64,000 nucleotides of DNA. Origin: Nitrospira sp. KM1 (GTDB lineage Bacteria > Nitrospirota > Nitrospiria > Nitrospirales > Nitrospiraceae). The position numbers were made by a program, and so were the translations under genes. Of the stretch, positions 1 to 64,000 are shown piece by piece (within the stretch, counting starts at the first letter, position 1; each line of letters starts with the position of its first letter). The notes under the pieces are model-generated. The model had not been told where the DNA came from. It ran no database searches and worked only from the letters and a program-made list of their open reading frames with translations. The stretch is taken from assembly GCF_011405515.1 (NCBI RefSeq), contig NZ_AP022671.1:1922001-1986000 (forward strand), written 5' to 3'.

Positions 1-431
1 CGGGCCTCGGCAAGCGCTTTTTTCAAATTTTCGCGTTCTTCATGATATTCGTGATTGACGTAAATGAACGACGCTTTGGCACGCGCGGTCAATGAGGCAA
101 TCAGACACCCCTCGATCAGCTGATGCGGCACTGTCTTCAGCAAATGCCGATCTTTGAAGGTCCCCGGCTCATGCTCTCCGGCGTTGCAGACGAAGTAGCG
201 TTCCTTCACTCTGTGATTCAATACCTTGTCCCATTTCACTCCGGTCGGGAATCCCGCTCCGCCCCGGCCGCGCAGCCCCGAAGACTTGAGTTCCTGCACA
301 ATTTGCTCGGGAGTCAGCTGAGTGACACACTTTTTCCAGGCCTCGTATCCCCCGACCTTCATATAGGTCGCGATGTCCCAGGGATTCCCCTCGACCTTAT
401 GAACAAGACGCGGCTCAAGCAGGGTACTCAT
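1..431 (-). CDS. NuoF-like NADH dehydrogenase flavoprotein subunit, 3' part missing
   Basis: This is the N-terminal ~143 residues of a 51-kDa-type flavoprotein (NuoF/HoxF/FdsB family), the subunit that binds FMN and NAD(H) in complex I and related dehydrogenases. I translated it from the minus strand; it starts at ATG 431 and leaves the window at position 1. The family's glycine-rich motif GLRGRGGAGFPTGVKW is present. The next motif normally reads NADEGEPGTFKDR, but here it is NAGEHEPGTFKDR, so the usual Asp is Gly and the following Gly is His. It could be a genuine complex I subunit or a paralogue in another NAD-linked or electron-bifurcating complex. Its next partner gene lies outside the window, so the choice cannot be made here. 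Confidence 0.85.
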   Translation of the reverse strand, partial: MSTLLEPRLVHKVEGNPWDIATYMKVGGYEAWKKCVTQLTPEQIVQELKSSGLRGRGGAGFPTGVKWDKVLNHRVKERYFVCNAGEHEPGTFKDRHLLKTVPHQLIEGCLIASLTARAKASFIYVNHEYHEERENLKKALAEA

Positions 432-613
432 AGAGTGGCTACTATACGGGTGCCCCGCAGTGCACGTCAAGGTAAAGCGCTGATAATAGGCCTGAATCTC
501 AATGATTTAGGGCCACAGCCCTACGGGACAATGGGCATATTGGACAGGGCGGGCAAGGGATAGAGCGAACAGTATCAGGCCGATGGAATTGTCCACCGGC
601 CTGATGCGATGGC

Positions 614-1201
614 TTACTTGAAGTGGCTTCCGGCACCCATGAAAAATAACATGGGAATCGATAAGAGAAAGTTGACCCTGGAAGCAAGTAATGCAGTTCT
701 TCCCCATTGCGCCATTTCGGCCGGCGCCGGGGTACCCTGGGCCGCTGCGGAAACCGCGGCGATGATCTTCTGCTGATTCGGCCAGATGATGGCATGCACG
801 TTCACCATCATGATGATGCCCAGCAAGCCGCCGATGGCCAATGCATACGCGCCCGTGCCGCCGTTCATATACAATTTTCCGTAGAGCAGAATGCCCGCCA
901 GCACCGTCACGGTGGCGCCATGGCGGAACCAATTCAACGCAGATGGCATCAATTTGGGAATGACGATGTTCTTTGTCGGCCCGTCGAGGCTCTTCATAAA
1001 AGCGGCATTGATCAGGTTGAAGAAATACAACAACCCGATCCAGGTGATACCTGCCAGAAAATGAAGCCACCGCAGCAGGATGCCCACCCAGTCTGCATCG
1101 GCCGCGCCGACACCGGATATGCCGACATACACAAGAATCAACAGGATTGAAAGCGCAAACCCTGCTCCTATGGTTTGCATCGGATCTTCAAGAAATTTCA
1201 T
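614..1201 (-). CDS. PuuD-like (urate oxidase N-terminal domain) membrane protein
   Basis: A 195-residue inner-membrane protein with about five hydrophobic segments (near residues 15-35, 38-62, 90-108, 115-135 and 171-190). The stretch LRWLHFLAGITWIGLLYFFN is typical of the Urate_ox_N membrane domain of PuuD. Membrane histidines that could ligate haem are visible at 47, 94 and 136. Full PuuD proteins carry a C-terminal cytochrome c domain with CxxCH; this one ends after the membrane part and has none, so urate oxidation should not be assumed. It may be a haem-binding electron-transfer or CopD/HemJ-like protein. A perfect TTGACA lies upstream on the minus strand at 1262-1267, but I found no good -10 box at standard spacing. 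It is transcribed in the same direction as the flanking mdh and nuoF-like genes. Confidence 0.75.
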   Translation of the reverse strand: MKFLEDPMQTIGAGFALSILLILVYVGISGVGAADADWVGILLRWLHFLAGITWIGLLYFFNLINAAFMKSLDGPTKNIVIPKLMPSALNWFRHGATVTVLAGILLYGKLYMNGGTGAYALAIGGLLGIIMMVNVHAIIWPNQQKIIAAVSAAAQGTPAPAEMAQWGRTALLASRVNFLLSIPMLFFMGAGSHFK

Positions 1202-1307
1202 GATGTCTCCTCATTCGGTGCGCTGCAACGTTCGAGTGGTGTACTGTAGCCTCTCTTCTCTTGTCAAGCGAGCGGTATTGCGGATGCGTGTCCGCATTGC
1301 CCTGCGC

Positions 1308-2246
1308 CTACCCCATCAGTCGGTCGACTGCCGCGCACAGTTCGCGCACTGCGCCGGCGGAAGAGTTGAGCGCGGCTCGTTCTTCTTGCGTCAACTCGTA
1401 CTCGACGATTTCCTCCGCTCCACCGCGCCCGATTTTCACCGGCACTCCTACCACGACATCTTTCAATCCGTACTCACCTTCACACAAGACCGCGCAGGGC
1501 ATGACGCGTTTCTCATCTTTGTGAATGGCCTCTACCATGTCCACGGCAGAAGCCGACGGGGCATAAAATGCGCTGCCGGTTTTCAGCAGTCCGACGATTT
1601 CGGCTCCCCCATCCCTTGTGCGCTTTACGATCGCATTCAACCTGTCCTTTGTCATGAGGTCGGAGACCGGCTTCCCTCGTACGGTCGTATACCGCGGCAG
1701 CGGCACCATGGTATCGCCATGTCCTCCGAGAACCATCGCTTGTACCTCGTGTCCAGGTACTCCCAGTTCGGCTGCAATGAACGTGCGCATTCTGGCCGAA
1801 TCCAGGACTCCGGCCATGCCAATGACTTTGGTCTTCGGTAAGCCGCTCACGCGCCGGGCCACATGGACCATTGCGTCCAGGGGATTCGTGACCAGAATCA
1901 AGATAATCTCCGGAGAGCGGGCAACCAGTTCGCTCACGACGGATTTCACGATTTTCGCATTCGTGGACAAGAGCTCATCGCGGCTCATCCCGGGCTTTCT
2001 GGGAATGCCGGACGTAATCACGGCCACAGACGATCCTGCCGTCTCATCGTAGCCGTTGGTGCCGACGACACGGGTGCTGTAGCCGCATACCGGGCCGGCT
2101 TGCGAAATATCCAGCGCCTTGCCTTGCGGAATGCCTTCCACGATATCGACGAGAACGACCTCATAGGCATCCTTCTCCGCCAATCGCTGTGCCGTGGTCC
2201 CGCCGACGTTTCCGGCCCCCACGACGGTGATCTTGGGTTTTTTCAT
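1308..2246 (-). CDS. mdh: malate dehydrogenase, LDH-like type
   Basis: A cytoplasmic 312-residue enzyme that interconverts malate and oxaloacetate with NAD in the TCA cycle (oxidative or reductive). The Rossmann motif [11 protein letters not shown] occurs near residue 11. The acidic residue after beta-2 (VLVDIVEG) indicates NAD preference. The substrate-binding and catalytic motifs DSARMR and [10 protein letters not shown], including the catalytic His, are intact. Its length is standard for the type-3 (LDH-like) family. Start ATG 2246 places the nucleotide-binding motif at the expected distance. In autotrophic bacteria this enzyme serves the reductive TCA cycle; that role here is inference from the presumed Nitrospira host. 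Confidence 0.96.
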
Positions 2247-2317
2247 GTCATTGTCCTCCGCATCACCCGGGTTCCAGTTGCCAAGAGTCTCTTCCCGCGG
2301 ATCATGACCTCACCGGA

Positions 2318-2782
2318 TCAGGAGTGTTCATGCTCAGTCCAACCGGCCACTTTGAAGTTGATCGTGCAGACAAAATTCTCTCCATCATAAAAATTCACTT
2401 TGATCTTTTTCTTGCCGTACGTCTTTGCCAGAAATTCCTCCGGATTGTCGACCAGTTCCCGATAGGCTCCCGCTGGATAGGAGTTCAGATCATGGAACAC
2501 GACAATCATGCCGACTTTTACTTCCTGGAGCACCTTGACGGAACAACGAGGATACACTTCCCAGAATTTCGCCTCGATCATGTCTTTGGTAGGTTCGGGA
2601 CGATCCTCCCCGGCCTTTACCGGTTGGGCAAATTTCGCCAAACGCCGGACATATGGGTATTGATGGCCGGTAAACAATTTATAGAGCCACGGTGGAACCG
2701 ATGGCTTTTCAGAAGCACCCTGCATATGGATCGATTCCTCTCGGTCGGGCATATGTTTCTCATCGCTGTCGATCACTAACAT
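2318..2782 (-). CDS. conserved hypothetical protein
   Basis: A soluble protein of up to 154 residues with no signal peptide or membrane segment and no motif I recognise. It is rich in Lys, Asp and aromatic residues, has a single Cys in a YPRCSVKV stretch and another near the C terminus, and ends in a His/Glu tail. The start is uncertain. ATG 2782 gives the longest form, while ATG 2725 follows a GAGAGG sequence that could be a ribosome site. It lies between norD and mdh on the same strand and may be co-transcribed with norD (30 bp gap). Its composition resembles a real gene, but no function is assigned. Confidence 0.65.
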   Translation of the reverse strand: MLVIDSDEKHMPDREESIHMQGASEKPSVPPWLYKLFTGHQYPYVRRLAKFAQPVKAGEDRPEPTKDMIEAKFWEVYPRCSVKVLQEVKVGMIVVFHDLNSYPAGAYRELVDNPEEFLAKTYGKKKIKVNFYDGENFVCTINFKVAGWTEHEHS

Positions 2783-2812
2783 TCTGTGATCCGCTTTGAC
2801 CTTCGAACGGAC

Positions 2813-5800
2813 TCACGCGGTCAGCCGTTGGTAAATCAGAGGAAGCCTGGCGGGAAGGCTCTCGATGCGGTCAATGACAGTATAGCGGACTTCGCCGTAC
2901 ATCCGCCGCAGGTATTGATCGGCCTCCCGATCGATCGTCACGCAAAAGGTGTCGATCCCGCTCTGCCTCGCCTCACGCAAGGCGACCTTGGTATCTTCAA
3001 GGGAATATTCGTCTTTATATTCCCCGTCCAACGGCCGCCCGTCGCTTAACAATATGAGAAGGCGGGTTTTCGCCTCTCTGGATTTGAGTTTAACGATCGC
3101 GTGACGAATGGCCGCCCCATCCCGGTTTTGCTGCCTCGGGCCTAACCCACCGAGGCGCGCGGCGGTGAGGGGGCCGAGGTGCTCGCCAAAATCCTTGATG
3201 ACGTGAACATCGACCATCCGGCGGCCCTGCCCCGAATAGGCGAAGAGGGCATATTGGTCGCCGATCGCCTCCATGGCCTCGCATAGGACAATCAAGCTCT
3301 CTCTCTCGATATCAATGACCCGCCGTCCCTGATCGACCTGTCTTGCAGTCGACCCGCTGACATCGACTAAAAAAGCCACCGCGACCTGCCGATCGTGCTT
3401 CTCCCTGCGGATGTAAATCCGGTCATCGCCTTCAAGGCCGGCTCTCTGCTCGGCGGTCCTCCGCACGAGCGCGTCGAGATCAATGTCTTCTCCATCGGAT
3501 CGACCGGAAAGCCGGCGGGACGCGGGAACTCTGAGACTTTCGAAAACCCGGCGAAGCGATCGGATCATGCTCCGATGCGACGCCAAGGTCTCGGCCACGC
3601 CATCGTCCGAGCCGGCTTCGGCAGGTTTTTCGATGACCCGGCACCAATTCACCCGGTAGTCCCGGATCCCATGGTCCCATTCGGAATAGAGGATCGTCCG
3701 CTCTCCGGTTACCGCCTGTTCTTCCGATCCGTGCCGACTCTCGAGACTCAACAATTCCTCGATGGAGCTTGGTAGAGATCGGCCTCCTGTCATCAGATCT
3801 CCCGTCAACGAATGATCTGCGCTCGAACGGTCGGCCTGACCGCCCTCGTTCCGATTCGAAGCCCCTGCATCTCCTCTGCTTTGCGTCTCTGGTTGCGGCC
3901 GGGACTTATCCGTCCTTTCGACATGCCCGGTGACGAATTCGGGATTCAACTCACCACGATACTCCCAATTGGTCACCGGTCGATAGGGTTCTCCGCTCTC
4001 CTCGGATGCTGCCGGGCCTGCTCCCTGATCCTGAGATGACTCTTCCGTTCGATCCCCTGAAATCATCTCTGCTTTCGATGCCAACAACTCTTCCAGACGG
4101 ACGTATACTTTGTGGGCGACGCGAACTAACTCCTCGGCCGTGGTGTCCGGCTTGAAGACCGGATCGCACAGCCGCCAGATACTGGATACCTCCTGCTTCA
4201 CGGCGTAAGGCACCGACGATTCTTCCGACCGGCCGGATGAAAGCTTGAGCAGACAATCCACGATGAGCTCTTTTGCGGTCAACCCATGAGACGGATTCCT
4301 CGCAACAATCGCTTCGTCTGCCAATTGAGCGAGATCGCGACTCAATCCGGGATACTCGGTCCGGAGCCGATGTTCCACACGGGCGTCTTCGAGCACCGTC
4401 CAAATATCGCGGATAAGTTTCGGATGCGGATAGAAGGCGAACAGCGCGGCCAGCGAGACGGGAAATCGTCGATCCCTTATCAGGTACCGTTCCCACAACG
4501 CCTCAATGACATCCCGCAGCGCGTCGAGCCTGAGTCTATACGTCCCGAACTCCAGATGGCCCGCCTCATGGGCTGCCATGACCAAATAGAGCCGTTCATT
4601 TTTGTCGGCCGAGGAATACCGGCGCAGCAGCGCAGGAAGGGCGATGGTCCGGCCATCGGCGCTCACAGACGCCCGGGCGGCAGGAGCGGCAACCGAATCC
4701 GGCAACGGGACGATCGCGACATCGGTTCCGCACAGGCCTTGGACGAACAGTTTCACTTTGCGCGACACCTGGCGAAGTGAGACCCCGCTCAGCGCCTGTT
4801 CCACGGCAGACAACGCCCGGCCTGATTCGACCGCAAAATACGCACGCGCCCCTTCGGAACTATAGGCGAGTACCTCCATGCCGGTTTTGAACCATTCGCT
4901 GAATCGCGAGACAGCCTCCGCCCCCTGGCCGATCAATCCGAGCACCTCCGGACACCGACGCAGAAACGCGAGCGTCGCATCGGCATCCCGCTCGGCAAGA
5001 AGCGCCGCATGCTGCAACACGCGCATCTGCCACTCGCCTGACGGCAAATCCCGCAGCAATCTGGGTGATTCCGACAGCCATGTAATGCCTATCTCCGGTG
5101 AGCGATCCGCCAAACTGGTTCCCAATCGGACTACCTTCGACCGTGACGGGAGATGCTCCACGTCTTTCAAAATGGCCGGGCTCGTTCGTAGAAACTCCAT
5201 CGTCGCCATGTAGTCCGGTTTACCCAGCGTGTTCGGCGTAACCAGTTTCATTCCGAATGCCAGCCAGTCGCGCACATCATCGAGTTGCAGAACTGGAACA
5301 AGCTCGGGGATCTGACGGACGTATTCCAATCCGACGACCACATCGGCCTGAGTCAGCTCAACTGCCGCTTCCAGCCAGGGCCCCACGTGACTTGCAGGGA
5401 GCACTGCCGACAGGCGTGGAGCGGTACGAAGAAATTCAAGCGCCACATTCGCATCCTGCTCCGCGATCTCGAGACCGCGGGCCAACACCGCAGCCCGTTG
5501 ATTTTCAGGTTCGATCACACCGAGGATAATGGGACTGTCCTTCAGGTATTTGAGGGCGGTGGCGCCCGAGGAACCGGCCAGCGTGACGGCAACATCGAGC
5601 CAGGGAATAATCAATGACAGACATTTACGCGATTCTAAATCAGGTAGGGCTGACACCGCCGCTCGCGCCACCTTAGCGGAGATGTCTTCAAGTTCGTCGA
5701 GGAGAGCCAAGATGTCGCCGGACCGCAGACCTTCCTGGGTCAGAGCCGAGGCGATACGAAGGGACATTGTTGTTCCCAGCTCTGTTTCAAGGCGGCTGAC

Positions 5801-5815
5801 GAGCTTCTCCTGCAC
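2813..5815 (-). CDS. NorD/CbbO-like VWA-domain protein with N-terminal helical repeats
   Basis: A 1000-residue cytoplasmic protein whose C-terminal ~200 residues form a von Willebrand A domain with an intact MIDAS (DVSGS at about 818-822) and the NorD/CbbO signature LLSDGRPLDGEY. Proteins of this type work with a MoxR AAA+ ATPase (NorQ/CbbQ) to activate metalloenzymes such as nitric oxide reductase or Rubisco. A HEAGH motif (415-419) sits at the start of the central domain, and an acidic Gln/Ser-rich linker follows. Unusually, residues ~85-295 hold six degenerate repeats with a period of about 38, each with a core like TMEFLRTSPAIL. The start is GTG 5815, preceded by GAGG six bases upstream. 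The likely partner NorQ is at 8844-9677. The target enzyme is not in the window. Confidence 0.85.
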   Translation of the reverse strand: MQEKLVSRLETELGTTMSLRIASALTQEGLRSGDILALLDELEDISAKVARAAVSALPDLESRKCLSLIIPWLDVAVTLAGSSGATALKYLKDSPIILGVIEPENQRAAVLARGLEIAEQDANVALEFLRTAPRLSAVLPASHVGPWLEAAVELTQADVVVGLEYVRQIPELVPVLQLDDVRDWLAFGMKLVTPNTLGKPDYMATMEFLRTSPAILKDVEHLPSRSKVVRLGTSLADRSPEIGITWLSESPRLLRDLPSGEWQMRVLQHAALLAERDADATLAFLRRCPEVLGLIGQGAEAVSRFSEWFKTGMEVLAYSSEGARAYFAVESGRALSAVEQALSGVSLRQVSRKVKLFVQGLCGTDVAIVPLPDSVAAPAARASVSADGRTIALPALLRRYSSADKNERLYLVMAAHEAGHLEFGTYRLRLDALRDVIEALWERYLIRDRRFPVSLAALFAFYPHPKLIRDIWTVLEDARVEHRLRTEYPGLSRDLAQLADEAIVARNPSHGLTAKELIVDCLLKLSSGRSEESSVPYAVKQEVSSIWRLCDPVFKPDTTAEELVRVAHKVYVRLEELLASKAEMISGDRTEESSQDQGAGPAASEESGEPYRPVTNWEYRGELNPEFVTGHVERTDKSRPQPETQSRGDAGASNRNEGGQADRSSADHSLTGDLMTGGRSLPSSIEELLSLESRHGSEEQAVTGERTILYSEWDHGIRDYRVNWCRVIEKPAEAGSDDGVAETLASHRSMIRSLRRVFESLRVPASRRLSGRSDGEDIDLDALVRRTAEQRAGLEGDDRIYIRREKHDRQVAVAFLVDVSGSTARQVDQGRRVIDIERESLIVLCEAMEAIGDQYALFAYSGQGRRMVDVHVIKDFGEHLGPLTAARLGGLGPRQQNRDGAAIRHAIVKLKSREAKTRLLILLSDGRPLDGEYKDEYSLEDTKVALREARQSGIDTFCVTIDREADQYLRRMYGEVRYTVIDRIESLPARLPLIYQRLTA

Positions 5816-6153
5816 TCACGACCTCTTCGCGAACCGTAAAATTGAGAAGCTCAGGATTGTAAAGAAGCCCCGGGCGCTTGTAAACTGTGGCGAATCGGCC
5901 TTTACGACTCGTACGTCCCAAGTATCGAGGTCGGGCGCCCTAAACAGCGGCTGGTGGAATACCGGTGTCGTCGATCGTTTTCCCGGCGGCGAGTAGACCG
6001 GCCATCCGATCACAGGGTGAGAACATGACTTTCGTCATGTTACGCGCCCACGCTTTTCGGTATCTTGAAGCGTGCCCGATCGTTTTATGCAAACCGCGCT
6101 TCCTGCTCGATAATTTTACGCTGATAATCAATCGGGCGGCATGAGGAATTCAC
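5816..6153. other. divergent intergenic region between norD-like gene and ftrB
   Basis: This 338-bp region separates two divergent genes and should hold both promoters. No convincing coding sequence is visible; short open frames here lack ribosome sites. The only clear structure is the palindrome at 6022-6041. Confidence 0.6.
6022..6041. promoter_or_regulatory. perfect inverted repeat, possible FNR/CRP-family operator
   Basis: AACATGAC-TTTC-GTCATGTT has eight-base arms that are perfectly complementary around a four-base centre. The ATGAC-N4-GTCAT core has the size and spacing of FNR/CRP-family sites. It lies about 110 bp upstream of ftrB and 207 bp upstream of the norD-like gene. It could also form an RNA hairpin, but there is no U-tract on either strand. 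Confidence 0.4.
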
Positions 6154-6579
6154 ATGGCAGAACCAAGCCAAGAGAGTCTTGAGAAGATGATACGGTATGT
6201 GAAGGGCTTTGCCGACAAGAGCGGCACCGCCATGCATCCGAACCCGGCCGTCACCGAATCGGTCGTCAAAGGGCTGGCGATGCACGTCGATGAGTTGGGG
6301 AAGCCGCTCTGCCCTTGCAATTTCTATAAGGATAAACCTGCAGAGGCCAAGCTCCGACGGTGGATTTGCGCCTGCGATGAAATGCAAATCTACAAGTATT
6401 GCCATTGCCTGTTGTTTGTCCGCGAGGATGGCCTGCCGATCACTGAATATCTGCCTGAAGGCCACGAAGGGCGGGAAATCTATGGCGTGGTGAGCGATCC
6501 CTCGCCTGGTCGCGGGCGGGCGCTCAAACATAAGGCGGCTCAACCACCCGGCTCCCGTCGCCCGGAATCAACAGGCTGA
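6154..6579 (+). CDS. ftrB: ferredoxin-thioredoxin reductase catalytic subunit
   Basis: A 141-residue protein with the diagnostic cysteine array CPC-x16-CAC-x8-CHC, which holds the [4Fe-4S] cluster and the adjacent redox-active disulfide. The family reduces thioredoxin with electrons from ferredoxin in the cytoplasm. The spacing is exact; the middle pair reads CAC where plant enzymes have CPC. The C terminus carries a basic, Pro/Ser-rich tail of about 30 residues beyond the usual end. Start ATG 6154 is preceded by GAGGAA six bases upstream. No gene for the variable chain (FtrA) is visible nearby, as in many non-photosynthetic bacteria. It is divergent from the norD-like gene and followed by an HDOD gene 144 bp downstream. 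Confidence 0.93.
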   Translation: MAEPSQESLEKMIRYVKGFADKSGTAMHPNPAVTESVVKGLAMHVDELGKPLCPCNFYKDKPAEAKLRRWICACDEMQIYKYCHCLLFVREDGLPITEYLPEGHEGREIYGVVSDPSPGRGRALKHKAAQPPGSRRPESTG

Positions 6580-6723
6580 TCCTCCTGTCAAATATCTGAC
6601 GCGACTGTGATCGCGTAGCCGTTCAAACAGACCAACACGAATACACGGCTTCAGCAAATCCCTCTGCCAACCGATACTAACGGTATCGGTCGGCACATCG
6701 ATTGATTTTGTAGAGGCCACGTT

Positions 6724-7587
6724 ATGCCTTCAGCCAGAGAAGTCGTAGAAGCTTGCGGATCGCTCACATCATTGCCGGAAATTTATCTGCGGGTCAGGGA
6801 GACCATAGACGATCCCTATTCCAGCATGGATGACCTGGCCAATGCCCTCTCGCTGGACCCTTCTATGACGGCCAAGGTGCTCCGGATCGTAAACAGTCCG
6901 CTGTATGCCATCCCGCATAAGATCGGCACGCTGAGCCAAGCCGTGAACCTCCTTGGCACCAGATCGATTTCACATATGGTCTTTGCCACGAATGTCGCGA
7001 AGGCCTTCGGACAGTTGCCGCCGACCACGATGAATATGACCACCTTCTGGCGCAAGAGCGTTCTGTCCGCCCTGATCGCCGTACACGTGGCAAGAGCCTG
7101 CCACATACAGGACAGCGAGCAGCTATTCGTCGCCGGACTGCTCCGGGACGTGGGCCATCTGGTGCTGTACCAGACGGTGCCGGAACGAATTCACAGCGCC
7201 ATAATCGAGGCCGCTAATCTGCAGCTCTCTCTTCCTGAAGTCGAACGGGCTTCCATCGGATGCGATTTTGCGGAGGTGGGAGGAGAGTTGATGAGTCTAT
7301 GGGGCATGCCATTACGCTTAGAAGAGGCGATTCGTTTTCAACTGACCCCGATACTGGCCACTCAAGCGGAGCAGGATGCCGCGATCCTCTATGCGGCGGG
7401 AGTGATGGCGGATCCAAGCGAAGCTGGCGGCATGGCGTCTTCGTCGCCAAAGACCCTCCCATCGGGTGTGAGCGCTTTGCTCAAAATGAGGGGCGACGAG
7501 TTGGAATTGGTGGGAAGGACGGCACGGAGACAATTAGAAGAGACACTGGCCGTCATCTACCCCCGAGCCATCGCGCGAGCGGCTTAA
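6724..7587 (+). CDS. HDOD domain protein
   Basis: A 287-residue cytoplasmic protein whose residues ~10-210 match the HDOD domain, a catalytically inactive relative of the HD phosphohydrolases. Recognisable parts are MTAKVLRIVNSPLY, the LGTRSISHMV helix and LLRDVGHLVLYQ in place of a metal-binding HD pair. HDOD proteins usually act as signalling scaffolds next to c-di-GMP or two-component systems. No second domain is attached. Start ATG 6724 has AGAGG seven bases upstream. No specific partner can be named from this location. Confidence 0.88.
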   Translation: MPSAREVVEACGSLTSLPEIYLRVRETIDDPYSSMDDLANALSLDPSMTAKVLRIVNSPLYAIPHKIGTLSQAVNLLGTRSISHMVFATNVAKAFGQLPPTTMNMTTFWRKSVLSALIAVHVARACHIQDSEQLFVAGLLRDVGHLVLYQTVPERIHSAIIEAANLQLSLPEVERASIGCDFAEVGGELMSLWGMPLRLEEAIRFQLTPILATQAEQDAAILYAAGVMADPSEAGGMASSSPKTLPSGVSALLKMRGDELELVGRTARRQLEETLAVIYPRAIARAA

Positions 7588-7595
7588 CCAGACTC

Positions 7596-8045
7596 CTAAT
7601 CCCAGCCTTTGACCTCATACCCGCGTTCGATCAAACAGCCGACAACGGCATCAGCATACGGCGGATCGGGTTCAAGCGGCCGGTAGGCGCCCCCGACCAT
7701 CCCGATCACGAGACCAAGCGCTCCTCCCACTGCCGCACCGATCGCCACTCCGGTTGCGCCGCCGATCAGCCCGGACGAAGCGCCAATGGCCGCCCCTCCG
7801 ACAATACCGATACCGGCTCCGGCGGCGACGTTCCCACTTCTGTCCGTCCCTGGCTTCAGCCCAGCCGCCTCCGCTTTTCTGCGGCAGTCTTCAACATCCA
7901 ACTTCGACGCCTCGCGCCCCTGGAGTTGATATTTGGCATTGGGTCGCAGCAACGGCTCAGGACCAGCGCATGCTCCCAGAGACACGACGAGCGCGAGCAC
8001 GATTGCGAGGTCGCTCCGATTGCTGCCATTCTCATCGCCCGTCAT
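7596..8045 (-). CDS. glycine-zipper lipoprotein (paralogue 1)
   Basis: A secreted lipoprotein of about 149 residues. From ATG 8045 the signal peptide ends in a lipobox (VVSLGAC), and the mature part has a Cys near DCRRKAEAAG followed by a long Gly/Ala stretch typical of glycine-zipper segments that insert in or pack against membranes. The C-terminal motif CLIERGYEVKGWD closely matches the upstream paralogue (CLQEQGYEVTGWQ). An alternative ATG at 8096 has a GAGGTG ribosome site inside the preceding gene, but would give an unusually long leader. It is the last gene of the run norQ-DUF167-lipoprotein-lipoprotein. Function unknown; an outer-membrane structural role is plausible. Confidence 0.8.
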   Translation of the reverse strand: MTGDENGSNRSDLAIVLALVVSLGACAGPEPLLRPNAKYQLQGREASKLDVEDCRRKAEAAGLKPGTDRSGNVAAGAGIGIVGGAAIGASSGLIGGATGVAIGAAVGGALGLVIGMVGGAYRPLEPDPPYADAVVGCLIERGYEVKGWD

Positions 8046-8086
8046 CCGCTTGGATCGCAGCGGTTCCACTTCTCGTCCAAGCCTGC

Positions 8087-8518
8087 TTACTGCCATCCGG
8101 TCACCTCATAGCCTTGTTCCTGCAGACAACGATTCACGAAATTGGTATAGGCCTGGTTCGGCTGCGACGATCCCGTGGTAAACAGCCCCATGAGAAATCC
8201 CCACACGGCGCCGCTTGCTGCGCCGACGAGTGAACCAGTCCCGGCCGACCCCACGATTGCACCGCCGACGGCACCGCTGGCCGCACCAACGCCTGCGCCG
8301 ATCGCCGTGCTCTTCGCGACCCGCCCGCCCTTCCCCGTTCCCTTCTCCGCGCCGGAGGATTCGGCAAGCTGCCGGCATGATTCGATATCCTGGTCAGCTG
8401 TATCCTTTCCGACTGATTGTAAATGAGCGTTGGGATAGAGCACCGGCTTGGGACCGGCGCAGGAGGTCAGGAACAACAAACAAGAGAAGAGAACCGCCGC
8501 TTTGCCGGCAGCTCTCAT
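8087..8518 (-). CDS. glycine-zipper lipoprotein (paralogue 2)
   Basis: A 143-residue lipoprotein with signal peptide and lipobox (FLTSCAG, Cys at 20). It shares the CAGPKP-x-LYPNAH start of the mature part, a DIESCRQLAESSG segment and the C-terminal CLQEQGYEVTGWQ motif with the next gene, so the two arose by duplication. The centre (about 70-115) is a Gly/Ala zipper. The start codon ATG 8518 overlaps the stop of the DUF167 gene (ATGA), which implies translational coupling. Cellular role unknown. Confidence 0.82.
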   Translation of the reverse strand: MRAAGKAAVLFSCLLFLTSCAGPKPVLYPNAHLQSVGKDTADQDIESCRQLAESSGAEKGTGKGGRVAKSTAIGAGVGAASGAVGGAIVGSAGTGSLVGAASGAVWGFLMGLFTTGSSQPNQAYTNFVNRCLQEQGYEVTGWQ

Positions 8519-8823
8519 GGTTCACGTTCCTTCGGAATCAACCGGCCTGCAATGTATTGCGCCGTGACTCCCCTGATCTTGACCCGTTTCTGTCTGGATT
8601 GGGATCCCGACTGAATCGTCACGGCCGCGCGCGGAACCGTCAAGGCGCTGGCCAGAAACCGAATCAATTCCTCATTGGCCATGCCGTCGACCGGAGGTGA
8701 GACCGTCCGGATCTTAAGCGCGTCCCCTTGCCTGCCAACACATTCCGTTCTGGATCCTCTTGGTTGGACCTGGACTCGGAGAACGGCACCGTCCTCGGTT
8801 TCAACGATCATGTCATGATTCAT
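8515..8823 (-). CDS. DUF167 (YggU) family protein
   Basis: A small cytoplasmic protein of 102 residues with the DUF167 signature: VQVQPRGSRTE near the N terminus, ALKIRTVSPPVDGMANEEL in the middle and VTIQSGSQSRQKRVKI near the C terminus. Family members are about 100 residues and their function is unknown. It lies 20 bp downstream of norQ and its stop overlaps the next gene's start, so all are probably one transcript. It ends in a basic, Glu-rich tail. Confidence 0.9.
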   Translation of the reverse strand: MNHDMIVETEDGAVLRVQVQPRGSRTECVGRQGDALKIRTVSPPVDGMANEELIRFLASALTVPRAAVTIQSGSQSRQKRVKIRGVTAQYIAGRLIPKEREP

Positions 8824-8843
8824 CGACGAAACGGCTGCGATGA

Positions 8844-9677
8844 TCAGAAAATGGCCTTTGCCAGTTCGAGAATACTCCGCTGCATGTCCGTGTCATCCGT
8901 AATCGGCCTGGCGATCGCCACATCACATGCCCGGTCGACGGCGACGCCGTCGCGGATCAGCGTGGCAGCGTAGATCAACAACCTGGTGCTGACGCCTTCC
9001 TCCAGGCCATGATTTTTCAGATTGCGGACTTTCCCGGCAAGCCTGACCAGGCCCGCAGCGAGTGTTTCGTTCACGCCGGACTCCCGCTGCACAATGGCGG
9101 TTTCGATGTCGGCGGTTGGATAGTCGAACTCGATGGCCATGAAGCGTTGCTTGGTACTCTGCTTCAAATCCTTGAGTACGTTTTGATAACCGGGATTGTA
9201 GGATATGACCAGCATGAAGTCGTCGGAGGCTTCGAGAATCCGGCCTTGTTTTTCAATGGGCAATACGCGGCGGTCATCACTCAGCGGATGAATGATCACC
9301 GTCGTGTCCTTGCGGGCCTCGACGACTTCATCCAGATACACGATCGCTCCATGCTTCACCCCGAGAGTCAGAGGACCATCGATCCATACTGTTTCCTGCC
9401 CTTTGAGCAGATATCGTCCCACAAGATCGGAAGCGGTGAGATCCTCGTGACACGCCACGGTAATCAGCGGACGCTTCAGCCGGTAGGCCATGTGCTGGAC
9501 GAATCGCGTCTTCCCACAGCCCGTCGGCCCTTTCAGCATGACCGGCATGCGATTCTTCGCCGCCGTGCTGAAGAGACTTACTTCGCCACGGACATCCGCA
9601 TAGAACGGTTCCGCGGCAATTCGATATTCCCCAATGTCATGGAGGCGTGCCGTTTGTTGCATAGCATTCCCGGTCAT
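8844..9677 (-). CDS. MoxR-type AAA+ ATPase, NorQ/CbbQ/NirQ family
   Basis: A 277-residue AAA+ ATPase with Walker [11 protein letters not shown] (near 51-60), Walker B AIVYLDEV (near 113-120) and a C-terminal helical lid ending in ILELAKAIF. The sequence [10 protein letters not shown] is typical of the CbbQ/NirQ/NorQ group. These ATPases act with a VWA protein (CbbO/NorD) as an activase or metal-centre assembly machine. The matching VWA protein is encoded 3 kb away on the same strand (2813-5815), separated by two genes on the opposite strand and by lipoprotein genes. A downstream ATG at 9662 is an alternative start. Its client enzyme is not visible here. Confidence 0.92.
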
Positions 9678-9763
9678 TGAATGGTGATGGCACGATAAAC
9701 GGATCGTAACGGAAGATCAAGAGAACGACGCGCCTCGGCAGCGTGAACGGCGCGAGTCTCTAG

Positions 9764-9885
9764 CAGGATGCTGAAAAAGTCCGCCAGCGGCGTTCTCACT
9801 TCGCTCAGAAGCTCAACGTACCGAAGCGTACGCCTCGCCTCTTCGCTCGCTGCGGCCTTGCTGGACGGCCTTTTTGAGCATCCTG
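9764..9885. repeat. inverted-repeat element A (MITE/REP-like)
   Basis: A ~122-bp non-coding element bounded by imperfect inverted ends: left CAGGATGCTGAAAAAGTCCG, and the complement of the right end CAGGATGCTCAAAAAGGCCG. The whole unit can fold into a long hairpin. Its interior shares the segment GTACGTTGAGC(T/C)TCTGAG...GAGAACGCCG with element B at 33529-33805. It has no transposase gene, and I saw no clear target duplication. It lies between norQ and the 3' end of the hybrid kinase gene. Confidence 0.75.
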
Positions 9886-9961
9886 GATGGCGTACACCTG
9901 TTATTCCAGACGTCTCGGCCAGTGCAATTCCGGCGTACCCACAGGGTTTTTCCGCAGCCTC

Positions 9962-12900
9962 CTAGGCGACCTTCACACCGTCCAGTACGTCGCGAACCTT
10001 TTTTGCGAGGACATTCGGCGTAAACGGCTTCGGAAGAAAGGCCGTTCCTTTCGACACGCCGCCTTGCTCGAAGACGGGATGATCGGGATAACCGGACATA
10101 TAGAGGACTTTGGTTCCCGGACGGATCGATTGTAATTTTTCGGCCACCTCCGGTCCGCTCATCTGCGGCATGACGACGTCCGTCAACAGGAGATGAATCG
10201 GGCCATTATGTTTCGCCACCGTCATGAGCGCTTCGATGCCGTGACGGGCTTCCAGTACGGTGTATCCGTGCAATCGCAATGTTTCGTGGACCAATCCGCG
10301 CACGGCCGGCTCGTCCTCGACCAATAGAATGGTTTCCTTGCCGTAAGCCGGGGCCGGAATGTCTCCGGGTCCGGTAGCCACCTGGGCGTCCTCGGCAATC
10401 AACGGGAAATAGATGCGGAAGACCGTCCCCTGGCCTGGAACGCTTTCAACCCGAATATTGCCGTTACTCTGTTTGACAATGCCGTAGACCGTCGAGAGAC
10501 CCAGGCCGGTGCCCTTTCCTTTATCCTTAGTGGTAAAGAACGGTTCGAACATGTGTGACCGCGTGTCGGCATCCATCCCGTGACCCGTATCACGGACAGC
10601 CAGCATGACGTAGGATCCGGGATCGACACCTATCGCTTCGTGTCTGGGCTGCTTGCCGATCGTGACGTTACGCGTCTCGATCGTGAGTTTTCCGCCTTTC
10701 GGCATGGCATCCCGGGCGTTGACGGCCAGATTCATGATGACCTGCTCCATCTGGCCTGGATCGGCGCGAATGCCGCCGATTTGGGGAGCCAGCTCGGCGC
10801 AGAGTTCGATCATGTCTTCCCCCATGAGACGGCGTAACATGCCATCCATGTTCATCACGAGCGCGTTGAGATCGATGACCTTCTGCGCAATGAATTGCCG
10901 TCGGCTAAAGGCGAGCAGCTGGCGGGTCAGGCCGGTCGCACGATCAGCCGCCTTCTTGACTTCTTCCACATCCTTTCGCATCGAATCGCCGCTTTCGAGA
11001 CGGGCAAGCAGCAATTCGCTATATCCCCGGATCACCGTGAGCAGGTTGTTGAAGTCGTGGGCCACCCCTCCGGCAAGACGTCCGACAGCCTCCATTTTCT
11101 GAGAGTGTTGGAGCTGCGCTTCCGTTTGACGCAAGGCATCCTCTGTCCGCGTGCGTTCTCCGAGCTGACCGATCTTGAGTGTCATATCTTCGATCATCTT
11201 CAACAGTTCTTGATCCGGCACCCGCACCTGCCGGCTGAAGAGTTCGATCACGCCTTCGACTTCCCCTCCCACTTGAACGGGAAAACCGATGGCCCCATGA
11301 AATCCCGACGAGCGTACATCCTCCCGGCTCGCAAACTGCTGGTCGTCACAGACATCTGCAACCCAGGCAGGCTTTCCGGTTTCCCAGATTCTCCCGGGCA
11401 AACCCTCGCCGGGTTTGAATGCGTAGTGCCAGGTCGCCGTTTCGAACCGGTCGTTCTTGAGCGATGAGTGTTGCCACTGATCGATGCACCGCAGCACACC
11501 CTTGACTTTATCCACCCGCCAGAAGACCCCGCAGTCCCATTCGAGATTTTGTCCGACTGCCTGGATGATCTTGGGAATGGCTTCGTCGAACATGCGGGAC
11601 TCCGCCAATACTCTCGTCACCGCATATTGCGCGGCCAACCGCTCTTCAGCCCTTTTTCGTTGGCTGATATCGGAAAATGACACCACGACCGCCGAAGGAG
11701 CTACGTCCCCCTTGAGATGCAGCGGCCTCGAATTGACATCCAGCCACCGTAGCTCTCCGTTGGGCTTGTAGAGTCCCAGGATCATGCCCGAACAGGGTTT
11801 CCCCGTTCGTAACGTGACGGCGGCGGGAAACTCTTCGCTGCGATAGGGCGTGCCGTCTTCGTGAATGGCCTTCCAATTGGGGTCACCGACCGCCCGCTTC
11901 GTCAATTCGGTGAGGGGAAGTCCGAGAATGCGTTCGGCGCTGGTGTTGGCAGTGCGAATGCCGCCCTGAACATCGATGACGACGACACCCTCGTCGAGAG
12001 CATTGACCACCGATCGGTATCGGGCCTCGCTCTCCCTGAGCTTCGTTTCGGCTTCCCGCCGCTCGGTGATATCCCGCGCAAACGCGCTGAAGAAAAAGGT
12101 GTCGCCGATGCGGACAGGAGAAATCGCCAGTTCGACCGGAAATTCCCGCCCGCTACGATGCAGGGCGATGACTTCGATGCGACGATTCAGGATGTGACTC
12201 TCGCCGCTGTTGAGAAAATGGCGCAATCCGCGCAAGTGGGCCTCGCGATCCCGCAATGGAATGATCAATTCGGAAAGGCTCCGCCCCAAGGCTTCCTCGC
12301 GTGGCCAGCCGAATATGGTTGAGGCCTGGCCATTCCAATCGGTGATCATACCGCCGGAATCAATGGTGACCAGCCCGTCAAGCGCCGTATCGACGATGGC
12401 GCGATTGCGCTCCTGACTCTGCAGCAGCGCCGCCTCGGCCGCGCGAGCCCACGCGCCTTCCTGTTGAGCCTGCTGGTATTCATTTCGCAATTTTCTGGTT
12501 GACCAGTAGAGCAGAAGCAGCATGGGCAGCCATACGACCACCCCGGACAGAGCCAGCTTCCAGAGTATCGACTTGATCGGCTCCAGGACGCGATCCCGGT
12601 CCATGCGCATCAGGACATGCCACTGGGGTGCGGACAGATCGCCCGGACCTTTCGTACGGGCATATCCCGTTACGACCCTCGTACCGCGATACTCCTCTTC
12701 GATGAACCCTGCTTCGCCCTTGCGGGCGGCCTCGAATGCAGGACTTTGGTCCGCCGCTGCCTTGTGGGCGCCTTTACGGGACACATCCGAGTCGGCGAAC
12801 ACCATTCCGTCGCTTGCGATCATCTGATAGGCTACGGGGCCCGTAAACTGTTGACGGTTCTTCAAGGATCGAACCGTACCTGTCGTCACCTCCTCCAGCG

Positions 12901-13459
12901 CGGGGACCGCTACGCGGGTCGTGACCACACCCCTAAGCATGCCGTCGGCGCCGAGAATGGGAGCTGAAAAAGCCACCGTCTCCACGTCGTCGGCCTCGTG
13001 AGCCCGAACACCCGCAATCAGCACCGACTTTTCGTCCCGAACCCATCGGAACCAGTCGGCCGTTCGGAAATCATGTCCCTGAAGAGCAGGGTTCGTGGCG
13101 GCAATCATGGTCCCGTGCGCGTCCGTCACGCCCAGCCAGAGGTAGACGGGCGCATAGTGCGTCTTCATACGTTCCAGATAGCTTACTAGGTGGACCGGAT
13201 CGTGTGCGCGCAAGGAAAATGCGTGCGCCATCATCAGGATATCGCCGTGACGCTCATGGAGCAAACGGTCCAATTTGTCCGTGACTTCCGCAGCCGCAAC
13301 CGTTAACTCTTCGCCGGCGGCAGACACCAGACGGCGCTCCACGCTCCAGAGGAGCAACACACCCACCGCCACCGCCATGAGCGTGACGAGCACGATGAGT
13401 TGCGGAAGCCAGCGATAACGTTGGAGGCTGTTGGGACGATTAAAATTCTGCGTATTCAT
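9962..13459 (-). CDS. hybrid sensor histidine kinase with Cache, PAS, GAF and receiver domains
   Basis: A membrane kinase of about 1165 residues. In order: TM segment (~20-40), periplasmic double-Cache-like sensor (to ~290), second TM (~300-320), PAS (~355-470), PAS (~480-600), GAF (~610-750), HisKA with phospho-acceptor in [14 protein letters not shown], HATPase_c (N box [34 protein letters not shown]) and a C-terminal receiver with phospho-Asp in [13 protein letters not shown] and Lys in FLPKPF. The start is taken as ATG 13459 because it overlaps the upstream gene's stop (ATGA); a frame open to 13480 adds seven residues. No separate output regulator is adjacent, so signalling probably proceeds through the receiver to an unlinked partner. 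Confidence 0.92.
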
Positions 13460-14961
13460 GGGGCAGCCGCTTTGTAACACGCGAAATTCTGAATTCCGGT
13501 GATGGGACGATAGGCCTGCTTGGATGAACGTAGACCCGCAAGGCCGGCATCGTCCATCGTATTGATAAATTCAGCACCGTGGGACAAGGCTGTCCGGCAC
13601 GTATCACGGAACAGATATTGGGCCAGCCCCGCCATCGTCCGGTCCGAGACTTCCAACAACACGCACCAGGTCTTCTTCGTGAGCCAGTACCCGAACGTAT
13701 AGGCGCGGATCGTCCCATTGATGCGCAGGACCGTTCCTGAAACCGCCAACGCAGGGGCATGCGCCCAGATGATCTCGTGAGCCGAACGCGCATCCTCCAG
13801 CAGCAAGCGTCCGAAGGTATCAAGCAGTCCCTTTTGCTTCTGCTCCTGCCATTGTTCATACAGCGCACGGCAACCGTTTCGGTCCGCTGCCTCGTACGGC
13901 TCAACGGTTACCCCGCCCAATCTTTCGATCCGGTTACAGAGCGTACGTTGCGATTTGAATCCCGCTCCGCCAAGCGAAGCGAGCTCCGCAGCACGATACA
14001 GATAATCTGGGTCTTTCTGTACGAGGCGATACCCGCCCGGCTGCAGGGACATTGCCGCCGCCGCACCGATATTTTCGACGCGGCTGACAACAGATGCCCC
14101 GTTCAATCGCTCCATGAGATCGAATGCCTGCGCAAGCGGTTCTCGAATCTCCCCGGAGACCAATGGAGGAAGCGGCATGAACCAGCCATCAGGTGAATGG
14201 GCGAACAGGTAAAACGCTCCTCCCACCTCCGCCCACCAATATGGAAGCAGGGTGTTGCACATATAATGGTATGGAACCGAGTAGGCCGCCAATGATTGAG
14301 ATTCGATGAGGCCTGATCGAATCAACGCCTCCGCCATGCGAGGAACATCCTCTATCGTCAGCGGATGGATCGCCTGCCCGCCCATCCGGGTCATGACCGC
14401 CGACGTGACGTGAGGAAGAGCGGTCAATATCCGAACATCCGCTTGGAACCGTCCGATCATCCGCGGGTGCGCGGCAAGCATATCTACCAACTCCGGTTGC
14501 CGCAATCGTTCCAGAGTGCGTTCCGCGTGGCTGCGGATGTGCTCGGGCACCTGTTCATCTAAAAACGGACATTTTGTATCCCACCCAAGAACGACCTCCG
14601 TGCGGGTCGCATTCCACATGAGCGCCAGCGGGTACAGCTGACAGTCGAGCGGTCTTGATTCGTAGATCTTGCAATATGACGTGGCCGCATCGAAGGCAGG
14701 GCACAAGAATCCATCTGCCTCCTGGTCGGGCACCAGATGTACCTGGCATCCGTCGAGCGCCCGGAAAACACGACCATCGAGGCCCCGCGCGACGGCTGCA
14801 TCTATTTCATGGTTCATGAAATATGGTCGTAAAGGACTGTCGGGATCGGGAAACCGACAGCATACCTCGCAACGTGTGCACGTCGAACTAGGGACGATCT
14901 GGGGAAGCTCGGACGATGGGTGCTTCGTCGAAGATGTGGTGCCGGTGGCGGGGACGGCCAT
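13456..14961 (-). CDS. fusion of YkgJ-type CxxCxxCC domain with a GNAT/DUF2156-like domain
   Basis: A soluble 501-residue protein with two parts. Residues ~25-150 form a YkgJ-family domain: CTRCEVCC (28-35) followed by CPAFDAATSYCKIYESRPLD and CQLYPLAL, the eight-cysteine pattern thought to bind zinc or an Fe-S cluster. Residues ~300-495 resemble the acyltransferase-like DUF2156 fold of phosphatidylglycerol lysyltransferases (RLVQKDPDYLY, GTIRAYTFGYW, EFINTMDDAGLAGLRSSKQAY). Neither part has membrane segments. It is the first gene of a pair with the hybrid kinase, joined by an ATGA overlap, so the two are probably translated together. The fusion could be a modification enzyme, but no substrate can be inferred. 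Confidence 0.75.
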   Translation of the reverse strand: MAVPATGTTSSTKHPSSELPQIVPSSTCTRCEVCCRFPDPDSPLRPYFMNHEIDAAVARGLDGRVFRALDGCQVHLVPDQEADGFLCPAFDAATSYCKIYESRPLDCQLYPLALMWNATRTEVVLGWDTKCPFLDEQVPEHIRSHAERTLERLRQPELVDMLAAHPRMIGRFQADVRILTALPHVTSAVMTRMGGQAIHPLTIEDVPRMAEALIRSGLIESQSLAAYSVPYHYMCNTLLPYWWAEVGGAFYLFAHSPDGWFMPLPPLVSGEIREPLAQAFDLMERLNGASVVSRVENIGAAAAMSLQPGGYRLVQKDPDYLYRAAELASLGGAGFKSQRTLCNRIERLGGVTVEPYEAADRNGCRALYEQWQEQKQKGLLDTFGRLLLEDARSAHEIIWAHAPALAVSGTVLRINGTIRAYTFGYWLTKKTWCVLLEVSDRTMAGLAQYLFRDTCRTALSHGAEFINTMDDAGLAGLRSSKQAYRPITGIQNFACYKAAAP

Positions 14962-15153
14962 GTGATTTCCTTGGTTTTACGGCCTATTGTAACACTATTT
15001 ATCCTGCTTCCCCTACCAGGATCTCTATGCCGAAACAATCACGTTCCGGCGTCGGAGATAAGATCGAAAGCCATAATTTCTTTGACCGAATTTCCCGCCA
15101 TTGGGATACTTCATCCAACGAGAGAATCGCTATTCTATCCCAACTGCGCGACC

Positions 15154-16164
15154 ATGACCCCATCGGACCGGCCCCAATATGATCCTCGGACGTTACTGAA
15201 CTCACAACAGCTCATCATCACCGTCATCGATCCCGTGACCTACAAGGTCGTATTCCAAAATCAGACCTCGCAAGCAAAATTTGGAGACATTTCGAGCAGG
15301 ACCTGTCATGAACACATTGCCGGCTGCGAAGTGCCTTGCACATTTTGCAAGCTGCCGAAAACGATCGAGACGGGTCTTCCGACGGCAAGCGAAGTGCCGC
15401 TACCAAACGATGAACATCTCCTCGTGCAATGGTCCAAGGTTCAAACGACGTCGGGCGAAACACACATCGTCGAGACCATTACCGATATTACAGACCTTAA
15501 ACGCCAACAGGCGGAGACAGACCGCCTGGTCAAGAAGCTGTCAGCCACCAATCGCGACCTGATCCAGGCCAATCAACTGCTGCAAGATCAATCCGTACGG
15601 GATAGCTTGACTGGGTTGTATAACCACTCGCATTTCGAGCAAACACTCAAGCACCTCTGCGCGCTGGCGCTGCGTGCGATGCGACCCTTGTCATTGCTGT
15701 TTGTCGACCTCGACAATTTCAAACAGATCAACGACCTCTATGGCCACACGACCGGAGACCAAGTGCTGAGGGAAATTGGCTGGCTGCTGGATAGCCAGCA
15801 GGGGCCAGATCGCGGGATCGCCCGAGCCAGTGATTTCGCGGCCCGGTACGGCGGTGAGGAGTTCGCCCTGATACTTCCCGATACATCGATGGATGGAGCG
15901 CTGAGTGCGGCTGAACGGCTCCGCCTCCGCGTCACGACCCTCACCATGCTTCCCGAGTTGTCCGCACTAAAATCCCGGTCCTTCTCATTGACGTGCAGCG
16001 TGGGAGTCGCATCATTTCCGATTCACGCCGGCAATCCGAATGATCTCGTTGTTGCCGCAGACAACGCCGTGTATGCCGCCAAGCGCGCAGGAAAAAACTG
16101 CGTGCGCATGGCTGTACCGGCGGCCCCGCCTCCCCCCGCATCAGATCCTCTTGTAGGATCATAG
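15154..16164 (+). CDS. PAS-GGDEF diguanylate cyclase
   Basis: Residues ~15-125 form a PAS-like domain carrying a cysteine cluster (TCHEHIAGCEVPCTFCKL). A short coiled coil (~130-165) follows, then a GGDEF domain (~165-320) with the active-site loop RYGGEEF and the metal-binding aspartate in FVDLDNFKQIND. It should make c-di-GMP from two GTP in the cytoplasm. No RxxD inhibitory site is obvious before the GGEEF loop. The start ATG 15154 leaves the PAS domain whole but has no clear ribosome site. The frame is open back to 14920, where it would overlap the divergent YkgJ gene and give a non-conserved leader. The Pro-rich C-terminal tail is probably unstructured. Confidence 0.9.
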   Translation: MTPSDRPQYDPRTLLNSQQLIITVIDPVTYKVVFQNQTSQAKFGDISSRTCHEHIAGCEVPCTFCKLPKTIETGLPTASEVPLPNDEHLLVQWSKVQTTSGETHIVETITDITDLKRQQAETDRLVKKLSATNRDLIQANQLLQDQSVRDSLTGLYNHSHFEQTLKHLCALALRAMRPLSLLFVDLDNFKQINDLYGHTTGDQVLREIGWLLDSQQGPDRGIARASDFAARYGGEEFALILPDTSMDGALSAAERLRLRVTTLTMLPELSALKSRSFSLTCSVGVASFPIHAGNPNDLVVAADNAVYAAKRAGKNCVRMAVPAAPPPPASDPLVGS

Positions 16165-16234
16165 GCCCCGTGTTACGATCACGTTACTTCTATTGATGTC
16201 AGCCTGATGGTTACGAACTTCGCCCCTGTCTGAT

Positions 16235-17686
16235 TTGGCTACCTCCGACCTTCTGCACCGCTATACCGGTATCAGGGATGCCCTGAGGGAGGCCGGACTG
16301 TTCGCCGAGTCCTCCGAGACGACCTCCTCAGGCGACAGATCCGATACCACGACCAATTCATGGCGAATTGGTGTTTGTCCTTTACCTCTTCGCGCTGCAG
16401 AAGTGACGTTTTTCCAGCAACTGGGTCCCCAGCTGCTCCGATTCGTCCACGCCTTGAATCGTTTGTACACGGAAAGTACGCGCCATACGCAGCCGCAATG
16501 GATCGCTGACTACCTTGATCAGGGCAAACCCGATTCCCTCATTGCGTATTCCAGGATGAAGCGGTTTCGTGATCACATTCCGTCGGTGATTCGTCCCGAC
16601 GTCATTCCCACATCCGACGGCATGGTCATTACGGAACTCGACTCCGTGCCGGGCGGGATCGGCTTGACCGCATGCCTATCGCATCTCTATGCCGATCACG
16701 TGGATGAGCCTCCGGTTCTCGTGGGTGGAAGGGACGGCATGGTGCGTGGATTCGCCTCTCTCCTAGAGTACCGGCGCAGCTCGCGAAGCGGTTGCGTCGC
16801 CCTCGTGGTGTCGGATGAGGCCAAAGACTACCGGCCTGAGATGACTTGGATGGCCGGACAGCTCACTCGAATCGGCTTAGAGACATATAGTGTGGAGCCC
16901 CGCCAGATCCGGTTCACCGAAGATGGCCTGCGGCTGTCCGCCGGGGATCGCGACATCCCCATTGCGCTGATCTACCGGTTCTTTGAACTCTTTGACCTCC
17001 CGAACATTCCGAAATCAGAGCTCGTGCAATACTCGGCGAAGAAAGACAAAGTCGCCGTGACACCGCCTTATAAGCCGGCCTTGGAAGAAAAATCTGCCTT
17101 TGCCCTGCTGCATCATCCGGCCTTGCAACCGTTCTGGCGCGGGGAACTCGGTGAGGAGACGTTTCTCCATTTGACCACCGTCATGCCACGGACATGGATA
17201 CTGGATCCCGCCCCCATTCCTCCTTCCGCCACGATCCCCGGCCTGTCGCTCGGCGGACGGGCCGTCATGCACTGGGGGGAACTGGCCGCGGCAACCCAAA
17301 AGGAACGACATTATGTCATTAAGCCATCTGGCTTCTCGGAGCTGGCTTGGGGCAGTCGAGGCGTTTCGGTCGGTCATGATCTTTCTCAGATCGAATGGAC
17401 CGCCGCCATTACAAAAGCCCTCGATGCATTTCATCGGACGCCGCATGTGCTGCAGGAATTCCACAAGGGGCGGCAATATCACCTGGATTATTTCGATCCG
17501 TCCACCGGCGAGATCAGAACGATGGCCGGCCGCGCGAGGCTTTCCCCTTACTATTTTGTCGCTGGGGAGAAAATTGAGTTGGCTGGAATCCTTGCGACCG
17601 TATGTCCCGCGGACAAGAAGGTGATTCACGGCATGACCGATGCCGTCATGGTCCCTTGCGTATCTGTCCAAGACCATGTTCAATAA
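16235..17686 (+). CDS. ATP-grasp-like protein of unknown substrate
   Basis: A 483-residue soluble protein. The C-terminal third carries ATP-grasp-like features: an ATP-binding Lys in HYVIKPSGFSELAWG, a glycine-rich turn (SRGVSVG) and a VLQEFHKG strand. The middle part has VITELDSVPGGIGLTA, reminiscent of circularly permuted ATP-grasp ligases such as glutathionylspermidine synthase relatives. Three Cys are scattered. The frame has no ATG before about residue 107; the only usable start near the open end is TTG 16235, and an in-frame stop lies at 16205-16207. It is followed 56 bp later by a small glutaredoxin gene and then kamA. The enzyme class is an inference; the substrate is unknown. Confidence 0.6.
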   Translation: MATSDLLHRYTGIRDALREAGLFAESSETTSSGDRSDTTTNSWRIGVCPLPLRAAEVTFFQQLGPQLLRFVHALNRLYTESTRHTQPQWIADYLDQGKPDSLIAYSRMKRFRDHIPSVIRPDVIPTSDGMVITELDSVPGGIGLTACLSHLYADHVDEPPVLVGGRDGMVRGFASLLEYRRSSRSGCVALVVSDEAKDYRPEMTWMAGQLTRIGLETYSVEPRQIRFTEDGLRLSAGDRDIPIALIYRFFELFDLPNIPKSELVQYSAKKDKVAVTPPYKPALEEKSAFALLHHPALQPFWRGELGEETFLHLTTVMPRTWILDPAPIPPSATIPGLSLGGRAVMHWGELAAATQKERHYVIKPSGFSELAWGSRGVSVGHDLSQIEWTAAITKALDAFHRTPHVLQEFHKGRQYHLDYFDPSTGEIRTMAGRARLSPYYFVAGEKIELAGILATVCPADKKVIHGMTDAVMVPCVSVQDHVQ

Positions 17687-17742
17687 TCGTAACGCCGCAT
17701 GCCCGACAACTGTCGCTCGCGACAGGAGCTGAAACCGCCAAC

Positions 17743-17997
17743 ATGCCGATGACCCTCTACCATGTCTCCTGGTGTCCCGAGTGCGACGTCGTGCGCCAGA
17801 AATTGGCCGACCTCAACATGGACTATGAGGGCGTCATCGTTCCGGACATTCGCCCCTTGCGCAAACAGGTTCACGACGTGTCCGGACAATACTACGTTCC
17901 GGTGTTGAAAGACGGAGACGTGGTCCTGACGGAGACGGACGAGATTCTCGCCCACCTCGACCGCAAACATCATTCAGGCGGGGCCTCGACCCGCTAA
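17743..17997 (+). CDS. glutaredoxin/GST-N-like thioredoxin-fold protein
   Basis: An 84-residue thioredoxin-fold protein. The active site is SWCPEC (Cys 11 and 14), with the cis-proline motif YVPVLKDG and a C-terminal helix TDEILAHLD as in glutaredoxins and GST N-terminal domains. It is predicted to be cytoplasmic. ATG 17743 is the natural start: it directly precedes the beta-1 strand and has AGGAG about 14 bases upstream. The frame is open for 47 more codons upstream, but those overlap the preceding gene. It is probably co-transcribed with the ATP-grasp-like gene and kamA. Confidence 0.82.
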   Translation: MPMTLYHVSWCPECDVVRQKLADLNMDYEGVIVPDIRPLRKQVHDVSGQYYVPVLKDGDVVLTETDEILAHLDRKHHSGGASTR

Positions 17998-18011
17998 CCA
18001 TGGAGTGATCG

Positions 18012-19205
18012 ATGGAGGCATGGAGACGCATCCTTGCAGAGAGCATCGTAAAGCCCAAAGACCTCGCCGATCGGTTCGGGTTGGATGAGAAGGAGGTCGA
18101 AGCCGTCGTCGGCCCGTATCCCATGCGGATTACTCCTGCTGTGCTCGGGACGATCAAGGCGAAGGGAGATGCCATCTGGAAACAAGTCGTACCGGAAATA
18201 GAGGAACTGGCGGACATCGACGCGGAGGACGATCCGCTCGAGGAAGACCTCATGAGTCCCGTTCCTCATCTGGTTCATCGTTATCCGGATCGCGTCCTGC
18301 TCATGGTCACCAACCAGTGCCCGATTTATTGTCGCTTCTGCACCCGCAAACGGCTGGTCGGGAAACCGGGCTTCCTTAAGAAAGGGGAGCTCGACAGGGC
18401 CATCGCCTATCTGCGGGCGCATTCTGAAGTACGGGACGTCATCTTGTCCGGAGGCGATCCGTTGCTGTTGCCGGATCACTTGCTGGAGCGTATCCTGAAG
18501 GCGCTTCGATCGATCCCGCATCTCGAGTTGATCCGTCTGGGCTCACGCGTGCCGGGAACGTTGCCGGAACGCGTTACGCCCAAGCTGTGCGAGATCGTAA
18601 AGAAATATCACCCGATCTATATGAACCTCCATTTCAACCATCCTGACGAATTGACGCCCGCGGTGAAGACCGCCTGCGGGATGCTGGCCGACGCCGGGGT
18701 GCCGCTCGGTGCGCAAACAGTATTGCTCAAGGGCGTCAACGATGACCCTGACACGATGAAACATCTGGTTCATCAACTGCTTCTCGCCCGCGTCAAACCC
18801 TATTATCTCTATCAAGCCGATTTGACCAAGGGGACGAACCATTTCAGGACGTCCGTCGAAACCGGACTGCATATCATCAAGGCTCTGCAAGGGCACACGA
18901 GCGGCATGGCCGTGCCGCACTTTGTGATCGACGCCCCGGGCGGCGGCGGAAAAATCCCGCTCCTCCCCGGCGATTACCTGGTGCACTTGGACGAGGACGG
19001 CGCCGTGCTGCGCAACTACGAAAACAAGACGTTTCACTACCCACAGCCGAAGTCAGGACATCTCCGCGAATTGCCGATGGTCGGAGCCCGGTCGGCACGC
19101 GCAGAACCTGAGGAAGCATTTGCCTCCTGCGGCGACAGCTATCCTGACAGAGACGGCTTTGCCGCATGGGGCAACAGCTGCGGCGGAGATCTGGACGATC
19201 AGTGA
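18012..19205 (+). CDS. KamA-family radical SAM aminomutase (lysine 2,3-aminomutase-like)
   Basis: A 397-residue radical SAM protein with the cluster motif CPIYCRFC (Cys 103, 107, 110) and the PLP-binding region with Lys in DAPGGGGKIPLLPG. The LSGGDPLLL and LGSRVPGTLPERV segments are typical of KamA/EpmB. Family members move the alpha-amino group of lysine to the beta position, either on free lysine or on elongation factor P. The length is between EpmB and full-length KamA. No efp or epmA gene is next to it, so which substrate is used is open. The start is ATG 18012 with GGAG upstream. Its TGA overlaps the GTG start of the next gene, which implies coupling. Confidence 0.9.
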   Translation: MEAWRRILAESIVKPKDLADRFGLDEKEVEAVVGPYPMRITPAVLGTIKAKGDAIWKQVVPEIEELADIDAEDDPLEEDLMSPVPHLVHRYPDRVLLMVTNQCPIYCRFCTRKRLVGKPGFLKKGELDRAIAYLRAHSEVRDVILSGGDPLLLPDHLLERILKALRSIPHLELIRLGSRVPGTLPERVTPKLCEIVKKYHPIYMNLHFNHPDELTPAVKTACGMLADAGVPLGAQTVLLKGVNDDPDTMKHLVHQLLLARVKPYYLYQADLTKGTNHFRTSVETGLHIIKALQGHTSGMAVPHFVIDAPGGGGKIPLLPGDYLVHLDEDGAVLRNYENKTFHYPQPKSGHLRELPMVGARSARAEPEEAFASCGDSYPDRDGFAAWGNSCGGDLDDQ

Positions 19206-20356
19206 TCAAGACGCCGGCGCAAGGCATCCTGCCCTATCAGCAGATTACGAAACTGATCACCGCCGGAGCGGTGTCCGCAGCCGTTCCGATTGAAGACCGG
19301 CAGATCCAGCCCGCGAGCTTCGATCTCCGGCTGGGGAAGAAAGCCTACCGCCTGATCAGCAGTTTCCTCCCTGAGTTGTCTCCCATTTCCAGCCGTCTCG
19401 ACGTCATGGATTTTTACCAATCGGACCTCGTGATGTACGAGGTGGATCTCTCGCGCGGCGCCATCCTGGAAAAGGGACATGTCTACTTGGTTCCACTGCT
19501 GGAATCTCTCGCGTTGCCGAGAAACATCCGAGCACGAGCCAATCCCAAGAGCACGACTGGGCGACTCGACGTCTTCACCCGCATCGTCACCGATTTGAAT
19601 GCGGGGTTCGACGAAATTCGTTCCGGCTATTCCGGTCCGTTATTTTTGGAAATCGTTCCCCGTTCGTTTGCCATCAAGGTCAAGACGGGACAATCCTTGA
19701 ACCAAATCCGGTTCGTACGGGGACAGGCCGGTTCGACCGATGCAACAGTCCAGGCTCTGCACCGTCAGGAACCTCTCCTGTATCATAATCAGCCTCAGCG
19801 CAAGCCTCTAAGCGCGAAGGAGTTGCGAACGGATCGGGGGCTCTTCTTGCGCATTGACCTCAGGGGAGAGGATCGACACGGGGCAACGGTGATCGGCTAC
19901 CGGGCCAAGAAAAACAGCCACGTCATCGATCTTTCAAAGATCGGCTATTATGCCGCCCAGGATTTCTGGGAGCCGCTGTATCGTCATCGACAGGATAGTC
20001 TGCTCCTTGAACCGGAGGAATTTTATATCCTAGCCTCGAAGGAACGGATCAGCGTCCCCCCGGACTATGCGGCCGAAATGGTCGCCTATGAGGCGGCCTG
20101 CGGAGAACTCCGCACGCATTATGCCGGATTTTTCGATCCTGGATTCGGCTATGGTCTGGACGGCGAAATCGCCGGCACGCAAGTGGTTCTCGAGGTGAGG
20201 CCTCACGACGTGCCTTTCCTCATTCATGACGGGCAAACCTTTTTCAAAGTCATGTATGATCGAATGATCGACGTTCCCCAACGACTCTATGGTGTCGGCC
20301 TCGGCTCCTCGTACCAACGGCAAGGCCTCACCCTGAGCAAGCACTTTAAGGTCTGA
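19202..20356 (+). CDS. 2'-deoxycytidine 5'-triphosphate deaminase-like protein
   Basis: A 384-residue protein of the long DCD family found in alphaproteobacteria and others. Recognisable parts are IQPASFDLRLG, ARANPKSTTGRLDVFTRIVT, FLEIVPRSFAIKVKTGQSLN in the first trimerisation-type domain and HYAGFFDPGFGYG in the second half. It should deaminate dCTP to dUTP for thymidylate synthesis; substrate and oligomer details are inferred from the family. The start is GTG 19202, whose G-T-G-A overlaps the kamA stop; an ATG at 19166 inside kamA is an alternative. The two-domain layout suggests an internal duplication of the dUTPase-like fold. Confidence 0.85.
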   Translation: MIKTPAQGILPYQQITKLITAGAVSAAVPIEDRQIQPASFDLRLGKKAYRLISSFLPELSPISSRLDVMDFYQSDLVMYEVDLSRGAILEKGHVYLVPLLESLALPRNIRARANPKSTTGRLDVFTRIVTDLNAGFDEIRSGYSGPLFLEIVPRSFAIKVKTGQSLNQIRFVRGQAGSTDATVQALHRQEPLLYHNQPQRKPLSAKELRTDRGLFLRIDLRGEDRHGATVIGYRAKKNSHVIDLSKIGYYAAQDFWEPLYRHRQDSLLLEPEEFYILASKERISVPPDYAAEMVAYEAACGELRTHYAGFFDPGFGYGLDGEIAGTQVVLEVRPHDVPFLIHDGQTFFKVMYDRMIDVPQRLYGVGLGSSYQRQGLTLSKHFKV

Positions 20357-20359
20357 CCC

Positions 20360-20776
20360 ATGGCACCGACTCAGCTTCCTCCGATGAAATCCGACGACTC
20401 CGAACCCCGCACGCCCCCCTCCCCTCCGCGTATGGAACCGGACGGAGGCGCCGACACCCAGATGCACGTGATCGGACTCATGGTGGGCACGGCGCTGATG
20501 TTCATCGGTTTCTTGAACGTGTTTCTGTCCATCAGCGGCGGATTCGAAATCAACGTCGTTCCGCTGTTGATCTATTTCTGCGGCCTCGCCGTCTGGGCGA
20601 ATGCGGTCATCGAAAACCTGGTCGTGCGATACGGTGTGATGACCGGCGCGGTGGCTCTCGCACTCGCATTCTTTCACTATGGCGAAGTGCTGTTTTGGCA
20701 TAAGCAAGTCGTGTTCTGGACGACGGTCGTCATCGTCATGTATTTCATGTTCAACGAGCCCAAAAAGCAGGCCTGA
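20360..20776 (+). CDS. small integral membrane protein
   Basis: A 138-residue protein with a Pro-rich, acidic cytoplasmic-looking N terminus (~1-33) and four hydrophobic segments at about 36-56, 64-82, 87-104 and 115-131. No catalytic or binding motif was found. It starts 3 bp after the dCTP deaminase-like gene and ends 11 bp before the glycosyltransferase gene, so it is part of the same transcript. Function unknown. Confidence 0.7.
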   Translation: MAPTQLPPMKSDDSEPRTPPSPPRMEPDGGADTQMHVIGLMVGTALMFIGFLNVFLSISGGFEINVVPLLIYFCGLAVWANAVIENLVVRYGVMTGAVALALAFFHYGEVLFWHKQVVFWTTVVIVMYFMFNEPKKQA

Positions 20777-20787
20777 CCAGTCGAAAG

Positions 20788-21495
20788 GTGACCATCAGCG
20801 TCGTCATCCCTGTCTTGAACGAAGAAGGGAGAATCTCGCGCGCGATCACAGATTCGGCGGATCTTGGTTTCGACGAAATTCTCATCGTGGACGGAGGAAG
20901 CGCGGACCGGACCGTTGCGCTGATCGAAGACCACATGCGAGGTGGAACCCCACCGGCACACCCTCCTCTTCGACTTGTGTTTTCGGCTCCTGGCCGTGCC
21001 TCGCAAATGAATCGGGGAGCCTCCGCCGCGCAGGGCGATGTGCTGCTGTTCCTCCATGCCGATACGCAATTGCCCCGCTCCGCCAGACGCTCGATTGAAA
21101 ACGCACTGTCGGACCGCCGCGCCGTCGGCGGTCGGTTTGATGTGGGGTTCGACTCTCCATCGGCGTGGGCCGGCACGATCAGCACATTCATGAATTACCG
21201 GTCACGCCTCACCGGCATTTGCACCGGCGACCAAGCCATCTTTGTCAGGAGCACGGTTTTTCGGGAGATGGGGGGATTTGCGGATATTCCTCTCATGGAG
21301 GATATAGAATTCAGCCGCAGACTGAAACACCACGGCAAACACGTGGCACTGAGAGAACGGGTGACGACTTCCTTTCGGAGATGGGAACGTCGAGGCCCGC
21401 TTAAAACGGTCTTGTTGATGTGGGCGCTCCGCTCGCTCTATTGGTTGGGGGTCGCCCCCGGCCGTTTGCATTCGTGGTATGGCACAGTCCGCTAA
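20788..21495 (+). CDS. family 2 glycosyltransferase, arsenosugar-type (TIGR04283-like)
   Basis: A 235-residue GT-A glycosyltransferase. The nucleotide-sugar motif VIPVLNEEGRI is followed by ILIVDGGSADRT, the family-specific APGRASQMNRGA and LLFLHADTQLP (the DxD-like site), TGICTGDQAIFVR and GFADIPLMEDIEFSRRLK. This set matches the TIGR04283 group, associated with arsenosugar or similar glycolipid biosynthesis. The start is GTG 20788. Its end overlaps the next glycosyltransferase by 17 bp. The matching radical SAM gene arsS is far away at 46.4 kb. The sugar and acceptor are not known from sequence. Confidence 0.88.
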   Translation: MTISVVIPVLNEEGRISRAITDSADLGFDEILIVDGGSADRTVALIEDHMRGGTPPAHPPLRLVFSAPGRASQMNRGASAAQGDVLLFLHADTQLPRSARRSIENALSDRRAVGGRFDVGFDSPSAWAGTISTFMNYRSRLTGICTGDQAIFVRSTVFREMGGFADIPLMEDIEFSRRLKHHGKHVALRERVTTSFRRWERRGPLKTVLLMWALRSLYWLGVAPGRLHSWYGTVR

Positions 21496-22225
21496 ACGGG
21501 TGGGCCATCACGAGGCGGTCTTGGTCGTATTCGCCAAGGCACCGGTTCCCGGTCAAGTCAAGACACGCCTCTGTCCTCCGCTGACCCACGACGAAGCCGC
21601 GACGCTCCACGGAAGTTTCGTACTGGACACGCTGGAACGGACGAAACTCGCCAGAGAACAATTACGGCTTCCGTTTGACCGCTATTTGGCCTGCGCGCCC
21701 TCGTCGTCCCTCCCGTTCTTCAAGATCATGGAAGAACGGCACGGCGTGCCGCTCATCGAGCAATCGGGCGACACGTTAGGGGCAAGGATGCATCGTGGCT
21801 TCTCGGAGATGTTCGATCGCGGATATCGGAACGTGATGATCGTCGGCACCGACGTCCCGTCATTGCCGCTCGAGCATTATGCTCACGCCCTTCGCCTCCT
21901 CACCGACCACGACCTCGTGCTGGGACCCGCTGTGGATGGGGGTTACTATCTCATCGGCCTCACCGCACCCTCGCCATGGCTCTTCGAAGACATCCCCTGG
22001 TCCACGGATCGCGTACTCTCGCTGACCCGCGAACGTGCGCATCAGCGGGGAATCAGTACTGCGTTGCTCGCGCCGTGGCGGGATGTCGACACGATTGATG
22101 ACCTCCGGGCACTGATCGAGAGCTGCGCGTTGGACAACGCGAGGCCGAAATCGCAACGTATATTTTCATCCCGCACAGCCGGCGCCCTCGAACTACTCGC
22201 CAAACGTCTGCGGTCGAGGGCATAA
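21479..22225 (+). CDS. DUF2064 glycosyltransferase, arsenosugar-type (TIGR04282-like)
   Basis: A 248-residue GT-A-fold protein (DUF2064). Key motifs are VFAKAPVPGQVKTRL near the N terminus, VMIVGTDVPSLPLEHY with the DxP-type site, LVLGPAVDGGYYLIGL and DIPWSTDRVL. It is the usual genetic partner of the TIGR04283 enzyme, and here their reading frames overlap by 17 bp. The final residues are basic. It ends in TAATG, sharing a base with the start of the SDR gene. Confidence 0.88.
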   Translation: MAQSAKRVGHHEAVLVVFAKAPVPGQVKTRLCPPLTHDEAATLHGSFVLDTLERTKLAREQLRLPFDRYLACAPSSSLPFFKIMEERHGVPLIEQSGDTLGARMHRGFSEMFDRGYRNVMIVGTDVPSLPLEHYAHALRLLTDHDLVLGPAVDGGYYLIGLTAPSPWLFEDIPWSTDRVLSLTRERAHQRGISTALLAPWRDVDTIDDLRALIESCALDNARPKSQRIFSSRTAGALELLAKRLRSRA

Positions 22226-22971
22226 TGGGAACCATGGGACATCCTGGAGTTGCGCTGATCACCGGCGGAGCAAAAGGCATCGGCCGGGGGGTCGCGCTGG
22301 ATCTGGCTGCGCAAGGCTGGAGTATCGCCTTCTGCTACCGCACGAGCGAAACCGCTGCCCGGGAAACTGCCGACGCCATCCGGACCAGGGGCGGGAACCC
22401 GATGGCCAGACGGTGCGATGTGTCGGATGCCGCCGCGGCAGCCCAACTGGTGTCGGAAGTGGAGCACGAATGGGGACGGATCGATGTCCTGGTCAACGGG
22501 GCGGGCCCTTATCATCGGGTGAATCTCTTTGATGAAACCATAGAAGGCTGGAATGAGATGTTCGCCGGCAATTTGCATCCGATTTTCTATCTGGCGAAAG
22601 CCGTGGCCCCGGGAATGAAGGCCCGCCGTGCCGGTCACATCATCAATTTCAGCATGGCCAATGCCGACCAGATGGTGTCGCAACCCGACGTGACCGCACA
22701 TTACATCGCCAAAGCCGGCGTGCTGATCCTCACCCGGACCCTCGCCAAATTACTCGCCCCGCATGGGATCAATGTGAACGCGGTCTCGCCGGGATTCATT
22801 GATTCCGGCAGCGCACCGCCGGGCGAACTTGCGGGTATGACCAAGCGCATTCCCGCCGGATACATCGGAACTGTGGAGGATACCGTGGCTGCCGTGCGCT
22901 ACCTGCTCAGCGACGAGGCACGCTACGTCAACGGAGCCAGCATCCAGATCAGCGGTGCCTGGGGAATTTGA
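22225..22971 (+). CDS. SDR-family oxidoreductase (FabG-like)
   Basis: A 248-residue classical short-chain dehydrogenase. It has the cofactor motif TGGAKGIGRG (~13-22), NGAGPYH in place of the usual NNAG, a catalytic Tyr/Lys pair in HYIAKAG, and a VSPGFIDSG motif after the active site. An Arg following beta-2 (CYRTSE) suggests NADPH use. The C terminus (YVNGASIQISGAWG) is FabG-like. The substrate is undefined. The gene shares a base with the preceding stop (TAATG), so it belongs to the glycosyltransferase transcript and might act on its glycan or lipid product. Confidence 0.88.
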   Translation: MGTMGHPGVALITGGAKGIGRGVALDLAAQGWSIAFCYRTSETAARETADAIRTRGGNPMARRCDVSDAAAAAQLVSEVEHEWGRIDVLVNGAGPYHRVNLFDETIEGWNEMFAGNLHPIFYLAKAVAPGMKARRAGHIINFSMANADQMVSQPDVTAHYIAKAGVLILTRTLAKLLAPHGINVNAVSPGFIDSGSAPPGELAGMTKRIPAGYIGTVEDTVAAVRYLLSDEARYVNGASIQISGAWGI

Positions 22972-22981
22972 AGGAGACCCT

Positions 22982-23386
22982 ATGTTCATGGAAGAGGACA
23001 AGCACGCGCACTGCCGGTTCGTTCAAGCCCTTCAACACGAACATCTCACTTGCGACCGACCTGGTTGCAACGGGGCCATGGATGTGACCGATCTGACCCG
23101 CCACAACGCCAGGATCAAAGTCTTCGAAGCCACTTGCGAACGGTGCGGATCCACCGAGAAAATCACGGGCAAGGAACAATTGACCCCGCCATGGGATGTC
23201 GCGTCCATGACGATGATGGCGGAGGTTCACCTGTTGCACGACCAGCCGACCTGCCCGTTCGACGACACGCCTATTACCTTCACCTCAATGCCCAACCCGC
23301 GACGGAGAGCCCGGTACCGGCTTTCCTGTTTTTATTGCGGAAGACACACCGAAATGAACTGGCCGCCTCCAGAGGCCAAACGCTGA
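22982..23386 (+). CDS. hypothetical protein with zinc-ribbon-like cysteine pairs
   Basis: A 134-residue soluble protein with repeated Cys pairs: CDRPGC, CERC, a single Cys in PTCPFDD, and CFYC near the C terminus. This resembles one or two zinc ribbons or rubredoxin-like knuckles. Start ATG 22982 follows AAGGAG with ideal spacing and lies 10 bp after the SDR gene. It is the last gene of the plus-strand run that begins at 16235. No family was recognised. Confidence 0.72.
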   Translation: MFMEEDKHAHCRFVQALQHEHLTCDRPGCNGAMDVTDLTRHNARIKVFEATCERCGSTEKITGKEQLTPPWDVASMTMMAEVHLLHDQPTCPFDDTPITFTSMPNPRRRARYRLSCFYCGRHTEMNWPPPEAKR

Positions 23387-23612
23387 CCGGATCGGTCATG
23401 ACAGAACATTTGGCGGGCAGGAGCGGGCTGGTCGGCAAGCCGGTACAGCTCCATCCAATGAGTTTGCCAATCAAGGTTGTTGCCGTGAGTATTGGACGGA
23501 CGAGGCGTGAGGTCACTTCGGCGTCAAGACCGTGCATACAGCGGCCAGCCAGGACGGTCTGCATGATTTGAGAGTACTTACGAGCGGACGTCGTCCAAGT
23601 GGATGTCTCCCG

Positions 23613-23936
23613 CTACTTGCCGAACGCCTTCTTCAGGAGTGGTTCCATCTCTCCCTTGGCCGCCATCGGATCGAGGATGTCGGTATCCCCGTAGAACTGC
23701 CCGTCGATAAAGACCTTTGGAAGCGTCGGCCAATTGGTCATCTTCGTGAGGGCCTCGCGCTTGGTCGGTTGAGACAGCACATCGATCAATTCATATGGAT
23801 ACCCGTATTTGTCGAAAAATTGCATGGTCTCACGGGTAAACCCACACATCGGCATGGTCTTCGTCCCTTTGCCATAAATCAGGATCTTATGAGCCGCTAT
23901 TTCCTTCTGGATCTCTTCGACAATCGCGTCGGCCAT
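23613..23936 (-). CDS. grxD: monothiol glutaredoxin, Grx4/GrxD family
   Basis: A 107-residue monothiol glutaredoxin that carries or delivers [2Fe-2S] clusters with glutathione in the cytoplasm. Family features are KGTKTMPMCGFT, NWPTLPKVFIDG and GDTDIL. The active site reads CGFT instead of the near-invariant CGFS. It lies 12 bp downstream of a BolA-family gene on the same strand; Grx4 and BolA proteins are well-known physical partners in Fe-S and iron sensing. The N terminus (MADAIVEEIQKEI) is a normal start at ATG 23936. Confidence 0.93.
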   Translation of the reverse strand: MADAIVEEIQKEIAAHKILIYGKGTKTMPMCGFTRETMQFFDKYGYPYELIDVLSQPTKREALTKMTNWPTLPKVFIDGQFYGDTDILDPMAAKGEMEPLLKKAFGK

Positions 23937-23948
23937 GATGTCTTCCTC

Positions 23949-24188
23949 CTATGATTCTTCCTTCGTTCGAGCAGTCAGTTCCAGCGCATGTATTCTTCCG
24001 TCCTTCATTGGAACGTCAAGCGCCTGATAGATCAAGCGATGACGGTCCAGAAGGTTCTTATCCCGGAACGCCTCTGAGACGACCGTCACCTTCAGGTGAT
24101 CGAGGGTTCCAGTACGGTCGACCATCGTCACGGCGGCGTCGGGCATCGCTTTTCTAATGTACTCCGTCAGCGTCTCAACAGTAATCAC
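23949..24188 (-). CDS. BolA family protein
   Basis: A 79-residue BolA/IbaG-type protein with the class II KH-like fold. It has TLTEYIRKAMPDAAV at the N terminus, HLKVTVVSEAFRDKNLLDRHRLIYQAL, and KDGRIHALELTART at the end. The RDKNLLDRHR segment carries the conserved His used for cluster binding with Grx4. The start is GTG 24188, preceded by GGGAGG six bases upstream. A longer frame beginning at 24239 adds a basic, non-conserved leader and is rejected. It forms an operon with grxD. Confidence 0.9.
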   Translation of the reverse strand: MITVETLTEYIRKAMPDAAVTMVDRTGTLDHLKVTVVSEAFRDKNLLDRHRLIYQALDVPMKDGRIHALELTARTKEES

Positions 24189-24289
24189 GTTGAACCTCCC
24201 GTCAGAGCGAGGATACCGTACAGACTTCCGCAAAGGCAATTTCGATTGCTCGGGTCGCAGAGCCTGTTTCTTTTCATAACACAGCCATT

Positions 24290-24313
24290 ATTCGATTCAT
24301 GCTTGAATCGAAT
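24290..24313. promoter_or_regulatory. 24-bp perfect inverted repeat
   Basis: ATTCGATTCA-TGCT-TGAATCGAAT has ten-base arms that match perfectly. It sits in the 287-bp gap between bolA (minus) and the small peptide gene (plus). A further partial copy, TGATTCG, follows at once. There is no U-tract on either side, so an operator for a dimeric regulator of bolA-grxD and/or the downstream peptide is more likely than a terminator. Confidence 0.45.
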
Positions 24314-24475
24314 TTGATTCGCGCCGCCTTGTCGCCACCTCATGTTTCGAGTGCCGTGGGTCTGAGGTGCCTGCTGCATGCAGCTGATTTTACAGCAGAC
24401 GGCAGCATTCTACCGCCCTGGTACGAATCGTGGATTGATCACTCTCCATATTCGAACAGGAAGAAGGAGGTTCTC

Positions 24476-24550
24476 ATGGCGATCATCATGGCATTGACGG
24501 CATCAACAGTCTTGTTCAGCTCTCTGATCTTTCTTCGAAAGATGTGGTAG
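24476..24550 (+). CDS. 24-residue hydrophobic peptide
   Basis: A short open frame, ATG to TAG, coding for a peptide of 24 residues that begins MAIIMALTASTV and ends LRKMW. The central part is one hydrophobic segment, with a basic RK near the C terminus, as in single-span small membrane proteins. It is preceded by AAGGAGG five bases before the ATG, a near-perfect ribosome site. It lies 36 bp before the tandem palindromic sites upstream of the response regulator gene. It may be a membrane peptide or a leader peptide. No homologue is known to me. Confidence 0.5.
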   Translation: MAIIMALTASTVLFSSLIFLRKMW

Positions 24551-24585
24551 CGGATGACGCGTGGCGCTGTACGATTGTTTCCGGT

Positions 24586-24620
24586 GGTGGATTTCAACCC
24601 ATTGGTGGTTGATATCAACC
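24586..24620. promoter_or_regulatory. two tandem palindromic sites, possible activator binding sites
   Basis: GGTGGATTTCAACC (24586-24599) and the perfect palindrome GGTTGATATCAACC (24607-24620) are two copies of one 14-base motif. Their centres are 21 bp apart, or two helical turns, so bound dimers would lie on the same face. They are 71-105 bp upstream of the sigma-54 promoter match at 24691, the usual place for enhancer-binding protein sites. Confidence 0.5.
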
Positions 24621-24690
24621 AAGCCTCAGCCGCGGCTGGCCTTCCTGCGAAAGAATCCTAGTAAGCTCGCGGATTGCGAGAAATCAGTAC

Positions 24691-24706
24691 CGGCACAGCG
24701 CTTGCT
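24691..24706 (+). promoter_or_regulatory. candidate sigma-54 promoter
   Basis: CGGCAC-N5-TTGCT matches the sigma-54 consensus TGGCAC-N5-TTGCW at every position except the first T. It contains the invariant GG and GC at the right spacing. Transcription would start near 24717, about 90 bp before the response regulator ATG. Confidence 0.55.
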
Positions 24707-24809
24707 CAATGAGATGGTCAAAAAGTAGGAGAGAGACGAGTTTCATAGAGTGGAGAAGAGTGAATTGGATAACAAGCGTTCGCATCCATAAACATACAAG
24801 GAGGGCGTC

Positions 24810-25244
24810 ATGGGTGAATTCACGTCTGGATTTTTCATGGGGGACAGTGCGACAAACGGGCGTATCTTAGTAGTTGATGATGAGGCCGATATCCGAAAGG
24901 TCGTGCGGATGACGCTCCAGAAGGCCGGTTATGAGGTGCTCGAGGCGGAGAACGGCGAAAAGGCCATCGAGACCATCAACTCGGGAGAGAATCGATTGCT
25001 GCTGGATGTCGTGATCTGTGATATCCGCATGCCGAAAATCAACGGCGTGGAAGCTATCGCCTATTTCCGCAATCATTATCCCCGCGTGCCGCTGATCGTC
25101 CTGACCGGTTTCCCGGACACCGATATGGCCACCTCCATGCTCCGGCAAGGTGTCGTGGATTATCTCGTCAAACCGGTGGAGGGAGAAAAGCTCCGCGAGA
25201 CGGTGGCGCGTGCCATGGAACAGCGAGAGCTCGCGCATCTTTGA
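24810..25244 (+). CDS. single-domain response regulator (CheY-like)
   Basis: A 144-residue receiver domain without an output domain. The acidic pair is in VDDEAD, the phospho-acceptor Asp in VVICDIRMPKING, the conserved Thr in VLTGFPDTD and the Lys in YLVKPVEGEKL. An N-terminal 15-residue leader precedes the fold. The start ATG 24810 has AAGGAGG upstream. It is followed by two histidine kinase genes in the same direction, so it probably receives phosphate from one or both and acts by protein contact. The region upstream contains a candidate sigma-54 promoter. Confidence 0.93.
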   Translation: MGEFTSGFFMGDSATNGRILVVDDEADIRKVVRMTLQKAGYEVLEAENGEKAIETINSGENRLLLDVVICDIRMPKINGVEAIAYFRNHYPRVPLIVLTGFPDTDMATSMLRQGVVDYLVKPVEGEKLRETVARAMEQRELAHL

Positions 25245-25270
25245 TGCCGGATATCGACACACTTCAGAGG

Positions 25271-25290
25271 GGGGGTCCGATGGGACCCCC
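25271..25290 (+). terminator. intergenic GC hairpin between regulator and kinase genes
   Basis: GGGGGTCC-GATG-GGACCCCC is an eight-pair stem with a four-base loop, 26 bp after the response regulator stop. There is no U-tract and the next ribosome site (AGGAGGG) begins 10 bp later. It may be an attenuating or RNA-stabilising hairpin rather than a full terminator. Confidence 0.4.
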
Positions 25291-25313
25291 TCCTGGCGTC
25301 AGGAGGGATTGCT

Positions 25314-26381
25314 GTGCAGCGTCTGACGGATAGTGCCGTCGTCTCGACCCTTGCGCCGATCAAGGTTGCCATTCTCGGTGCAGGACGCGGAGGAACGGCG
25401 CTCTTGGACTTGCTTCATCAGATTCCTTCGATCGAAATCGTGGGAATTTCGGATCGAGACCGTGGCGCCCCCGGGTTGCAGCGTGCGCGCGATCTGCATA
25501 TACCCGTGACGGACCGGGCCGAGCATCTGATCGGGAACCACGGCGTGAATCTGATCATGGACGTGACGGGCGATCCGACCATGGAACGGTTCGTCCACAT
25601 GCATAAACGTCCGGCGGCAGACGTCCTGAGTGGGTCCGCTTCGCGCGTGCTGTGGGAACTGGTCCGCCACGAGTCCAACCTTCAAGCGGAACTTTTTCAC
25701 GCGGAGAAGCTGGCAGGCATCGGCTCGTTTGCCGCCGGCATCGCGCATGACATCAACAATCCGCTGCAGCTGATCATGGGACTCGCCGAAAATCTCATGG
25801 ATGAACGCGACGTGACCACCATCCGCGAACAGGCGAAAGAGATCATCGAAGCCGTACGGCGAACAAGCGCCATCTGCCGGGACCTCACCCAATACGCGCG
25901 ACGGTCATCCGTACGCGATGATACGGTCGTCTCCGTCAACGGACGCTTGGACGAGGCACTCAAGATCGCCCGCTATGCGGCAAGCTTTCACGACATATTC
26001 GTCATCAAGCACTACCAGGCGGGCGTCGAAGTGAGAGGCAATCCGGACGAACTCCTGCACGCATTCGTGAATTTCATTACCAATGCGGTCCATGCCATGG
26101 ACCGCGAGGGCGGGACGCTGACCCTGACGACGCAGCAATCGAAGGAAACGATGGAAGTCCGGATCTCCGATACGGGATGCGGCATTCAACCGGACACGTT
26201 GCATCAGATTTTCGAGCCCTTCTTTACGACAAAAGAGCCGGGAAAAGGCACCGGCCTCGGCCTGTACAATGCCAAGACCGTTGTGAACAAGATGCACGGC
26301 ACGATCAGCGTCGACAGCCATGTCGGTGCCGGCACGACATTTACCCTCACGTTCCCCGCCGTCCAAGAAGGGCCCCCGTGA
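25314..26381 (+). CDS. histidine kinase with N-terminal Rossmann-like domain
   Basis: A 355-residue soluble kinase with an unusual input domain. Residues ~15-120 look like a dinucleotide-binding Rossmann unit (VAILGAGRGGTALLDLL, VGISDRD, NLIMDVTGDPTMERF). Then come HisKA with the phospho-acceptor in GIAHDINNPLQLI (~146) and HATPase_c with FVNFITNAVHAMD, DTGCGIQ and [16 protein letters not shown]. There are no membrane segments. The start is GTG 25314 with AGGAGGG upstream. The stop overlaps the GTG of the next kinase gene (GTGA). The fold of the N-terminal domain implies NAD(P) or nucleotide sensing, which is inference. Confidence 0.88.
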   Translation: MQRLTDSAVVSTLAPIKVAILGAGRGGTALLDLLHQIPSIEIVGISDRDRGAPGLQRARDLHIPVTDRAEHLIGNHGVNLIMDVTGDPTMERFVHMHKRPAADVLSGSASRVLWELVRHESNLQAELFHAEKLAGIGSFAAGIAHDINNPLQLIMGLAENLMDERDVTTIREQAKEIIEAVRRTSAICRDLTQYARRSSVRDDTVVSVNGRLDEALKIARYAASFHDIFVIKHYQAGVEVRGNPDELLHAFVNFITNAVHAMDREGGTLTLTTQQSKETMEVRISDTGCGIQPDTLHQIFEPFFTTKEPGKGTGLGLYNAKTVVNKMHGTISVDSHVGAGTTFTLTFPAVQEGPP

Positions 26382-28897
26382 TCCGGCCCCCGGCATCGGC
26401 CTCGACTCGAGGATGGAGACTCCAGACCAAACTGATCGTCTCCATGCTCCTCGTCGGAATGGTCCCACTTCTCGTCGGATTGGGAATGGCCTTCTGGCAG
26501 GGGTCGAAAGAGATTCAAGAGGTCAGTGGCGAGAGTTTCAAAGCCCTGGCCACTGAAGCCGCCAGAAAACTCGATATCTTGGTGGCCGAAGAGCTGTCCA
26601 GAAACTCCCGTATCTCGATGGATCCCGCCGTGGTGCGCGAGTTGGAGCAGCGACGGGATGCTCGGCGAAGATTCTCTGCCGGTTCTTCCTCAGATAAGAA
26701 CGATCAACAGGCAAAATGGGAGGCGAAAGATCCCGCTACCATCAAGGCTCTGACCGAAAATCCCATCGCGAATCTCCTGCGAGAATATTACACGGGAACC
26801 CGGAGTGAGCCGGACCACCTCATCCCACAGGTCGTTCGAGGAGCCACGAGGATGTTGTTCCTCACCGACTTGCAGGGACAGCTCGTCGCCGCCATAACGA
26901 CCGAACCGAAGTTTTCCCACAGCGACAGCGTCTGGTGGAAGGGATCCTACAACAAAGGGGTCGGGCAACTGTACATCGAGGATGTGTATTTCGACGAACG
27001 GGCGGGAACCTATGTCTTTTCGATTTCCCTGCCGGTCATGGACAGTCTCCGATACGAAGCAGTGGGGGTCCTGCATCGGGTCATCGATGCCAAGGAATTT
27101 TTCTCTCCGTCCATTCATCCGATTCGATTCGGGAAAACGGGCCATGTCATGCTCATCGACAGTCGAGGCATTGTGATGAGCTGCCCGATCCTTCCGACGG
27201 GCGTCAGCCTCTCGGATGCCGGACTGATTCCACTGGTTACTCCTCTTCACCCCGGATGGACGAGCGCTCCGAGCGACGGGCATGGTGGGCGCTCGTCATC
27301 GATCATCGGATTCGCCCCGCTGCCGGAAACGAGCCGCAATACGAACGGAACGCTCGAAAACGGCTCCTGGCACACGTTCGTGTGGCAATCATCCGACGAA
27401 CTCTTTGCTCCGATCAAACATCTGTTCACCTGGATGATTGTGTTTGGATCCATCGCGGTGGCGCTCTTGGCAACGCTCGGCTATCTTGCAGCGACGCGCA
27501 TCGTCACACCGGTTCGCCAATTGCAGCTCGCGGCGCAGTCGATCGGCAGGGGGGAACTGCGCCAGGCCATTCAGATCAATACGGGAGACGAGCTCGAGTC
27601 CCTCGCTGAAGAATTCAACCGGATGAACAAACAGCTGGAGGCGGCCTTTGCCGGGTTGAACGATCAAGTGACCCTGAAGACTCAAGAAGTCCAATATCTC
27701 CAACAATCCACGGACCAAATCCTGGACGCAGTCCCCACCCCCATCCTCTTGATCGACGACCAAGAACGCGTGCGCTATGTGAATCGAACCGGCCGGGAAG
27801 CATTGCGGATCCCCGACCGCAACGGGAATCCTCCCTGGCTCTTCGACATTCTCCCGGTCGAGGCGTCGCTGCAATCGCGTCTTCGAACCGAATTACTGGA
27901 ACAGGAGGCGGCCCAGGTCTCCGTTCCCGTCCCGAACAATTCGGGTTCATCACCCGACATCCGGTACCTTCGGGATCCGCTGATGCCCCTGGTCGGATCA
28001 GCCACGACGGACAGGCGAACGGAACTGCAGGTGGGACTCAGACTGTATCATTATCAATGGTTCCCTGTCATAGGCCGGCCGGGAGAATCCGATCTCATCG
28101 GGCTGGTGCTCCGGGACATTACCGACGACAGCCGTATCCAGGATAAACTCATTCAGGCGGAAAAGTTCGGTAGTCTCGGCGTCCTGACCGCCGGCATCGG
28201 TCACGAACTCAATAATCCGCTGTTCGGCATTCTGGGACTTGGAGAAGCCATTCAGGAAGAACCGGATCCGACGCGCGCGAAATCCTATGCGCGTGATATC
28301 GTCGAACACGGGAAGCGGATGGCCGCCATCATCCGAGATTTCACAGGTGTGACGGCCCGGGAATCTTCGGAGCAACGTCAGACCGTTCACCTCGAACGCG
28401 AACTCGACCAGGCCTTACACACACTGGCCTCCGGGCTGGAGCTTTCCGCGGTCACCGTCGATAGACAATATGCCGGTGATACCTGCATTCAGGCGATGCC
28501 CGACCAACTCCGTCAGGCCTTCAGCAATATTCTTCTCAATGCGCTCCAAGCCATGAAAGGGCAGGGAGTCTTACGATTGTCGACGTCGGTGACCGATGCT
28601 GCAGTCGTCACGACTATATCCGACTCGGGTCCTGGGATCTCCAAGGAACACCTTTCGAAGATCTTCGACCCGTTTTTCACGACGAAGGGACAAGGCGAAG
28701 GATCAGGGCTCGGCTTGACCGTCGCCCGCCGCATCATCAGACGATTCGGCGGTGATATCCGGCTGGAAAGCGTCGAAGGCCGCGGCACCTCCTGCTTTGT
28801 GACGCTTCCGCTCATCGCACATGTGCCCTCACCGCAGGAGGCATCATGGAACGAACCAGCATCACGTATGCCATCTCAGTCATCTCGTTCTTCATAG
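26378..28897 (+). CDS. membrane sensor histidine kinase (Cache-HAMP-PAS-HisKA-HATPase)
   Basis: A kinase of 839 residues. TM1 (~20-40) precedes a large periplasmic Cache-type domain (~42-350). TM2 (VFGSIAVALLATLGYLA, ~360-380) leads into HAMP (~380-435), a PAS domain (~450-575), HisKA with the phospho-acceptor in GIGHELNNPLFGI, and HATPase_c (FSNILLNALQAMK, DSGPGIS, FFTTKGQGEGSGLGL). There is no receiver. The GTG start at 26378 overlaps the previous stop (GTGA); the frame is open further upstream but that part shadows the preceding gene. The last ~50 bp overlap the cytochrome gene. It probably works with the soluble kinase and the single-domain regulator in one pathway. Confidence 0.92.
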   Translation: MIRPPASASTRGWRLQTKLIVSMLLVGMVPLLVGLGMAFWQGSKEIQEVSGESFKALATEAARKLDILVAEELSRNSRISMDPAVVRELEQRRDARRRFSAGSSSDKNDQQAKWEAKDPATIKALTENPIANLLREYYTGTRSEPDHLIPQVVRGATRMLFLTDLQGQLVAAITTEPKFSHSDSVWWKGSYNKGVGQLYIEDVYFDERAGTYVFSISLPVMDSLRYEAVGVLHRVIDAKEFFSPSIHPIRFGKTGHVMLIDSRGIVMSCPILPTGVSLSDAGLIPLVTPLHPGWTSAPSDGHGGRSSSIIGFAPLPETSRNTNGTLENGSWHTFVWQSSDELFAPIKHLFTWMIVFGSIAVALLATLGYLAATRIVTPVRQLQLAAQSIGRGELRQAIQINTGDELESLAEEFNRMNKQLEAAFAGLNDQVTLKTQEVQYLQQSTDQILDAVPTPILLIDDQERVRYVNRTGREALRIPDRNGNPPWLFDILPVEASLQSRLRTELLEQEAAQVSVPVPNNSGSSPDIRYLRDPLMPLVGSATTDRRTELQVGLRLYHYQWFPVIGRPGESDLIGLVLRDITDDSRIQDKLIQAEKFGSLGVLTAGIGHELNNPLFGILGLGEAIQEEPDPTRAKSYARDIVEHGKRMAAIIRDFTGVTARESSEQRQTVHLERELDQALHTLASGLELSAVTVDRQYAGDTCIQAMPDQLRQAFSNILLNALQAMKGQGVLRLSTSVTDAAVVTTISDSGPGISKEHLSKIFDPFFTTKGQGEGSGLGLTVARRIIRRFGGDIRLESVEGRGTSCFVTLPLIAHVPSPQEASWNEPASRMPSQSSRSS

Positions 28898-29439
28898 CAG
28901 GACTGTGGCCGGCCGCCACGGCATTTTCAGCGAAGGACGAACCGAAGCCACCGGGGATTCCTCCGGAAAAAGTGGCCGAATACGTCCATGCGGTCTTGCA
29001 GGCTGATCGCACCATCTACACGACTCAGGTGGTGAACCGGATGCAGGAGAAGGGAGTGGTGACCGCGGCCGAGCATTGGGAGCAGGACAATGCCCTGCCT
29101 CTTCCGGCCCAGTTCCTTCAGCATTCAGGGCGCTTGGTCGCCGAGAGCGGATATGGTATCCGTTACCGCCTGATCGGTCTGACGCCCATCTATCAACGAA
29201 ACGCGCCGGCGACGGAATTTGAGCGCAAGGCGTTGGAGTCCTTGAACCGTACGTCGGAAAAAGCGGTGACCGGCATCGTCTCGAGCGGTCGCAAACAGTA
29301 TTTCCAAGCGATTTATCCGGACAGGGCGGTGTCAATCGCCTGCGTTGCCTGTCACAACACCCACCCTCTCAGCCCCAAACGCGACTTCAAGCTCAACGAC
29401 GTGATGGGTGGGATCGCCATTACCATCCCGCTGGACTGA
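28846..29439 (+). CDS. DUF3365 (Tll0287-like) monohaem c-type cytochrome
   Basis: A 197-residue exported protein. A signal peptide (~1-27, ending around ATAFS) is followed by a DUF3365 domain, a PAS-like haem-binding fold. The single haem c motif CVACH is near residue 166. Upstream motifs LPLPAQFLQHSG and YRLIGLTPIYQ are shared with the second DUF3365 gene at 38535-39182. Such proteins are thought to sense redox state or gases in the periplasm. The start ATG 28846 has AGGAGG five bases upstream although it lies inside the preceding kinase gene. The coupling suggests that the cytochrome feeds signals to the kinase. Confidence 0.88.
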   Translation: MERTSITYAISVISFFIAGLWPAATAFSAKDEPKPPGIPPEKVAEYVHAVLQADRTIYTTQVVNRMQEKGVVTAAEHWEQDNALPLPAQFLQHSGRLVAESGYGIRYRLIGLTPIYQRNAPATEFERKALESLNRTSEKAVTGIVSSGRKQYFQAIYPDRAVSIACVACHNTHPLSPKRDFKLNDVMGGIAITIPLD

Positions 29440-29444
29440 ACAGG

Positions 29445-30557
29445 TCACACATTGGGAGTGGCCGGTCGGGATTGATACTCTTCACGATAAATTTGAAGCG
29501 CGGTGATGAGCAGGCTCACCAATACGGGGCCGATGAACAGGCCGATCATTCCGTACAGCGACAATCCACCGAGTATGCTGAATACCAGCAATAAGATTGG
29601 AATTTCGACATCGTGTCCAATGAGCCATGGACGAAGGAGTTGATCCACCATGGACACCACACCGACCCCCCACCCCAACATGGCCAGCGCCTTCCACAAC
29701 GGTCCGATCCAGTAGAGGTACGCAACCACCGGCCCCCAGATCAGAGCCGTGCCGCCCAATGGAATGGGAGCCAGAATGATCGTCAGCGCCATCAGGACGA
29801 TCGGGAACGGCACACCGAGCGCCCCATAGGCCATCCCCGCAAGCACACCCTGCACGATCGCCGTCACCACCACTCCCTTTACGACCGCGCGGATCGTGAT
29901 ATCGAGGCGAGCGATGATCTTCTGTTTATGCGATTCGTCGAGGGGGATCAGCTCATAGAGGACATCGACCCATAGCTTGCCGTCGGTATAGAAGAAGAAT
30001 AGGACCAGCAGCATGAAAAAGAAATCCGCCACCAGAAGGACGGTGTCTTTCAAAAACCCCCCCATTTGATCGACAAAAAATGCGCTGAAATATTTTGCTC
30101 CTGTCAGGACAGACTGCTCCATCGGGATCCCGCGAATGCCATCTCCGGACACGAGCGACTGCAGCCATTCTCCAATCAACGGAATGGCGGCCACCTGCTC
30201 CGGAAGACGCTCGACTCCCCCTCCGGTGATCCATGCGCGAATGGCTTTCTCGGCCTCCACCGCTTCCCGCACAAGCAGTACGCCCGTCACGACCAGCGGG
30301 ATGACGACGACCGCCAGCGCGCCGATCGTCAAGGTAGAAGCCGCGAGGAGATTGCGGCCTCCCAACATCCGGGTCAGACGCTCGTACAATGGATAGCTGA
30401 AGTGCGCCAGGAGCGCGGCCCAGAAAATGGGAAACAAAAATGGCTGAAACAACAGGATCAGTTGATAGAGCAGCAGGAGGAGGAGGGCGAAAAAGACGAC
30501 GGTAAATGGCTGGGATCGCGTCATGAATTGGGGAACGGACAGTCGGCTGCCGATCAT
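29445..30557 (-). CDS. AI-2E family transporter
   Basis: An integral membrane protein of about 370 residues in the AI-2E/PerM superfamily, with roughly eight hydrophobic segments and a large soluble loop (~110-170). Typical motifs are FFYTDGKLWVDVLYELIPL, ILAPIPLGGTALIWGPVVAY and GLFIGPVLVSLLI near the C terminus. Members export autoinducer-2 or act as Na+/H+ antiporters; which applies here cannot be told. The start is unclear: ATG 30557, ATG 30524 and TTG 30590 are all possible and none has a good ribosome site. It converges with the DUF3365 gene, leaving only 5 bp between stops. Confidence 0.85.
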   Translation of the reverse strand: MIGSRLSVPQFMTRSQPFTVVFFALLLLLLYQLILLFQPFLFPIFWAALLAHFSYPLYERLTRMLGGRNLLAASTLTIGALAVVVIPLVVTGVLLVREAVEAEKAIRAWITGGGVERLPEQVAAIPLIGEWLQSLVSGDGIRGIPMEQSVLTGAKYFSAFFVDQMGGFLKDTVLLVADFFFMLLVLFFFYTDGKLWVDVLYELIPLDESHKQKIIARLDITIRAVVKGVVVTAIVQGVLAGMAYGALGVPFPIVLMALTIILAPIPLGGTALIWGPVVAYLYWIGPLWKALAMLGWGVGVVSMVDQLLRPWLIGHDVEIPILLLVFSILGGLSLYGMIGLFIGPVLVSLLITALQIYREEYQSRPATPNV

Positions 30558-30593
30558 GGCGATCTTACACGGCGGGAGGGGGCAGCGCAATTG

Positions 30594-31037
30594 CTACTGG
30601 CCGGCATCCTTCTCGATCACGACGACCTGTTTGGCGCGGTGGGACGAAAGTTCTCGAACCATTCCGGGTAATTTCGGAATCTCATCCGTCCAGGAATTGA
30701 CCCCCATGTCGGTCAACCCCTGAAGCTTCGCGCCTTCTTCCATCATCAACAGTGGAGCATGAATTTCACCGATGAGGGTGGCGGTCTTCAGAAGCTGAAC
30801 ACGCTCGAGAGCGGTGACGTTGGCCTTGATCCGGCCGCTGCTGACGACCGTGCCGGCAGAGATCGTCCCTTGTACCAACCCATCCTCGCCGATGATGACC
30901 TGCCCTTTCGTATGAATCTCTCCTTCGAGGCGCCCGTCGATCCGCACCGTGCCCTCGACCCGAATCTCACCTCTCAGCTGAACGCCTTTTGCCAGGAGCG
31001 TAATGCTGTCGTCGCCTGAGAATCCGTTTTTCTTCAT
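30594..31037 (-). CDS. bactofilin (polymer-forming cytoskeletal protein)
   Basis: A 147-residue protein whose residues ~12-110 form the bactofilin right-handed beta-helix, with short hydrophobic repeats such as GEIRVEGTVRIDGRLEGEI and GTISAGTVVSSGRIKANV. Bactofilins self-assemble without nucleotide and scaffold cell-wall enzymes at the inner membrane. The gene is 36-70 bp upstream of the AI-2E gene and 161 bp downstream of a class A penicillin-binding protein gene, both on the same strand, which fits a role in peptidoglycan synthesis. The start ATG 31037 has GGGAG upstream. The acidic and basic C-terminal tail is variable in the family. Confidence 0.9.
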   Translation of the reverse strand: MKKNGFSGDDSITLLAKGVQLRGEIRVEGTVRIDGRLEGEIHTKGQVIIGEDGLVQGTISAGTVVSSGRIKANVTALERVQLLKTATLIGEIHAPLLMMEEGAKLQGLTDMGVNSWTDEIPKLPGMVRELSSHRAKQVVVIEKDAGQ

Positions 31038-31198
31038 GACTGCTCCCTTCTCATGAATAGCATCGACAGCTTACACCAGGGCGCCACGACGGCCTAGCAG
31101 ATAATCAATCACGGCCCGGCATGCACCAGTCGAGATCAACGGCCCTCACCAGGCGTCGGCCAATGTCTCGTCCCGCCCGGCGCCTGTGATGCGGTCAG

Positions 31199-33511
31199 TC
31201 AGGACAATCCAAAGGTCTGGCGGAACCGCTCCCACAACCCGCCGCCATGGATCTCGCAGTAGACGCTCGGCTCAGTGCCTTCGATAAAGACTTCGGCCAC
31301 CTGTTCAGGACATTGGGAGGTAGCAAGTTGCCCTGTCTTCGGATCCACGCTTTTCGTCACGACGCCCGACGGAGCATGAAAGACCTGCGACCGTGATGGA
31401 ATGACCTTTCTGGCCACTTCCATCCAGATCGGCAATGCCGCCTGGGCTCCCGTCAGGCGCAGAGCCTGTTCGTCATCGAACCCGACCCAAACGCCGACGA
31501 CAAACTCCGAGCTATAGCCGACGAACCAGGAATCCCGATAGCCGTCGGTCGTCCCGGTTTTTCCTGCAATGGCGCCATTTAGACCGAGGGTTTTCGCTCT
31601 TGCCGCAGTGCCACGCCGGATCACGCCCTCCATTAACGACGTGGCAAGAAAGGCGGCTTGTGGAGAAACGGCTTGCCGCCGGTCCGGTGTCGAGCTCCAA
31701 AGCGTTTGGCCCTGACGATCAATCGCCGCACGCACCGCCGTAGGACGGACCCAGACACCGCCGTTGGCGACGGCACCATAGGCGCTGGTGATTTCCAACA
31801 GCGTCGCGGACGGACTCCCCAGCGCAATCGACAGGTCTTCGGGCAATGCACCCGTCAGCCCGACGCGACGCAACAGGTCGACGATGGCACGCGGACCGAC
31901 GGCCTTCGCCACCCGCACCGCAGGCACATTGAGCGACTGTTCCAAGGCGGCTCTCACCGTGACGGTGCCCCGGAACTGCCGATCGTAATTCCTCGGGGTC
32001 CATGTCCCCGTTTCAGATTCGAATGTCACAGGCTCATCCGCCAACAAGGTCGCTGCGGTAAGATTCGGAATCGTACCTTCCCGGCTGCCTTCGAATGCGG
32101 CGAGATACACGAACGGTTTGAGCAGCGAACCCACCTGTCGACGAGCCTGGACCGCCCGGTTGAACTGGCTGACCCGATAGTCACGTCCTCCCACCATCGC
32201 GGCAATCGAACCGGTGGATGGATCCAGGATGACGACCGCGCCTTGGAGCGGTTGATCCGAGTTCTTGAGCGCCGGATAGGACCGTTCGAGCTTGGCCAAA
32301 CCGGCTTCCAACGCCTCGCCCGCTGCCTGCTGGAGGATAGGGTCCAATGTGCTGTCGATACGCAAGCCTTCTGGCAACGGCGTACCCACGATGTCTTCGA
32401 CTTGGCGAAGCACCGTGTCGACGAAGTACGGCGCGTCAGCCAACACATCATCGGACGGCGCGACGCGAAGCGGCTCGTTCACGGCCGCCTTCCATTCATG
32501 CTCCGTCAGCAGGTCTTGCTCTCTGAGCACCCGTAACACCGTGTCCCGCCGCTGTGTCGCCGACGTAATATTTTTCGTCGGGGCATAGGTGTTGGGCCCT
32601 TTGATCAGGCCTGCGATCACGGCCGTTTCACCGGTGGACAACTCTGACAACGCTTTCCCGAAGTAACGATGGCCGGCCTCACCGACCCCATAGATGGACA
32701 CAAAACCCGCCTGTCCCAGATAGATTTCGTTCAGGTAACTCTCGAGAATTTCCTGTTTTCGGTACTTGACCTCGAGCACGACCGCCGCGAGCGCTTCCTT
32801 CATTTTCCGCACGAAGGTCCGCTGCGGGGAATAAAACAGATTCTTGGCCAATTGTTGGGTGATGGTGCTGCCTCCCTGTACTAGACCGCCTCTGGTGAGA
32901 TTCCGCCAGACGGCCCTTCCAATGGCCACCGGATCGATCCCGATGTGAGAGTAAAATCGACGGTCTTCGACGGCGACGACCGCGTTCACCATCCGGGGCG
33001 GGATCTTCTCCAACGGTATCCATTCTCGCACCTGCCGTGACGCGCCGCGCAATCCGCTGATCAATTCTGGTTCCAGATACACAGGGAAAATCGGGCTTCC
33101 ATCCGGTTCTGACAACACCCGCGTGATGACGTCCTGCTCCACTTCGGCCTTCACCATGTTCGGCCTCACCAGTTGTTCCGGCTGGCCATGCAGATACACC
33201 GTGAGCGCCTCACCGGTCACGCGATAGTCGCCCGGCACACCAAGACGGTCTTTCACCGGCTTGTATCCCAGCCGTTGCAGGCGGTCGGCGAGTCGAGCTT
33301 CCTTGACGTGCAGATCCGATTTGATCTGGAACGGAGCCGCGTAAAGCCGCAATGGGGGATGATCCTCGCCCTTGGGAAGCTCAAGGAATGTGGCCAGATA
33401 CGCGCCGTATACGCCCATGACCGCACCCAGCAAGGCGATCGCAATTCCAAGGAACAGGAAATATTTGCGAATCCTGAAAGAGGAGAGGTCTGTCCCGACC
33501 ATTTCATTCAT
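31199..33511 (-). CDS. class A penicillin-binding protein, PBP1B-like
   Basis: A bifunctional peptidoglycan synthase of 770 residues anchored by one N-terminal TM (~17-40). A UB2H-like region (~60-150) precedes the GT51 transglycosylase domain (~165-340), which has EDRRFYSHIGID and QGGSTITQQLAKNLF. The transpeptidase domain (~400-690) has the SxxK motif in SLLKPFVYL, SLN in EQSLNVPAV, and KTGTT. All catalytic residues are present. It polymerises glycan strands and cross-links peptides on the periplasmic side. The two Cys near the C terminus (SQCPEQ and VYCEIHG) may form a disulfide. Confidence 0.94.
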   Translation of the reverse strand: MNEMVGTDLSSFRIRKYFLFLGIAIALLGAVMGVYGAYLATFLELPKGEDHPPLRLYAAPFQIKSDLHVKEARLADRLQRLGYKPVKDRLGVPGDYRVTGEALTVYLHGQPEQLVRPNMVKAEVEQDVITRVLSEPDGSPIFPVYLEPELISGLRGASRQVREWIPLEKIPPRMVNAVVAVEDRRFYSHIGIDPVAIGRAVWRNLTRGGLVQGGSTITQQLAKNLFYSPQRTFVRKMKEALAAVVLEVKYRKQEILESYLNEIYLGQAGFVSIYGVGEAGHRYFGKALSELSTGETAVIAGLIKGPNTYAPTKNITSATQRRDTVLRVLREQDLLTEHEWKAAVNEPLRVAPSDDVLADAPYFVDTVLRQVEDIVGTPLPEGLRIDSTLDPILQQAAGEALEAGLAKLERSYPALKNSDQPLQGAVVILDPSTGSIAAMVGGRDYRVSQFNRAVQARRQVGSLLKPFVYLAAFEGSREGTIPNLTAATLLADEPVTFESETGTWTPRNYDRQFRGTVTVRAALEQSLNVPAVRVAKAVGPRAIVDLLRRVGLTGALPEDLSIALGSPSATLLEITSAYGAVANGGVWVRPTAVRAAIDRQGQTLWSSTPDRRQAVSPQAAFLATSLMEGVIRRGTAARAKTLGLNGAIAGKTGTTDGYRDSWFVGYSSEFVVGVWVGFDDEQALRLTGAQAALPIWMEVARKVIPSRSQVFHAPSGVVTKSVDPKTGQLATSQCPEQVAEVFIEGTEPSVYCEIHGGGLWERFRQTFGLS

Positions 33512-33528
33512 GGTCTACCGTATAAGAA

Positions 33529-33805
33529 CTAGCAGTGTGTTGACAAACCCTGTGATGACCTCGGAATGGCATCGTGCCTCAGACACGGCTGCCATCAGCA
33601 TGCCCCGCAGGCTGTGAGAAAGGCGGCTTTTCTCACCCACCCGCCAGCGACTGTGGAAACAGTCGTTTTCCCGGGCCGTACGTTGAGCCTCTGAGGTTCA
33701 CGCCGTGCCGAATAAGGCACGGCACGCCTGTAAACGCCGCCGAGATAGTGAGGCGGCAGTATCCCGCGAGAACGCCGCCGACGGACTTTGTCAACAGCCT
33801 GTTAG
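33529..33805. repeat. inverted-repeat element B (MITE-like)
   Basis: A 277-bp non-coding unit with imperfect terminal inverted repeats: left CTAGCAGTGTGTTGACAAA, and the complement of the right end CTAACAGGCTGTTGACAAAG. Inside are a GCCGTGCC-GAATAA-GGCACGGC hairpin and a segment homologous to element A (GTACGTTGAGCCTCTGAG, later GAGAACGCCG). Relative to A it carries about 70 bp of extra sequence between those two parts. No transposase is present. It fills the gap between the PBP gene start and the symporter gene end. Confidence 0.7.
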
Positions 33806-33845
33806 GTCGATTCGCGCCGGGCGCGTCGGGTGACATGCCCGAACA

Positions 33846-35261
33846 TTACAATCGCTGGCTCCGAGACGCTGAGGACAACGAACCGACGACCATGCCGGCA
33901 ACTGACATTGCAAGCCCCAACAGTTGAGGCGGCCAGACGGAGTTGTCCGTTGCCGCTATTTCTCCTCCGATCCACGTGACGAGCCCGAACACAATCGCCC
34001 ACAATGCCCCTCTGGTTGTCGCGCGTGGCCAATACAGGCCGAAGCACAGCGGAACGAATGCGGCGACCAGCGTCACCTTGTAGGTGTTCACGACCAGCAT
34101 GTAAATGCTCGTCTCGGAGCTGAGTGCAATGACGAGCACGACCACGGCAAAGCTCACCAGCACGATACGCATGGTGAACAGCAGGATACGCTCATCCGTG
34201 CGAGGAAGTATTTCTTTGATCACGTTTTCGCTCAAGGCCACCGAAGGGGCCAAGAGTGTCGCGCTCGAGCAGCTCATGACGGCGGAAAGGACGGCGCCGA
34301 AAAACATGACCTGCGCGAAGGCGGGAGTATGCTCGACGATCAGGGACGGCAGCACGAGTTGCGGATCGTGCTCGAGCAAGGCGCCGAATTTCACGGGATC
34401 GACGAGGAGTGCCGCATAGGCGAGAAACATCGGCACGAAGCAGAAGCAGAAATAGAGACAGGCTCCGATCAGCGCCCCCCGCACCGCTGTCCGCTCATCC
34501 TTCGCCGAGGTAATGCGCTGGAACACGTCCTGTTGCGGTACGGAGCCGAGCATCATCGTGATACCGGCACCGACGAACGGAATCCATGCGTCCACAGCAG
34601 GAGGGGGGAAAAAGTCCAACCTGCCGGCCTGTGCCGCATGGAGAATGACGGCTTCGGCCCCTCCGGTCAATCCGCTGACGACCGATACGATATACAACAA
34701 CCCCCCGACGATAACCGAAAGTTGCGCAAAATCCAGGATGGCCACGGAAAACATACCCCCGAAGGTGGTGTAGGTCAGCACAATAGCGGCTCCGATCACC
34801 ATGCCGAGCGGCTGGCTGACGAAACCCTCCGTCACCACGTGCAGGACTAACCCGAGGACCTTAAATTGCGCCGCCACCCACCCAAGGTAGGACGCCACGA
34901 TGCAGAGGGTACAGAGGATTTCGATCCGGCGGTCATATCTGAGGCGGTAGTAATCCCCCACCGTCAACAAATTGAGCCGATAGAGGCGAGGCGCAAAAAA
35001 TAATCCCACCAGTAAGAGGCAGACTGTCGACCCGAATGGGTCGGCCACGACTCCCCGCAACCCTTCCTTGGCAAACGTGGCCGACATACCCATGAGCGCC
35101 TCCGCGCCGAACCAGGTCGCAAACACCGTCGCCGCGACGATGGGAAGAGGCAACGAACGCCCGGCCACGGCGAAATCCTTCGCGTTGTGCACGCGGGTCG
35201 CCGCATAGAGCCCGATTCCCACAGAGACGATGAGGTAGAGGATGACGAAGGTCAGGATCAT
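33846..35261 (-). CDS. sodium:solute symporter family protein
   Basis: An integral membrane protein of ~471 residues in the SSS family with about 13 hydrophobic helices. Characteristic parts are GIGLYAATRVHNAKDFAVAG, VFATWFGAEALMG, GGMFSVAILDFAQ and VPQQDVFQRITSAKDE. The family couples Na+ entry to uptake of proline, pantothenate, acetate, sugars or other solutes; the substrate is not evident. ATG 35261 is taken as the start because it begins directly at the first helix. A GTG at 35285 and a further open frame upstream would add a polar leader. No sensor-kinase domain is attached. Confidence 0.88.
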   Translation of the reverse strand: MILTFVILYLIVSVGIGLYAATRVHNAKDFAVAGRSLPLPIVAATVFATWFGAEALMGMSATFAKEGLRGVVADPFGSTVCLLLVGLFFAPRLYRLNLLTVGDYYRLRYDRRIEILCTLCIVASYLGWVAAQFKVLGLVLHVVTEGFVSQPLGMVIGAAIVLTYTTFGGMFSVAILDFAQLSVIVGGLLYIVSVVSGLTGGAEAVILHAAQAGRLDFFPPPAVDAWIPFVGAGITMMLGSVPQQDVFQRITSAKDERTAVRGALIGACLYFCFCFVPMFLAYAALLVDPVKFGALLEHDPQLVLPSLIVEHTPAFAQVMFFGAVLSAVMSCSSATLLAPSVALSENVIKEILPRTDERILLFTMRIVLVSFAVVVLVIALSSETSIYMLVVNTYKVTLVAAFVPLCFGLYWPRATTRGALWAIVFGLVTWIGGEIAATDNSVWPPQLLGLAMSVAGMVVGSLSSASRSQRL

Positions 35262-35457
35262 GAACGGATCGCGAGGCTCCGACACGCGGAAGGAGTGTAC
35301 CGTTGGCGAGCACAACGCGCAACGTCGTTCTTGCGAGGGTCAGTCACGGATCACGCCCACGGTATTCTTGCCATGATAAAACTGTTGAGCTTGTCTCACA
35401 GGTAGCATATGTTGAGGACCACACGTCGTGAACCTTCTTTTGACGAAAGGACCGCTC

Positions 35458-36138
35458 ATGCGATCGACCGTTCTTACATGCTTTGCCATTCTCTGCATCA
35501 GCCTGTCTTCTGCCGGAACAGTCGGCGCAGCCGATCCTTCGACGGATGATCAAAAAACGTTTTACGCGCTGGGCCTCCTCATCAGCCAATCGCTGGAACA
35601 ATTTGCATTAACCGATTCCGAGCTGGAGTTTGTTCGATCGGGGATGACAGACGGCGTCTTGAAGAAACCGGCCAAGGTCGAACTTCAGACGTTCGGTCCG
35701 AAAGTGAATCAACTGCAGCAGGCTCGGGCTGCCGCCCAGGCCGAAATCGAAAAGAAGCACGGCGCCACCTTCCTCACCAAAGCCGCGGCGGAACCGGGTG
35801 CAAAGAAGACGTCGTCAGGTGCGATCGTGACCACCATCAAGGAAGGGAAAGGCGCGTCTCCGACAGCCACCGATACCGTCAAGGTGCATTATCACGGTAC
35901 GTTGATCGATGGCACGGTGTTCGACAGTTCGGTCAAACGGGGGGAGCCGGCCACCTTCCCATTGAACCAAGTGATCAAGTGCTGGACCGAAGGCCTCCAA
36001 CAGATGAAGGTGGGAGGAAAAAGTAAGCTGGTCTGTCCGTCGGCGATCGCCTACGGCGACCGTGGTTCACCTCCCACCATCAAGCCGGGCGCCACGCTCC
36101 TCTTCGAAGTCGAGCTCATCGAAATCGTCAAGAAATAG
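35458..36138 (+). CDS. FKBP-type peptidyl-prolyl isomerase, exported
   Basis: A 226-residue protein with a signal peptide from ATG 35458 (cleavage near TVGA-AD), an N-terminal FKBP_N dimerisation region (~30-115), and a C-terminal FKBP domain (~125-225) with [30 protein letters not shown] and [13 protein letters not shown]. It should accelerate proline isomerisation in periplasmic folding, as Mip and FkpA do. One active-site aromatic is replaced in the [10 protein letters not shown] stretch, where VIPGWTEGLQ is common. AAAGGA lies seven bases before the ATG; an upstream ATG at 35428 would disrupt the leader. Confidence 0.92.
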
Positions 36139-36151
36139 CATGCTGTTGCAC

Positions 36152-36192
36152 TCAGAAGGATGAACCCGCCACAAGGCTGTTCATCCTTCTGA
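36152..36192. terminator. long hairpin after FKBP gene
   Basis: Arms TCAGAAGGATGAAC (36152-36165) and GTTCATCCTTCTGA (36179-36192) pair perfectly over 14 bases around a 13-base loop. A GAACCCGCCA decamer occurs in the left arm/loop and again immediately after the right arm. There is no U-run, so it may be a weak terminator or RNA-stability element between the FKBP gene and the ABC-F gene. Confidence 0.55.
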
Positions 36193-36219
36193 ACCCGCCA
36201 TATTTTCCACTCCACGCCC

Positions 36220-38049
36220 ATGGCACCAAACATCCTGCTCAGCTGTGAATCGATCAGCAAGCGTTTCGGCGCCAAGCCACTGTTTTCCCATCTTTCACTT
36301 TCCCTGGCCGAAGGGGATCACGTGGGAGTCGTGGGACCCAATGGATCAGGGAAATCCACGCTGCTCAAAATTCTAGCCGGTGTGGAACCTTCTGATGAAG
36401 GGGTGCGAACAGTCCGGCGACATATCCGGATCGGTTACGTGGCCCAAGATTCCTCATTTCCCGACGAGGAGACGATCGAAGAACTGCTTGAACGGGTGCT
36501 CCTCGCGGATGGAGTAGACCCGCACGAAGAACGTAACCGCATCGCAAAGGCGCTCAGCCTCGGAGAGTTTCCCCGCGCCGACGTGCCCGTATCACAGCTG
36601 TCCGGGGGATGGAAGAAGCGTCTCGCCATTGCGCAGACGCTGATGATGGAACCCGACGTCCTGCTCATGGATGAACCGACGAATCATCTGGACGTCGATG
36701 GCATCCTCTGGCTCGAGCGGATCTTACGCGATGAGCCCCGCGCCTTTCTCGTAGTCAGCCACGATCGTCGGTTTCTTGAGTCGGTGGCCTCGCGGATGAT
36801 CGAGGTGAATCGCTGCTATCAGAACGGGTTGTTCGAGGTCAATGGACGCTACAGCGACTTTCTGGAGAAGCGTGAAGACCTCCTGCGGTCGGAAGCCCAG
36901 TCGCAGGCCTCACTGGCCAATCGCGTACGGCGGGAGATCGAATGGCTCCGGCGGGGGCCAAAGGCTCGAACGACCAAGGCGAAAGCCCGCATCGACGCCG
37001 CGGGAAACCTGATTGAGGAACTGCGCGACGTAGAAAGCCGCAAGAAAAGCGCTACGGCGGGAATTGATTTTGTCGGTTCAGGGCGCCAATCCAAACAACT
37101 CCTCGTGGCGACCAACCTGGGCTATTCGATCGCCGGAAGGCCCACCGTATCCGGGTTGGACCTCCGTCTGGAACCGGGACAACGGCTCGGGCTTCTCGGC
37201 CCGAACGGAAGCGGAAAGACCACGCTGCTCAAGCTGTTGGCCGGCACCTTGACCCCGGTTACGGGAAGCATCACTCGGGCCGACAAACTTCGCATCGTGA
37301 CGTTCGAGCAGCACCGCGAATCACTTGATCAGACCGCATCCGTGAGGTCCGCGCTCGCCCCTTCCGGGGACGCCGTGATTTTCCAAGACCGTTCCATCCA
37401 TCTCGTCTCCTGGGCCAAACGCTTTTTATTTAGGCCGGAACAGCTGGATCTTCCGGTATCGCGGCTGTCGGGCGGAGAGCAGGCACGGCTGCTGATCGCC
37501 CGACTCATGTTACAGCCGGCCGATCTGTTGATCCTGGACGAACCCACCAACGATCTCGATATTCCGACGCTCGACGTCCTGGAGGAGAGTCTATCGGAAT
37601 TTCCAGGTGCCTTGGTCCTGGTCACACATGACCGATGGCTGTTGGACCGCCTGTCCACCAAGCTGCTCGCGCTAGATGGACAAGGGAAAGCATCTTGGTT
37701 TGCTGATTATGCTCAGTGGGAATCGGCGAGGAGCCGGGAGGTTGAACGGTGTGAAGCCACGGACGAAGCGGCTACGGCCGCCGACGGCAGTGCTGTTCCC
37801 CGTAAGCGCAAAGGACTATCCTACCGCGACCAGAGAGAGTGGGAGCAGATGGAACGCCTGATCGTCAAAGCCGAGGAAGCTGCGGCGGCCTGCCAAGCCT
37901 CAGCCCATGATCCGGTTATTGTTTCCGATGCCGACGCTCTTCGCACTCGATATGCCGCTCTCCACGACGCCCAGGCCGAAGTCGACCGGCTCTATGCACG
38001 CTGGGCCGAACTCGACGCTCTCCGGACCAAAGCGCTCCAACAGCCTTGA
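36220..38049 (+). CDS. ABC-F ATPase, Uup-like
   Basis: A 609-residue soluble protein with two ABC domains: Walker A GPNGSGKSTLL (~40) and GPNGSGKTTLL (~328), signatures LSGGWKKR and LSGGEQAR, and Walker B with DEPTNHLD and DEPTNDLD. A charged inter-domain linker holds the arm. The C terminus ends in a coiled coil with a KGLSYRDQREWEQME motif typical of Uup, which binds DNA or ribosomes. ABC-F proteins act on translating ribosomes rather than as transporters. It lies 81 bp after the FKBP gene, beyond a hairpin. Confidence 0.94.
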   Translation: MAPNILLSCESISKRFGAKPLFSHLSLSLAEGDHVGVVGPNGSGKSTLLKILAGVEPSDEGVRTVRRHIRIGYVAQDSSFPDEETIEELLERVLLADGVDPHEERNRIAKALSLGEFPRADVPVSQLSGGWKKRLAIAQTLMMEPDVLLMDEPTNHLDVDGILWLERILRDEPRAFLVVSHDRRFLESVASRMIEVNRCYQNGLFEVNGRYSDFLEKREDLLRSEAQSQASLANRVRREIEWLRRGPKARTTKAKARIDAAGNLIEELRDVESRKKSATAGIDFVGSGRQSKQLLVATNLGYSIAGRPTVSGLDLRLEPGQRLGLLGPNGSGKTTLLKLLAGTLTPVTGSITRADKLRIVTFEQHRESLDQTASVRSALAPSGDAVIFQDRSIHLVSWAKRFLFRPEQLDLPVSRLSGGEQARLLIARLMLQPADLLILDEPTNDLDIPTLDVLEESLSEFPGALVLVTHDRWLLDRLSTKLLALDGQGKASWFADYAQWESARSREVERCEATDEAATAADGSAVPRKRKGLSYRDQREWEQMERLIVKAEEAAAACQASAHDPVIVSDADALRTRYAALHDAQAEVDRLYARWAELDALRTKALQQP

Positions 38050-38133
38050 GCCGTGACAATCTGTAAGATATGGCTCTATCGGTCCATGCTATGGACCAGC
38101 TGCTGCGAGGGTTCGACCATGACAAGTGAACGA

Positions 38134-38538
38134 TCAGCAGGGAATCTCGACCGCGGGATCGCATAGAACAGGCGGAAGCGTGGGAGGTCGCATATATTGG
38201 CTGGAAGGGTCTTGACCGCCAAGGGTCCCGGTCAGCGGAGGTCCTCCAGGCATTCCGGGAAGTCCGCGTCCCGCCGTTCCGAACGACTTCCCCACGCTCG
38301 AACTCGCCGCGTTCCCGGTTCCAGGTGCGACGGTCGGCGCCGGGGTGCCAGAGGCAGGATTCGCGGCATTGGCCGCGTCCGTTTGAGTTGTCGACTGTTG
38401 TGTGAGTGGAACGGTTTGGGGAGGGGTCAACGTGGGCGTCGTTTGGGCGTATCCCGATATGGCAGGCAAGAGACAACCAAGAATAAATGCCAATGCATGG
38501 AGCACCGCCCGCCTATTCGTCATACCAAGATCCATCAT
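38134..38538 (-). CDS. secreted Pro/Thr/Gly-rich hypothetical protein
   Basis: A protein of about 134 residues. A signal peptide (hydrophobic core HALAFILGCLLPAISG, cleavage near YAQ) is followed by a low-complexity Thr/Pro/Ala/Gln-rich region and a Gly/Pro-rich part. It ends in VLCDPAVEIPC, where two Cys could form a disulfide. Its start ATG 38538 (or the adjacent 38535) overlaps the stop of the upstream DUF3365 gene (ATGATG overlapping TGA), so the two are probably translated together. No known domain. It may be a partner or anchor of the cytochrome. Confidence 0.65.
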   Translation of the reverse strand: MMDLGMTNRRAVLHALAFILGCLLPAISGYAQTTPTLTPPQTVPLTQQSTTQTDAANAANPASGTPAPTVAPGTGNAASSSVGKSFGTAGRGLPGMPGGPPLTGTLGGQDPSSQYMRPPTLPPVLCDPAVEIPC

Positions 38539-39182
38539 CGAACCCAAGGCGGGGGCGTAGTGGGCGTCGGCGTCATTTTCTCGAGAGTGCCCAGAGGGCG
38601 CTTGGACGGTTCAGCGGGAAGCGCCAGTCCTTCAGGCTCGGCCTCCCGCTTCAACCGCACGACGAGGCCGCCCATGACATCCCACTTCTGGAAATTCTTT
38701 CTGGCGGATCGCGGATGATGGTTATGACAGTCGACACAAGATTGCACCAGCGCCAAATCTGCTGAAACTGCCTTGAATTGGTCGCCGTCCACGAAGCTGA
38801 CAAACCGCCGTTGCCGATTTTTTTCCAATTCGATGAGAGCCTTGGTTTCCGCTTCCGTACGCGGGCGGTTGGCAGGATTGAGGGGGGTCAATCCGATCAG
38901 TCCCACCTCGAAGCTGCTGATTTGCTCGGCGGCTCCCTTGACGAATTGAGCTGGCAGAGGAAGGTAGTGAGCGTCCTTCTGCCAGTTTTCCTGCGCAGAC
39001 GTTCCCCCATCTTTAGTATGTTCGACGACGTGAAGAACATATGCGGTGCGAAACGCCTTCACAACCTCGAGAATATACCGGGCGGTGGTGTCAAACGATG
39101 GCTCACCGGCCGTCACGCCCCAGGCCGTGCAAGTCATGGCGATAGAGAGGCTCAGAGCCAATACGGTCCGATTGGAATTCAT
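38535..39182 (-). CDS. DUF3365 monohaem c-type cytochrome (second copy)
   Basis: A 215-residue exported cytochrome with a signal peptide (~1-26) and a DUF3365 domain. It shares LPLPAQFVKGAAEQ, GLIGLTPLNPANRP and a KNFQKWDVMGGLVV end segment with the copy at 28846-29439, and has one haem motif, CVDCH. After the domain a Pro/Thr-rich tail of ~40 residues (APTPTTPPP-like) may be a linker. ATG 39182 is chosen; TTG 39188 is possible. Unlike the first copy it is not next to a kinase but to a small secreted protein gene. Confidence 0.86.
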   Translation of the reverse strand: MNSNRTVLALSLSIAMTCTAWGVTAGEPSFDTTARYILEVVKAFRTAYVLHVVEHTKDGGTSAQENWQKDAHYLPLPAQFVKGAAEQISSFEVGLIGLTPLNPANRPRTEAETKALIELEKNRQRRFVSFVDGDQFKAVSADLALVQSCVDCHNHHPRSARKNFQKWDVMGGLVVRLKREAEPEGLALPAEPSKRPLGTLEKMTPTPTTPPPWVR

Positions 39183-39366
39183 AGGCAATTGATCTGAACG
39201 CCAAATTCGTGGAAGCGTACCTGATCGCCGCTTCCTGCGTCAATCTGAGCAATCGTGTCAAGGAACAGACTTCACCGCCAGCGAACATCGGATTGAGAGG
39301 ATCGATCACTCATGGGAGAGATGCAGGAATCAATGACCGGAGATGTTCCTTGATGCAGAAGGGCTT

Positions 39367-39942
39367 CTATGCCAAACTTCGACGAGAGGAGGTTTTTCTC
39401 GTGAAGCAATCCATTGTATGGTCGTTGACCATGCCGATGGCTTGCATGTAGGCGTAGACAATTGTCGTGCCGACAAAACGAAATCCCCGTTTCTTGAGAT
39501 CCTGAGATAACACATCGCTTGCCGTGGTGCTTGCCGGTACGTCCTGTTTCCGTCTCCACCGATTGATGATGGAAGTACCTCCCACAAACTGCCAGACATA
39601 TTTGTCGAATGAGCCGAACTCGCGTCGTATCGCTAAGAACGCCCGGGCATTGCTCACTGCCGCGTCAATTTTGAGCCGGTTCCGGATGATGCCGGGATCT
39701 TTCAACAGGGCGCTTTTGTGTTTCTGATTGAACCTGGCAACTCTGACAGGATCGAATCCTGCGAAGGCTTTTCGATACCCTGACCGGCGAAGCAGGATTG
39801 TTTCCCACGACAACCCGGCTTGAGCGCCTTCCAACAAAAGCATTTCGAAATGCTTCTTATCCCTGTGCACGGGAACACCCCACTCGGTGTCGTGATACTG
39901 AATACAATGCGGCTTAGATCCGACCCAACTGCAACGCGTCAT
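39367..39942 (-). CDS. tag: DNA-3-methyladenine glycosylase I
   Basis: A 191-residue DNA repair enzyme of the Tag family that removes 3-methyladenine. The zinc-binding N-terminal Cys is in MTRCSWVGS, with the partner motif HDTEWGVPVHRD, the LLLEGAQAGLSWETIL helix and TIVYAYMQAIGMVNDH near the C terminus with the conserved His and a Cys (DCF). The start ATG 39942 is standard for the family; a longer frame to 40002 would overlap the neighbouring gene. It is not related in function to its neighbours. Confidence 0.95.
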   Translation of the reverse strand: MTRCSWVGSKPHCIQYHDTEWGVPVHRDKKHFEMLLLEGAQAGLSWETILLRRSGYRKAFAGFDPVRVARFNQKHKSALLKDPGIIRNRLKIDAAVSNARAFLAIRREFGSFDKYVWQFVGGTSIINRWRRKQDVPASTTASDVLSQDLKKRGFRFVGTTIVYAYMQAIGMVNDHTMDCFTRKTSSRRSLA

Positions 39943-39961
39943 GGTCGTTTGTTCACAGCCA

Positions 39962-40420
39962 TCAGTCGATGATCTCGACCTTTTTGCCCATCGACTTCGC
40001 ACGCTTTAGACAGTCAGCATCCGCCACCGAGCAACGCAACGTCTCAAGATCATTTTCGTCCACAATCTCCACTTTCTTGCCTTGTGCCTTCGCTTGTTTA
40101 AGACACGACTGGTCGGCCGCGACACACTTAACGGAATCTGGGGCCGGAGGAGCATTGAGGATCGTGACCTGCTTGCCTTCGTCTTTGGCTTTTCTTAAGC
40201 ACTCCTGATCGGTAGAGACGCATTGGACCGCTTCCTCGGTCTTGTTGATGGCTTTGTCGACCGTTTGATCAATACGTTGATTAACGCGGTCCCTGGTTTT
40301 TCGCTCGGCGCTGTCCTTCGCCTTATCAAAGAGACCTTCGAAGAGGCCGTCAGCCTGCGCGCCGGAAGCTGCACACAATACTCCCATAAGCAGGACGACA
40401 CAGCCCGCCGACTTCGCCAT
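39962..40420 (-). CDS. secreted protein with three tandem Cys-x6-Cys repeats
   Basis: A 152-residue protein with a signal peptide (~1-23), a charged helical region (~25-64) and three tandem ~32-residue repeats beginning at Cys 67, 99 and 130. Each has the form C-x6-C-L-x2-A-K-x2-G-K-x-V with two cysteines, for example CVAADQSCLKQAKAQGKKVE. The paired cysteines could form a disulfide or bind a metal; the even spacing suggests a solenoid. The ribosome site AAGGAGG before ATG 40420 is strong. It lies between tag and the FN3 lipoprotein gene. I do not recognise a family. Confidence 0.75.
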   Translation of the reverse strand: MAKSAGCVVLLMGVLCAASGAQADGLFEGLFDKAKDSAERKTRDRVNQRIDQTVDKAINKTEEAVQCVSTDQECLRKAKDEGKQVTILNAPPAPDSVKCVAADQSCLKQAKAQGKKVEIVDENDLETLRCSVADADCLKRAKSMGKKVEIID

Positions 40421-40519
40421 ATACCCTCCTTTGCAGCGTGGGAGGCATGCGGAATTCTAATCCAATATCGTGGAGGCACAGCCTCGGCAGTTCGTAGATG
40501 ACCGGTGAATCGCCCTCAG

Positions 40520-40870
40520 CTATTTAATCGTTCTGGTGATCTGATTGGAAGGAGTACTCTCGTTACCCGACGTGTCATAGGCCGTAACAACAAAATAGTA
40601 CGTTGCGCCAACCTGGAGATTTCCAACCGTATATCTTGTACTGGACGGCGAAATATTGCCGCTGACGATCGAGCCCTGTGAACCGGAAGACGTCGATTGA
40701 TACAACTTGTAGCCTGCCAGATCTCCGGCTGCCACAGGCTCCCATTCCACCGTCGCAGAGGAGGTTGCAACCGGCGGTGACTGGACGGGAGAATTCACTT
40801 CGCCCGTGCCGCTATCCCCGCCGCCACATCCGGCAAGGGCGGCAAAAACAATCAATAGCCACCGGTTCAT
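40520..40870 (-). CDS. lipoprotein with a fibronectin type III domain
   Basis: A 116-residue lipoprotein. From ATG 40870 the leader ends in a lipobox (AALAGCGGG). A short Ser/Gly/Pro linker leads to one FN3 domain (~38-114) with ATVEWEPVAAGDLAGYKLYQ, YTVGNLQVGATYYFVVTAYD and a final NQITRTIK strand. FN3 domains in exported bacterial proteins mediate binding to glycans or other proteins. Additional in-frame ATGs at 40885, 40903 and 40924 give longer leaders; none has a good ribosome site. It is divergent from the metalloprotease gene 310 bp away and might dock to the same surface. Confidence 0.75.
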   Translation of the reverse strand: MNRWLLIVFAALAGCGGGDSGTGEVNSPVQSPPVATSSATVEWEPVAAGDLAGYKLYQSTSSGSQGSIVSGNISPSSTRYTVGNLQVGATYYFVVTAYDTSGNESTPSNQITRTIK

Positions 40871-41180
40871 GGGAGCACAGGCCATACGAAAGGCATTGTA
40901 CATAATTCGACCAGATAAAAACATGGGGGCGCAAGAACTACGGGCTCATACGTCCATCAGCATAGTACATATGCAACCCTTTGATTGGTCAAGGTTGTTG
41001 ATGATACCACTGAAATCTTCCGCAAGGGAGCGACAATCGGCCCTAAACGAAAGATAAACCACCTCCTCGAATACGGACTTGAAATAGATCGGCCCGGTGA
41101 ACATACTGTGGATCGCCTTGACATTGTCGTAACAGAGCTTAAGCCGTTAAACACAGAGAATTTCTTATGGATTCAGAATA

Positions 41181-42560
41181 ATGGACGGATTCCAGCGCGC
41201 ATGTTCCACCTTTTTAGTCTGCCTAATAGGTCTGGCATTCTCATCGCATCCGACGAACGCCCTGGATCAGCAGAATCCTCTTAAGCTGTTTACCGTGAAT
41301 TCGAAGCCGGTGCCAGGCCCTTTGGCTCGTGCTATTACTCCTACTCAAGCTGACAATAGGCCCTGGATAAAGAATACCCATGCTATCACCGTGAACCCTG
41401 CTGTCATCGATCGAATTAATACTGGAAGCAATGATGAATCCATTGAACTAACAGTGGACCTTCCGGCGTCCGGGGAGGTGACCGCAATCGTGCACCCTCA
41501 TCGGAAGAAGACAAAGACGTTGCAGCGTATCCGCGGTTGGAACGGATCGCTGAGACAGCATGTGGACAGTGAAGTGGCTCTCGTCTCCCGGGATGGAATG
41601 ATGGCGGGAAGCATTCGGAAAGGGCGGATCGTCTATGAGATCAAACCGGGCGATAACGGCTCGCATCACTTGCTCGAAATCGACTCCGAGGAGTTGCCGC
41701 CTGACTACCACCCTATCCCGGTATCCAAAGAACAGCTTGACGCTGCGGAGCAAGCTGCCGGACGAGGTGGACAACCTGGCAGTACACAGACAGCCCGCGA
41801 TGATGGATCCGTGATCGACGTGCTGGTCGTCTACACCGAAACCGTCAAGAACGCGAATGGAGGACAGAGTGGGATCGAAGCCTCAATTGACTTGGCTGTT
41901 GCGCTCGCCAACCAAGCATTGGCCAATAGCTCGATCCATACGGAGTTTCGCCTCGTCCACACGGCTCAAGTCACCTACACTGAAGCGGCAAATTCAAACA
42001 CCGATCTGAACCGGCTTCAAAATCCCGGCGACAGCTTTATGGACGGCGTGCATGCATTGCGGAATCAGTACAATGCCGATCTGGTAGCGTTGATCGTCGA
42101 AAACCTGGGAGACGCCTGCGGCATTGGGTATGTGATGACCCCCGTCAGCCCCGACTTCGAAAAGTTCGCCTTTAGCGTGGTTCAGCATAGTTGTATTTCC
42201 AGCTACACGTTCGCCCATGAGGTCGGTCATAACATAGGATCAATGCATGACAGACAGGAAGGGGGAAGGGGCGCGTTCCCGTATTCGTTCGGTCACAAGG
42301 AGCCGGGAAAGTTCCGGACGATCATGGCCTATCCTTGCCCGCCTCCCAATCTCTGCACCCGCATCAATCACTATTCCAATCCCCATGTCCAATACCAAGG
42401 GTCTTGGGCGACGGGTGTGGATGACAATGTGGATCCCGCCCATTCGGCTGACAATGCGAGAGGGTTTAACAATGCTCTCGGCACCGTGGCACGCTTCCGA
42501 GACAGTGAAATTGATACCACCGCACCAGACGCGCCTGCAAACCTCCATTTCGTCGACTAG
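41181..42560 (+). CDS. secreted reprolysin-type zinc metalloprotease with propeptide
   Basis: A 459-residue exported protease. A signal peptide (~1-28) is followed by a propeptide-like domain (~60-175) ending in LEIDSEELPPD, a short Gln/Gly linker, and a metzincin catalytic domain (~210-440). The zinc motif is HEVGHNIGSMHD, with the downstream Met-turn in TIMAYPCPPP. Paired Cys (DACG, HSC, PCPPPNLC) may form disulfides. It ends with DTTAPDAPANLHFVD, the kind of linker that usually leads into an FN3 domain, but a TAG follows at once. Its propeptide domain is homologous to the two stand-alone ORFs that follow at 42646 and 44941. It is predicted to be extracellular. The start ATG 41181 has no strong ribosome site. 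Confidence 0.88.
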   Translation: MDGFQRACSTFLVCLIGLAFSSHPTNALDQQNPLKLFTVNSKPVPGPLARAITPTQADNRPWIKNTHAITVNPAVIDRINTGSNDESIELTVDLPASGEVTAIVHPHRKKTKTLQRIRGWNGSLRQHVDSEVALVSRDGMMAGSIRKGRIVYEIKPGDNGSHHLLEIDSEELPPDYHPIPVSKEQLDAAEQAAGRGGQPGSTQTARDDGSVIDVLVVYTETVKNANGGQSGIEASIDLAVALANQALANSSIHTEFRLVHTAQVTYTEAANSNTDLNRLQNPGDSFMDGVHALRNQYNADLVALIVENLGDACGIGYVMTPVSPDFEKFAFSVVQHSCISSYTFAHEVGHNIGSMHDRQEGGRGAFPYSFGHKEPGKFRTIMAYPCPPPNLCTRINHYSNPHVQYQGSWATGVDDNVDPAHSADNARGFNNALGTVARFRDSEIDTTAPDAPANLHFVD

Positions 42561-42645
42561 CCCCACTGTCCGGACGGGTCTGCAAACGGGCATCATACAC
42601 TCGGCACTGAACGTCTCATGGGTTGCTCGCTCGAACTCATTGACT

Positions 42646-43134
42646 ATGAAAGTTTTCGTGGTAGCCATCTTCGCGATTTCCGCACTAGGCCCCTCTGCCA
42701 ATGCGTGGAGCATGGGATCGTTCTTTGATGACACACGCTTGTGGGAGCCACTTTCGCCCCTGGCCCGACCTCAAGGGGACTCGGAACGGAAAGAGCCTTG
42801 GATCGTGCGGGAACAAGACATTGGATTTTCCAGTACTGTTCTGTCGGTCCTTCGGAATTCGAATGAGCCGCTCCCGGACAGACTCCTAATCAACCTTGGC
42901 GATGAACAGAACGTGAAGGTTCACTTCACGCATCGGACAAGCAGTCGAACAGGATCCACCGTCTTCCAGGGAACGATCGAGACGTCCCCCCCAGGAGACA
43001 TTCTATTGTCCGTACAGGGTGAGGCTGTCGCCGGAATCGTCAGAAAGGGAGATGCGACATGGCGGATCACGTATCGTGGAAGCGGGCGCCATCGATTGAT
43101 GCAGATCGACGTCGAAAAACTTCCACCTGACTGA
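42646..43134 (+). CDS. stand-alone secreted propeptide-like protein 1
   Basis: A 162-residue protein with a signal peptide (~1-22, AISALGPSANA) and one domain (~50-162) homologous to the propeptide region of the metalloprotease 86 bp upstream. It shares the PWI start, a G-x-V-x-G-x-I core (GEAVAGIVRKGD) and the final HRLMQIDVEKLPPD. It stops exactly at that PPD, where the protease would continue into its catalytic domain. No catalytic motif follows. Its length is identical to the second copy at 44941-45429. Start ATG 42646 lacks a clear ribosome site. It could act in trans as inhibitor or chaperone of the protease, or be a remnant of a duplicated protease gene. Confidence 0.7.
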   Translation: MKVFVVAIFAISALGPSANAWSMGSFFDDTRLWEPLSPLARPQGDSERKEPWIVREQDIGFSSTVLSVLRNSNEPLPDRLLINLGDEQNVKVHFTHRTSSRTGSTVFQGTIETSPPGDILLSVQGEAVAGIVRKGDATWRITYRGSGRHRLMQIDVEKLPPD

Positions 43135-43195
43135 ACCAACTTGGTTCCGGATCGGTGTTTGTGTCAGGTCAACGGTGGCGGGATACGAATATGCG

Positions 43196-43630
43196 TCAGA
43201 ATTGCAGGTAGTGATACGGACCAAACGTTCGGCGGCAACCGACCAGATAGTAGTGCCCGACCGCCGGGACTTCAACCGGCCTCACCCAACGAATGTCGAA
43301 GACCAGTAACGTTTTTCGGCCAAGGCTGTGTGAAGTATGAATCTCCAACATCTTGGTAGGAGCGGGCGATTTTTCCATCAGCAGCAACATCCCCTCCGTA
43401 CTCTGATCAAGCGTGACGGCATCGCCGACCTGGTCGGATACGGGACTCTCGCCCGGCGTCTCACTGGTTTCGTACGTGCAGGGCTGCCAATGTTCTACTC
43501 GCGGTTCGCGACGACGTTCCCCCGCGTCCCTCGGTGCAGCACTCACGCGTATCGAACCGCTCCTTAAGCCGGGCTGCCGTACGGCCTGTTCAATACGAGC
43601 TCGGTGTCGCTCGAAGAATTGTGTGATCAA
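43196..43630 (-). CDS. PilZ-like protein 1
   Basis: A 144-residue soluble protein related to the gene at 43805-44224. It has the PilZ-style basic motif RRREPRVEHWQPCTYE, a central LDQSTEGMLLLMEKSP that resembles the D/NxSxxG motif, and a C-terminal half IHTSHSLGRKTLLVFDIRWV ending in GPYHYLQF. PilZ domains bind c-di-GMP; the RxxxR and (D/N)xSxxG elements are present but diverged. The start is probably TTG 43630; no ATG or ribosome site is present in this frame after the upstream stop. Gene order places it between the two stand-alone propeptide-like genes, on the opposite strand. Confidence 0.6.
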   Translation of the reverse strand: MITQFFERHRARIEQAVRQPGLRSGSIRVSAAPRDAGERRREPRVEHWQPCTYETSETPGESPVSDQVGDAVTLDQSTEGMLLLMEKSPAPTKMLEIHTSHSLGRKTLLVFDIRWVRPVEVPAVGHYYLVGCRRTFGPYHYLQF

Positions 43631-43804
43631 GGCGTCCGCCCCATCGCTGGGGGCGCATTATGCCTTATCCCTTTTGTGTCCGCAACCTCGATGTGGAAGC
43701 CGCTGTAAGTCGATGCGCGATAATTCCATGCATTATGCGGGGTCTGAAATGAGATTGGCAGTGGGGGAAGACGGGATGTTGAGAGAATATCCGATTGGTG
43801 GACG

Positions 43805-44224
43805 TTAGAATTCCAGATATCGGCAGGGAGCGAGAATCCGGTGACATCCGACCATGAAATAATCACCCTTGGATTCAATGTGTATCGGCTGCGTCCAACT
43901 CACTTCGCATACCGATATCGCTTTGCGCCCAAGTGTTTCCGTCGTAAGAATTTCGAGATATTGCCGTGATTTTGGGGCTTGAGTCATCAGCAGCAACATC
44001 CCTCCTGAGCTTCGATTAATTGCATACGCCTCACCCATCTTGTGGGAAATCGCTGTATCGCCGGAAGCCTCGACCATCTCATAGGTGCAGCGTTCAAAGA
44101 AGAACTCTCTTCTTTCCTGCCGCCGCTCATCCCGACACCCTGCACCAGGCCACGACATGGGAATCTGACCAGCTATTTTGCTATCCGTAGAAAAATGTGG
44201 CATTCCGTCTCCGGAGATGGGCAT
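43805..44224 (-). CDS. PilZ-like protein 2
   Basis: A 139-residue soluble paralogue of the preceding protein. It has RQERREFFFERCTYEMVEAS (PilZ RxxxR-like), YAINRSSGGMLLLMTQAP (NxSxGG) and a matching C-terminal half EILTTETLGRKAISV...CEVSWTQPI ending in PCRYLEF. The start ATG 44224 has CAGGAG seven bases upstream. The two paralogues are in tandem with 174 bp between them, and the intervening stretch holds no convincing gene. Their proximity to secreted protease-related genes suggests a link between c-di-GMP and secretion or surface functions, which is inference. Confidence 0.7.
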   Translation of the reverse strand: MPISGDGMPHFSTDSKIAGQIPMSWPGAGCRDERRQERREFFFERCTYEMVEASGDTAISHKMGEAYAINRSSGGMLLLMTQAPKSRQYLEILTTETLGRKAISVCEVSWTQPIHIESKGDYFMVGCHRILAPCRYLEF

Positions 44225-44940
44225 TGGTCGACTCCTGAGTTGGAGGAAACACGCTGAATAGCCGGCTTGCTGGATTGACGTCTAGTCTAGACAGAGCAAG
44301 GGACGTACCTGCAAGGCTATAGAATCGACACTGTTTCTTGAGGCATTGCGGATCGCTTTAGAGGCGACCAGCCTATTCCGAATGCCTGATTGCAACAGAG
44401 AGAGGATGAAGTAGAGCGGTTCTTTGTCTACATAGTTGATATTACTGGCGTCAGAGTGAGTGTACTCACAAACCTACAATGAGAAGGAATTTTCCTTCAC
44501 CAGCATCGCCATTAATATAATTTCTAGTTCTTCTTATCGACAATAATGACTAAGACCCCGAATGAGCCTCCCCCTTGACACTGACAGGGAATCGTCGAAG
44601 TATACGCACTCATTTGTGAAATCAATAGGATCGTCTTTTAAAGTACCTTCTGCTTATGACCCGTCCGGAATTTCTTGCTGAATGGTCGGGTGCGTCGCCC
44701 GACGAATACCTGAGCAGTTTGCTCGAACTTGCCGCTCCGCTTCAAACTCTCATGACCACGCTTTCACCTGTTCATTTGGATGAAGTCACACGGTTGATCT
44801 TTCGTACCGCGGCCACCTACCGGAACGGAACCGCATCGTGTTTCCGATTGCAGTCAGGATAGTCAGTGCGCGGAAGGCGCATTGATGCCATTTGGAGATA
44901 GGCCTTTCAGTCTCATATCTACGCAGCAGTTGGTGATCGT
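44225..44940. other. AT-richer intergenic region with palindrome and a doubtful short ORF
   Basis: This 716-bp stretch is less GC-rich than its surroundings. It contains an inverted repeat GTGAGT-GT-ACTCAC (44456-44469). A 68-codon open frame at 44656-44862 (plus strand, beginning MTRPEFLAEW) has no ribosome site and no recognised domain; I leave it as possible but unsupported. No RNA gene was recognised. Confidence 0.5.
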
Positions 44941-45429
44941 ATGGATATCGGAACGCAACTGGGTCGCGTCTGGCTAGCAGCCGTGGCGTTCCTGATCGTC
45001 GATCCCATCCCTGTCTTTGCCGAGGCGGTGACTTCTCTGCAACTGTGGGGGGAGGCACCTGCACAAGAACAACCTCTTCCTCCGAAAAAGGCGTGGGTGA
45101 TTCGCGAACGGGAGATCGCTTTTGATCCTCAATCGTTGGCAATCATGAAGGACGCAACGGCAAGACCTCATCCATCGGTGCGAATCGAACTGTTTCAGCA
45201 TCAAGGGTATGAGTTAGATGTAACTTCGACTGTTTCCCGCATGAGCAATCTTTCAACTGTGCGAGGGACGCTGAAGAGCATCGACCGGTCGACATGGTCA
45301 CTTCTGATCAATGGCAACCTCGTGAGCGGCACTATCCAAATCGAGGGACGTCAATTTCGAGTCGAACACGTCCAAAACGGTCGCCACAGGCTCCTCGAAA
45401 TCGATCCGGCTAAAGTGCCTCCCGATTGA
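44941..45429 (+). CDS. stand-alone secreted propeptide-like protein 2
   Basis: A 162-residue protein with a signal peptide (~1-28) and one domain (~50-162) homologous to the metalloprotease propeptide and to the protein at 42646-43134. It shares AWVIREREIAF (compare PWIVREQDIGF), the G-x-L-V-S-G-x-I core and HRLLEIDPAKVPPD at the end. It stops exactly at PPD. The sequence is diverged enough (low overall identity) to show that it is an old, retained gene and not a recent duplicate. The nearest downstream gene is DUF488, 72 bp away. Start ATG 44941 has a weak GGTGA upstream. Confidence 0.7.
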   Translation: MDIGTQLGRVWLAAVAFLIVDPIPVFAEAVTSLQLWGEAPAQEQPLPPKKAWVIREREIAFDPQSLAIMKDATARPHPSVRIELFQHQGYELDVTSTVSRMSNLSTVRGTLKSIDRSTWSLLINGNLVSGTIQIEGRQFRVEHVQNGRHRLLEIDPAKVPPD

Positions 45430-45501
45430 TCACCTCCCCCGACATTGGCCCTCCTCAGGGGAGTGGCGCTTCATCCAGACACATGACACACTTGACACAT
45501 C

Positions 45502-46050
45502 ATGCCCGGCATCCTCTGGACCATCGGTCATTCGACCAGACCCGTCGATGAGTTCATCGACCTGCTACGGGCCCATGACGTGCTGCAAGTCATAGATGTC
45601 CGGACTATTCCGCGGTCCCGGCACAATCCTCAGTTCAATTCCAACTGCCTGGCAACAAGCTTGACGTTGGCCGGTCTCGTCTATGGACTGTCCCCGGAAC
45701 TCGGCGGATTACGAAAACCTTCCAAGAATTCGATCAATACCGGGTGGAGAAATGCGAGCTTTCGAGGGTATGCCGATTATATGCAAACGGATGCATTTTG
45801 GAATGCACTGGAAAATCTCATTCATCAGAGTGCCGCGCGAGCGACGGCCGTCATGTGTGCGGAAGCCGTGCCGTGGCGCTGTCACCGGTCATTGATCGCC
45901 GATGCCGTCTCATTACGCGGCTGGAAGGTCCGGCACATTCTCTCCAGCCGGAAGGTACGACAGCACGTCTTGACGGCATTCGCCGTAGTTGATCACGGCA
46001 AAGTGCGCTATCCTGCACCGGTCGAACAGAGTCCACCCGAACTGTTTTGA
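45502..46050 (+). CDS. DUF488 domain protein
   Basis: A 182-residue soluble protein of the DUF488 family. It has TIGHSTRPVDEFIDLLR at the N terminus, VIDVRTIPRSRHNPQFN, and a second conserved part with MCAEAVPWRCHRSLIADAV and Cys/His residues. Members often accompany DNA repair or restriction genes, but their activity is not established. It is complete, starting at ATG 45502 without a clear ribosome site. It probably does not belong functionally with the propeptide-like gene before it. Confidence 0.9.
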   Translation: MPGILWTIGHSTRPVDEFIDLLRAHDVLQVIDVRTIPRSRHNPQFNSNCLATSLTLAGLVYGLSPELGGLRKPSKNSINTGWRNASFRGYADYMQTDAFWNALENLIHQSAARATAVMCAEAVPWRCHRSLIADAVSLRGWKVRHILSSRKVRQHVLTAFAVVDHGKVRYPAPVEQSPPELF

Positions 46051-46412
46051 TTCAAAGCGGTATAGCATCCTGCGAAGGAACCGCAGGATTCGTGATTCCT
46101 TCGTTGGCGCTTCTGCCGCTGGCACAGAAGGATTTAGTCCACGGCTACGATGAGTACTTTCAGAATAGAGGTGCGATGTCCGGCGCTCTGACTCATGCGG
46201 TAACCTGTGCCCTTACGTGTTGCCACGATGCTGCTTTAATCTCGGCGCCCTGTTGACGAGATCTCGGTTGTATTGATAGATGGGAAAGGGCGACCTGTGC
46301 TGCTCGCCTAAAATGAATCTACAGTGTGATGGAGTCGAAACGTAAGGCGGACGCTGCCGGGAACGCGATCGACCGGCTCCGACCATTTCGATAGCCCAGT
46401 TTGGAATCGCCT
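46051..46412. other. intergenic region, no gene recognised
   Basis: This 362-bp stretch holds only short open frames without ribosome sites. A small inverted repeat (ATCCTGCGAAGG and CCGCAGGAT, around 46067-46090) follows the DUF488 gene and could act as a weak terminator. The promoter of arsS probably lies near the right end. Confidence 0.4.
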
Positions 46413-47459
46413 ATGACGTTGACTTTGCTTAAACGGAACAATCCGTTGGCTTCGGCCGCGACACAACTTCAGTTATTGGCGGAAAGCGAGGCCGTTCCTC
46501 CGTTTAACGTGCGACTCAATCAGTCCGGCCTGTTTCCTCTTCAGGCGACAGGGATTAGCGTCCTTCAACTCAACGTTGGCAAACTGTGCAATCAGACCTG
46601 CCGGCACTGCCATGTAGACGCCGGTCCCGATCGAACCGAGACCATGTCCCGTGAAACGGCAGAGCTGTGTATCAAAGCGTTATCAAAGACCGACATTCCA
46701 ACCGTGGATATCACCGGGGGAGCGCCGGAACTGAACCCTCATTTCCGGTGGCTGGTCGAGCAGAGCCGCTCGTTGGGCCGTCATGTGATAGATCGCTGCA
46801 ATCTTTCGGTGCTGCTTCTTCCTTCGCAATCAGATCTCGGCGACTTTCTTGCAAGTCATCGAGTCGAGATTGTCGCGTCGCTTCCGTACTATCGTCCTGC
46901 CCAGACGGATGCCCAGCGCGGAGCGGGAGTGTTCGATAAATCGATTGAGGGATTGCAACTGCTCAACCGCCTGGGGTACGGCCTTCCTGAAAGCGATCTG
47001 ATCCTGAACCTCGTTTACAATCCGGTCGGAGCATTTCTTCCTCCGAACCAAGACTCCATTGAGCGTCAGTTTCGGCGCGAACTGGCGAGTCGTCACGGCA
47101 TCCAGTTCACCCGCCTCTTCACGATCACCAATATGCCGATCAGCCGTTTCTTGGAATTTCTCGTCACGAGCGAGAATTTCGACGGCTATATGTCGCGACT
47201 TGCCAGCGCCTTCAATCCCGCTGCCGTGGCGGGAGTCATGTGCCGCTACACGCTGTCTGTGGGATGGGATGGGACGCTCTATGATTGTGACTTTAACCAG
47301 ATGTTGAATCTTCGCGTCGGCTCGGAAATGCCGGGACACATCCGAGACTTCGATCCTGCGAAGCTATACCACCGCCTGATCGTCACGCGTAACCATTGCT
47401 TCGGCTGCACAGCTGGAGCCGGTTCCTCCTGCGGTGGGACTGTGACCACGTCGCCATGA
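46413..47459 (+). CDS. arsS: arsenosugar biosynthesis radical SAM protein ArsS-like
   Basis: A 348-residue radical SAM enzyme. The cluster motif CNQTCRHC is followed by HVDAGPDRTETM, as in the ArsS (TIGR04167) family. The C-terminal half (DUF3641-type) has NPVGAFLPPNQ, a GVMCRYTLSVGWDGTLYDCD segment and C-x2-C pairs near the end (CFGCTAGAGSSCGG). ArsS is thought to transfer a 5'-deoxyadenosyl group to dimethylarsenite in arsenosugar formation. No arsM is adjacent. The likely partner glycosyltransferase genes are 24 kb away (20788-22225). The start is ATG 46413 with no clear ribosome site. Confidence 0.9.
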   Translation: MTLTLLKRNNPLASAATQLQLLAESEAVPPFNVRLNQSGLFPLQATGISVLQLNVGKLCNQTCRHCHVDAGPDRTETMSRETAELCIKALSKTDIPTVDITGGAPELNPHFRWLVEQSRSLGRHVIDRCNLSVLLLPSQSDLGDFLASHRVEIVASLPYYRPAQTDAQRGAGVFDKSIEGLQLLNRLGYGLPESDLILNLVYNPVGAFLPPNQDSIERQFRRELASRHGIQFTRLFTITNMPISRFLEFLVTSENFDGYMSRLASAFNPAAVAGVMCRYTLSVGWDGTLYDCDFNQMLNLRVGSEMPGHIRDFDPAKLYHRLIVTRNHCFGCTAGAGSSCGGTVTTSP

Positions 47460-47699
47460 GCATAACGCACGGGGCCGAACGCCGTTGATTGAGGACAACG
47501 CGAGTCCCCATGTGACAATCGCCATGGCCGCCAAAAACCGGAGGCAGCCTCCCTCGTTTTTTCGCTCAGTGGGTCCCCGAGCGTCGTAGCCACCTCATGG
47601 TGGGCCAGGAACGTGACCAGGGCCTCTCTGACTTGCTCCCTTCTCAAACACTCTGATATGGTGGCGAGAAATCTTCCTATTGGCTAGAGGACATTGTGC

Positions 47700-48734
47700 A
47701 TGGTGTGGGACCCAAAAGATCCTTGGAGCAAGAGAAGCGACCCGCTTGAAGATGCCCTGAGACAAGCCCGGACACAATTCCAAGCCATTCTTCCTTCGGG
47801 CGGGCTGAGAAACATTCTCCTCGTCGGGCTTCTGATCTTTTTGGTCTGGCAAAGCGCATTTATCGTCGGTCCCGACGAAGAAGGTGTCGTCAAGCGTTTT
47901 GGCATTCCAGTCCGTACGCTCGGGCCAGGACCCCACATGAAAATTCCACTTCTTGAAACGGTACTCCAACCTAAAGTCGCCAAACTCCACCGAGTGGAGA
48001 TTGGTTTTCGCACTGACCGCCAAAACCGCCAGCAAATGATCTCACAAGAAGCGCTCATGCTAACCGGAGATATGAATATTCTCGCCATCGAGTTCATCGT
48101 GCAATACAAGATCAAGGCGTCCGCCGATTATCTGTTCAACGTGGCCGAAATTCACGACACGATCGGCAAGGCCGCGGAAGCTTCAATGCGAGAAGTGATT
48201 GGGAAAAGCAAGATTGACGAGGCCCTGACGACCGGCAAAGCGCAGATTCAACAAGACACGCAGGATCTTTTGCAAAAAATCTTGGATCAGTACCATACCG
48301 GCGTCCAAGTTGCCGCGGTTCAGTTACAGGACGTGGATCCACCGGAAGCGGTCGCCGCCGCCTTTAAAGATGTGACGAACGCGAAGGAGGATCGTGAAAA
48401 ACTGATCAATCAAGCCATCGGATATCGAAACGACATCCTGCCGAAGGCCAAAGGAGAAGCCGCGCAGATCGTCAACCAGGCCAAGGGCTATTCCCAAGCC
48501 CGCGTGAACCGGGCGTTGGGTGAGACGAATAGATTCCTGGCCACGCTCAAAGAGTACAACCAGGCCAAGGATATCATCAGCAAGAGAATTTATATCGAAA
48601 CCATGGAAGAGATCATGCCCAAGATGGAGAAGATCATCATTGATGGGAAAGCAGGGGAACGGCTGCTCCCCTACTTGCCGCTTGATCGTCCATCCAAGAA
48701 GCAGACCCCTCCCGCTGAGGGTTCGAAATCATGA
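47700..48734 (+). CDS. hflK: FtsH protease modulator HflK
   Basis: A 344-residue membrane protein of the SPFH/band-7 family. An N-terminal cytoplasmic segment is followed by one TM (~40-58), FIVGPDEEGVVKRFGIPV and a band-7 domain, then a coiled coil with QVAAVQLQDVDPPEAV and AKGYSQARVNRALGE motifs specific to HflK. With HflC it forms a large cage around FtsH in the inner membrane. ATG 47700 is the start (AGAGGA eight bases upstream); a TTG six bases earlier is unlikely. The stop overlaps the hflC start (ATGA). Confidence 0.95.
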   Translation: MVWDPKDPWSKRSDPLEDALRQARTQFQAILPSGGLRNILLVGLLIFLVWQSAFIVGPDEEGVVKRFGIPVRTLGPGPHMKIPLLETVLQPKVAKLHRVEIGFRTDRQNRQQMISQEALMLTGDMNILAIEFIVQYKIKASADYLFNVAEIHDTIGKAAEASMREVIGKSKIDEALTTGKAQIQQDTQDLLQKILDQYHTGVQVAAVQLQDVDPPEAVAAAFKDVTNAKEDREKLINQAIGYRNDILPKAKGEAAQIVNQAKGYSQARVNRALGETNRFLATLKEYNQAKDIISKRIYIETMEEIMPKMEKIIIDGKAGERLLPYLPLDRPSKKQTPPAEGSKS

Positions 48735-49591
48735 CAAAGCAGGGATTTGTCATCGCACTAGGCGCCGTCTTCGTTGGATTGCTGATCGTAGGCGCATCCC
48801 CGCTCTTCGTCGTGGACGTGACGCAGACGGCCATCGTCGTTCAACTCGGCAAACCGATTCGCACGGTGACGGAACCCGGATTGTACCTCAAGATGCCGTT
48901 CGTGCAGGATGTCACCTATTTCGACAAACGCCTTCTTGACTATGACTCAGACGCCCAGGACGTCATCACGGAGGATAAAAAGACCTTGCTGCTCGACAAT
49001 TTTGCCAAATGGCGGATTACCGATCCACTCAAAGTCTATCAAAACTTTCAAAGTCAACGAGGGGCTCTTCAACGTTTACATGACATCATCTATTCGGAGT
49101 TGAGGGTCGAGCTTGGACGACATGATCTCTTGGAAATCGTTTCCACCGCACGCGCGGAACTGATGAAGGTCGTCACGCAGCGATCGAATGAAAAAGCATC
49201 GGCCTATGGAATCGAGATCCAGGATGTGAGGATCAAGCGGGCGGACCTTCCGCAGGAGAATGAAAAAACAGTGTTCCAACGGATGCAAGCGGAAAGAGAG
49301 CAGCAAGCCAAACAATATCGGGCGGAAGGAGCCGAAGAAGCGCAAAAAATCCGTTCTGAAGCCGAAAAGGATAAGGAAATCTTGTTAGCGCAAGCCTATA
49401 AAGAATCTGAAGAAAACAGGGGAACGGGGGATGCGAAAGCATTCCGCATCTATGCCGACGCGTATCGTCAGGACCAAAAGTTCTTTGATTTTACTCGCTC
49501 AATGGAAGCGTACAAACGATCCTTCGATGACAAGTCAACGGTCGTGATGAGCCCTGATTCAGAGTTCTTTCACTATCTGAAACAACGATGA
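48731..49591 (+). CDS. hflC: FtsH protease modulator HflC
   Basis: A 286-residue SPFH membrane protein with one N-terminal TM (~5-27), VVDVTQTAIVVQLGKPIRTV, a band-7 domain (~25-210) and a charged coiled coil (ERMQAEREQQAKQYRAEGAE-type). The segment DIKRADLPQE-like (VRIKRADLPQENEKTVFQRM) and the C-terminal FFDFTRSMEAYKRSF are typical of HflC. It is coupled to hflK and forms the complex that restrains FtsH. Its stop codon lies 5 bp from the end of the convergent fhs gene. Confidence 0.95.
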   Translation: MTKQGFVIALGAVFVGLLIVGASPLFVVDVTQTAIVVQLGKPIRTVTEPGLYLKMPFVQDVTYFDKRLLDYDSDAQDVITEDKKTLLLDNFAKWRITDPLKVYQNFQSQRGALQRLHDIIYSELRVELGRHDLLEIVSTARAELMKVVTQRSNEKASAYGIEIQDVRIKRADLPQENEKTVFQRMQAEREQQAKQYRAEGAEEAQKIRSEAEKDKEILLAQAYKESEENRGTGDAKAFRIYADAYRQDQKFFDFTRSMEAYKRSFDDKSTVVMSPDSEFFHYLKQR

Positions 49592-49595
49592 TTCC

Positions 49596-51278
49596 CTAGA
49601 AAAGCCCCACGACTTGTCCGGTCAGAGGATCGCAATCGATCCTTTCTCCTGCCGGTCTCTTCGGCAATCCCGGCATCAACTGCATGCCTGAACACACGGC
49701 CGTTAGGAAGCCTGCTCCCGCGAGGAGTCGAACCTCCGTAACCGGCAGGGTAAAGTTCTTCGGGCGTCCCTTCAACATGGGATCGTGTGACAGCGATAAG
49801 GCGGTTTTAGCCATACACACGGGAAGCTGAGCATATCCCATCTCCTCAGCCATGGAGATTTGATGCTCCACGTTGGCCTCATAGGAGACAGCAGCGGCGC
49901 CGTACATGCGCATGGCAATCGTTTCGATTTTCTTCTTGATCGGCCAGGATTGATCGTAAAGATGTGTAAACTCTGCCTGCTGGTCAGCCGCCCGAACAAT
50001 TGCATGGGCCAATTCTTCAGATCCCCGACCACCTTCGGCATAATGGGTGGAGATCGCTGCCTCTTTTGCGCCAACCTTCAGCGACTCCCTGCACACCCAT
50101 TCCAGTTCATCCACCGGGTCATCCTTGAAGGCGTTCAGGGCTACGACGACCGGAACGCCATGAGCACGCACATTCTCAATGTGCTGGATGAGATTACAGA
50201 ATCCTTTCTCGAGGGCTTGACGATTTGGACCCGTGAGGGAATCCGGAAGTGCGCTTCCTGCTTTAGCTGGTCCACCGCCTCCGTGCAGCTTGAGCGCACG
50301 CAGCGTGGCCACGACGACAACTGCGGCCGGTTTAAGCCCTGAAATCCGGCACTTAATATTAAAGAACTTCTCTGCACCCAAGTCACTCCCGAAACCGGCT
50401 TCAGTCACAACATACTCTGCGCAACGCAACGCCAGAAAATCTGAAACGATCGAGCAATTCCCATGAGCAATGTTTCCAAACGGTCCGGTATGGACAAAAG
50501 CGGGTGTACCTTCAGTGGTCTGGACCAAGTTGGGCAACAAGGCATCCTTGAGTAGGACGCTCATGGAACCCGCACAGCCCAACTCTTCGGCTCGAACGGG
50601 CCGACGAGGTGACGCGAATCCCACTACAATTTCGGCGAGCCTTTTTCTGAGATCGGCGTGATGAGCGGACAATGCCAGAACGGCCATGACTTCTGAAGCT
50701 TCCGTAATCACAAATTGTGAGTTACGTCTTCCTGGTCCGTCGCCCAGAACGATGCCTCTCAAGGCACGATCACTTATGCTTCCAACACGCGGCCATGTGA
50801 TAGACGCCGGGTCAATACCCAAGGCATTTCCATGAAATATATGATTGTCTACAAATGCCGACAATAAGTTGTGGCTCGCCGCCACAGCATGAGCATCGCC
50901 GGTCAGATGCAGGTTAATTTCGTCCATTGGAACTATCTGTGAACGTCCTCCTCCGGTACCTCCCCCTTTAATTCCGAAAACTGGGCCGAGAGACGGCTGT
51001 CGAAGTGTGACGACGGCTCGATGCCCGAGGCGGCACAAGCCCATTGTCAGGCCAATGGACGTCGTGGTTTTGCCCTCTCCCAAGGGGGTTGGATTAATCG
51101 CCGTCACTAAGATGTATTTGCCCTGCGAATTGCCCTCCAGTCTCCTGAAGGCGCTTGGTAAGACCTTTGCTTTATATTTTCCGTAGCAATCAAGGTCTTC
51201 TTTCGATAAACCGATTTGTGCAGCGACGTCTTGAATGTGAAGAGGCTGATCTACCCTAAGGACTTCTGATCCTGTCAT
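49596..51278 (-). CDS. fhs: formate-tetrahydrofolate ligase
   Basis: A 560-residue enzyme that joins formate and tetrahydrofolate with ATP to give 10-formyl-THF. The P-loop is NPTPLGEGKTTTSIGLT, followed by RQPSLGPVFGIKGGGTGGG and DEINLHLTGDAHAVAASHNL. The C-terminal part has QISMAEEMGYAQLPVCMAKT and the final GAGFLTAVCSGMQLMPGLPK. All family motifs are intact. It supplies C1 units to purines and thymidylate and, in some autotrophs, to glycine synthesis. The ATG is at 51278; the gene stands alone, bounded upstream by the M23 gene terminator. Confidence 0.97.
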   Translation of the reverse strand: MTGSEVLRVDQPLHIQDVAAQIGLSKEDLDCYGKYKAKVLPSAFRRLEGNSQGKYILVTAINPTPLGEGKTTTSIGLTMGLCRLGHRAVVTLRQPSLGPVFGIKGGGTGGGRSQIVPMDEINLHLTGDAHAVAASHNLLSAFVDNHIFHGNALGIDPASITWPRVGSISDRALRGIVLGDGPGRRNSQFVITEASEVMAVLALSAHHADLRKRLAEIVVGFASPRRPVRAEELGCAGSMSVLLKDALLPNLVQTTEGTPAFVHTGPFGNIAHGNCSIVSDFLALRCAEYVVTEAGFGSDLGAEKFFNIKCRISGLKPAAVVVVATLRALKLHGGGGPAKAGSALPDSLTGPNRQALEKGFCNLIQHIENVRAHGVPVVVALNAFKDDPVDELEWVCRESLKVGAKEAAISTHYAEGGRGSEELAHAIVRAADQQAEFTHLYDQSWPIKKKIETIAMRMYGAAAVSYEANVEHQISMAEEMGYAQLPVCMAKTALSLSHDPMLKGRPKNFTLPVTEVRLLAGAGFLTAVCSGMQLMPGLPKRPAGERIDCDPLTGQVVGLF

Positions 51279-51342
51279 GGTCTAATACTCGGACAAGTCT
51301 CTAATACTGTTTATGCCAATGCATGTGGGCTCAATTGCTTAT

Positions 51343-51391
51343 CAACAAACAAAACGCGCAACGGATCTGACGAGATCGATCCCTTGCGCGT
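51343..51391 (-). terminator. Rho-independent terminator of the M23 peptidase gene
   Basis: Read on the minus strand, the stem is ACGCGCAA / TTGCGCGT with an inner GGATC / GATCC pair, about 30 bp downstream of the M23 peptidase stop. It is followed by the U-rich tail TTTTGTTTGTT. Confidence 0.8.
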
Positions 51392-51421
51392 CTTACAACC
51401 GCCAGAAGCTTTGACTTTGAG

Positions 51422-52453
51422 TCAGTCTAAAATATATTTGGTCGGATCGTACGCCTGACCATTTACCTTGACCATATAGTGGAGATGGGGACCGGTTGCC
51501 AATCCGCTGCTTCCGACCAAACCTACGACATCTCCACGTTTGACACGCTGTCCCTCTTTAACAAGCGATTTGGCCATATGGCCATACAGAGTTTCAATGC
51601 CAAAGCCATGATCCAATTTAACGACATTGCCGAGTTTTGAATCGAATCCGACTGTAGTCACACGACCTTGGGCAGGTGCATGCACGGGAGCATTAGCCGC
51701 AGCTCCGATATCAAGACCATCATGCCAAGCCGGCTTCTCAGTAAATGGAGATACTCTCGGTCCGAATCCTGAGGTAACCCACCCTTTAACAGGCCAGATC
51801 GAAGGAGTTGCCGCCCATCTGGATGATTTTTGTTCCGCGGCAACCGAAAGCTCGTTCAATGATTGTTCTTCCAGTGCAGCCTCTTTACTCAGCCATTTGA
51901 GACCGGCTTTCACTTCAAGGACTAACTCCTCTTCACTCAGATCAGTCATGCCCATTGCGCTTGGCTGCCGCTGTTGCCCCGACGCAAGCATTCCTTCAGC
52001 CGATCCCATTGCCATAGACACGTCGGTTGTGATGGTTTTACCTGGAGGAACAGCGCTACCTTCTGGCAATGGGGTTTCCTCACCGCCGCGTCCGTTCACC
52101 AGGTCGCCTGTCTTAGGAGCGTCAATTCCCAACATCACGCGCAGTCTCTGATTCACCTCTTTCATGCTGCCCAGTCGTTTCTTGAGATCATCTATAGCCG
52201 TGGAAAATGCTACAGTCTGTTCTCTCGCACTCATGGCTTCCGTCTTGAAAGCTGACAACTCCCATACTTCGCCTGTGCGGATGACGTAATGAGAGATAAC
52301 CAGTATGTCAGCAACGAGAAAAATTGCACATACTATCAATAGCTTACGCACAAACTTGCGAGGAAAGCTAAAGCGAAGCGGTTTAGCGGTAGAACCGCGA
52401 AATATCACGACTGTGTATGAATCGTTGTTCTCTGCGCCGGACGACTGTGCCAT
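51422..52453 (-). CDS. M23-family cell-wall peptidase, membrane-anchored
   Basis: A 343-residue protein with one N-terminal TM (~36-56), a coiled-coil periplasmic region (~65-110), a low-complexity linker, and a LytM/M23 domain (~230-343). Zinc ligands are in the HDGLDIG motif (His, Asp) and GPHLHYMVKVNG (HxH), with VKLDHGFGIETLYGHM between. It may cleave peptidoglycan cross-links or act as a divisome/amidase activator like NlpD/EnvC, though the full zinc set favours an active enzyme. The start ATG 52453 has GGGAG seven bases upstream. It is terminated by the hairpin at 51354-51391. Confidence 0.92.
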   Translation of the reverse strand: MAQSSGAENNDSYTVVIFRGSTAKPLRFSFPRKFVRKLLIVCAIFLVADILVISHYVIRTGEVWELSAFKTEAMSAREQTVAFSTAIDDLKKRLGSMKEVNQRLRVMLGIDAPKTGDLVNGRGGEETPLPEGSAVPPGKTITTDVSMAMGSAEGMLASGQQRQPSAMGMTDLSEEELVLEVKAGLKWLSKEAALEEQSLNELSVAAEQKSSRWAATPSIWPVKGWVTSGFGPRVSPFTEKPAWHDGLDIGAAANAPVHAPAQGRVTTVGFDSKLGNVVKLDHGFGIETLYGHMAKSLVKEGQRVKRGDVVGLVGSSGLATGPHLHYMVKVNGQAYDPTKYILD

Positions 52454-52547
52454 TGGTTATTCTCCCTCGGACCCCACGTATAGCTGGCACTCTCTTGGCG
52501 AGTTTACCCGCGTGGTCCGGTTCGGTCAACCCCAATTGTCATTCTAA

Positions 52548-52895
52548 TTATTTGTGACCATCAACTAATTGTACTTCTTGGCTGACCCACTCCAAATAGT
52601 TGGGGCTTCCTTGAAATAGGCTAATCGCAATGATCTCCGGATTGTCATAAGGGTGAATATCGAGTAAGAATCTCTCCAACTGACTATATTGCTTATCGGT
52701 TGTCTTAAATAGAACTAGAACCTCGTGCTCTTCAACGATCTTCCTTTTCCAGCGATAAATGGAACGGACCCGATCTACGATGTTGGCGCAAGCGGCCAAC
52801 CTCCTGTCGATCACTGCCCTCGCGATTCTTGAGGCTCCTGGCTTGTTCGGGCAGCTAACAATAATAAGGAGAATTTTGGGCGTTTGGCGTTTCAT
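52548..52895 (-). CDS. cutA: divalent-cation tolerance protein CutA
   Basis: A 115-residue trimeric ferredoxin-like protein. It has CPNKPGASRIARAVIDRRLAACANIV, YRWKRKIVEEHEVLVLFKTT and HPYDNPEIIAISLFQGSPNYLEWV, which make up the CutA signature. Its role in copper tolerance is debated in the literature. The start ATG 52895 is standard for the family. It is upstream of the M23 gene on the same strand (about 95 bp). Confidence 0.94.
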   Translation of the reverse strand: MKRQTPKILLIIVSCPNKPGASRIARAVIDRRLAACANIVDRVRSIYRWKRKIVEEHEVLVLFKTTDKQYSQLERFLLDIHPYDNPEIIAISLFQGSPNYLEWVSQEVQLVDGHK

Positions 52896-53205
52896 CTTTT
52901 ATTAGGTTCAGCGATCAAAAACACAGGAATGGTTACGCTCGCATGAATTGTGATAAGCTATTGAAATACAACAACATTGCCAATATATTCAAACCCATTG
53001 CCCAGAATTCTTTTCACTTGCGCGAGATGCATTTGCAGGCAAATGACACCCCCATGCATCGGCTTAGCTAATTGACCTCGTAAATCCATCAATCCCCTAT
53101 TTCTTGTCTTGTTTTTTAAATTCATCATGAGTTTAAAGACGCCACCCGGCCTCGTTGACACCTTCACAACGGCTAACCTATGATAATTACGAAGAGAGGG
53201 TCATT
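52896..53205. other. AT-rich intergenic region, no gene recognised
   Basis: A 310-bp AT-rich divergent gap between cutA and the rhodanese gene. It should contain both promoters. A 69-codon minus-strand frame (52958-53167) and short plus-strand frames lack ribosome sites and recognisable domains. Confidence 0.4.
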
Positions 53206-53526
53206 ATGAGTTTTGTAATCACACCCAAAGAATTGAAAATGCGTCTAGACAATGGCGATGAGTTTTTTTTACTAGACGTACGCGAGCAATGGGAATTTGA
53301 CTTGGCCAAGCTTGACGGGTCCTCACTCATCCCTCTAGCCACTCTTCCTCATTCGCTCTCAAAACTTGATCGTGGCAAAGAAATCGTTGCTATATGCCAT
53401 CATGGGATGCGGAGTGCAGATGCGACGAATTTTTTACTGCAGCAGGGTTTCCCGAATGTCAAAAACCTAGTGGGGGGAATCGACGCTTGGTCAGCACAGG
53501 TCGATAACAAGGTGCCAAGGTATTAG
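53206..53526 (+). CDS. rhodanese-like sulfurtransferase
   Basis: A 106-residue single-domain rhodanese. It starts MSFVITPKELK, has FFLLDVREQWEFDLAKLDGS and the active-site loop CHHGMRSA with the catalytic Cys near residue 68, then GFPNVKNLVGGIDAW. It may transfer sulfur from thiosulfate or persulfides or take part in tRNA or cofactor sulfuration. The start ATG 53206 has an AGAGGG ribosome site; the longer frame from 53155 lacks one. It stands alone. Confidence 0.93.
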   Translation: MSFVITPKELKMRLDNGDEFFLLDVREQWEFDLAKLDGSSLIPLATLPHSLSKLDRGKEIVAICHHGMRSADATNFLLQQGFPNVKNLVGGIDAWSAQVDNKVPRY

Positions 53527-53563
53527 CCCACACGATCAGGCCTTGTTCAAGCATGTCCGGGTG

Positions 53564-54490
53564 TTAACCCATTCGTTCTCTAAAATATTCCACGGTTCGT
53601 TTAAGTCCATCTGTTAGACTCATCCTCGGCTCCCACGCCATTTCATGCCGCAATTTTCCCGAGTCAATCACACTCCTTGCCTGCTCTCCTTTTTTTGCAG
53701 GTCCATGGACTTCCTTACAAGTCGAACCGGTATGCTGAACCAATATTCTGAAGAGATCGTTAACAGAGGTCTCCATTCCAGTACCTACATTGTAGGTTCC
53801 TTCGGAATCTTGACTACCCATCACAGCCAAATTCGCTTCAACAACATCCTCGACAAATATGAAGTCTCGGGTCTGACGTCCGTTACCATTAATGACAGCT
53901 TGTTCATTATTCAGTAATTTCTGAATAAAGATAGCCACGACCCCCGCCTCTCCTTCCGGATCTTGTCGCGGGCCATAGACATTGGCATATCGTAAATTGA
54001 CAACTTGCAATCCCCCCACACGCTGGAAGTACGACAGATACTGTTCGCCGCAGAGTTTACTCAGCCCATAAGGCGATAGAGGCTTGGTAGGATGTGTCTC
54101 AGGGGCAGGATAAAGATCTTGATCCCCATAGATCGCACCTCCGGAGGAAGAAAATACGACCTTTCGCGCTCCATGCTTCACTGCCTGTTGCATGATGTTC
54201 AATGTGCCAAGGATATTGACCTGAGCGTCAAACATCGGATCTTCAACAGATTTTCTCACATCCATCTGAGCAGCCAGATGCATGACAATGTTGGGGCGCT
54301 CATTTCGAAAGACCCGCTCAACACGCCAACTCTGAATGTCGGATTTGTAAAATCGTGCTGCGCGATTGATATTCCTACGTTTTCCGGTTGACAAATTGTC
54401 GATGATGACGACGGCATGTCCCTCCTGCACCAGTCGATCAACCACGTGTGATCCGATAAAACCAGCACCGCCTGTGACGAGAACCTTCAT
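53564..54490 (-). CDS. NAD-dependent epimerase/dehydratase (UDP-glucose 4-epimerase-like)
   Basis: A 308-residue extended SDR. It has the cofactor motif TGGAGFIGSHV (~7-17), IIDNLSTGKRRNI with Asp for NAD, and a catalytic triad visible as SSSGGAIYG and YGLSKLCGEQY. The closest match is to GalE-type UDP-hexose epimerases. It supplies sugar nucleotides for surface polysaccharides. Its ATG 54490 overlaps the tlyA stop (ATGA), and GGGGGAGG directly precedes it. It is the last gene of the minus-strand operon starting at zapB. Confidence 0.9.
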   Translation of the reverse strand: MKVLVTGGAGFIGSHVVDRLVQEGHAVVIIDNLSTGKRRNINRAARFYKSDIQSWRVERVFRNERPNIVMHLAAQMDVRKSVEDPMFDAQVNILGTLNIMQQAVKHGARKVVFSSSGGAIYGDQDLYPAPETHPTKPLSPYGLSKLCGEQYLSYFQRVGGLQVVNLRYANVYGPRQDPEGEAGVVAIFIQKLLNNEQAVINGNGRQTRDFIFVEDVVEANLAVMGSQDSEGTYNVGTGMETSVNDLFRILVQHTGSTCKEVHGPAKKGEQARSVIDSGKLRHEMAWEPRMSLTDGLKRTVEYFRERMG

Positions 54491-55293
54491 GCCTCCCCCT
54501 TAGTGCGTGACGAAGCGGATAGATCCTTCTCAAGGCTTATCCTACTCCGATAATCGAACGCTACAAGAATTTCTCGATTTCCTTTTCTTCCTTTCAGCGG
54601 CGACTCACACCGATTGCTGAACGACAGCCCCAGCTTCTTTGCGCTTTCAACCACCGCTCGGACTGCGCGCTCACGCTGAGCATCATCGCGGACAATCCCT
54701 CCGGCACCGACATTGCCCTTTCCAACTTCGAATTGAGGTTTGACCAATGCAATCACCTTGGCTTCGTCGGCCAATAAGCCGACTACACTCGGAAGAACGA
54801 GCGCGAGCGAGATAAACGAGACATCTAGGACGGCGAGCCCGATTCTCTCAGATATCGTCGATCGATCGACGTATCGAATGTTCGTTCGCTCCAATAGAAT
54901 GACGCGAGTATCTTGACGCAACCGCCAATGGATTTGGCCATAACCGACATCAACGGCATAAATGCGCTTTGCACCTCGTTGCAAGAGGCAGTCCGTGAAT
55001 CCCCCCGTTGAACAGCCGACATCGAGACACACGGAATCGGAAGGATTGATCAGGAAGTCGCTCAATGCGGCCGCGAGCTTCTCTCCGGCGCGACTGACAT
55101 AAGGCGGCGGCAGCGCGACATTGATCCGTGCGTCATGTGCAACAAGTTTGGCAGGCTTGTCAACCACCGTGCCGTCCACCGACACATCGCCCGCCAGGAT
55201 TGCTCTTACCGCCGATTCGCGGCTTTCGGCCAAACCGTGGATGACGACTAAGCGGTCTAATCGCTCTTTTTGAGCTCGGAGAGGAGGAACCAT
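54487..55293 (-). CDS. tlyA: TlyA-family rRNA 2'-O-methyltransferase
   Basis: A 268-residue protein with an N-terminal S4 RNA-binding domain (~8-70, RLDRLVVIHGLAESRESA) and an FtsJ/RrmJ-type methyltransferase domain (~75-250) with the SAM motif LDVGCSTGGFTDCLL and KPQFEVGKGNVGAGGIVRD. It methylates cytidine 2'-OH in rRNA; some homologues also have hemolysin activity. The basic C terminus ends in a poly-charged tail. It is 38 bp downstream of xseB. Confidence 0.94.
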   Translation of the reverse strand: MVPPLRAQKERLDRLVVIHGLAESRESAVRAILAGDVSVDGTVVDKPAKLVAHDARINVALPPPYVSRAGEKLAAALSDFLINPSDSVCLDVGCSTGGFTDCLLQRGAKRIYAVDVGYGQIHWRLRQDTRVILLERTNIRYVDRSTISERIGLAVLDVSFISLALVLPSVVGLLADEAKVIALVKPQFEVGKGNVGAGGIVRDDAQRERAVRAVVESAKKLGLSFSNRCESPLKGRKGNREILVAFDYRSRISLEKDLSASSRTKGEA

Positions 55294-55331
55294 GAGGTCA
55301 GCGTGGGATCAGAGAATCGATGACCAACACA

Positions 55332-55586
55332 CTATTCGGCCGGCTGATTGTCTTCACCATCGACATCGTCGGGAGATACTGCCTGCAGTCTTTTTTTCCC
55401 GTTTTGTTCCTGCACCAGGACTTCAACTTTGTGCTCCGCATCCTCAAGAATTTTCAAACAATTTTTCGACAGCCGGATGCCCTCCTCAAAAATTTTCAGA
55501 GACTCATCCAGTGGAAGATCTCCCTTTTCTAGCTCTCCGACGATGGTTTCTAATCGTGCCATCGCTTGTTCAAACTTCACGCCCAT
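55332..55586 (-). CDS. xseB: exodeoxyribonuclease VII small subunit
   Basis: An 84-residue subunit of exonuclease VII with the diagnostic motifs FEQAMARLETIVGELEKGDL and SLKIFEEGIRLSKNCLKILEDAE. It binds XseA to form a single-strand nuclease that makes acid-soluble oligonucleotides. The ATG 55586 has AGGA six bases upstream. It follows xseA by about 50 bp. The acidic C-terminal tail is variable in the family. Confidence 0.96.
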   Translation of the reverse strand: MGVKFEQAMARLETIVGELEKGDLPLDESLKIFEEGIRLSKNCLKILEDAEHKVEVLVQEQNGKKRLQAVSPDDVDGEDNQPAE

Positions 55587-55635
55587 TGCCGTCCTTTCTC
55601 TTCAAAAAACACGTGTCATCCCTCAGCATTATCCC

Positions 55636-57027
55636 TCACCTCACGACCGAATTCAAACCGGCAGTCTGGCACACTTCGTCAATTGTGCACCTCAAGTGTC
55701 CGTCAGCCAAGTGGGCTTCGATCTGATCACCGGCTTGCACATGGCGAATGTTTTTGATCAGCTGCCGGGAGGGAACCAAACGGAGCAGGCTATAGCCCCG
55801 GCCGATCACCGAAAGAGGGCTGAGATGGTGGAGCTGCGAAGCACGGGCATGAACGGATTGCCTTTTTTGGTCCAACATCACCCGCATCTGGCGCTCCAGC
55901 CTCTTTACGCATTGTGGCAATGTCGACAATCCTCTTTTGACCATCAGGATTGGACCACGACTTCTTAACTCCTGCTGGGATTGCATCACATCTCGCAGGC
56001 GGACCGATACGCCGGCCCTCATCACGTCGTGCAAATTCATCGTCAAGAGATCAAGACGCTGCGCCTGTTCTTGCACGAGGTATCGTCCGAGCCACAACCC
56101 TCGTTGGCTCCCTTCCAATCGGCGTCGCTCCACTCGACAATGCTGATTCACACAGTGAGTCATTCGCGTTCTCAAATCGCGCACTCTTGCCATGACCTCT
56201 GTACGCACGGGGACGATGGACTCTGCGGCAGCCGATGGAGTCGGCGCACGATAATCTGCCGCAAAATCTGACAGCGTCACGTCTATTTCGTGGCCAATGG
56301 CCGAGACGACAGGGATGCGCGATCCTGCGATGGCGCGGACCACGATTTCCTCGTTAAATGCCCACAAGTCCTCCAGACTGCCGCCACCTCGTCCCACAAT
56401 CAGGACCTCTGGAGTCTCCAATTCGTTCAGTGCTTGAATCGCCTCGACGATACATGTGGCTGCGGCGGCGCCCTGGACAGGAACAGGAGCAATCACGATG
56501 TGGATCGACGACCATCGCCTACGCAGCACCGCTAGAATATCTTTGATCGCAGCACCTGACAGCGATGTCACCACACCAACGGTCTTGGGGAATACCGGCA
56601 GCGGCTTTTTCTTCCTGTGATCGAAGAGACCTTCAGCGGCAAGTCGCGCCTTCAGTTGCTCGAAGGCTACCTGAAGAGCCCCAATTCCCCTCGGCTCGAC
56701 CGCATCAATCACGAGTTGATACTCACCACGCTGTTCGTAGACAGTCAGTCGTCCCCTCACGACGATATGCATCCCCTCCGCCAGCGAGAACCGCAACCGT
56801 GCGGCATCGGACTTAAACAGCACGGCCCGAATTTGACTGGCTGCATCCTTCAAGGTGAAGTAGAGATGACCTGAGTTGGGCACTCGGAGATTTGAGACCT
56901 CACCTTCCAACCAAATATCCCGGAAGGAGGACTCGACCGACGCTCGGATCAATCGAGTCAGTTCGGAGACGGTCAGTATCGGGGCGGTGTAACCGGGGAG
57001 TGCGGGTTGAAGTGCTGAAGCAGGCAT
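55636..57027 (-). CDS. xseA: exodeoxyribonuclease VII large subunit
   Basis: A 463-residue catalytic subunit of exonuclease VII. An N-terminal OB-fold domain (~15-115; VSELTRLIRASVESSF, HLYFTLKDAASQIRAVLF) is followed by the catalytic domain with VGVVTSLSGAAIKDIL, IVGRGGGSLEDLWAFNEE and AIGHEIDVTLSDFAAD. It has a C-terminal coiled coil and a final GRGYSLLRL segment. It lies 3 bp downstream of ymdB and upstream of xseB in the same operon. Confidence 0.97.
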   Translation of the reverse strand: MPASALQPALPGYTAPILTVSELTRLIRASVESSFRDIWLEGEVSNLRVPNSGHLYFTLKDAASQIRAVLFKSDAARLRFSLAEGMHIVVRGRLTVYEQRGEYQLVIDAVEPRGIGALQVAFEQLKARLAAEGLFDHRKKKPLPVFPKTVGVVTSLSGAAIKDILAVLRRRWSSIHIVIAPVPVQGAAAATCIVEAIQALNELETPEVLIVGRGGGSLEDLWAFNEEIVVRAIAGSRIPVVSAIGHEIDVTLSDFAADYRAPTPSAAAESIVPVRTEVMARVRDLRTRMTHCVNQHCRVERRRLEGSQRGLWLGRYLVQEQAQRLDLLTMNLHDVMRAGVSVRLRDVMQSQQELRSRGPILMVKRGLSTLPQCVKRLERQMRVMLDQKRQSVHARASQLHHLSPLSVIGRGYSLLRLVPSRQLIKNIRHVQAGDQIEAHLADGHLRCTIDEVCQTAGLNSVVR

Positions 57028-57030
57028 TCG

Positions 57031-57810
57031 TCAGTCGAGGATACGAATACGTTCAATCGAAAGAGCCTTGCCGATACGCGCATCGACGTCGAGCAATACA
57101 GCGCTGAATACTGTAGGTCCAGATGCAACTTCAAATCGTCTAGGCATTCCTGTGAGAAACTTCTCAATGGCGAGGTCTTTTTTTATCCCGATGACACCAT
57201 GCAACGGCCCCGTCATACCGATATCCGTCAAATACGCCGTGCCCCTTGGAAGGATTTGCTCATCGGCAGTTTGCACGTGCGTATGGGTCCCGACTACCGC
57301 AGTGGCCTCGCCATCCAGATAGTGGCCCATCGCCATTTTTTCTGAAGTCGCCTCGGCATGCATGTCGACAATGACAGCAGAAACCCGTTTCCTCATCCTG
57401 GCCAATTCTCTCTTTGCTACTTGAAACGGGCAATCGAGCGCGGGCATGTACGCTCGCCCCATGAGCTGCAACACCCCCAGTTCCTCACCTGCCGCTGTTT
57501 GTATGACGACACTCCCGTGACCCGGAACACCCTCAGGATAGTTCGCCGGGCGCAACAGTCTTCGTTCTCGCGGGAAATAGTCGAGGATCTCTTTCTTGTC
57601 CCACGCGTGATTTCCCGTGGTAATCGCAGCCAGTCCCATCCCGAATAACTCTTCGGCCAGTTCTGGAGTGATTCCAAATCCTCCGGCGACATTCTCACCA
57701 TTGCCGATGACCACGTCGATCCGGTGCTTCGCGACGAGCCGGGGAACCATGCGAGCGACCGCTCGTCTGCCGGGTTCGCCCATGATGTCACCGATACACA
57801 GTACTTTCAT
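57031..57810 (-). CDS. YmdB-family metallophosphoesterase (TIGR00282)
   Basis: A 259-residue phosphoesterase of the YmdB group. It has dinuclear metal motifs CIGDIMGEPGRR, GNGENVAGGFG, TGNHAWDKKEI, DMHAEATSEKMAMG and GTHTHVQTADE. Bacillus YmdB hydrolyses 2',3'-cyclic nucleotides and cAMP and affects biofilm fate. It is immediately downstream of rny; its ATG overlaps the rny stop (ATGA), and this rny-ymdB order is widely conserved. Confidence 0.95.
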   Translation of the reverse strand: MKVLCIGDIMGEPGRRAVARMVPRLVAKHRIDVVIGNGENVAGGFGITPELAEELFGMGLAAITTGNHAWDKKEILDYFPRERRLLRPANYPEGVPGHGSVVIQTAAGEELGVLQLMGRAYMPALDCPFQVAKRELARMRKRVSAVIVDMHAEATSEKMAMGHYLDGEATAVVGTHTHVQTADEQILPRGTAYLTDIGMTGPLHGVIGIKKDLAIEKFLTGMPRRFEVASGPTVFSAVLLDVDARIGKALSIERIRILD

Positions 57811-59375
57811 TTTGCGTACTCGATGTACCGACTTTCCCGAATCACTGTCACTTTGATCTGTCCTGGATAGGTCAGTTCCTGTTCAATTTTTTTCGCGAGG
57901 TCGCGAGACAACTGGAACGATTCCGTATCGGACATATCTTCCTGCCGCACGATCACGCGGATCTCGCGCCCAGCTTGAATGGCATAGGCTTTCTGAACCC
58001 CTTTTTGAGCATGAGCGAGCGATTCCAGCTTTTCCAGTCTCTTCACATAGGATTCAAGCGCCTCGCGTCTCGCGCCGGGCCGCGCAGCCGATAACGCCTC
58101 AGCCGCGGCAACCAGCACGGATTCCGGACAAATAGGCTCCACCTGCTCATGATGAGCGGCGATCGCATTCACGATTTTTTCACTTTCCCCCCATTTCTTG
58201 GCAATGTCGGCTCCGAGCATGGCGTGAGGGCCTTCCTCTTCATGGCTCACGGCCTTGCCGATGTCGTGCAGGAGAGCGCCGCGTCTCGCTAACTTGACGT
58301 CCAAGCCCAATTCCGAGGCCATGATCCCACAAATATAGGCGGCTTCCCGTGCGTGATACAAATTGTTCTGGCCATAACTGGTCCGGTATTTCAACCTCCC
58401 GAGCACTTTGATCAGCTCGGGATGAAAATCGGACAGGCCCAATTCAAAAATGATTTTTTCGGCTTCTTCGTACATCAGCTTGTCGATGTCGACTTTCACC
58501 TTGTCGACGATTTCCTCGATCCTTGTGGGATGTATTCGACCGTCGTGCATCAGACGCTCAAGCGATACCTTTGCAATCTCTCTGCGTAGAGGATCGAATC
58601 CGGATATAATGACCGCCTCCGGCGTTTCATCGATGATCAGATCTATGCCAGTAGCCGCTTCGATCGCCCGAATATTTCGACCCTCCCGTCCGATGATGCG
58701 TCCCTTCATTGCATCATTAGGAATCGGCACGACGGAGATGGTCGACTCCGACACATAGTCACGGACGACCCTCTGGATGGAACTCGTAATGATCTCCCGC
58801 GCCTCGCGTTCGGCATTTTCCCTCGCTTCTTCTAATGTTCGCTTTGCAATACCTGCCGCATCGAGTCTAGCCTGGCTTTCCATTTCCTGCAGAAGATGCT
58901 TCTTGGCCTCTTCGGCAGTCATGCCTGCAACACGTTCCAATGCTTCCCGATGTTCTCTCTCAGCTTGGATACAAGCCGCTTCTTTGGCGGTGAGCTTTTC
59001 TTCCCGCTTCGCGCACTCGTGATCCCGCTTCTGAAACTCACTGTCTCGTTTATCGAGCGCGCTGATCCGCTTATCGATCGATTCTTCTCTCTGAACTAAG
59101 CGCTTCTCGGACACAGACATTTCGGCCAGCTTGGCCTTCTGTTCCTTTTCCAGTTCTGCCTTCGACTGAAATATCAAGTCCTTCGCTTCCAGCTTGGCTT
59201 CTTTAAGAATATTTTCAGCTTCCCGCTGCGCATTTTGAACCGCCTGCCGGGCCTGTTCTTCCTCCTTCACTCTTCTGTTGGCTTGCGACATACGCCGAAC
59301 AGCTTCATAGATCCCTATCCCCAAGAGGGCTGCGACAATTCCGACAAGCACGAGCGTGACAAATGAGGTAGTCAT
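57807..59375 (-). CDS. rny: ribonuclease Y
   Basis: A 522-residue endoribonuclease. One N-terminal TM (~5-22) anchors it to the membrane. A long charged coiled coil (~30-205) follows, then a KH domain (~215-275; GRIIGREGRNIRAIEAATG) and an HD domain (~330-430) with the metal-binding HD in LLHDIGKAVSHE. The C-terminal domain ends in RYIEYAK. It initiates mRNA decay and works with ymdB-linked processes. It is separated from zapA by 576 bp that may encode an RNA. Confidence 0.97.
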   Translation of the reverse strand: MTTSFVTLVLVGIVAALLGIGIYEAVRRMSQANRRVKEEEQARQAVQNAQREAENILKEAKLEAKDLIFQSKAELEKEQKAKLAEMSVSEKRLVQREESIDKRISALDKRDSEFQKRDHECAKREEKLTAKEAACIQAEREHREALERVAGMTAEEAKKHLLQEMESQARLDAAGIAKRTLEEARENAEREAREIITSSIQRVVRDYVSESTISVVPIPNDAMKGRIIGREGRNIRAIEAATGIDLIIDETPEAVIISGFDPLRREIAKVSLERLMHDGRIHPTRIEEIVDKVKVDIDKLMYEEAEKIIFELGLSDFHPELIKVLGRLKYRTSYGQNNLYHAREAAYICGIMASELGLDVKLARRGALLHDIGKAVSHEEEGPHAMLGADIAKKWGESEKIVNAIAAHHEQVEPICPESVLVAAAEALSAARPGARREALESYVKRLEKLESLAHAQKGVQKAYAIQAGREIRVIVRQEDMSDTESFQLSRDLAKKIEQELTYPGQIKVTVIRESRYIEYAK

Positions 59376-59594
59376 GTGGACCAGTCCCTTTCACAACGGG
59401 ACCAAGAAGCACATCTCTTCTCAGATCCCGATCTCAGCAGTACCGTATGATGTGACGACGGAAAATACAGCAGGGAACGCGGCGGAGAGAGGATGGTCGA
59501 ACTAGGAACCGATCATTGCATACGAGGATGGGGCTGAATACGTGGTCGGATTGTCGACGCGGGCCGATAGTCCGTCTCGTCATGGGGACTCCCC

Positions 59595-59850
59595 CTAAGA
59601 TGCCGCCTCAGATGGCGACGTTCAATGGCAGAGCTCTTGATGACCGCCACAGTTTGCCGACTGGGCATAAGTACCCTGTGGCCCAGCGTGATGGATGCCA
59701 TGAAGTCTTGCACTTGTGAAAAATTGAACCTGAGGATCGAACTGACCAGAAAGACGAGGCGTTCAAAGCACGCTTGCACGCGAATCGGACCCAGCATCGC
59801 TACGACCTTCCACATCGCTTCTCGTAAGAACTCATCTCCAAGATCGGTAT
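59595..59850 (-). ncRNA. ssrS: candidate structured RNA, possibly 6S RNA
   Basis: The 576-bp gap between zapA and rny has no convincing gene, but its minus strand can be partly folded. A segment GGCGGCATCTTAGGGGGAG (about 59595-59613) resembles the 3' end of 6S RNA (E. coli: GCGGCGGCATCTCGGAGATT). CTTGGAGATG (about 59837) can pair with CATCTTAGGG over nine of ten positions. ACCGATC (near 59847) and GATCGGT (near 59508) could form an outer stem if the transcript is longer. A CCACAG...CTGTGG hairpin lies within. 6S RNA lies next to zapA in many bacteria. The implied length, about 250 nt, is longer than the usual ~185, so the identity is tentative. Confidence 0.35.
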
Positions 59851-59951
59851 CACTTCCGAAAAGACCAGCACTTTCCCTACCGCTGTAACATCTACTTACT
59901 TGTAACCCCGCGTATTATGCTAACAAAATGCTGATATCGCTTGCAAGCGCA

Positions 59952-60248
59952 TTAGCGAAACAGCGATGTTGAAACCTGTTCCTCGATCGATTCCATGATC
60001 GACGTCATTCGACGTTCGACATCGGCCTCCCCCTGGGCTCGCTTCTTTTCCGCCTCAAAAAGCTGATGCGCCAAGTTGAGCGCGGCTAGAACCGCCAGCT
60101 TAGAGGGCGTCGCTGTGCTCATTCCAGCAGCAACATGACGCATTTGCCCGTCCACAAACCCAGCTAATCTGCGGACATACGCTTCTTCGGCCTCTCCACG
60201 AATCGCATATCGCTGGCCGTAGATCTCGACTTCCGTCGTTCTAGTCAA
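59952..60248 (-). CDS. zapA: cell division protein ZapA
   Basis: A 98-residue FtsZ-ring stabilising protein. It has TEVEIYGQRYAIRGEAEEAY, VRRLAGFVDGQMRHVA, and KLAVLAALNLAHQLFEAEKK, followed by a coiled coil. The start is TTG 60248: a perfect ribosome site AAGGAGG lies six bases upstream, and no ATG is available at the correct place. It overlaps the last bases of zapB (60241-60243 stop). A much longer open frame to 60416 is only a shadow of zapB. ZapA and ZapB cooperate in Z-ring formation. Confidence 0.93.
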   Translation of the reverse strand: MTRTTEVEIYGQRYAIRGEAEEAYVRRLAGFVDGQMRHVAAGMSTATPSKLAVLAALNLAHQLFEAEKKRAQGEADVERRMTSIMESIEEQVSTSLFR

Positions 60249-60495
60249 TGGCCACCTCCTTGCGTTCTTCAAAGCACTCCAACAGCTCGATCTCTCCCAG
60301 CACTTTTTCAATTCTCGTCTTAATATCGATCCGCTCCCGCTCCCAACGTCGATTCGAATCGTTCTGATCGGCAAATCGCTGGCGCATCGTCTTGAGATCT
60401 TCCTCCAATGCGACATTCTTCTTTTTCAATTCATGAATAAGCTTCACTAAATCCTTAACGCGCGACTCCAATGCATCCAGACGATCCAAAGCCAT
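60241..60495 (-). CDS. coiled-coil cell division protein, ZapB-like
   Basis: An 84-residue protein that is almost entirely coiled coil (heptads through LDALESRVKDLVKLIHELKK to about residue 65), with a short acidic C terminus. It resembles ZapB and is directly followed by zapA, which supports the call; sequence alone cannot exclude another coiled-coil protein. The start ATG 60495 has AGGAG six bases upstream and lies about 30 bp after a strong sigma-70 promoter. Together with zapA it forms the head of the long minus-strand operon. Confidence 0.75.
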   Translation of the reverse strand: MALDRLDALESRVKDLVKLIHELKKKNVALEEDLKTMRQRFADQNDSNRRWERERIDIKTRIEKVLGEIELLECFEERKEVAID

Positions 60496-60531
60496 AAGTA
60501 ACTCCTACAATAGCCCTACAAATTGTGGTGC

Positions 60532-60560
60532 ACTATAGAAACTTGTCTAGATCTTGTCAA
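60532..60560 (-). promoter_or_regulatory. near-consensus sigma-70 promoter for the zapB-zapA operon
   Basis: On the minus strand a perfect TTGACA (60560-60555) is followed after 17 bp by TATAGT (60537-60532), one base from the -10 consensus. Transcription should start near 60525, giving a ~30-nt leader to the zapB ATG. It lies between the end of the transglycosylase gene and zapB. Confidence 0.8.
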
Positions 60561-60569
60561 GAAATGAGG

Positions 60570-62825
60570 TCAGGAAGTACTGCCAAGCCTCATGTATTCC
60601 CGATAGCTTCGCAACACGCGCTTTACGTACTGTCTCGTTTCCTGGTACGGGATCAATTCCACGAACTCATCCTGGCTTTGTCCGCGATATTGATTGATCC
60701 AGGTGGTCACGACAGGAGGACCGGCATTATAGGCCGCAATCGTGTACACGAGATTTCCCGAATATTGATCTAGCAGTTGCTCAACGTATCGAACACCGAT
60801 GCGAATGTTCGTATCCTGATCGAAGAGATCCTCTCGACCGACCGCTGGAAGTCCCAGGCGCTGAGCCATCGTATTGGCGGTCGCGGGCATGACCTGCATG
60901 AGTCCGATCGCTCCTACCCTTGATACCGCCTTGAGATCGTACTGACTTTCTTCACGTATGATCGCCGCAATCAAATACGGGTCTACACCCTTTGCGCCTT
61001 GAAGTTTAATCGTTGGAAGAAGACCAGTGGGGTAGGCAGCCTGCCATACCGATGTGGAGAAGGTACCTCCCGTCCGTTCGAGTTTGTCCCGAAATTGGGA
61101 TCGTGCCAGACGAAGCGCATAATTGTAGGCTCCGACTTCATTCAGCATCGTGGATAATGTCATGACGAGAGCCGGGTCTCGGCCATAACGATCCGTAAGG
61201 ACGGCAACTTCTCGGGCAGCTTCCGCATCTAAACCCAACGTCTTAAGCTCGAGAGCACGCCGGTAGGCGTGGTCTCGAGCAATCTGAGACCGCAGTGACA
61301 ATTGGGAGAACTCACCATCAGGCGCAAGCACTCCATTAGAGGGAATGGCACCCGATGTTCCATCGAATGAAATTGCGGTTCGTTCACGGGCAAGCTGGCA
61401 ATAGTAGGTGTACACGAACCGTTGGCATATCTCCCTATAATATTCGTCGGGAGTGGACAGCCGCCCCTGTTCTACAGCTCGCGCCGTCCAATAGAGCGCC
61501 TGGGGTTCGAAGTCGCTGTCGTACTTTTCGACCAGAGTACGCAACACTTCGACGGCCTCACGATATCGGCCCATCCGATAATAGACCCACCCTGCTCGCC
61601 ATTGGCCTTCTGCCCGTTGAGAGGCCGGTTCGCCGGATTTTGCCACCTGACGGTAGCGCGCGATTGCGTCATCGAATAGCTTTTGATCCTCCAACCAAAT
61701 GCCTGCGAAAAGCACAATTTGCCCCTTTTGCTCCGGCGACAGAGCTGAGGTTTGTGCTGATCGCGCCACTTCCAGCAGTTTCTCTCCTTCTCCTCGGCGA
61801 AGGTACACTCTCGCTAACCATACCGCAGCCTCCTGAGCCTCTCCTCCTCCGGTTTTCACGACGCCCGAGAATGTCTCTCTGGCATGGTCGTATTGCTTGA
61901 GTCGCACCTGGGCAACCCCGAGCTTCAGCCTGGCCTCACTTCTACGAGGAGAATTCGGGTCGCTGCTCAAGAAGTGCCGGAACTCGTCGATGGCTTCCTG
62001 ATGGTAGGCCTGCGCAAAAAAGCCCTGTGCTCTCGCAAGCCGGTCGGCCGGAGCTGGCGCCCACGGTTCGCCCCCTAAGTTTGATGCAAGCAATCCTGCA
62101 GCCTCTTTCGCCTCAGGGCTGGAAGGATAGCGTACCCACAACTGCCTCAGAACCTCGCGGCCTTCGGCGACTCGGTCTTCACGAAGCCGACATGCTGCCC
62201 GACGAAACAACGCCTGGGGAGCGTTTGTGTCCTTTTCATTCAGCGCAAGAGCTTTCGCGAACCATTCCTCTGCATGCATGCAGTCTGATGATTGATACCA
62301 GGCTTCACCTGCACGGTAGGCGGCCTTCGCCGAAAGGTTGGTGTCGGGAGCGGCGACGGGAATGCTCTCGAACATGTTCGCGGCCATGCTGGCATCACCA
62401 ATGTTCAAGGAGGCTTCACCGATCCATAGTCGGATGTAGTCATCCAGCACCGGAAAATCGCGTTGGGCTCCGCGTAGATATTGAATAGCCACCGGAGGAT
62501 TACGTTGAATCAGAAGGACTCCGGACAGCAGACCGCCTCGCTTCGCCCATGTCGTAGAAGGGAATTTCTCCATCAGGAGACGCAGCCGTTCAAGCTGCAG
62601 TGATGAGACTTGGTCTTTCACCATCACATTTCTCAGCCGTTCCTTCGGCAACGCTCCGGCTTGGAAGCACACCTCCGCCGCGTCACACGAATCAGAATCC
62701 GAGATTTGAGAAGGAGAATCAGCCGACGAATATGTTGAGGCGGTCAACCCGACCGAGATGAGAACCATGAGACCCGTTGAAACGAGCACGGGCATCGAGC
62801 GGTACCGATTTTTGCCTACAGCCAT
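60570..62825 (-). CDS. soluble lytic murein transglycosylase, Slt70-like
   Basis: A 751-residue exported enzyme. A signal peptide or anchor (~8-32) is followed by a long superhelical TPR-rich domain (~80-560) and a C-terminal SLT domain (~585-735). The catalytic Glu is in IIREESQYDLKAVSRVGAIG, then LMQVMPATANTMA and YTIAAYNAGPPVV. It cleaves glycan strands of peptidoglycan with formation of 1,6-anhydro-muramic acid. It starts at ATG 62825 with an AAAGGG sequence directly before it. It stops 10 bp before the zapB promoter. Confidence 0.93.
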   Translation of the reverse strand: MAVGKNRYRSMPVLVSTGLMVLISVGLTASTYSSADSPSQISDSDSCDAAEVCFQAGALPKERLRNVMVKDQVSSLQLERLRLLMEKFPSTTWAKRGGLLSGVLLIQRNPPVAIQYLRGAQRDFPVLDDYIRLWIGEASLNIGDASMAANMFESIPVAAPDTNLSAKAAYRAGEAWYQSSDCMHAEEWFAKALALNEKDTNAPQALFRRAACRLREDRVAEGREVLRQLWVRYPSSPEAKEAAGLLASNLGGEPWAPAPADRLARAQGFFAQAYHQEAIDEFRHFLSSDPNSPRRSEARLKLGVAQVRLKQYDHARETFSGVVKTGGGEAQEAAVWLARVYLRRGEGEKLLEVARSAQTSALSPEQKGQIVLFAGIWLEDQKLFDDAIARYRQVAKSGEPASQRAEGQWRAGWVYYRMGRYREAVEVLRTLVEKYDSDFEPQALYWTARAVEQGRLSTPDEYYREICQRFVYTYYCQLARERTAISFDGTSGAIPSNGVLAPDGEFSQLSLRSQIARDHAYRRALELKTLGLDAEAAREVAVLTDRYGRDPALVMTLSTMLNEVGAYNYALRLARSQFRDKLERTGGTFSTSVWQAAYPTGLLPTIKLQGAKGVDPYLIAAIIREESQYDLKAVSRVGAIGLMQVMPATANTMAQRLGLPAVGREDLFDQDTNIRIGVRYVEQLLDQYSGNLVYTIAAYNAGPPVVTTWINQYRGQSQDEFVELIPYQETRQYVKRVLRSYREYMRLGSTS

Positions 62826-62952
62826 CCCTTTGCATCCCCTCGACTATGTATTTAATCATATATAACAGCGTCGTCGGAGTCTTGCCAGCCGACATCCATT
62901 CATGAATGGTCGGCTCCTTGTTCCCATTTTTTACGCTGTGTTAGGCTACCGG

Positions 62953-64000
62953 ATGCCCAGAGTCGCCTCGTCTCCCAATCAGATCAATTTACTGTCATTG
63001 ACCGAAGACGGTCTCGCCAGCCTCGTCAAAGACCTGAACTGGCCGGCGTACCGTTCCATTCAAATTCTTCGATGGCTCTATCAGCGGCGCGTTCGATCCG
63101 TCGATGAGATGACCAATTTAAGCGTGGAGGACCGGAAGCGACTCGCTGCCCGGGCTGTCATTGGGCGCCCCGACCATTGCAGAATCCTCCGTGCCTCTGA
63201 TGGCACCGCCAAACTACTTGTCGCACTCAACGATGGGTTGACCGTGGAAACAGTGCTGATCCCCGACGACGAACGGCTGACATTGTGCGTTTCGACTCAG
63301 GTCGGATGTACGCTGGACTGCAACTTCTGTCTCACGGGAACCATGGGATTGCGACGTAATCTGAAGGCCTACGAAATCGTTGAACAGGTCCTGACCGCTC
63401 AAGACCATCTGCGGAAAGACGAGCGCATTACCAACCTCGTGTTCATGGGCATGGGGGAGCCGCTCGCGAACGTGAACGAACTATCTGATGCCGTCCGACG
63501 CCTGACGAATAAAACATGGGGGCTTACTTGGTCAGCCCGGAGGATCACGGTGTCCACTGCCGGTTTGGCTTCGCGTATGAGGGATATCGCACCGTTGGGA
63601 GTCAACCTCGCCATCTCTCTCAACGCGACTACGGAAGCCCAACGTGACTCGTTGATGCCGGGGGCACAACGCATCTCGTCGCTAAAAGCTCTCCTGGCGG
63701 CCTGTCGGCGATATCCGCTGCCTCCGGGTCGGCGCCTCACCTTTGAATATGTCTTACTGGCAGGCGTCAACGACCAGGAAAACGATGCACGCAGGCTCGC
63801 GCAACTGTTGCGGGGCATGACATGCAAAGTCAACCTCATCCCCTTCAATGAGTTTCAGAGCAGTCCCTACCGTCGCCCGTCCGATGTCTCGGTACTGGCC
63901 TTTCAATCGATCATCCGTCGGGCCGGGATTGATGCATTCATTCGGAAAAGCCGGGGTCGAGAGGTGCTTGGTGCGTGCGGTCAGCTCGGCACGTTACCCG
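62953..64000 (+). CDS. rlmN: 23S rRNA (adenine-2503-C2)-methyltransferase RlmN, C-terminal end cut by window
   Basis: Translated from the sequence, at least 349 codons from ATG 62953 to the window edge. It has the Fe-S motif CTLDCNFC with LTGTMGLRRN, FMGMGEPLANVNEL, and the methyl-carrying Cys in GACGQLGTLP near the end. RlmN methylates A2503 of 23S rRNA and A37 of some tRNAs with a radical SAM mechanism. Only the last few residues are missing. An in-frame ATG at 62902 could add 17 residues. The gene is divergent from the transglycosylase gene. Confidence 0.96.
   Translation, partial: MPRVASSPNQINLLSLTEDGLASLVKDLNWPAYRSIQILRWLYQRRVRSVDEMTNLSVEDRKRLAARAVIGRPDHCRILRASDGTAKLLVALNDGLTVETVLIPDDERLTLCVSTQVGCTLDCNFCLTGTMGLRRNLKAYEIVEQVLTAQDHLRKDERITNLVFMGMGEPLANVNELSDAVRRLTNKTWGLTWSARRITVSTAGLASRMRDIAPLGVNLAISLNATTEAQRDSLMPGAQRISSLKALLAACRRYPLPPGRRLTFEYVLLAGVNDQENDARRLAQLLRGMTCKVNLIPFNEFQSSPYRRPSDVSVLAFQSIIRRAGIDAFIRKSRGREVLGACGQLGTLP

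What the first reader, a model, noticed from the sequence alone, without database searches (positions are those of the whole stretch)
41181..45429. Secreted metalloprotease with two stand-alone secreted copies of its propeptide domain
The reprolysin-type protease (41181-42560) has a propeptide-like domain that ends in EIDSEELPPD. Two separate exported proteins (42646-43134 and 44941-45429) consist only of a signal peptide and this domain. Both are exactly 162 residues and both stop at the same ...PPD point (IDVEKLPPD, IDPAKVPPD). They are strongly diverged from each other, which argues for long retention rather than a recent broken duplication. A plausible model is a protease with trans-acting propeptides serving as inhibitors, chaperones or activity switches. 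The arrangement is unknown to me. The alternative is that they are eroded remnants of tandem protease genes.
Basis: partly seen in the sequence, partly recalled or inferred. Interest (0 to 1): 0.7.

Follow-up and report, generated by a model that had tools for sequence, protein, structure and literature searches.

The report
Protease paired with separate propeptide protein
A secreted bacterial metalloprotease that already carries its own inhibitory propeptide is almost always encoded next to a second, free-standing copy of that propeptide, which probably helps it fold and keeps it switched off in trans, and which stays in the genome after the protease is lost.

Summary
The window is from a Nitrospira-family genome. 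P0001 (41181-42560) is an intact M12B/reprolysin-like zymogen. P0002 and P0003 are exported 162-residue proteins made only of its prodomain (HHalign 97.6-99.6% probability). They are not remnants: 56 of 56 solos examined end in Asp/Glu at one alignment position, dN/dS is about 0.1-0.3, and no catalytic debris follows them. In 175 family genomes 45 such protease genes were found; 42 have a solo directly downstream (43 after resolving a contig break). Forty-four genomes keep a solo without this protease, and one locus shows the deletion scar. P0002 is the cognate partner of P0001 (pair B, with a divergent FN3 lipoprotein). P0003 is a different, syntenic gene (solo A) whose protease is missing. 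The solo's predicted fold best matches CpaB, the dedicated chaperone of the metzincin CpaA (Z 11.8), then the ADAM17 and fragilysin prodomains. Best reading: a CpaB-like trans-acting prodomain (chaperone plus active-site plug) serving a protease that still has its cis prodomain. Binding is inferred, not shown. New variant of a known kind.

The parts
40520..40924 (-). FN3-domain lipoprotein, divergent from the protease; third gene of the pair-B cassette
   Evidence: Pfam fn3 E 4e-11; homologue (48-55% identity) beside pair B in L117, L118, L119 and L120, absent beside all pair-A loci
41181..42560 (+). P0001, secreted M12B/reprolysin-like metalloprotease (zymogen), pair B
   Evidence: closest to pair-B proteases (51-52% identity)
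41355..41705 (+). cis prodomain of P0001, ending ...EIDSEELPPD, followed by the YHP of the invariant xHP linker
   Evidence: alignment A3; AF2 pLDDT 80-90 over most of it
41811..42503 (+). catalytic domain of P0001
   Evidence: Pfam Reprolysin hits; all metzincin residues invariant in 34 proteases
42216..42251 (+). zinc motif HEVGHNIGSMHD
   Evidence: sequence; invariant H346 E347 H350 H356 D357 in A3
42646..43134 (+). P0002, solo prodomain B: signal peptide plus prodomain; cognate partner of P0001, 85 bp downstream
   Evidence: clade solo B, support 99/93; same order with about 23 bp spacing in L117-L120
44941..45429 (+). P0003, solo prodomain A: signal peptide plus prodomain; syntenic gene whose protease is absent here
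   Evidence: AF2 pLDDT 86; best PDB match CpaB
45502..46050 (+). DUF488 gene: conserved downstream neighbour of solo A (context only)

Best explanation
The solos are trans-acting prodomains (CpaB-like chaperone-inhibitors) of a reprolysin-type secreted protease. Protease and solo are made from adjacent genes and both are exported. The solo binds the catalytic domain as the cis prodomain does, assists folding and/or export, and holds the enzyme inactive by laying its conserved acidic C-terminus in the active-site cleft until the enzyme is outside. The enzyme's own prodomain provides a second, cleavable lock. P0001-P0002 is such a pair (pair B). P0003 is the retained solo of the sister pair A, whose protease is missing in this genus. 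Shown: homology, fold, gene linkage, asymmetry of loss, purifying selection. Inferred: binding, inhibition or chaperoning, export route, and the role of the C-terminal acid.
For: Linkage: of 45 protease genes in 175 family genomes, 42 have a same-strand solo 0.9-1.3 kb after the prodomain, i.e. right after the protease; G123 is a contig break, making 43. In pair B the gap is about 23 bp. Asymmetry: 44 genomes keep a solo without this protease, and L071 shows the protease deleted with its C-terminal end left as a scar beside an intact solo; the label needs about 6 changes on the solo tree. Selection: solo dN/dS 0.12 (paired), 0.19 (unpaired), 0.28 (solo B). Phylogeny: solos A and B form one clade, cis prodomains A and B the other, so the pairing predates the A/B split. 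Repeated origin: G060 (other family) has a solo grouping with its own prodomain; G338 (other class) has a solo 18 bp upstream of a protease with its own prodomain, nearly identical over the second half. Fold: solo model pLDDT 86 matches CpaB 6o38_H at Z 11.8, 108 of 118 residues, far above the rest; ADAM17 prodomain Z 7.7, profragilysin 6.4; Foldseek top six chains are all CpaB, E 3.6e-4. The zymogen model superposes on pro-ADAM17 over both domains, Z 14. [quoted passage not shown]). Acidic C-terminus in 56 of 56 solos.
Against: No binding, inhibition or secretion data. The protease still has its own prodomain, so a second one is not obviously needed. Solos survive in many genomes without the protease, so they may do something else. 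Several divergent relatives of the protease (G120, G191, G152, G293, G313, G326) have a cis prodomain and no solo detected nearby. The solos lack the invariant His-Pro that follows the prodomain in cis. Sequence identity to CpaB is only about 10-12%.
Confidence: 0.66

Rival explanations
1. The solos began as propeptides but now have a function of their own unrelated to this protease (for example inhibiting other secreted metalloproteases, or another envelope role); adjacency is ancestral.
For: Solo A is kept, syntenic and constrained in the whole sampled genus without the protease; 44 of 89 genomes with a match are solo-only.
Against: 43 of 45 proteases keep a solo; dN/dS is lower where the protease is present (0.12 against 0.19); solo-protease pairs arose more than once.
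Confidence: 0.2
2. Immunity reading: solos in protease-free genomes protect against the protease released by neighbouring Nitrospira, like orphan immunity genes.
For: The loss pattern is that of a toxin and its antidote: protease almost never without solo, solo often without protease.
Against: No evidence that the protease attacks competitors; no data on co-occurring strains.
Confidence: 0.09
3. Eroded remnants of tandem protease genes.
For: Same domain, same neighbourhood.
Against: Stop at one position in 56 of 56 solos; dN/dS 0.1-0.3; no catalytic debris after either solo; clade older than the A/B split.
Confidence: 0.02

Closest known systems
CpaA-CpaB of Acinetobacter (metzincin glycoprotease and its dedicated T2SS chaperone; PDB 6o38)
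   Same: Adjacent downstream gene (22 bp in A. nosocomialis, PMC4713064); same fold as the solo by our search (Z 11.8); CpaB's C-terminal tail blocks the catalytic site (PMC7542363); catalytic domain distantly related (NCBIfam CpaA E 7e-12).
   Different: CpaB is membrane-anchored, whereas most solos look like cleavable signal peptide plus domain; to my knowledge CpaA has no cis prodomain of this kind, whereas here protease and solo both carry it; about 10-12% identity.
Mep72-BamI of Pseudomonas aeruginosa
   Same: Closest NCBIfam model for the P0001 catalytic domain (E 4e-40); neighbouring partner gene counteracts toxicity and forms a complex with the protease (PMC4334185).
   Different: bamI lies upstream; BamI is described as partly disordered and not as a propeptide; its fold was not compared here.
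ADAM17 and fragilysin prodomains (metzincin zymogens)
   Same: The solo and the cis prodomain share the fold (Z 7.7 and 6.4; whole zymogen Z 14 and 12).
   Different: Those act in cis and are cut off their own enzyme; no Cys switch is present here.
Stand-alone propeptide-like inhibitors of other protease clans (MEROPS I9: SUB1-ProM, yeast Pbi2; I29: CTLA-2, crammer)
   Same: Free-standing propeptide copies that inhibit a protease in trans; SUB1-ProM is syntenic with subtilisin genes (PMC6993865, PMC4089206).
   Different: Different catalytic class and fold; eukaryotic.

Membership tests
M12B/reprolysin-like metzincin (P0001) | HExxHxxGxxHD zinc motif, Met-turn and reprolysin domain score above cut-off | tested here: met
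   Reprolysin_5 73 bits against cut-off 27; HEVGHNIGSMHD; RTIMAY
M12B-type prodomain fold (solos) | fold shared with ADAM/fragilysin prodomains | tested here: met
   ADAM17 prodomain Z 7.7 (solo) and Z 14 (zymogen). Moderate Z for the solo, but the prodomains rank directly after CpaB
CpaB-type chaperone | fold of CpaB | tested here: met
   Z 11.8, rmsd 2.9, 108 of 118 residues; Foldseek prob 1.00
CpaB-type chaperone | gene adjacent to a metzincin protease | tested here: met
   42 of 45 (43 after resolving a contig break)
CpaB-type chaperone | N-terminal membrane anchor | tested here: inconclusive
   All 56 solos have a hydrophobic N-terminus; 34 have an AxA signal-peptidase-like motif after it. 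Anchor and cleaved peptide cannot be told apart here
CpaB-type chaperone | C-terminal tail enters the protease active site | not testable with these tools
   No coordinates returned; only indirect evidence, an acidic C-terminal residue in 56 of 56
CpaB-type chaperone | required for secretion through a type II system | not testable with these tools
   Genome has a GspG above cut-off (177 bits) and secretin relatives below the GspD cut-off
BamI | sequence or fold relation to BamI | not tested
   BamI sequence or structure not available in the tools

The most novel reading that the evidence does not exclude
A double-lock system: the same prodomain acts twice on one enzyme, once in cis as a cleavable lock and once in trans as a reusable chaperone-inhibitor. 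The trans copy outlives the enzyme as an immunity protein against proteases of neighbouring cells. It would be the evolutionary intermediate between ordinary zymogens and chaperone-dependent metzincins such as CpaA.
Probability: 0.2. Interest if true: 0.8.

Novelty: new variant of a known kind. Interest (0 to 1): 0.6.

Why it matters
It suggests that CpaB-type secretion chaperones of bacterial metzincins are prodomains that act in trans, and it supplies living cases where the cis and trans copies coexist, arose more than once, and where the trans copy outlasts the enzyme. That makes the question of how a protease moves from self-inhibition to a separate inhibitor or chaperone testable, and gives a function hypothesis to an unannotated secreted family present in at least 49 Nitrospira-type loci.

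Tried and rejected
Remnant hypothesis: rejected. Truncated P0001: its odd C-terminus (TTAPDAPANLHFVD) is shared by the pair-B and some pair-A proteases, so it is not a local truncation. P0003 as partner of P0001: rejected by the tree and synteny. Sequence search of the solo family against the PDB: nothing; against Pfam: nothing. Plasmid-borne relatives of the protease (Pseudoalteromonas, Photobacterium, Rhizobium, Xanthomonas): no adjacent solo recognised from their annotation, and a solo query found no match in plasmids. A read-through single-chain construct (protease plus intergenic linker plus solo, alignment A5) was prepared for a complex prediction but not run: only two jobs were available and coordinates are not returned. 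The P0001 zymogen model is poor over the second half of the catalytic domain (pLDDT under 50), so its inter-domain geometry is only suggestive. The CpaA-CpaB structure paper (PMC6737226) is not held; its content is cited second-hand from PMC7542363. Distribution outside Nitrospirota was surveyed only through one genome-contig scan (close relatives of the solo) and plasmids.

Full report
What is there. P0001 (41181-42560, 459 aa), P0002 (42646-43134, 162 aa) and P0003 (44941-45429, 162 aa) are as described. P0001 has a signal peptide, a prodomain ending EIDSEELPPD, and a reprolysin-type catalytic domain (Reprolysin_5, 73 bits against a cut-off of 27) with HEVGHNIGSMHD intact. Its nearest curated relatives are Mep72 (E 4e-40) and CpaA (E 7e-12) over the catalytic part only. 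The two solos match no Pfam or NCBIfam family. Profile comparison links solo A, solo B, cis prodomain A and cis prodomain B with 97.6-99.8% probability; a reversed control gives 9%.

Two different solos. Searching the 40 nearest genomes, P0003 has one orthologue in each of the six other members of the genus and in two other genera (44-64% identity), usually beside DUF488, and always ending at the same point; the protease is in none of them. No M12B-like catalytic domain was found in those six genomes at all. A scan of 84,980 species genomes with the orphan alignment returned 49 loci, all Nitrospira-type; in 29 a related protease with its own prodomain lies directly upstream on the same strand. 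A family-wide search (175 genomes) found 45 protease genes of this kind; 42 are followed by a solo. Of the three exceptions, G123 is cut by a contig end with its solo at the start of another contig, G171 has a protease fused in frame to a methyltransferase by what looks like a deletion, and G175 lacks the solo. Forty-four genomes have a solo and no such protease gene; a few of these are fragmentary assemblies, and four (G120, G191, G152, G153) carry a more distant relative of the protease elsewhere.

Some genomes have three members: a solo A plus a second kind of pair. In G155, G156, G110 and G101 a pair-B protease is followed after about 23 bp by a solo B. P0001 is 51-52% identical to these proteases and 35-41% to the others; P0002 falls with solo B (99/93) and P0001 with prodomain B (90/95), while P0003 falls with solo A of its genus. 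All four pair-B loci also have, upstream of the protease, a homologue of the window's FN3 lipoprotein at 40520-40924, divergent from the protease. The block 40520-43134 is therefore a three-gene cassette that the other members of the genus lack; whether it was gained here or lost there is open.

History. Solos A and B form one clade (98/85) apart from the cis prodomains of A and B (81/56, weaker), so the pairing predates the A/B split. The trait seems to have arisen more than once: in G060 (another family) the solo groups with its own protease's prodomain (long branches), and in G338 (another class) the solo lies 18 bp upstream of its protease and is nearly identical to that protease's prodomain over the second half, pointing to recent duplication or conversion. 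More distant relatives of the protease have a cis prodomain and no solo. Protease loss is directly visible: L071 is collinear with L075 at 91% identity on both sides, but the protease is deleted except for its 3' end, and the solo is intact; L070 and L074 are collinear with L064 without the protease. On the solo-A tree the paired/unpaired label needs about six changes, at least four forced by well-supported branches.

Selection. Nei-Gojobori dN/dS over the mature domain: solo A beside a protease 0.12 (166 pairs), solo A without 0.19 (40 pairs), solo B 0.28 (5 pairs), cis prodomain 0.17, catalytic domain 0.09. All are well below 1. The pairs are not independent, so the small rise after protease loss is only suggestive.

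Fold and mechanism. The P0003 model (53-sequence alignment) has mean pLDDT 86. Its best match among the re-aligned PDB chains is CpaB of the CpaA-CpaB chaperone-substrate complex (6o38_H, Z 11.8, rmsd 2.9, 108 of 118 residues), then ADAM17 prodomain entries (Z 7.7) and profragilysin (Z 6.4); the next unrelated chain has 5.5. Foldseek's six best chains are all CpaB (E 3.6e-4 to 3e-3). The zymogen model of P0001, although poor in part of the catalytic domain, superposes on pro-ADAM17 over both domains (Z 14) and its prodomain on CpaB (Z 10.6). [quoted passage not shown] Of 56 solos, all end in Asp (52) or Glu (4) at one alignment position, that of the Asp in the cis PPDxHP motif, whose His-Pro is invariant in the aligned proteases but absent from the Nitrospira solos. 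I infer that the solo binds the catalytic domain as a prodomain does, with its acidic C-terminus in the cleft, as chaperone and inhibitor. That step is not shown.

Membership. By fold and gene arrangement the solos meet two features of the CpaB type; a membrane anchor is undecided, and tail insertion and secretion dependence could not be tested. So they work most likely like CpaB; calling them CpaB family members would go beyond the evidence. The variant feature is that the protease retains the same domain in cis.

Verdict. It is a new variant of a known kind rather than a new kind of system.

Noticed in passing
40520-40924 (-); L117 2421-2651, L118 2208-2438, L119 5838-6068, L120 6622-6882: An FN3 lipoprotein gene accompanies four of the five pair-B loci read (not found in L121) and no pair-A locus; role unknown.
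   Followed up: partly
43196-43630 (-) and 43805-44224 (-): Two PilZ-like genes (the first scores just under the Pfam cut-off) lie between P0002 and P0003; both match one and the same gene in most relatives, which is closer to 43196-43630.
   Followed up: no
L114 4711-6936 (-): In G171 a pair-A protease is fused in frame to a methyltransferase domain; the solo is gone. Real deletion or assembly error.
   Followed up: partly
L169 5233-5787 (-) and 2291-5215 (-): In G338 the solo and the protease's own prodomain are nearly identical over the second half but differ in the first: recent duplication or gene conversion.
   Followed up: partly
P0001 residues 445-459 and pair-A/B protease C-termini: Many proteases end in TTAPPAPANFRIISP-like tails that look like the first residues of an FN3 repeat; one clade instead has a long Asp-rich tail.
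   Followed up: no
L172 2216-2737 (+): On a Photobacterium plasmid a GspH/FimT-like pseudopilin gene sits directly upstream of a related metalloprotease.
   Followed up: no
L101: Contig labelled Nitrosospira carries a typical Nitrospira pair-A locus; probably binning contamination.
   Followed up: no
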